Assembly: GCA_938017915.1 (NCBI GenBank) | Contig: CALIKW010000059.1 | Span: 1 to 20,661 of the forward strand | From: an uncultured archaeon | GTDB taxonomy: Archaea; Aenigmatarchaeota; Aenigmatarchaeia; CG10238-14; SCSR01 | DNA length: 20,661 nucleotides | Direction: 5' to 3' | Shown here: one piece after another, positions 1 through 20,661 of the stretch | Position numbering within the stretch: position 1 is the stretch's first letter | How the letters are laid out: each line of letters begins with the position of its first letter | Translations under genes and position numbers: made by a program | The notes under the pieces: model-generated | What the model was told of the DNA's origin: nothing | Databases searched by the model: none | The model's input: only the letters and a program-made list of their open reading frames with translations

Positions 1-1
1 T

Positions 2-1210
2 AAAGTCTATAACTTTACAAGCAGCTCTTGGATTGATGTTGATAACTTGAATTACGGAGCAGACACAACCATATGCAAAGAAATCACGAGCAATTTTAAT
101 GACTATGTCTCATCAGATAACATATTCAAGTTCGGGGCACAGGCAAGAGATGGTAGTTTAGAAGGAAATGCACAAGCCTTTCTAGCAACAGACTTTGTTA
201 ATTTAACAATTACTTACATACCTTTTATAAGTGACCCTTGGACTTCAATGACAGGAACAGGGAATTGGTCTAATGTTACTAAGGTAATAAATTCAACAGT
301 AGGAGCAATTATTAGGTGGTGCGTTTACGCTAATGATACTAGCAACAATTGGAATAAAACCTCTTGTTTAAGTCCATTCAGCTATACAACAACTTCTGCA
401 GCTTATTTAGAAGTAAACCTAATTTCTCCACCTCCAGCTTACACAATTTCTCAAAACTATACTTTTTTTGTTAACGCTACTGCTTATTGCAGAAATGGAA
501 ATTGTGGAAATGTTTACGGAACAGTGAGATATAATTCTTCTTCTCCTTTTCCTGATACTCCAATTAGTACAACTCAAGGAGCGATTCCATTTTATGTTGT
601 AGATTCATGGAACGATTCTTTAAATAGTGGCACAACAAATTCAATTTCTTGCGGTATTTTAAATGAAAACCAAGCTTGTAATTTATCATGGCTAATTAAT
701 GCAACAGGAGTTATAGATAGCTACTGGAAAATAGGAGTATTATTTAATTCTTCTTTACAAATTGAAAATCACACAGTTAATTCCACAATTCACATAGTTG
801 AATGTTTAGAAGACATGAGCTTATCTTGGGCTTCGATAAACTTTGGCCAGTTAATTCCAGATACACCAGCTTATCAAAACCCTGCTGAAGGAAATAGCGA
901 GAAATTATATAACATAACAAACAAAGGAACTTGTAACCTTAATCTTTGGATAAAGGGAACAGACTTACAAAATACAACTTTAAGTTCTGTAATTGGGGTA
1001 GGAAATTTAACATGGAGTAATTACAGTAGCGAGTACAGCCAAAGTTGGGTTTATTCTATGAGCTATTCTTATTCTTTACTTTTTCAAGGTTTAGCTTCGA
1101 ATTCAAACTTAACAACCTACTATTGGCTTGGAGTCCCACCAGTTTATTCTGGAATTTACGAAGGAACAATAAGTATTTGTGGGAATTATACTAGCATATG
1201 TGAGGGATGA
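2..1210 (+). CDS. Secreted, sequon-rich beta-sandwich surface protein, 5' end missing
   Basis: The reading frame is open from base 2, so the gene begins upstream of the window; a TTG at 47 is only an internal codon. About 402 residues are visible. They are rich in Ser, Thr, Asn and aromatics and carry roughly 20 N-x-S/T sequons, which fits an N-glycosylated exported protein. Paired cysteines and Pro/Gly-rich strands suggest tandem Ig- or fibronectin-like domains. The last ~130 residues look like a separate beta-sandwich (INFG near residue 260 of the TTG-numbered product, then KGTDL). There is no C-terminal membrane segment or sorting motif. The stop overlaps the next gene (ATGA), so the two are probably co-translated and may form a surface complex. 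The family is not identified. Coding status is confident; function is inferred only as cell-surface. Confidence 0.8.
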   Translation, partial: KVYNFTSSSWIDVDNLNYGADTTICKEITSNFNDYVSSDNIFKFGAQARDGSLEGNAQAFLATDFVNLTITYIPFISDPWTSMTGTGNWSNVTKVINSTVGAIIRWCVYANDTSNNWNKTSCLSPFSYTTTSAAYLEVNLISPPPAYTISQNYTFFVNATAYCRNGNCGNVYGTVRYNSSSPFPDTPISTTQGAIPFYVVDSWNDSLNSGTTNSISCGILNENQACNLSWLINATGVIDSYWKIGVLFNSSLQIENHTVNSTIHIVECLEDMSLSWASINFGQLIPDTPAYQNPAEGNSEKLYNITNKGTCNLNLWIKGTDLQNTTLSSVIGVGNLTWSNYSSEYSQSWVYSMSYSYSLLFQGLASNSNLTTYYWLGVPPVYSGIYEGTISICGNYTSICEG

Positions 1211-1212
1211 TT

Positions 1213-1818
1213 ATGTTAAAACTAAGAAAAATTTTTTTAATATTTTTACTTTTTTTAATAATTCCTCAAGCTCAAGCCATAGGCTCTTTACAAAAAAGTA
1301 ACTTCTTAGAGATAAGAAGAGGTGAAGTAGCAAATTTTAAAATTCTTTTTTGGAATGCAGAAAATATTAGTTATGCTATTAAACTTGAAATTAGAAAAAA
1401 GCCAGAAAATTTTTTCGTTTTAATTGAGCCTAAAGAATTTTTACTACCCCCTTCTAATAAAGGACCACCCTACGAAGAAGGTGAGTACGTTTCACTTCCT
1501 TCAGGAGATTTTAGAGCATTTCCAGTTAATGTTTACGTAAAAGATTTTGGGGAAAGTGGAGAAAAAGAAGTTCTGATTTCTGCTTTAATTGGTAGCGATA
1601 AAAATGAATTATCATTTTTAATGGAAAAAACTTTTAAATTTAAAGTTAAAGTAAACTCTTCCTCTCAACTTAAAGAAACGAACGAAACAAAATCGATTTC
1701 TATTCCGTTAAACATTTCTTCTTCTGAAAAAAGATTAATTAACTTAAAGCCAACATTTTATATTTTAATAATTTTGGTTTTCATCCTAATTTCAGTTTTG
1801 ATTTATAAGCGTGCTTAA
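1213..1818 (+). CDS. Small membrane-anchored extracytoplasmic protein, unknown function
   Basis: About 201 residues. The N-terminus is a signal peptide: basic MLKLRK, a Phe/Leu/Ile-rich core, then a PQAQA-type cleavage region. An extracytoplasmic beta-rich domain of ~130 residues follows, then a Ser/Thr/Asn-rich stalk and a C-terminal membrane helix (about residues 180-198) ending in YKRA. That is a type I membrane-protein layout with a tiny cytoplasmic tail. Two starts are possible. ATG at 1207 overlaps the previous stop, but the GAGGG at 1202-1206 abuts it with no spacing. ATG at 1213 lies 6 nt after the same GAGGG, so 1213 is preferred. Coupling to the upstream sequon-rich gene suggests that this protein anchors or exports it. 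The family is not recognised. Confidence 0.8.
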   Translation: MLKLRKIFLIFLLFLIIPQAQAIGSLQKSNFLEIRRGEVANFKILFWNAENISYAIKLEIRKKPENFFVLIEPKEFLLPPSNKGPPYEEGEYVSLPSGDFRAFPVNVYVKDFGESGEKEVLISALIGSDKNELSFLMEKTFKFKVKVNSSSQLKETNETKSISIPLNISSSEKRLINLKPTFYILIILVFILISVLIYKRA

Positions 1819-1848
1819 TTCTTTAATTTCTTAATCTTAAATTATATT

Positions 1849-2421
1849 ATGGAAAATCAGGAGGTTTCTGAAAATTTAAGTGAAGAGAAAGGTTTAGAGG
1901 AGTTGAAGCAAAAAATTGAGGATTTGGAGGACTTGTTCTTAACCACAAATCTAGGTTTAATAGAAATTAAAAAGGATTTGGAGGATTTGAAGTTTAAGTT
2001 CGGAGGAATATTTCCTTCTTCAGATTTTGAGAACAAGCTTTCTAATTTGGAAAAAAGTTTTGAAAATTTGGAAGAAAGGATTTTGAAGCTGGAAAAGAGT
2101 TATGAAGAAATTTCAGATGATTTTTTAAAATTAACAGAATTCATAAAGGTTAAGGCTGAAGAGCTCAGTCAAACTTCTGAGAAAGTTAAGAAGATAAGTG
2201 AAAAGGTTTTGAGTATGGAAAAAAACTTTTTAGGAGAATTTTCAAAAATAAAAGAAGAAATAGAAAAAATTTTTGAAAAGATAGGAGAAATAGAGGGAAA
2301 AGTTGTTAAGGTTAAGGAAGAAAAGCCTTTAGCTGAAGAAAAGAGCTTGGACGAGCTTGAGTCTGTTTTGGAAATGGGTAAAAGAATTCTGGAAAAATTA
2401 AAGAAAAAGGAAGTTTCTTAA
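1849..2421 (+). CDS. Cytoplasmic coiled-coil protein, unknown function
   Basis: 190 residues, very rich in Glu, Lys and Leu, with near-continuous heptad patterning from about residue 12 to the end. The only break is a short Gly/Phe/Pro-containing stretch (GGIFPSSDF) near residue 50. There is no signal peptide and no membrane helix. A TTTAAT box at 1822-1827, about 24 nt before the ATG, and no clear Shine-Dalgarno suggest a leaderless transcript independent of the surface-protein pair upstream. Proteins of this kind can be structural, tethering or partition-like; nothing in the sequence chooses between these. Coding status is supported by length, start context and composition typical of an extended coiled coil. 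Confidence 0.7.
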   Translation: MENQEVSENLSEEKGLEELKQKIEDLEDLFLTTNLGLIEIKKDLEDLKFKFGGIFPSSDFENKLSNLEKSFENLEERILKLEKSYEEISDDFLKLTEFIKVKAEELSQTSEKVKKISEKVLSMEKNFLGEFSKIKEEIEKIFEKIGEIEGKVVKVKEEKPLAEEKSLDELESVLEMGKRILEKLKKKEVS

Positions 2422-2465
2422 GTTTGATTTTCTAATTCAAATCAAGTTTAATTCTTCAACCTTAA

Positions 2466-2577
2466 TGCAGGGGGTGGGATTTGAACCCACGAAGGCACTA
2501 AGCCAGCAGGTTTCTTCATCGATCAGAGCTCAATTCACTTGAGCCTGCCGCCATTGACCAGACTAGGCGACCCCTGC
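2466..2577 (-). tRNA. tRNA-Leu(CAA) with 26-nt intron
   Basis: The reverse strand gives acceptor GCAGGGG/CCCCTGC with discriminator A, D-arm GCCT...TGGC, T-arm GTGGG-TTCAAAT-CCCAC, and a type II variable arm (GGC-TTAGT-GCC) as expected for Leu. Anticodon stem GCAGG/CCTGC closes a spliced loop CTCAAGA, so the anticodon is CAA. A 26-nt insert at + positions 2512-2537 follows anticodon-loop base 37, the canonical archaeal intron site for the splicing endonuclease. CTCAA of the loop can pair with TTGAG in the intron, as usual for such precursors. CCA is not encoded. Confidence 0.93.
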
Positions 2578-2609
2578 ACTTATAAAATTAAAACTAAGAA
2601 CTTAAAAAT

Positions 2610-2933
2610 TTATTCTAATTTCTGCCTTAAGAATTCCCAGACAAATGGCAGGAGAAAACTAAGGAAGAAGCTTAAAAGGAGTACAGGCAAGTTTAACCCA
2701 AAGAATACTTTAAGGAATGAGAACTCTTGGGGAATTATACTCTTGGGAGCAAAGAAGTTGTAAGTTAAGTAAATTGTTAGAGTTCCGAGAACAGCTAAGA
2801 GCAATCCAAGAACATAAATTTGTTTTTGCTTAAACTTAAGTTTTTTCATCAGGATTATACAAGCTAACCCTAAGAAAGCTCCAGTTAATTGGGATACTGA
2901 GTAAACTATTGGATAAGAAAGCGTGTAGCTCAT
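2610..2933 (-). CDS. Three-helix integral membrane protein, unknown function
   Basis: 107 residues, almost entirely hydrophobic, with three predicted membrane helices (about residues 8-28, 40-60 and 75-100). They are separated by a basic loop (KKLKFKQKQ) and a short polar loop containing FAPKS. The start ATG overlaps the stop of the upstream coiled-coil gene by 4 nt (2930-2933), so the two are translationally coupled. The family is not recognised and no catalytic motif is visible. Pairing with a UBA-like/coiled-coil partner suggests a membrane-associated complex, which is inference only. Confidence 0.7.
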   Translation of the reverse strand: MSYTLSYPIVYSVSQLTGAFLGLACIILMKKLKFKQKQIYVLGLLLAVLGTLTIYLTYNFFAPKSIIPQEFSFLKVFFGLNLPVLLLSFFLSFLLPFVWEFLRQKLE

Positions 2934-3466
2934 TTACTCACTTTACTCATATCTTGCAATTCTTCTTTAAGATGCTCTATTTGATTCTTAAGTTGAGTTA
3001 TGCTTTTTTCCAAATCTTCTGCTTCTCTAATCTCCTCTTCTTTATAACTTGCTGGCCTTAGAAAATAAGAATCTAAACTAAAGAATTTTTTTTCAAAATT
3101 TTGTAAAGTATTTTCCAAAATTTTAAGATTTTCTTTGAGTAAGCTTTCTATTTCTTTTAATGAATTGAAAGAACCCTTAATTAGCTCTATTGCAACTTTA
3201 ATCTCGCTCAAGCATTCGAGAATTTGCTTATATTTTTCCAATTTAACAAAAAGAGGAGCAATTGTTTCTTTTTTCTCTTCAACCTTTTTCTCTTCTGCTT
3301 TTTCCTCAGGAAAATTGTAAAACTGAACTAGTGCTTGATCTATTTCTTCCGCAGAAAAACCTTCTTTCATAAGATTTTGAATTATTTCCACATCAGGGAA
3401 ATTTTTTGTTTTCAATTCCCTAACTCTCTCTATTGGTATAAAGCCTTTACCTTTTTTCCTAAACAT
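2930..3466 (-). CDS. UBA-like/coiled-coil cytoplasmic protein, unknown function
   Basis: 178 residues. Residues ~10-48 resemble a UBA/CUE-type three-helix module: FIPIERVRELKTKNF, then IIQNLMKEGFSAEEIDQAL, with a Gly-Phe turn. A Glu/Lys-rich linker (~55-68) follows, then long amphipathic helices to the C-terminus that look like coiled coil. There is no signal peptide or membrane helix. It overlaps the downstream three-helix membrane protein by 4 nt, so the pair probably acts together, the coiled coil being the soluble arm. The gene begins 33 nt after the 3' end of tRNA-Gly on the same strand and lacks an obvious Shine-Dalgarno. I have the impression that such IPIERV-type proteins are common in DPANN archaea, but I know of no assigned function. 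Confidence 0.75.
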   Translation of the reverse strand: MFRKKGKGFIPIERVRELKTKNFPDVEIIQNLMKEGFSAEEIDQALVQFYNFPEEKAEEKKVEEKKETIAPLFVKLEKYKQILECLSEIKVAIELIKGSFNSLKEIESLLKENLKILENTLQNFEKKFFSLDSYFLRPASYKEEEIREAEDLEKSITQLKNQIEHLKEELQDMSKVSK

Positions 3467-3498
3467 CTAAAATTAATTTTATTTTTATTAAATAAAAA

Positions 3499-3572
3499 TG
3501 CGCTGGGCGGGATTTGAACCCGCGCTTTTGCCGTGGCAGGGCAACGTCCTAACCAGGCTAGACTACCAGCGC
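3499..3572 (-). tRNA. tRNA-Gly(GCC)
   Basis: The reverse strand folds with acceptor GCGCTGG/CCAGCGC, discriminator A, D-stem GTCT/GGAC, anticodon stem TTGCC/GGCAA around loop CTGCCAC (anticodon GCC), and T-arm GCGGG-TTCAAAT-CCCGC. No intron and no encoded CCA. The 5' end lies immediately beside the stop codon (3573-3575) of the upstream same-strand gene, so it is probably released from a transcript shared with that gene. Confidence 0.96.
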
Positions 3573-3860
3573 TCATCCAAAAATTAAACCAAATTTCTCG
3601 TTTGCTATTTCTTCCTCTTCCTTAATCTTTTTAATAATCTCATCCTTTTTTTCATTTTTAATTTCTTCTGCTATATTTTTAGTTAATTCTAAAGCTCTCT
3701 TGCATTGTTCTTCTGATCCTGAAATTAGAAAATAAAAGCCTTCTTCTCCAAAAAGCCTACCTTCTTTAAAAGTAATACTAGCTCTTGAAATAGTATCATC
3801 TTTAAGCAAAATATCCTTAATCTTTTCTAAATTTTTTTCAATTTTTAAGACAATTTCCAT
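3573..3860 (-). CDS. Small alpha/beta protein, unknown function
   Basis: 95 residues, soluble and acidic/basic. The first ~62 residues alternate strand and helix: MEIVLKIE strand, helix, SRASITFKEG strand, then GFYFLISGSEEQCKRALEL strand-turn-helix, reminiscent of a small ferredoxin-like or ACT-like fold. A charged Lys/Glu helix (~63-90) follows. No catalytic residues are recognised. The gene is the first of a minus-strand run; its TGA directly abuts tRNA-Gly. An AT-rich promoter region lies at about 3861-3918. The family is not recognised; coding status rests on length, composition and clean start and stop. Confidence 0.65.
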   Translation of the reverse strand: MEIVLKIEKNLEKIKDILLKDDTISRASITFKEGRLFGEEGFYFLISGSEEQCKRALELTKNIAEEIKNEKKDEIIKKIKEEEEIANEKFGLIFG

Positions 3861-3918
3861 TCTTTCACTTACTTTTAAGTTTATTTTTTAAATTTCGAGT
3901 TTAAATTTTTAAATCCTG

Positions 3919-3991
3919 AGCCCCGAGGGGGATTTGAACCCCCGACCTGCTGCTTACGAGGCAGCTGCTCTACCAACTGAGCTATCGGGGC
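3919..3991 (-). tRNA. tRNA-Thr(CGT)
   Basis: The reverse strand folds with acceptor GCCCCGA/TCGGGGC, discriminator U, D-arm GCTC...GAGC, anticodon stem GCTGC/GCAGC around loop CTCGTAA (anticodon CGT), and T-arm GGGGG-TTCAAAT-CCCCC. No intron and no encoded CCA. A TATAAATTAA-like box on the minus strand just upstream (about 3992-4002) could form part of its promoter. Confidence 0.96.
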
Positions 3992-4038
3992 TTAATTTAT
4001 ACTTTCTAAAAACAAATATATTATTGTAAAGTGGTAAA

Positions 4039-5025
4039 ATGGAAGCCCTTTTTTGGGTGAGGGAAAAAAACGGAATAAGGTGCAATCTTTGTGCTTGGAA
4101 CTGCTTTATTAAAACTGGGGAAAAGGGATATTGTGGAGCTAGAGAAAATAAGAATAATAACCTTATTCCACTGAATTTTGGAAAGCTAACTTTAATGGAG
4201 GTTAAAGATATAGAAGAAATTCCGATGTTTCATTTTGCTCCATCTTCAAAGACTTTATTCATAAACTCTATAGGAAAAAATTTAAAAGGAAGATATTTTT
4301 CTAATGAAATACTTAAGGAAAGGGGGAAAAAAGTTGAGGAAATTTCTCCAGAAGATTTGATAGATGAAGCAGAAAATAAAAAAGTATCTTCTATAACTTT
4401 TGGTGGGGATGCAGAAGTTTACTTTGAGTTTGCATACAAAGTTGCAAGATTTGCTAAAAGGTCGAACATTTTAACAATATTTTCAACTCACGGATATATA
4501 GAGGAGGAGCCGATAAAAAAGATAGGCAAATATTTGGATGGTGCAATAGTTAATATAATAGCATCAGCAGATCAAGACTTTTATAAAAGGTTTATAGATG
4601 TTGAGGATATAACCCCAATATTTTCAACTTTAAAACAATTTATGAAGCAAAGGGTTTTTATAGAAATTTCAAATACAATAGTTCCCAAGCTTGGTGATAA
4701 TTTAGAACTTTGCAGAAAATTGGCAGAATTTATAAATGCAGAGCTAAGCTCAGAAATTCCATTTCACATACTTCAATTCTATCCAGGCTTTGGGTTGCAA
4801 GAACTTCCGAAGACTCCTTTAAAAATTTTAGAAAAATGTGCTGAAGAAGCGAGAATGGCTGGATTAAGGTATGTATATATAAGTAATGTAGATCCTTATA
4901 GAAACACTTATTGCTATAATTGTAGGGAGCCTTTAATCTTAAGGAAGAAGAAAAAGGTTGAAATAAGGTTAGCTGGTGACAGATGCCCAACTTGTGGTTT
5001 AAAAATGAACCTTCTAATAAAATAA
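4039..5025 (+). CDS. AmrS-like radical-SAM-fold protein lacking the cluster cysteines (probable pseudoenzyme)
   Basis: 328 residues, close to the usual length of the AmmeMemoRadiSam radical SAM enzyme (AmrS, COG1180-like). Family landmarks are collinear: an N-terminal Cys cluster (C15, C18, C22, C32, as in RCxLCxxxC...GxCGxREN), then the FHFAPSSKTLFINSIG lead-in, the barrel body, and a C-terminal zinc-ribbon-like pair (C292/C295 and C316/C319). Where the family has the SAM-cluster motif GCNxRCxYCQN, this protein reads GKNLKGRYFSN, so the three cysteines are K80, G84 and F87. The following TYNEP-type segment is also changed, to GGDAE (residues 122-126). The frame is intact over 987 nt, so this is not simple decay. 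Radical chemistry is unlikely; a structural, binding or Zn-dependent role is possible. AMMECR1 and Memo partners are absent from the window. Start: ATG 4039 after GTGGT at 4031. Confidence 0.85.
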   Translation: MEALFWVREKNGIRCNLCAWNCFIKTGEKGYCGARENKNNNLIPLNFGKLTLMEVKDIEEIPMFHFAPSSKTLFINSIGKNLKGRYFSNEILKERGKKVEEISPEDLIDEAENKKVSSITFGGDAEVYFEFAYKVARFAKRSNILTIFSTHGYIEEEPIKKIGKYLDGAIVNIIASADQDFYKRFIDVEDITPIFSTLKQFMKQRVFIEISNTIVPKLGDNLELCRKLAEFINAELSSEIPFHILQFYPGFGLQELPKTPLKILEKCAEEARMAGLRYVYISNVDPYRNTYCYNCREPLILRKKKKVEIRLAGDRCPTCGLKMNLLIK

Positions 5026-5031
5026 TTTAAA
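5026..5031 (+). promoter_or_regulatory. TATA box of the membrane-tethered regulator gene
   Basis: TTTAAA immediately follows the previous stop codon and is centred about 25 nt before the ATG at 5054. That is the archaeal TATA-to-start spacing, so the transcript would be leaderless. No Shine-Dalgarno is present. Confidence 0.45.
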
Positions 5032-5053
5032 TCCTAACTCTATATCATAAACT

Positions 5054-5950
5054 ATGAAAAAAGCTTTGGTTTTTGCAGTTTTTTTCTTCTTAATTTTTTT
5101 AAGAGTTTCGTTTGCTCAAATTCAGTATTATGGTGTTGAAAGTTATATTGCTGGTAAAAGAAGTTACAACAGAATTACAATAACATTTCCTGAACCAAGG
5201 GAAGAATTCATTTTTACAATAAAGGGAAGAATTGAAAATTTGGCTGCAAAGACCATAGGAGAAAGCATAGATTGTAAAGAAAAAATTTCTGGAATAACGT
5301 TAGTATCATGCAAGCTTAACCTTACTAAGGATAGAAGAACGATTGAAGTTTATTTTGAAACAGAAGATTTTGTTAAAAGTTTGGATAGCAAATTTATTTT
5401 TACTGCTGACTTAAGCCTTGGAGAAGAAATTTCGAGTGCTTTTGTTTCTGTGAAGCTACCAGAAGGAATGGCATTGATAAGCGAAGACATTCCTGGAAGG
5501 ATATTGCCCGAAAATTCAAGCATTTTAAGTGATGGAAGGCATATAATTATTACTTGGAAGATGGATGAAATAAGTAAAACCCAACCCTTAATATTTCAAG
5601 TAATATATGAGCCAATTTCTCAACAAGCTTTTTTTATTCCAACCTTTTACTTAATTTCTTTTAGTATAGGTATTTTTATAATTTCATTCCTCATATTTTA
5701 CTTCTTCTATCTCAAAAAGCCAAAAGAGCTTGTCCTTTCTGTTTTGGATGATTTTGAAAAAAAGGTTTTAAATTGTATAATAGAGGCTGGAGGTGAAGTT
5801 AAGCAGAAAAGGATTGTGAACGAAACAAACCTTTCAAAAGCAAAAGTAAGCAGAATAGTAAAAAATCTGGAAAAAAGAGGGTTGATTGAGGTTAAAAGGT
5901 TGGGCAGAACAAACTTGTTAAAGCTTGTTAAGAAAAAACTGGAACTCTAA
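5054..5950 (+). CDS. Membrane-tethered winged-helix transcription regulator with extracytoplasmic domain
   Basis: 298 residues. A signal peptide or first membrane helix (residues ~1-21, ending VSFA|Q) leads to an extracytoplasmic beta-rich domain (~22-190). A membrane helix (~194-220, rich in Ile/Phe) and a KKPKELVL juxtamembrane linker follow. The cytoplasmic C-terminus (~228-298) is a winged helix: DDFEKKVLNCIIEAGGEVKQ, recognition-helix region LSKAKVSRIVKNLEKRGLI, then wing VKRLGRTNLLKL. This matches the archaeal COG2512-type architecture of predicted membrane-associated MarR/ArsR-like regulators, so an outside signal may act directly on DNA binding. The last 4 nt overlap the convergent EF-Tu-like gene. 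It has its own TTTAAA box. The regulon is unknown; nearby secreted-protein genes are possible targets by proximity only. Confidence 0.85.
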   Translation: MKKALVFAVFFFLIFLRVSFAQIQYYGVESYIAGKRSYNRITITFPEPREEFIFTIKGRIENLAAKTIGESIDCKEKISGITLVSCKLNLTKDRRTIEVYFETEDFVKSLDSKFIFTADLSLGEEISSAFVSVKLPEGMALISEDIPGRILPENSSILSDGRHIIITWKMDEISKTQPLIFQVIYEPISQQAFFIPTFYLISFSIGIFIISFLIFYFFYLKKPKELVLSVLDDFEKKVLNCIIEAGGEVKQKRIVNETNLSKAKVSRIVKNLEKRGLIEVKRLGRTNLLKLVKKKLEL

Positions 5951-6204
5951 ACTATTTTGTAAACCTTATCTCCTTCTCTCACTTTTTCTACAACTTTTAG
6001 CCCTATGGAATCCCCTGGATTTGCTTTTTCTATATTTTTATGCTCTATTTGCATGGATTCAACTTTTTGCCTGAAGTTCGTAGTTTTTCCTTCTATAGAT
6101 ATTTCATCCCCTACGCTAAGTTCATCTTCTAGCTCAACAACAGCAACCCCTATTTTTCCGTAGTAGTGAGTTATTTTTCCAACAAGCTTTTTCTCTTCTT
6201 CCAT
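5947..6204 (-). CDS. Translation elongation factor-like (EF-Tu domain 2-like) protein
   Basis: 85 residues forming an all-beta barrel pattern like domain 2 of EF-Tu/EF-1A: KLVGKITHYYGKIGVAVVEL, then LSVGDEISIEG, VESMQIEHKNIEKANPGDSIGLKV, and REGDKVYKI. Stand-alone proteins of this size and pattern are known in archaea as translation-elongation-factor-like proteins. The GTPase domain is absent, so the expected activity is RNA or protein binding rather than GTP hydrolysis. It is convergent with and overlaps the winged-helix gene by 4 nt. It is divergent from the secreted-protein gene, with only 45 nt between the start codons holding both promoters. Family assignment is good; biochemical role is unknown. 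Confidence 0.8.
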   Translation of the reverse strand: MEEEKKLVGKITHYYGKIGVAVVELEDELSVGDEISIEGKTTNFRQKVESMQIEHKNIEKANPGDSIGLKVVEKVREGDKVYKIV

Positions 6205-6218
6205 AATTTATTCTTAGA

Positions 6219-6224
6219 TTTAAA
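6219..6224 (+). promoter_or_regulatory. TATA box of the secreted-protein gene
   Basis: TTTAAA centred about 28 nt before the ATG at 6250, inside the 45-nt divergent intergenic region. No Shine-Dalgarno precedes that ATG, which fits a leaderless transcript and supports 6250 as the start. Confidence 0.4.
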
Positions 6225-6249
6225 TTTTAAATTTTTCTTTATTAATATC

Positions 6250-6807
6250 ATGAAAAAAAATTTTCTTTTCATCTTGCTAATCTTTCTTTTCCTTTTATCA
6301 TTCTCAGATCCTTCTTACAAGATTTCAGGCTATTTTCTAGAGTTTTTTTTCGGCGAAGAATTGAGTGGAAACGTTTCTGGAATAGTAGTTGAAACTGGTG
6401 AGAAAAATACGACCTTTTCTGAAGGAGATTTTGAAATAATTTTAAACTCAAATTTAAACTATTTAGAAAATAAATTCAGAATTGTTATTTTTGTAAATAC
6501 TTCGAACAAAACAGGCTTTTCTCAACTTGAGTTGGGTTATGGAGAAAAAGCTTCTCAAACTCAAAGTTGTGTTAATAGAAAATATTACTTTGAAGGTTTG
6601 GCTGTGGACGAAAGAGGAAAACCGCTGAACGGAAGAATAAGTGTTTTTGTTGAAAATGAAAAAAATTCGACTGATTTTTATGGTGGAGAATGGAGCATTG
6701 AAATTTCAGCTTGCTTAATTCCGGGTGAAATTTATAACTTTAAGTTTCTTTTAGAATCTGATAAAGCAAAAGGTTTTTTCTCGATAAATCAAGTTGGAAA
6801 ATTTTAA
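6250..6807 (+). CDS. Secreted beta-sandwich protein with two carboxypeptidase-regulatory-like repeats
   Basis: 185 residues from ATG 6250. The frame is open further upstream, but that part overlaps the divergent gene and lacks a signal sequence, whereas 6250 begins MKKNFLFILLIFLF, a good signal peptide. The mature part appears to be two related modules: one around ELSGNVSGIVVETGEKNTTF...GDFEIILN, one around FEGLAVDERGKPLNGRISVFVENEKNST...GGEWSIEIS. Both follow the pattern of a glycine-bounded strand, a variable loop and a closing W/F-x-I strand seen in CarboxypepD_reg/Ig-like domains. NxS/T sequons are present. There is no second membrane helix. The function is probably surface or adhesive; the family is not certain. 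Confidence 0.75.
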   Translation: MKKNFLFILLIFLFLLSFSDPSYKISGYFLEFFFGEELSGNVSGIVVETGEKNTTFSEGDFEIILNSNLNYLENKFRIVIFVNTSNKTGFSQLELGYGEKASQTQSCVNRKYYFEGLAVDERGKPLNGRISVFVENEKNSTDFYGGEWSIEISACLIPGEIYNFKFLLESDKAKGFFSINQVGKF

Positions 6808-6892
6808 ATTTTTGATAAAAAGATAAGAAAACCCAGACCCTCTAGTATACATACTAAAAGTAATTGCAAAACTTTTTCATATTGCATATAAT

Positions 6893-8134
6893 TTAATTTT
6901 CTGACTTAAAACAATAATGTATTTCGTTAAACTCCTTTTTAAGTTCGATAACTTCTGATTTAACATTTTCTTTTTCGATTAAAACTCTTCTGAAAAATTC
7001 TGCTATTTTTTCCATTTCCTTTTCTTTCATCCCCCATCTTGTAAGTTCTTGAGTACCAAGCCTTATACCAGAAGGATTTTTTGTTGCATCTTCTGGTAAG
7101 TCTATTGGCAAAGCCATTTTATTGCAAATTATGTTATTTTTTTCAAGTTCTTCAGCAACTTTTTTTCCTCCTCCAAAATTTTTAACGTTTAAAATTACTT
7201 GATGGGATTCTGTAAAGCCAAGCTCTGGACATAAAACATCAAACCCACTTTCATACAAGCATTTTGCTAAAGTTTTTGCATTTTTAATTACTTGCTTTGC
7301 ATATTCTTTCCCAAACTCATTCATTTCCAAGGCAGTTATAGCTAAAGCAGGAAATCTGTGAATGTGAGTATTAGATAAAAGGCCAGGAAAGATAGTTTTT
7401 TTTATCTTTTGCCAATCTTCATCCAAATTTTTACTTCCAATTATTATTCCTCCTTGAGGTCCTTGAAAAGTTTTGTGTGTAGAAGATGTAATAACATGAG
7501 CACCTTCCTTTAAAGGTTCTTGAAATTCTTTATTGTAAATTAAGCCAAAAACATGCGCAGCATCATAAACAACTTTAATTTTTTCTTCTATTTCTTCTAC
7601 TATTTCCTTAACAGGTTCAGGAAAAAGTATCATGGAGCCACCAAAAACTATTAGCTTTGGATTAACTTTTTTTATTAGCTCAATAGTCTTTTCTACATTT
7701 ATGTTCATCCTTTCAAAATCAAAGAACATGCTAACATCTTTAATTCCTCTTATTCCAGCAGCTCCGTATCTGCTTGAGCTTATGTGTGCTCCGTTTTGAA
7801 TTCCTAAGCTCATTAACAAATCACCAGGTTTTAAAAATGCAGAAAAAACTATTAGGTTTGCTATTGCACCAGATATAGGCCTAACATCTACAAAGGGGGT
7901 ATCAAACCTTTCTCTAAAAATTTGGTTGCAAATTTCCTCTATTTCAAAAGAGTATTTAGTACCTTGATAATGAGTTTCCTCATCATGCTCGTTATACCTT
8001 CCTTCAAAATCAGAAACATAATACTTTTCTGCTAAGGGTGAAAGCACACTTTCAGAAGCTATTAAATTTATGCACTCTTCCCTTCTCCATTTTTCTTGTT
8101 TTTTAACTAAGTCGATTATTTTTTTTCTATCCAT
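6893..8134 (-). CDS. glyA: Serine hydroxymethyltransferase
   Basis: 413 residues, typical length. This PLP enzyme interconverts serine + tetrahydrofolate (or an archaeal pterin) with glycine + the methylene derivative in the cytoplasm. Visible motifs are the N-terminal NLIASESVLSP, GRYNE near residue 45, VDVRPISGAIAN (~82-93), PLP-binding DAAH (D191) and the Schiff-base lysine in TSSTHKTFQGPQGG (K221). The C-terminal RLGTQELTRWGM is the family's substrate-binding Arg segment. The usual GGHLTHG-type loop reads NGAHISSSRYG. It is the last gene of the thyX series, 4 nt after the 50-residue membrane ORF; it would supply the methylene donor that ThyX consumes. Identification is secure. Confidence 0.97.
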   Translation of the reverse strand: MDRKKIIDLVKKQEKWRREECINLIASESVLSPLAEKYYVSDFEGRYNEHDEETHYQGTKYSFEIEEICNQIFRERFDTPFVDVRPISGAIANLIVFSAFLKPGDLLMSLGIQNGAHISSSRYGAAGIRGIKDVSMFFDFERMNINVEKTIELIKKVNPKLIVFGGSMILFPEPVKEIVEEIEEKIKVVYDAAHVFGLIYNKEFQEPLKEGAHVITSSTHKTFQGPQGGIIIGSKNLDEDWQKIKKTIFPGLLSNTHIHRFPALAITALEMNEFGKEYAKQVIKNAKTLAKCLYESGFDVLCPELGFTESHQVILNVKNFGGGKKVAEELEKNNIICNKMALPIDLPEDATKNPSGIRLGTQELTRWGMKEKEMEKIAEFFRRVLIEKENVKSEVIELKKEFNEIHYCFKSEN

Positions 8135-8138
8135 GCAA

Positions 8139-8291
8139 TCATCTCAAAAGTTTTAAAAATCCTAGTATAGTAAAAACAATAACTGTAATTATTAGTATTA
8201 AAGCCAGATGAAAATTATCCATTCCTTTTGTTAAAAGCTGGAATGCTACAAACACCATTATTATATCTCTTATCAAACCTTTTATTCCCAT
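8139..8291 (-). CDS. 50-residue single- or double-helix membrane protein between thyX and glyA
   Basis: ATG at 8291 follows the thyX TAA with no gap (TAAATG). The frame runs to TGA at 8139-8141, 4 nt before the glyA ATG. The product starts MGIKGLIRDIIMVFVAFQLLTKG and continues through a strongly hydrophobic LALILIITVIVFTILGFLKLL to a terminal Arg, so one helix is certain and a second (residues ~8-22) is likely. Perfect fit into an otherwise gapless operon argues for a real gene. No family is recognised. Confidence 0.6.
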   Translation of the reverse strand: MGIKGLIRDIIMVFVAFQLLTKGMDNFHLALILIITVIVFTILGFLKLLR

Positions 8292-9008
8292 TTACTTCAA
8301 CTCTAGAAACTTTTTTTGTATTTCTTTTATTCCAACCTTTCTGCATTCTTCTGGCATTAAATCTCCTTCTGGACAAAAACCTTTCATGCAGCTCGGCCCA
8401 GCATTTTCAAAGATAGTTGGAGCAACTCTTTTGACTTGCCTTAACATTTCTGTTGCAACTTCCCTTATTTCCCACTGAGCTCTTTGGCAACATCTTAAAT
8501 TGAAAAAATGCAAAAGCTCTCTTGCATTCATAGTAACAACTATGTTAGTTTTTGTTGCATTTGGAAGTAAAAACCTTGCATCCTCATACTTTATTCCTTC
8601 CTTTATATCTTGCTCATACCATCTTGCTATAATCCTCATCCTCTTTATAAATTCTTCTCTTTTCTTTCCTGTATAGCTTTTTGGTATAACAAACCAATCT
8701 TCACTTTCTGTATTAACTTTTACATACCTTTGACTTTGTTGTGTGTAAGATGCTATCCTATGCCTAACAAGCTCGTGCGTTAAGCTCCTCGAAACACCTT
8801 CTAATGAAAAAGTAAAGGAAGCATGCTCTATCGGTGATAAATGATTGTGTCTTATTAAATCCCTTATTATTTTTTTAATTTTTTCTTCTTCCCCTTTTGA
8901 GTATTTTTCGAAAGTATGGGAAGCTGGTTTTGATTTGAACGATGTTGTTGCAGATGATGCTACAACAACTTCTGGATTTGGTGTATAGGCAATTAGCTTT
9001 ACTTCCAT
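8292..9008 (-). CDS. thyX: Flavin-dependent thymidylate synthase ThyX
   Basis: 238 residues, usual length. It converts dUMP to dTMP with methylene-tetrahydrofolate as carbon donor and FAD/NADPH as reductant. The diagnostic RHRx7S motif is intact: RHRIASYTQQS, residues 82-92, followed by QRYVK. HNHLSPIEHASFTFSLEG (~54-71), LPNATKTNIVVTMNARELLHFFNLR and the C-terminal CQRAQWEIRE are also characteristic. It is preceded by GTGAG overlapping the stop of the P-loop kinase gene, 4 nt upstream of the ATG, so translation is coupled. A glyA gene closes the same operon, completing the one-carbon cycle that feeds it. Secure. Confidence 0.97.
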   Translation of the reverse strand: MEVKLIAYTPNPEVVVASSATTSFKSKPASHTFEKYSKGEEEKIKKIIRDLIRHNHLSPIEHASFTFSLEGVSRSLTHELVRHRIASYTQQSQRYVKVNTESEDWFVIPKSYTGKKREEFIKRMRIIARWYEQDIKEGIKYEDARFLLPNATKTNIVVTMNARELLHFFNLRCCQRAQWEIREVATEMLRQVKRVAPTIFENAGPSCMKGFCPEGDLMPEECRKVGIKEIQKKFLELK

Positions 9009-9012
9009 AAGC

Positions 9013-9579
9013 TCACTTTTTTATTTTTAACATTATTTCCTCAACTTTTTGCTCCAAATCTTTTAAATCTTTATCGTTTATTATTAAAAAATCTGCTTTC
9101 TCCATGCATTTCTTTACTTGTTGACCATATTCTGGTTCTCCCTTTCCCAAATCCCTTTCATCCGTCTCTAAAAATTCCTCCCATGTTTTTGGGTCATCCT
9201 TCCTATTTCTTTTAACCATCCTTTCAAACCTTATTTCTCTAGGAGCATCCACTGCTATAAGGAAAAAATTCTTCCCAAACTTTTTCCTTAAATACTCAAC
9301 TTCAGCAGGATTTCTTATTCCATCAACTATTAGAATTTCTTTATCCTTTTGCATGTAATCTGTTGCAAGTCTTGCTAAAATATCAGGACCATAATTTTTT
9401 CTTAGTTCATTTCCCCTATCTTGCAAAACTTTTCTACTTAATTCACCTTTTTTCTTTTCCATCTCTGCTTTAATTACAGAGGAAAGGGAAATCGAATAAC
9501 AATCAAATTTTCTTGAAATAATTTCCTTTACACTTCCTTTTCCAGAACAAAGCGTTCCTGTTAAGCCGATTACTTTCAT
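9013..9579 (-). CDS. P-loop nucleoside monophosphate kinase-like protein (CoaE/UPF0200-like)
   Basis: 188 residues. The Walker A motif GTLCSGKGS is at residues 8-16 (GLTGTLCSGKG, with C in the loop). It is followed by FDCYSISLSSVIKAEMEKKK, RKVLQDRGNELRKNYGPDILARL, Walker B-like ILIVDGIRNPAEVEYLRKKF (~93-112), a LID-like ERMVKRNRKDDP segment and FLIINDKDL near the end. This is the layout of adenylate-kinase-fold enzymes of the dephospho-CoA kinase/UPF0200 kind. Archaea usually make CoA with an unrelated GTP-dependent kinase, so CoaE activity should not be assumed. Its position 4 nt upstream of thyX makes a deoxynucleoside monophosphate such as dTMP an attractive substrate, by inference only. 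Confidence 0.8.
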   Translation of the reverse strand: MKVIGLTGTLCSGKGSVKEIISRKFDCYSISLSSVIKAEMEKKKGELSRKVLQDRGNELRKNYGPDILARLATDYMQKDKEILIVDGIRNPAEVEYLRKKFGKNFFLIAVDAPREIRFERMVKRNRKDDPKTWEEFLETDERDLGKGEPEYGQQVKKCMEKADFLIINDKDLKDLEQKVEEIMLKIKK

Positions 9580-9604
9580 TTAATTAATTTTGTTATAATA
9601 TTTT

Positions 9605-10558
9605 TTAAATTTTAAATTCGAGCAAACTTTTCTGCTGAATTCTTGATAAAGGATAGGAAGGAATTTTAAGCTTTTTTTCTATGGCATAAGCCAATTCTTT
9701 TGTATACCCATGAACACAATAAACTTTTTTTGGTTTAACTTGTTGAACAAAATCCAAAATTTGGTTAAAATCTGAATGGTCTGATAAAGGCAAGCCAAAA
9801 GTTCCAAAATCTTTAAGTAAAGTCCATCCACTTAACACACAATTTTTGCAATTCTTGCTTTTAATCGAGGAAATTACGTTTATCGGCTTAACGCTAACAT
9901 TAGAATTTTCTTCAAACTTCAACTTTATCCCAAACTTTTTATAAATTTCTGAATATTTTTTTATGCTTAAGGAGATTCTTGGCAAAATTTTGTTTTTATT
10001 AAGAATTGCTATTATTTCTTGAGCTTTCCCTATGGGATATCCACCAAGATTTATTAAATAACCCTTTTTTAATTGCTCTTCAACCCAACTTATTAATTCT
10101 TTCCTTACATTTTCCAAGTTTGGAAAATTAATTCCAGGAAACCCAAAGGTTGATTCGAGTATTAAAATATCTGCATTTCTTATTTCAATTTTTTCGCACG
10201 TCAAGCTTTCACTCATTTTAAAGTCACCTGTATAAAGTATGGAAGAATTTTTTGTTTCTATAAAAATTTGGGCTGAGCCAAGCATATGTCCAGAACTTAA
10301 GAATTCTACTGAAAAATTATCAAAATTTATATGCTTCCCAATTTTAACTAAATTTGCCTCAAACTCAGGTTTCCTTACTTTTATTAGCTCAAAAGTTTCC
10401 TCTGTGCAATAGGGTTTTGTTATAATTTCATAAGGTGTGTGGTCGAAATGAGCATGGGAAATAAAAGAAATAAAATCAGAAACTTTTGGATCAAACAAGA
10501 TAGTTTCTCCGTTAAGCTTCATCCCAATGCCATTTCCGTAAGAAATCTTAACATCCAC
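9605..10558 (-). CDS. Beta-CASP metallo-beta-lactamase RNA/DNA nuclease (mRNA 3'-end processing factor-like)
   Basis: 317 residues. Zinc-binding motifs of the metallo-beta-lactamase core are complete: SHAHFDH (H35, H37, D39, H40), GHMLGSA (H91), YTGDF (D112). The C-terminal part has LPLSDHSDF (~258) and VYCVHGYTKE (~285), the beta-CASP histidines. Lead-in ISYGNGIGMKL and GYPIGKAQEI are typical of COG1236-type exonucleases related to archaeal CPSF subunits. No KH domains are present and the protein is shorter than aCPSF1, so it is closer to the small aCPSF2/exonuclease type. It is expected to cleave or trim RNA (possibly DNA) in the cytoplasm. It lies 15 nt downstream of the zinc-ribbon gene in the eL40 series. 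Confidence 0.9.
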   Translation of the reverse strand: MDVKISYGNGIGMKLNGETILFDPKVSDFISFISHAHFDHTPYEIITKPYCTEETFELIKVRKPEFEANLVKIGKHINFDNFSVEFLSSGHMLGSAQIFIETKNSSILYTGDFKMSESLTCEKIEIRNADILILESTFGFPGINFPNLENVRKELISWVEEQLKKGYLINLGGYPIGKAQEIIAILNKNKILPRISLSIKKYSEIYKKFGIKLKFEENSNVSVKPINVISSIKSKNCKNCVLSGWTLLKDFGTFGLPLSDHSDFNQILDFVQQVKPKKVYCVHGYTKELAYAIEKKLKIPSYPLSRIQQKSLLEFKI

Positions 10559-10573
10559 AAATAATATTTAGTT

Positions 10574-10846
10574 TTATGCACTTTTCTTTTTGATTTCCTT
10601 CTTAAGTTTTGAGATTTTTATAGAAAAATTGCAATTTTTGCACTTAATAATAAACTTTTGATTTATTCCACTTCCTTGAACAAAAGGCTCCCCCCACTTT
10701 TCATCCCACTTGCCATCATATCCGCACTCAGGACATTTAAATTCTATTTTTGCATTTTCTTCTTCCTTTAATTTTAAAATCCTAACTTTTCCTTTAGCTT
10801 CACCTTTTGAATTTTCTAGAGTTCGAGTTGTTATGTATTCTATCAT
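10574..10846 (-). CDS. Zinc-ribbon protein following eL40
   Basis: 90 residues. A single zinc ribbon spans residues ~37-76: CPECGYDGKW, then CKNCNFSIKI. The spacing between knuckles includes WGEPFVQGSGINQKF, slightly reminiscent of the second ribbon of TFS/RPB9 (though it lacks the catalytic DE pair). The N-terminus is a beta-rich basic segment, the C-terminus a lysine-rich tail suited to nucleic-acid contact. Its ATG overlaps the eL40 stop by 4 nt (10843-10846), so it is likely translated with that ribosomal protein and may be a ribosome- or transcription-associated factor. Family not named with confidence. Confidence 0.75.
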   Translation of the reverse strand: MIEYITTRTLENSKGEAKGKVRILKLKEEENAKIEFKCPECGYDGKWDEKWGEPFVQGSGINQKFIIKCKNCNFSIKISKLKKEIKKKSA

Positions 10847-11013
10847 AATGGTCTCTTTTTAGGTCTTAAAGCTCTTGAGCCGCATTTTCTACACTTTACT
10901 TTCCCTTCCCTAACTTTAGCAGGATCTGCCCTCATCTTTGTTTTACACACCCTACAAACAAAAACTCTGTGGAAAAGCCTTTGGATTGCAGGCTGGAAAA
11001 CTTTCTTTGCCAT
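10843..11013 (-). CDS. rpl40e: Ribosomal protein eL40
   Basis: 56 residues from ATG 11013. A longer in-frame ATG at 11040 would add a hydrophobic MFSFFFSES leader not found in eL40; GTGAG sits 3 nt before the 11013 ATG, so the shorter form is chosen. The protein is a basic zinc-binding large-subunit protein: CRVCKTKMRADPAKVREGKVKCRKCGSRALRPKK carries CxxC...CxxC and ends in the family's LRPKKRP tail. Its downstream neighbour overlaps by 4 nt; the upstream histone-like gene ends 39 nt away. Identification is secure. Confidence 0.92.
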   Translation of the reverse strand: MAKKVFQPAIQRLFHRVFVCRVCKTKMRADPAKVREGKVKCRKCGSRALRPKKRPL

Positions 11014-11052
11014 ACTCTCACTAAAGAAAAAAGAAAACAAAAAACTTAAATT

Positions 11053-11229
11053 TTATAAATCATAACCTCTGAGCGTTTTCCTTCCGTTTGCTTTTGCCCT
11101 TGCTGTAGCACATTTTATTTGTTCACTAACAATCTTATCAAGAGCAGTGAAAAAATCTGGGCTTACTCTAAAACCTTTTACGAGATTCCTTACTGCTGAT
11201 TTTACTACCAAAGATTTCTTTTCTGCCAT
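11053..11229 (-). CDS. Short histone-fold (archaeal histone/DUF1931-like) DNA-binding protein
   Basis: 58 residues, ATG 11229 to TAA 11053-11055, with a strong Shine-Dalgarno GAGGTG 6 nt upstream. The sequence runs MAEKKSLVVKSAVRNLVKGF, then RVSPDFFTALDKIVSEQI, then ATARAKANGRKTLRGYDL. This is helix 1, the Arg/Ser loop, long helix 2 and the RAxxxGRKTL-x-x-DL loop 2 signature of archaeal histones and the related DUF1931 proteins. It stops where histone helix 3 would begin, so it is a short or minimal version. Likely role is chromatin or transcription regulation. It is the probable first gene of the eL40-to-glyA series. Confidence 0.8.
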   Translation of the reverse strand: MAEKKSLVVKSAVRNLVKGFRVSPDFFTALDKIVSEQIKCATARAKANGRKTLRGYDL

Positions 11230-11325
11230 TTTTACACCTCTAATTTAATTTTCAATTATCTATTTAAATTTTTAAATTAATTCAAAAAATTTAAATTTTA
11301 AAAACGATTTTGTTTAAGTGATTTT

Positions 11326-11847
11326 ATGGGTTTAAGGCCAGGTAGAACAATAAGAAGGATAGAAAGACCTTATACTAGAATTTCAAAAAAAGTTCCTAGA
11401 AAGAGTTATGTAGTTGGGGTTCCTTCACCAAAAATCCATCAGTTTGAGATGGGGAATAAAGAGGGAAATTTTAATTTAGCACTTTACTTAATTTCTAAAA
11501 GGGCTGTTCAAATAAGACATAATGCGCTCGAAGCAGGAAGGATAGTTGCACACAAATTTCTAGAAAAGAAAATAGGGTCTTCAAACTACTTCTTGAAATT
11601 TCTTGTTTATCCTCATCATGTGATAAGAGAAAAGCCGGTTGCAACAGGTGCAGGTGCAGATAGATTTTCTCAAGGAATGAGGTTGAGTTTTGGAAAGCCT
11701 GTTGGGGTTGCATGCCAAGTAAAACAAAATCAAAGAATAGTTGTGTTAAAGATTAATAAGGAAAATTTAGAAATCGGAAAGCAAGCTTTAAAAAGACTTT
11801 CCTCTAAACTACCAACACCAACTTCTATAGAAATTGAAGAATTTTGA
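11326..11847 (+). CDS. rpl10e: Ribosomal protein uL16 (L10e)
   Basis: 173 residues, normal for archaeal L10e. Hallmarks are the basic start MGLRPGRTIRRIERPYTR, VPSPKIHQFEMG (~53-64), RAVQIRHNALEAGRIVAHKFLEK (~79-101), the conserved loop HVIREKPVATGAGADRFSQGMRLSFGKPVG (~118-146) that reaches toward the tRNA-binding centre of the large subunit, and a C-terminal strand. GTGAT at 11318-11322 could serve as ribosome binding site. It is divergent from the histone-like gene across 96 nt of AT-rich promoter DNA. Its 3' end overlaps the convergent coiled-coil gene by 23 nt. Secure. Confidence 0.97.
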   Translation: MGLRPGRTIRRIERPYTRISKKVPRKSYVVGVPSPKIHQFEMGNKEGNFNLALYLISKRAVQIRHNALEAGRIVAHKFLEKKIGSSNYFLKFLVYPHHVIREKPVATGAGADRFSQGMRLSFGKPVGVACQVKQNQRIVVLKINKENLEIGKQALKRLSSKLPTPTSIEIEEF

Positions 11848-12274
11848 GAATTAGGAATGTTAAGAGAAGTGAAATTAAGTATGCTACTAAACTTGGATTT
11901 TTTTGCCAAACTATAAGCCCAGTACTTTTGTTTAAAAATAGTAAAACAGGAATTAAAGTCAGAATTATTAAAAATTTCATTTTCTTTTTTAAATAATTCT
12001 TAATTCCTTCTTTTCCCTTCCCCATTAATTCATAGCTCAAACTTTCAATTTCTTTGCCAACTTTATTCCTTTCTTCTCTTAACATATTCAACTTTTCATA
12101 GAGCCCTTTTTTTGTTTCCTCAATTTCATGCGAATATTCTGGTTTTCCCTTTACTAGCATTTCTCGCTGATATTTTATTATATCTTCTATTGCTTTGCTT
12201 GTTTCTTGGATTTTTTTCTGTAAATTGTAATACTCGTAAACTTTTGATTGTAATTTATCGATTTTCTTTGCCAT
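11825..12274 (-). CDS. Coiled-coil protein with two C-terminal membrane helices
   Basis: 149 residues. Residues ~1-95 are charged heptad-rich helices (KIDKLQSKVYEYYNLQKKI, then YEKLNMLREERNKVGKEIESL). Two membrane helices follow (~100-118 with IILTLIPVLLFLN, ~128-148 with LVAYLISLLLTFLILKIL), joined by a short loop containing IVWQKNP. This is a tail-anchored hairpin with a cytoplasmic coiled coil. The gene starts 20 nt after the PEP synthase stop on the same strand and is probably co-transcribed with it. The last 23 nt are antisense to the uL16 gene end. Family not recognised. Confidence 0.7.
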   Translation of the reverse strand: MAKKIDKLQSKVYEYYNLQKKIQETSKAIEDIIKYQREMLVKGKPEYSHEIEETKKGLYEKLNMLREERNKVGKEIESLSYELMGKGKEGIKNYLKKKMKFLIILTLIPVLLFLNKSTGLIVWQKNPSLVAYLISLLLTFLILKILQFL

Positions 12275-12294
12275 ATTTTTTCCACTTTAAAGCA

Positions 12295-14604
12295 TTAGCG
12301 CTTAAGTTTTTTCTCTAAATCATAAACTAACTTTTTAGTTTTAACAACAACATCAGGATTAACAGAAATAGAATCTATTTTATGTTTAACCAAAAACTCA
12401 GTTATTTCTGGATAAACACTTGGACTTTGGCCGCAAATAGATACAGTAACCTTATTTTTGTGAGCTTCTTTTATCAAAATTTCCATAGCCTTTAAAACAG
12501 CCTCATTCCTTTCATCAAAATAACCCATGTTTGAAAGAATGGCAGAATCTCTGTCTACGCCTAAAACAGTTTGGCACAAATCATTGCTTCCTATAGAAAA
12601 TCCATCGAAATACTTAGAAAATTTATCTGCAAGGAAAATTGTGCTTGGAACTTCAACCATTGCCCAAACTTTAAACTTCTTACTTCTTTTTAATCCTTCC
12701 TCCTCCATTATCTTTAAGGCTCTTTCTACTTCCCAAACAGTTCTAACAAATGGCAACATTACCCAAACGTTATCCAATTTCATCTCATCCCTAACTTTTT
12801 TAATAGCTCTGCACTCAAGCCTAAAAGCTTGCTCAAATTCTTTGCTCACATATCTTGAAACACCTCTCCATCCAAGCATAGGATTAGCTTCAACAGGCTC
12901 ATACTTTTCGCCACCAACAAGCTTTCTATATTCGTTCGTTTTTAAATCTGAGAATCTGACTACAACAAACCTTGGATAAATGGCTTTTGCAACCATGGCT
13001 ATACCTTCAGCAAGCTTATCAACATACTTTTTCTCTTCCTTTTTTTCAATCAAATAATTTGGATGCTCCTTAATCCATTCAGCAATTATGAATTCAATTC
13101 TCATTAAACCAATTCCTTGGAATGGCAAATGCTTATACTTTTCTATTTCAATTGGTACTCCAAGGTTCATCAAAATTTTTGTTCTAGTTTTTAATTTCGC
13201 CACTTCTTCAGGAGAAATTTCAAAAAGCTTTTCCCTTGCTAAAAGCTCCTTTATTTCACCCCTGTAAACAAGACCATTCCTTGCATCTAGCGTTATTATA
13301 TCACCATCTCTAATTTTTGAGAAAGCATCCCTTGCTCCAACTATGCAAGGAATTCCCAATTCCCTGCTAACTATGCTTGCATGGCTCGTTATTCCACCTT
13401 CTGTAGTAATTATCCCAGAAGCAATTTTCATGAAAGGAGTCCAATCAGGAGATGTCATTTTAGTTATCAATATATTTCCCTTTTCCATTTTTTTCTGCGC
13501 TTCTTCTACAGAAAAAGCAATTACAGCCCTTCCTATAGCAACTCCTGGGGATGCAGCCAAACCTTCTAAAATAGGTTTTTCCTTAACTTCTATTTCGCTA
13601 ATTTTTTTCTCGTAAAAAACTGTAACTGGTCGAGATTGAACTAAATAAACTTTTCCGTTTTCAGATGCCCACTCAAAATCTTGGGGGAACTTATAATGTT
13701 TTTCCAATTTTAAAGCAAGCCTCCAAATTTGGTTTAATTCCATTTCATCTAAGCAAAGTTTATTCTTCATCTCTTCTCTAACTTCAACTTCTTCTAAACC
13801 TCCATCAGCATTCGTAATTTTCATTTTTTCTTTTCTTCCTATACGAGCTTCCAAGACTTTCCCGGTTTTCTTATCTATTACATAAGTATCTGGATTTATT
13901 TCTCCGCTAACAACACTTTCTCCTTGCCCATAAGATGCTTCTACTAAAATTTTATCTCTTTCTCCAGTTGTTGGGTGAATAGTAAATCCAACCCCGCTTT
14001 TATATTTTCCATTCAAATAATCTTCTCTACTTAAAACTCCAAGCTGCTTTTGAACAGGAACTGCTATTAAAACTTTTTCATGCTTAAAACCTTTTTGATA
14101 TCTGTAAAATGTTGCTCTTGGAGTAAAAAGAGATGCCCAGCATTTTTTCACACCTTCCAAAACATTTTTCTCTCCTTTCACATTCAACAAAGTTAATTGT
14201 AAACCAGCAAACGAATGGCCTGGAATATCTTCAGCAGTAGCAGAACTTCTTATCGCAACATATTCTTCCTTTTTTCCAAATTCTTTAGAAAGAATTTCAT
14301 AAGCTTTTTTAATTTCTTTTTCAATATCTCTTGGTATTTCTGCTTTTTCTATGAGCTCCCTAACTTTTCTTACCTTTTCCTCCAAATCTTTTGGATTTTC
14401 GTAGTTAATTTCCTTTAAAATTTTAAAAATCTTTCCTTTAAGCTTAGTCTTCTTTAAAAATTCTTTGTAAGCATTTGCTTTAACAACAAAAGCATTTGGA
14501 ACAGGCAATTTGGCATTAAACATTTCTCCCAGGTTTGCTGCTTTCCCTCCAACCAATCCTAAATCCTTTTTTGAAATATTTTTTAAAAATGCAACATACT
14601 TCAT
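12295..14604 (-). CDS. ppsA: Phosphoenolpyruvate synthase
   Basis: 769 residues, standard length. It catalyses pyruvate + ATP + water to PEP + AMP + phosphate, the entry to gluconeogenesis, or the reverse for ATP formation as suggested in some archaea. The N-terminal ATP-grasp domain shows GGKAANLGEM (~19-28) and AIRSSATAEDIPGHSFAG (~117-134). The swivelling phosphohistidine domain has TTEGGITSHASIVSRELGIPCIVG (H408 is the phosphorylated His). The C-terminal TIM barrel has MRIEFI, MLGWRG, SIGSNDLCQ and the catalytic CGQSPS. QLGVLSREDYLNGKYKSG (~187-204) looks like a short insertion before the GFTIHP strand. It is preceded by a 40-nt gap from the MNT gene and followed closely by a coiled-coil membrane protein. 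Secure. Confidence 0.97.
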   Translation of the reverse strand: MKYVAFLKNISKKDLGLVGGKAANLGEMFNAKLPVPNAFVVKANAYKEFLKKTKLKGKIFKILKEINYENPKDLEEKVRKVRELIEKAEIPRDIEKEIKKAYEILSKEFGKKEEYVAIRSSATAEDIPGHSFAGLQLTLLNVKGEKNVLEGVKKCWASLFTPRATFYRYQKGFKHEKVLIAVPVQKQLGVLSREDYLNGKYKSGVGFTIHPTTGERDKILVEASYGQGESVVSGEINPDTYVIDKKTGKVLEARIGRKEKMKITNADGGLEEVEVREEMKNKLCLDEMELNQIWRLALKLEKHYKFPQDFEWASENGKVYLVQSRPVTVFYEKKISEIEVKEKPILEGLAASPGVAIGRAVIAFSVEEAQKKMEKGNILITKMTSPDWTPFMKIASGIITTEGGITSHASIVSRELGIPCIVGARDAFSKIRDGDIITLDARNGLVYRGEIKELLAREKLFEISPEEVAKLKTRTKILMNLGVPIEIEKYKHLPFQGIGLMRIEFIIAEWIKEHPNYLIEKKEEKKYVDKLAEGIAMVAKAIYPRFVVVRFSDLKTNEYRKLVGGEKYEPVEANPMLGWRGVSRYVSKEFEQAFRLECRAIKKVRDEMKLDNVWVMLPFVRTVWEVERALKIMEEEGLKRSKKFKVWAMVEVPSTIFLADKFSKYFDGFSIGSNDLCQTVLGVDRDSAILSNMGYFDERNEAVLKAMEILIKEAHKNKVTVSICGQSPSVYPEITEFLVKHKIDSISVNPDVVVKTKKLVYDLEKKLKR

Positions 14605-14644
14605 AATTTATTTTTGAATTTAGTAAAATAAGTTATTTCTATTT

Positions 14645-14995
14645 TCAAACAGCAACTTTTTTATCTATGAATCTTTTATACCACTTAAATTCTTTCTCAT
14701 TAACCATGTGAATTTCAAAAGGTGCGAGAATTCCGATTTTGTTAAAAATCTTTGCTTGAATTTTTGCTCTTTTGCTCATACTTTTTGGCATATTCTTAGA
14801 AACTATTAGTAAATCTATGTCACTTGCTGGCGTATGTTCTTTTTTAACGACAGACCCAAAAACAAAAACTTTCACATCTTTTAATTCTTTCTCAGCTATT
14901 TTCTTTACAATTCTTGCATATTTCAAATAATTTTTAAAATACTTTTCTTTTTCTTTCCTTTCTTCTAGCAAAATGTCAAAAAGACTTTTTTTCAT
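14645..14995 (-). CDS. MNT-type minimal nucleotidyltransferase (antitoxin-like)
   Basis: 116 residues. The polymerase-beta-type active site reads FGSVVKKEHTPASDIDLLI: G47-S48, then D59 and D61, with a third acidic residue E94 in APFEIHMV. All metal ligands of the MNT fold are present, so it is probably catalytically competent. The N-terminal ~35 residues form a charged helix. In HEPN/MNT modules such enzymes modify (AMPylate) and silence the HEPN RNase toxin. The gene upstream, overlapping by ATGA, is a HEPN gene broken by frameshifts, so this antitoxin may be orphaned. The GS-x-D-x-D motif makes the assignment firm; the antitoxin role comes from context. Confidence 0.88.
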   Translation of the reverse strand: MKKSLFDILLEERKEKEKYFKNYLKYARIVKKIAEKELKDVKVFVFGSVVKKEHTPASDIDLLIVSKNMPKSMSKRAKIQAKIFNKIGILAPFEIHMVNEKEFKWYKRFIDKKVAV

Positions 14996-15360
14996 AACTT
15001 ATCAACAAATTTTTTAAAATATCTTGCAAATTTGAGCATTTTTCTTACTTCCAATTCTTCGAATTCTATGGGAATGTACCTGGAAGTTATGTAAGCATTC
15101 TCATTTTTAATTACACTTATTGGATCTTAAGAATTTTTCAATTTCCTCTTCTTTCTTGAATACTTTTCCAACTTCTGTAAGTAAATTTTTTATTGAATGT
15201 GTTTTTGGAAATTCGCCAACTTATGCTTCAAATAAAGCTGACAAAATTGCTCTATGTTAAAAGCAGAAATATCAAAGATTTTTTTTCTAAATAATTCTTT
15301 TGCATTGTCCAAAAAATTTAAAGCCCTTTCTTTAATTAAATTTACTTCCTTTCTACTCAT
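14992..15360 (-). pseudogene. HEPN-domain toxin gene with two compensating frameshifts
   Basis: Starting at ATG 15360 the frame reads MSRKEVNLIKERALNFLDNA, then DISAFNIEQFCQLYLKHKL, clearly an archaeal HEPN domain. After about 15214-15225 coding continues in another frame as EFPKTHSIKNLLTEVGKVF and KKEEEIEKFLRSN, and from about 15105-15125 it returns to the first frame as SVIKNENAYITSRYIPIEFEE, ending in TGA at 14992-14994. Frame 1 alone has two internal stops. The TGA overlaps the MNT start (ATGA), the usual HEPN-MNT arrangement. The helical ITSRYIP segment is the active-site region of this subfamily. Either the toxin is inactivated or the window has two indel errors; an intact product would be about 123 residues or slightly more. 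Confidence 0.8.
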
Positions 15361-15397
15361 ACTTATTTTTAAAATAACTAGCTTTAAATAATTTTTA

Positions 15398-15483
15398 AGC
15401 CCTGGCCGGGATTCGAACCCGGGACCTCATGCTTACCAAGCTTCCGCTAAGTTATGCGCTCTAACCAACTGAGCTACCAGGGC
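15398..15483 (-). tRNA. tRNA-Thr(GGT) with a 12-nt intron inside the anticodon stem
   Basis: The reverse strand gives acceptor GCCCTGG/CCAGGGC, discriminator U (as in tRNA-Thr(CGT) at 3919-3991), D-arm GCTC...GAGC, and T-arm CCGGG-TTCGAAT-CCCGG. The anticodon stem only forms if AACTTAGCGGAA (+ positions 15442-15453) is removed: CAT+GC pairs with GCATG around loop TTGGTAA, giving anticodon GGT. That places a 12-nt intron between positions 29 and 30, a non-canonical site. Reading it without an intron, or with one after base 37, leaves the stem unpaired. Spliced length is 74 nt. CCA is not encoded. Confidence 0.88.
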
Positions 15484-15507
15484 TTATTTTTAAATTATTT
15501 TTTAAAA

Positions 15508-16179
15508 TTAACAAATTTCACTTCCTTTATGTTTTCCTTCTATTCCATTTAAAATTTCTTCTTCATTTTCTCCATTTAAAATTATAACTTTAATTCTTGA
15601 TCTTTCTACAATTTTTAAAGCTGACAAATCAAACAAGCTATATTTACCAGGCTCCTGCTTATTCTTTAAAAGAATTTTTTCAAATTCTTCGTAACTTAAT
15701 CTTTCAATTTTCCTCGCATTCTTTTCAATTTTTGGATCATCAGAATAAACTCCATCAACATTAGTTGCTTTTATTAAAAAATCAGCTTTTATTGCTTCAG
15801 CAAAAAGAGCAGCATCAAAATCAGTTGAATGCCCAGGCTCATTTCCTCCGCAAACAATTATCTTTTCCTTTGGTATATTTTCTATTTCTTCCACACTTCT
15901 AACAACATTTTGGTAAGCTAATTCGCCTAAAGCAGAAATTAAAGTTAAAGCATTCAAGTGAGTTGCAACAATTCCAATTCTATCTAAAAGGGTTAAAGAA
16001 GAATTAAAGCTTTTTGCAACATTTTGATAATCTCTACAAATTTTTCCTCCACCACAAACCACAACAACTCTTTCACATTTTTCCTTAATCTTTTTCAAAA
16101 CTCTTGCATACTTTTCAAAATTTTCCTTTGTAAGTTCTTTTGTAAGTAATGAACCACCTAAAGTTATTACAACTTTCAT
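15508..16179 (-). CDS. pyrH: Uridylate kinase (archaeal UMP kinase)
   Basis: 223 residues of the amino-acid-kinase fold, phosphorylating UMP to UDP. Motifs: ITLGGSLLTKE (~5-15), VVVCGGGKICRDYQNVAKSF (~39-58), DRIGIVATHLNALTLISAL, VCGGNEPGHSTDFDAALFAEAIKADFLIKATNVDGVYSDDPK (~108-150), which carries the nucleotide-binding NVDGVY loop, and a C-terminal KHKGSEI in place of the usual GxxxGT(x)I. The family is hexameric and differs from bacterial PyrH at the allosteric site. It lies 24 nt upstream of tRNA-Thr(GGT) on the same strand and shares a 127-nt divergent intergenic region with the winged-helix gene. Secure. Confidence 0.95.
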   Translation of the reverse strand: MKVVITLGGSLLTKELTKENFEKYARVLKKIKEKCERVVVVCGGGKICRDYQNVAKSFNSSLTLLDRIGIVATHLNALTLISALGELAYQNVVRSVEEIENIPKEKIIVCGGNEPGHSTDFDAALFAEAIKADFLIKATNVDGVYSDDPKIEKNARKIERLSYEEFEKILLKNKQEPGKYSLFDLSALKIVERSRIKVIILNGENEEEILNGIEGKHKGSEIC

Positions 16180-16272
16180 GAATTTAATTTCCTTTTCTAA
16201 CTTTTAATTTTTCCCTTAACCCTCCTTTAGGAAAATGGACAAAACTAAAAATTTTTTAATTCCAATAAAATT

Positions 16273-16299
16273 ATTCTAATATTAGTAGAGTATTAGAAT
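16273..16299. promoter_or_regulatory. Putative operator: inverted repeat ATTCTAATA-n9-TATTAGAAT
   Basis: Two perfect 9-bp arms (16273-16281 and 16291-16299) flank 9 nt. The left arm also belongs to a smaller palindrome CTAATATTAG (16276-16285), so the hexamer TATTAG/CTAATA occurs three times. It ends 7 nt before the ATG of a winged-helix gene and covers the place where a TATA box (AATATTA, about 26 nt from the ATG) would sit. A bound protein would block transcription; autoregulation by the winged-helix product is the simplest inference. Confidence 0.55.
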
Positions 16300-16306
16300 T
16301 GATAGA

Positions 16307-17041
16307 ATGAGCGAATTTATAAGAAATCTTAGCAATTTCCTCTCAACAGAAATCAGAAAAAAAGTTTTTCTTTATTATGCTTTTTCGAAAATTTCACCTT
16401 CAGCTATAGTCAAAGAAACAAAAATACCTTTTTCAACTGTTGATAGAATAACTCAACTCTTAAAAGTTCAAAACATTTTGAAGGAAGAAAAGGGAAAGGA
16501 TGCAAGAGAAAATTTTTATTCTGTTAACTTTGATTTTTGGGTTGAGGAAAATTTGAAATTCTTGGGTTTTGATTTTTTGGAAAAGCATCAGCTAGATGAA
16601 ATAAAAAATTTTTTCAAGGACAAGAAATTTTTCACAATCTCTTTTCTTTTCACAAACTCAAAATTCATCCCAAAATTTTTTAAGGATATATTGAAAATAG
16701 GGGATGATTTGCAATTTCTTTTACTCATGCACTTGAATGAGATTGAAAAAAATTTTGCGTGTTTGCCTTCATACATTTTAATTTTCCTCCAATTTTCTCC
16801 TGCACTTAAAAAACTTGCAAAAGACATAGAAAATGATTTTTTGGAAGAGGATGTTCTCAAGATAAATGATGAGATAAAAAAGAACTATCCTTTCATAAAA
16901 GATATTTTTATAACAAAGGATGATTTGATAGATTTTGAGAAAAAAAGAATTAGGCTTTCTAATCTTGCAATAAAAATTTTTGAGAAAAAACTTTTGAAAA
17001 TGAGTTTGGAGGAGGAAAAAGAATCAAAGCAAAATTTTTGA
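16307..17041 (+). CDS. Winged-helix DNA-binding protein, predicted transcription regulator
   Basis: 244 residues. The N-terminal ~85 residues look like an ArsR/TrmB-type winged helix: STEIRKKVFLYYAFSKISPSAIVKETK, recognition helix IPFSTVDRITQLLKVQNIL, then a wing with EEKGKDARENFYSVN. The remaining ~160 residues are helical, Phe/Lys-rich and not assignable; no membrane helix is convincing. The stop overlaps the TTG start of a degenerate MobA-like gene (TTGA, 17038-17041), so the two proteins are made together. An inverted repeat just upstream (16273-16299) is a plausible autoregulatory operator. No Shine-Dalgarno is evident, consistent with a leaderless mRNA. Regulator fold is likely; target and ligand are unknown. 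Confidence 0.75.
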   Translation: MSEFIRNLSNFLSTEIRKKVFLYYAFSKISPSAIVKETKIPFSTVDRITQLLKVQNILKEEKGKDARENFYSVNFDFWVEENLKFLGFDFLEKHQLDEIKNFFKDKKFFTISFLFTNSKFIPKFFKDILKIGDDLQFLLLMHLNEIEKNFACLPSYILIFLQFSPALKKLAKDIENDFLEEDVLKINDEIKKNYPFIKDIFITKDDLIDFEKKRIRLSNLAIKIFEKKLLKMSLEEEKESKQNF

Positions 17042-17616
17042 GAAGAATTGGTTGCATAATTTTTGTTCCAAAAAATTCAAACCCATTTTTAAAATTAAAG
17101 AACAAAGAAATAATTTTATGGGTTTTAGAAACAGCTTCAAAATTTTTTAAAAAAATTGTTTTGGTTTGTGATGAAAGTAAAAAAGAAAAGCTAGGAAAAA
17201 TTTTTGGTAAAAACGTAAGAATTTTTTCTTTAAAAAAATTTTCTTTTAAAAAAGCTATAAGGGAAGGAGAAAAATTTTTGAAAAAAGAATATTACCTTTT
17301 AATTTCTTCAAACATGCCTTTTATTTTAGAAAAAACTTTGAGGGAACTTTTGGTAAGATTCGAGAAAAATAATGACTGCATTTGCTACTTTTGGTCTTTA
17401 AAAAAATTTGAGCCATATTGTGCAATTTACAGGAAAAATTTTTTAAAATCAGGAAGAATTGAAAGTTTAATCAAATCTTCAAGGAGAAAAATTCTTGTTC
17501 CAATTTCAAAAGAAACTTATGAATTTTTTAAAGTTAATTCAGAAAAAGATTTGAAAAATGCGATAAGAATTTTAAAAAGTAAATGGGGTAAAAAATTTTC
17601 TAAGATTAAGTTCTAA
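17038..17616 (+). CDS. MobA-like nucleotidyltransferase-fold protein with degenerate active site
   Basis: 192 residues. Its order of elements follows MobA/NTP_transf_3: GCIIFVP strand, PFLKLKNKEIILWVLETA, IVLVCDE, LLISSNMPFILEKTLRELL (residues 87-105, compare LACDMPFL), EPYCAIYRKNFL (~135, compare EPLxAxYRR) and FFKVNSEKDLKNA (compare FFNVNTPEDL). Two key features are lost: the glycine-rich LAGGxSxRMG nucleotide loop is replaced by FVPKNSN (9-15), and the metal-binding Asp of CDMPF is N92. NTP transfer is therefore doubtful; it may be a binding or scaffold protein. TTG start at 17038 overlaps the stop of the winged-helix gene. It overlaps the convergent transporter pseudogene by 11 nt. Lysine and phenylalanine content is unusually high. 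Confidence 0.7.
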   Translation: MRRIGCIIFVPKNSNPFLKLKNKEIILWVLETASKFFKKIVLVCDESKKEKLGKIFGKNVRIFSLKKFSFKKAIREGEKFLKKEYYLLISSNMPFILEKTLRELLVRFEKNNDCICYFWSLKKFEPYCAIYRKNFLKSGRIESLIKSSRRKILVPISKETYEFFKVNSEKDLKNAIRILKSKWGKKFSKIKF

Positions 17617-17984
17617 CTATTAAAGCAACTCCAATTACTATTAGAGCAATTCCTGAAATTCTAAAAATCGTTAAATTCTCGTTAAAAAGAATTTTTGCCA
17701 AGACTGCAGTAACTATATAACCTAAGGAAAGTAATGGAAGAACAAACGTAACTTCTGCTTCTTTCTTTGAGAAAAGTACAAACCAAACTAAAGTGTTTAG
17801 AAGAAAAAGAAACAAACCAAGAAAAACATACTTTTGAAAAATTATTTCAAAAATTTTTTTTACTTAATATTTCCTTTACTCCTACTTCACCTACTTCCAG
17901 CATCCCCTTTCTTAAAAAAATTTGGGCAAAGCTTCCAAGGAAAACTGAAATTAAAGTTAAGACAATTATTAGCATGCTTTTCAT
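17606..17984 (-). pseudogene. DMT/SMR-type small membrane transporter with a 1-nt frameshift in an A8 run
   Basis: From ATG 17984 the frame reads MKSMLIIVLTLISVFLGSFA, then QIFLRKGMLEVGEVGVKEIL, and hits TGA just after an A8-T5 run (T8 at + 17854-17861). With one A fewer it continues as KKIFEIIFQKYVFLGLFLFL and LLNTLVWFVLFSKKEAEVTF, then VLPLLSLGYIVTAVLAKILF and NENLTIFRISGIALIVIGVA. That gives ~125 residues and four helices, with the pattern of one EamA/small-multidrug-resistance repeat (PLxSLGYI; E in the NENLT loop). Total length is 3n+1, as one extra base predicts. The cause is a homopolymer sequencing error, recent inactivation or slippage. An internal ATG at 17815 could still give a 69-residue C-terminal piece. 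Substrate unknown. Confidence 0.75.
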
Positions 17985-18180
17985 TAAAAATAATTTTAAT
18001 TTGCGAAATAAAAGCTTGATTTTAGTGAAGAAAATAAAAGTTAATTTTTTCGTTTTAAAATTAAAAATAAGCTAAAATTTTACTTTAGAAACAATTAGAA
18101 AATATTTTTTTACTTTTTAAGATAAAAAAAGCAATTTGAATTTTGAGTTTTGATAAAGGAAAAAATGTTTCAAGAAACTA

Positions 18181-18188
18181 TTATATAC
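18181..18188 (+). promoter_or_regulatory. TATA box of the S-layer gene
   Basis: TTATATAC lies in otherwise plain A/T-rich DNA (17985-18180, where I see nothing else). Typical archaeal spacing puts the transcription start near 18208-18212, so the S-layer mRNA would carry a leader of about 65 nt, unlike the apparently leaderless neighbours. Confidence 0.55.
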
Positions 18189-18225
18189 CTCATAAAATTA
18201 ATTTTATTTTAGAAAAAATCCCGAG

Positions 18226-18251
18226 CACTGCTCTCTTTAAAGAGAGCAGTG
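18226..18251. repeat. Perfect 26-bp palindrome in the S-layer 5' leader
   Basis: CACTGCTCTCTTT is followed directly by its reverse complement AAAGAGAGCAGTG (18226-18238 and 18239-18251). It lies downstream of the predicted transcription start and ends 13 nt before the GTGAG ribosome-binding site (18265-18269) of the S-layer gene. In RNA it would form a long hairpin; in DNA it could be a dyad operator. G+C content stands out from the surrounding sequence. Confidence 0.85.
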
Positions 18252-18274
18252 AAAGGATAAAAAAGTGAGTTGGT

Positions 18275-20365
18275 ATGAAAAAGATAATTGCAAGTTTGTT
18301 GGCTGCGTTAATGGTAGCAATGCCAGTTGCACCAGCATTAGCAAAAACTTTCGGTGAATTTCCAGCATTTTTAAGTATTGATGGAACAGCAGACTATTAC
18401 GTAGTTGTTGGTACAGGAGGAATAGATCCAAGAGGTTTGGCTAGCGATATAGCAGGAGCAATTGATATAGCAACAAGGTTGGCTGAAGTATCTTATACAA
18501 CAGTAACAGTAACAGGAGCTGTTGTAGGAGGAGTAGAAGGAAAGGAAGTTGATGACATTCCATTTAATACAGCAATAAATGACGTTGCGTACTTTGGTTC
18601 AGAGCTAACAGCAACTCATGTACCAGCTTTAATAAGGGGAGAAATTGAATTTGATGGAAATAAGTATCCAGTAGCAGAGAAAATAACAGTACCAAATGCT
18701 GAGGTAAATCACAACAAGAATGTACTTAATGGAAGCGTGTACCTTAACTTACAGGCTGCCAGTACAAAACTTACATATACTTATGAGTTTGCAACAGGTT
18801 TTGACAAAGCTTTGTCAGTAGATAATCCGCTTTCAATTACATTATTTGGAAGAGAATTCTTGATAACAAATTTCACTACTGACAAATTCACAGCTTTAAC
18901 TGGATCAGTAGGAACTGCAACAGCAACCCAACCAGTAACCTATGGCAATTACAAAGTATATGCAACTTTAGGTGGAACGAACTTCTGCCAATTTAAGGTC
19001 ACAGATCTGAATGATAATCCAATAGAGACGGTAACAGTATTTGGCGCTACGGGTAGTGTGGACACAACAAAAACAACGCCAAGGCTGACTATAAGATTAA
19101 TAAGTGTAGCAGCTCTTCAAGATGGTACAGTTGTTGGAGCAAAGATTGTAGTTGGACCAAGAGGAGAGGTTGAGAAAGAATATTCAAGTGGTGAATACTT
19201 CCCAGGAACAGATCTATGGAAGTTCGATATAACAGTAACAGGTACAGGTAATAAACAACTGAATAATATAACTTTGGAATACCAAACACCAAACGAAACT
19301 TATTATTATCTTAAGCCAGGAGAAAAAGTTGTAGCACCAAATAATTACTTTGAATTAGGATTCAAAGGATTGGCAGTAAATAGTTACGCAAGATTAACAG
19401 TAACGAAGGGAACTGTATCTGTTTATGCAAGCGCAACTGCCACCACTCCACTATATTCAAGCAAACCTGCTTTAGTGATAGAATCTGATTATCCTGTATT
19501 CAACAGTCAAACTTCAAAGAAAGCATACATAGTGGTAGTAGATTATTCGAACGCAACACTAGCATATTGGGATGATGTCGCAAAGAAAGCAATTAAAAGT
19601 GGGGATGTGGTAAATCTAACATCAGGATCAATAAGTTTCGATGGTAAGTTCGAGAAACACCAATTTACCATAAGTTTTGACGAAAGTAATAAATTGAAGA
19701 TAATAGATGGGAAGAGTAATACAGTTGTAGCAAATTATGAGTATGACAAGAACCTGAAGAGATTTAAATTAGGATCAAGCGAAAATTCTGCAGAAAATAC
19801 TGATATCAGTGCATGGGGAGATAATAATATAGGAGAATGGGAGTACGATACCGTTTCAAGTTACGGAACTATACTCCGAAGTGTAAAGTCAAATGCAGCT
19901 GTTGATAAAGTAGTAATTGATTTACCTGCTGAACAACAAACTGCAGTAATATACTTTGGTAAGTTAACTGGGGCTCCTGTAGAGGGAGGAGTTTACAAAG
20001 TAATTAAACCAATAACGAGCGCAGTTGCTCTTCTAGATACAGAAGTTACTTCTGCACACAAAGCAAAGAACATAATTTCAGTTGGTGGTCCTTGCGTTAA
20101 CAGGATATCAGCAGAAGCTTTAGGTTTCACTGATCTAGTATGTGGTGCAGCTTCAGGAGTTCCAGCAAATGCTGCAATGATTAAGATTGTAGATAATGTA
20201 TTCACTCCAGGAAAGTCAGTAATTGTTGTAGCAGGATGGGAGGCACAACACACAAGAACTGCATGCACAGTATTGCAGAACTACGATACTTTGCTAACGC
20301 ACGTAAAAGATAAATCTGCAGTAAAGATTACCGCAGCCACTCAGACAGGAATAACTCCATTATAA
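18275..20365 (+). CDS. S-layer glycoprotein
   Basis: 696 residues. The signal peptide MKKIIASLLAALMVAMPVAP is cleaved probably after APALA (residue ~23). The N-terminal mature region FLSIDGTADYYVVVGTGGID, then LASDIAGAIDIATRLAEVSY, matches the S-layer N-domain pattern of methanogen and Thermococcales S-layer proteins. Near the C-terminus KNIISVGGPCVNRISAEALG (~606-625) matches the paired VGGPxVN domain, followed by VIVVAGWEAQHTRTAC, which completes it. The middle is beta-rich, Thr/Val/Ala-rich with few lysine runs and some NxT/S sequons. There is no C-terminal membrane anchor. ATG 18275 follows GTGAG. Codons (ACA, GCA, GTA, GGA) and G+C differ from the flanking genes, as expected for a very highly expressed gene. 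It forms the cell's outer protein lattice. Confidence 0.92.
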   Translation: MKKIIASLLAALMVAMPVAPALAKTFGEFPAFLSIDGTADYYVVVGTGGIDPRGLASDIAGAIDIATRLAEVSYTTVTVTGAVVGGVEGKEVDDIPFNTAINDVAYFGSELTATHVPALIRGEIEFDGNKYPVAEKITVPNAEVNHNKNVLNGSVYLNLQAASTKLTYTYEFATGFDKALSVDNPLSITLFGREFLITNFTTDKFTALTGSVGTATATQPVTYGNYKVYATLGGTNFCQFKVTDLNDNPIETVTVFGATGSVDTTKTTPRLTIRLISVAALQDGTVVGAKIVVGPRGEVEKEYSSGEYFPGTDLWKFDITVTGTGNKQLNNITLEYQTPNETYYYLKPGEKVVAPNNYFELGFKGLAVNSYARLTVTKGTVSVYASATATTPLYSSKPALVIESDYPVFNSQTSKKAYIVVVDYSNATLAYWDDVAKKAIKSGDVVNLTSGSISFDGKFEKHQFTISFDESNKLKIIDGKSNTVVANYEYDKNLKRFKLGSSENSAENTDISAWGDNNIGEWEYDTVSSYGTILRSVKSNAAVDKVVIDLPAEQQTAVIYFGKLTGAPVEGGVYKVIKPITSAVALLDTEVTSAHKAKNIISVGGPCVNRISAEALGFTDLVCGAASGVPANAAMIKIVDNVFTPGKSVIVVAGWEAQHTRTACTVLQNYDTLLTHVKDKSAVKITAATQTGITPL

Positions 20366-20370
20366 AAATA

Positions 20371-20416
20371 GCTAAGCTTAACTTTGCTTAGCCTTACTTT
20401 TTCTTTTTTATTTTTG
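20371..20416 (+). terminator. S-layer transcription terminator (hairpin plus T-rich tract)
   Basis: GCTAAGC (20371-20377) and GCTTAGC (20386-20392) form a 7-bp stem with an 8-nt loop, starting 5 nt after the S-layer stop codon. A run rich in T follows (20394-20416). Archaeal termination depends mainly on the T tract; the hairpin may protect the mRNA 3' end. Confidence 0.65.
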
Positions 20417-20424
20417 AAAAAATG

Positions 20425-20431
20425 ATTTAAG
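20425..20431 (+). promoter_or_regulatory. TATA box of the last gene
   Basis: ATTTAAG centred about 25 nt before the ATG at 20453, after the S-layer terminator. This fits an independent, leaderless transcript. Confidence 0.4.
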
Positions 20432-20452
20432 TCTTATTCTCAAATTATTTTT

Positions 20453-20661
20453 ATGGTAAAAATTAGGATTAAGCCAAGCTTTTTAGCTATTTTGGTTTGT
20501 GTTGGAATAGTGATTTTGCTGTTTTATTATTTTTATGAGCAAAGGCCGATAAATTCTTGGAAAATAGATAATTTTATCTTTGTTTTTAGGAGAAATTTAA
20601 GGGAGGCAAAGAAAATACCTGTTTACCCGAGCGAAGAAATTCTAAGTTCTATTTTAACAAA
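20453..20661 (+). CDS. N-terminally membrane-anchored protein, unknown function, 3' end missing
   Basis: About 69 codons are visible before the window ends. The product has a short basic N-terminus (MVKIRIKPS), one membrane helix (residues ~10-28, ILVCVGIVILLFYYFY) and then an extracytoplasmic or secreted start: INSWKIDNFIFVFRRNLREA, then KKIPVYPSEE. There is no stop before 20661. No Shine-Dalgarno is present; the ATTTAAG box upstream supports this ATG. The FRRNLREAKKIPVYPSE stretch feels like a conserved motif, but I cannot name a family. Position downstream of the S-layer gene suggests an envelope role by proximity only. Confidence 0.7.
   Translation, partial: MVKIRIKPSFLAILVCVGIVILLFYYFYEQRPINSWKIDNFIFVFRRNLREAKKIPVYPSEEILSSILT

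Follow-up and report, generated by a model that had tools for sequence, protein, structure and literature searches.

Apparent recurrent loss of the radical-SAM site from AmrS-like proteins at a conserved operon in one order of Aenigmatarchaeota

The AMMECR1-Memo-AmrS set, for which PMC7159879 cites a 2019 paper by Burroughs and others, has no settled function in the literature that we searched. The search likewise returned no account of a cluster-less AmrS, an absence that proves little as subscription papers lay mostly outside it, and no report of AmrS beside a membrane-anchored regulator or S-layer genes. The PFL-activating enzyme (PFL-AE) contains a cluster and SAM according to the titles of PDB entries 3c8f and 3cb8, and a monovalent cation matters for it (PMC9326890). 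In the diphthamide enzyme Dph1-Dph2 both subunits are said to hold clusters (PMC11048331), and it resembles the present case in having unlike radical-SAM paralogues within one cell.

We analysed a stretch of 20,661 nucleotides (the window) from an uncultured archaeon of the Aenigmatarchaeota, in which an open frame with an ATG start (4039..5025, + strand) encodes a 328 aa pseudoenzyme derived from AmrS. In the alignment K80, G84 and F87 occupy the positions of the CxxxCxxC cysteines of the homologues, and the former radical-SAM site reads GKNLKGRYFSN (4273..4305, +). All eight cysteines outside this site are present, as the N-terminal Cys4 module (C15, C18, C22 and C32; 4081..4134, +) and the zinc-ribbon-like C-terminal Cys4 module (C292, C295, C316 and C319; 4912..4995, +), both kept in the alignment of homologues and, from their sequence pattern, putative zinc sites. 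Homology to AmrS (TIGR04337) is near full length and both Cys4 modules are common to the two, the modules being taken as an AmrS feature from the homologue alignment and not from a published definition. The preliminary description had reported the open 328-codon frame, the three replaced cysteines and the retention of both cysteine clusters, all of which our analysis bears out. It had also held that only the Fe-S/SAM site was lost, which proved too narrow, as four residues of the intact family, D172, K174, T122 and N151, are N, I, G and H in the window protein, which so differs in more than the Fe-S ligands. GGDAE (4402..4416, +) stands where most intact copies have the SAM-side motif TxEPT, and N172 (4552..4554, +) stands where 142/145 intact rows have Asp, a position that aligns with PFL-AE D129 by position count on the alignment. 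We take D129 to be part of the SAM-side cation site of PFL-AE. With no cysteine ligands for a [4Fe-4S] cluster and with altered SAM-side residues, the window protein is not expected to act as an ordinary radical-SAM enzyme, and SAM cleavage via such a cluster is expected to be absent because no cysteine ligand remains at the cluster site.

The best family for the window protein was TIGR04337 (NCBIfam, AmrS) at 174.3 bits, below the curated cut-off of 220, and the Pfam scan returned no family at E 0.01, PF04055 included; the assignment to AmrS is thus right but weak. An AmrS origin is supported by fold together with sequence. The AF2 model (pLDDT 94) has the predicted AmrS/PFL-activase fold, and a radical-SAM barrel was recovered through the model, Foldseek and VIA-align. 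Its top PDB match was PFL-AE (3c8f, 3cb8), covering model residues 43-281, so that both Cys4 ends lie outside the matched part. The top VIA-align rows align residues 43-285 and at least a fifth of the rows span only 49-327, by which the N-terminal Cys4 part was scarcely tested for fold. A different family was ruled out by the TIGR04337 best match, Foldseek and VIA-align, and no closer match to a family lacking CxxxCxxC emerged, the closest being AmrS and PFL-AE. Seven further degenerate proteins were scanned. P0106, P0063, P0041 and P0028 exceeded the TIGR04337 cut-off, so that this score would have them named radical SAM enzymes, while P0077, P0078 and P0113 fell short of it; all three intact proteins scanned exceeded it.

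To place the window protein among its relatives, the best 120 of 238 homologues (P rows, window protein included) were aligned and combined with 92 ORFs taken from loci (L rows), one weak ORF of 93 being dropped. Some genes are present as both P and L rows, so the rows are not independent. The combined alignment holds 145 rows with all three cysteines (CCC) and 63 degenerate rows, the latter count leaving out the duplicate of the window protein and three fragments. The four nearest homologues (P0002-P0005, 71-84% identity) lie on other contigs and carry the same K/R-G-F; the loss being common to them, it is not the decay of one strain, and none of these four has intact cysteines at the site. 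A sequence or assembly error, conceivable as the window comes from a single draft genome, is refuted by the same four relatives and its probability is negligible.

The degenerate site takes many forms, most commonly CSC (17 rows), CEC (7), T-- (6), CDC (5) and T-H (5), with dashes for deleted positions, followed by KGF and N-- (4 each), CQC and PSS (2 each) and eleven more seen once. As the outer two cysteines are kept in 33/63 degenerate rows, such CxC forms, whose middle residue is Ser, Asp, Glu, Gln, Gly or Pro, might still coordinate a cluster through an unusual ligand or accommodate a different cofactor in the barrel. Residue 172 speaks against this altered chemistry, since Asp is found there in 142 of the 145 intact rows and in 0/63 degenerate rows, all 33 of those with CxC included, and the window protein and the motif-deleted forms have no cysteine at the site at all; we regard it as unlikely. 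Degenerate rows mostly have Asn, Arg or Lys at 172, and the three intact rows without Asp172 (P0007, P0022 and L005) carry Asn. K174 is Lys in 145/145 intact rows and in 26/63 degenerate rows.

Wherever a degenerate row is long enough to include the C-terminal Cys4, that module is complete (62/62), and the N-terminal Cys4 is kept in 59/63. The four exceptions make up genus g4 (L021-L024 in G035-G038), where the degenerate AmrS has none of the four N-terminal cysteines and retains the C-terminal four, which indicates that the two modules are separable. The mirror case occurs in another family, in G116-G118 (L133, L134 and L135) and G127 (L137), where an AmrS with intact CxxxCxxC stops just before the C-terminal Cys4, and this too supports separable parts. 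No C-terminal Cys4 module was found in other frames immediately downstream of AmrS in these four genomes; in L133 and L137 the gene next after the truncated AmrS is c13, a family described below.

An AmrS match was present in 101/156 genomes of the phylum, their placement in the Aenigmatarchaeota being taken from homologue names. All degenerate copies that could be located to a genome belong to the order of the window (families f1, f2 and f5), and outside it CCC is intact in 70/70 matched ORFs, 40 of them among the rows aligned first and 30 added later. The tree was built from 98 rows after removal of the motif columns. It excludes two duplicates, three fragments and the divergent intact L042 and L045, and P rows and rows from beyond the order had first been reduced by an identity filter. 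The clade of the window protein has support of 100/100, and the degenerate rows are scattered among intact ones. Under an irreversible model the best tree requires 6 losses of the radical-SAM site, and a minimum of 3 is left when only well-supported branches are kept. Constraining 44 degenerate rows to one clade cost 131 log units (AU p 0.0027, the clade group having been chosen after the data were seen, the bootstrap not having converged completely and two f5 rows forming very long branches), by which a single pseudoenzyme clade is ruled out. The sequences thus indicate that the site was lost recurrently, several separate times, within one order of tiny archaea. The pseudoenzyme branch proposed in the preliminary description stands insofar as the protein is a retained pseudoenzyme and not a decaying one, but it is not one branch.

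Selection was assessed by dN/dS on genera g17, g4 and g13. In g17 pN/pS was 0.08-0.22 for the motif-less copies, and the other, intact AmrS of those genomes gave 0.12-0.26; degenerate copies of g4 gave 0.20-0.28 and intact copies of g13 gave 0.19-0.30, values which are rough because dS is saturated in many pairs. No relaxation was seen in the motif-less or degenerate copies of g17 and g4, and the motif-less copies of g17 are, on these ratios, under purifying selection. Strain-specific decay was ruled out by these values together with the K/R-G-F shared by four relatives. A slower decay could still be imagined, in which the gene is being lost after the loss of AMMECR1 or in the presence of a second AmrS and its retention reflects time rather than function; the many different broken states of the site fit such a course, as does the lack of any AmrS match in three genomes of the order (G022, G032 and G034). 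Yet no degenerate copy from the genome search has an internal stop (the split copy of G043 has an intact motif), the purifying selection on motif-less copies is strong, the C-terminal Cys4 is invariably complete where rows reach it while the radical-SAM site varies freely, and the operon order is preserved. We hold slow decay to be very unlikely. The data show a recurrent and selected loss of this site, the remainder of the protein and the operon having been retained.

The gene in the window also differs from described AmrS in adjoining a membrane-anchored winged-helix gene and not AMMECR1 or Memo, besides lacking CxxxCxxC, D172 and K174 and scoring below the family cut-off. This neighbour, c1 (5054..5950, +), begins 28 nt beyond the stop codon of AmrS and has a winged helix of the DUF7343 type (PF24034); an N-terminal hydrophobic, signal-like helix, a beta-rich ectodomain and a TM helix at about 197-220 precede the winged helix (AF2 model, pLDDT 83, pTM 0.58). 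Upstream lie a divergent tRNA-Thr(CGT) (3918..3991, -) and the genes c3 (95 aa; 3573..3860, -), for which the Pfam and NCBIfam scans gave no family, and c4 (178 aa; 2930..3466, -), which has weak coiled-coil-type matches only; each of these two is a divergent neighbour in 17/32 loci. An S-layer protein (PF05124; 18275..20365, +) is encoded 12.3 kb downstream of c1 and is a homologue of the S-layer gene found behind c1 in other genomes. An 85-aa ORF at 5947-6204 (-) has a weak likeness to the peptidase U32 C-terminal domain (28.0 bits, cut-off 28.2).

Across the order 27/32 loci have c1 downstream of AmrS and in the same orientation (10/12 with an intact and 17/20 with a degenerate AmrS), mostly immediately behind AmrS or behind c13; in G043 the second piece of the split AmrS comes between. 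Four of the five loci without c1 are at contig ends (G018, G021, G049 and G050), and G048, where c13 is present, is a real exception. The c13 family comprises uncharacterised proteins of about 150 aa downstream of AmrS across the class (L057, L070, L011 and others), and the one member scanned gave only a weak sub-cut-off match in Pfam. An S-layer-like gene occurs in 20/32 loci of the order, and outside it an S-layer homologue is near only 4/70 loci, many of which have short flanks. Outside the order 36 AmrS loci have 1200 nt or more of downstream sequence; c13 is present in 19, c1 in 13, either in 21 and neither in 15. As c13 and/or c1 directly follow AmrS in these 21, the operon is older than the losses. 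By position, the window protein is orthologous to the intact AmrS copies at this old operon, AmrS (- c13) - c1, which often continues with an S-layer gene. Within the order, 14 loci carry the other, intact type of AmrS, and tblastn gave no match at any of them to the neighbour families of the c1 locus. Memo and AMMECR1 adjoin AmrS at seven loci when those beyond the order are counted too (G024-G027, G029, G077 and G144). In G021, G044 and G045 the intact copy of the c1-locus type has AMMECR1 2.5-3.3 kb upstream of it.

We then compared gene content in 36 genomes of the order, of which 22 have any intact AmrS, 11 only a degenerate one and 3 none. AMMECR1 was present in 21/22, 2/11 and 0/3 of these, respectively, G052 being the exception in the first group and G049 and G050 (82-85% complete, AmrS found only as degenerate) the positives in the second; Memo was present in 21/22, 6/11 and 3/3. 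Since AMMECR1 was not found in 9/11 genomes whose only AmrS is degenerate, the degenerate protein persists in genomes where AMMECR1 is not found, and in G023, G033, G037 and G046 (73-92% complete) neither AMMECR1 nor Memo was found beside it. The genome of the window, checked for both genes as the preliminary description had advised, has AMMECR1 (G000:C66), Memo (G000:C5) and an AmrS paralogue with intact motif; the Memo and paralogue genes are interrupted by contig ends, and all AMMECR1 and Memo matches are on contigs other than C59, which carries the window. Locus-type c1 was found in 26/31 genomes with a c1-locus AmrS copy and in 0/5 without, not counting weaker c1-like matches elsewhere in G030, G052 and G048.

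Because an intact AmrS also occurs in the genomes of the window, G024-G027, G029, G047, G048 and G051, the degenerate protein might be a non-catalytic partner of that enzyme, in the manner of Dph1-Dph2. In contrast to Dph1-Dph2, where both subunits are said to contain a cluster, 11/36 genomes of the order show degenerate AmrS only, six of them 91-96% complete, and the intact other copies derive from different regions of the tree, which makes such a pseudo-subunit improbable. Either a second intact AmrS was present or AMMECR1 was not found for 18/20 degenerate copies as against 4/12 intact copies, or 6/12 if the divergent intact L042 and L045 (G028 and G042) are taken as second copies.

SUF-type cluster assembly is taken here as a sign of oxic life, and strong SUF matches (PF01458) were found in the genomes of 18/20 degenerate but 1/12 intact copies, or 3/12 if the single weaker matches of G031 and G042, scored negative here, are taken as positive. 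SUF-bearing lineages may accordingly have shed radical-SAM sites in adaptation to oxygen with the role of the protein otherwise unchanged, and the mere 1-3 PF04055 matches in the whole of G033, G035, G036 and G037 agree with this. However, neither the genome of the window (77% complete) nor G049 gave a SUF match, 7-11 PF04055 matches occur in G023, G024, G025, G027, G038 and G040, and independent contrasts are few; we consider oxygen adaptation a rather unlikely account. After correction for descent none of the links to AMMECR1, SUF or a second copy was significant, with only 2-4 independent contrasts.

The loss of the site, the kept cysteines and the place beside a membrane-bound regulator suggest a further function independent of radical chemistry. 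For the retained function the preliminary description had proposed, as an example, Zn-dependent binding of nucleic acid or protein; the context to which synteny points is a membrane-anchored winged-helix regulator, often with an S-layer gene. We lean, with confidence a little above even, towards a selected pseudoenzyme with a radical-SAM-independent role at an envelope locus. The AmrS copy at the c1 locus would have had a second role for which the fold and the Cys4 sites were needed and the radical was not. It would most probably have partnered the c1 membrane regulator as a cytosolic metal-binding protein, and the pair may control envelope (S-layer) genes. The AMMECR1-linked radical reaction would have become dispensable or been done by the other AmrS copy, after which only the radical-free role would have stayed under selection. 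More tentatively, and with less than even confidence, AmrS in Aenigmatarchaeota may be a two-function protein, combining AMMECR1-linked radical chemistry with an ancestral part as metal-binding partner of a regulator at an envelope operon, the two being separated by the variants that have lost the radical site or the C-terminal Cys4. Contrary to a second role are the four genomes of genus g4 without the N-terminal Cys4, the distance of 12 kb to the S-layer gene in the window, the few S-layer homologues near AmrS outside the order (4/70), the 15/36 out-of-order loci with neither c13 nor c1, the AMMECR1 of G049 and G050, and G018-G020 and G029, where a c1-type locus with an intact copy coexists with another intact AmrS. 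In G022, G032 and G034 neither AmrS nor locus-type c1 was found, a joint absence that could reflect assembly gaps because the two genes are adjacent. These archaea offer natural separation-of-function variants, with AmrS lacking the radical site or the C-terminal Cys4 and genomes with or without AMMECR1, and an operon of AmrS with a membrane-anchored regulator, often with an S-layer gene, gives a testable context for AmrS function.

Some individual loci showed further features. G029 has one intact and one degenerate AmrS (L007/L120 and L043/L121), each at a c1/S-layer locus, as a duplicated locus or a mixed bin would give. The AmrS of L047:63-1691 (G043) and of P0068 contains an intein (PF14890), which in L047 is placed by the alignment inside the radical-SAM motif, just 5' of the third cysteine; the G043 gene is also divided over two frames, its motif being intact. 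At L059:1453-2973 (G144) and G019:C98:14402-15697 the Memo and AMMECR1 matches fall in one open frame and the two genes are apparently fused.
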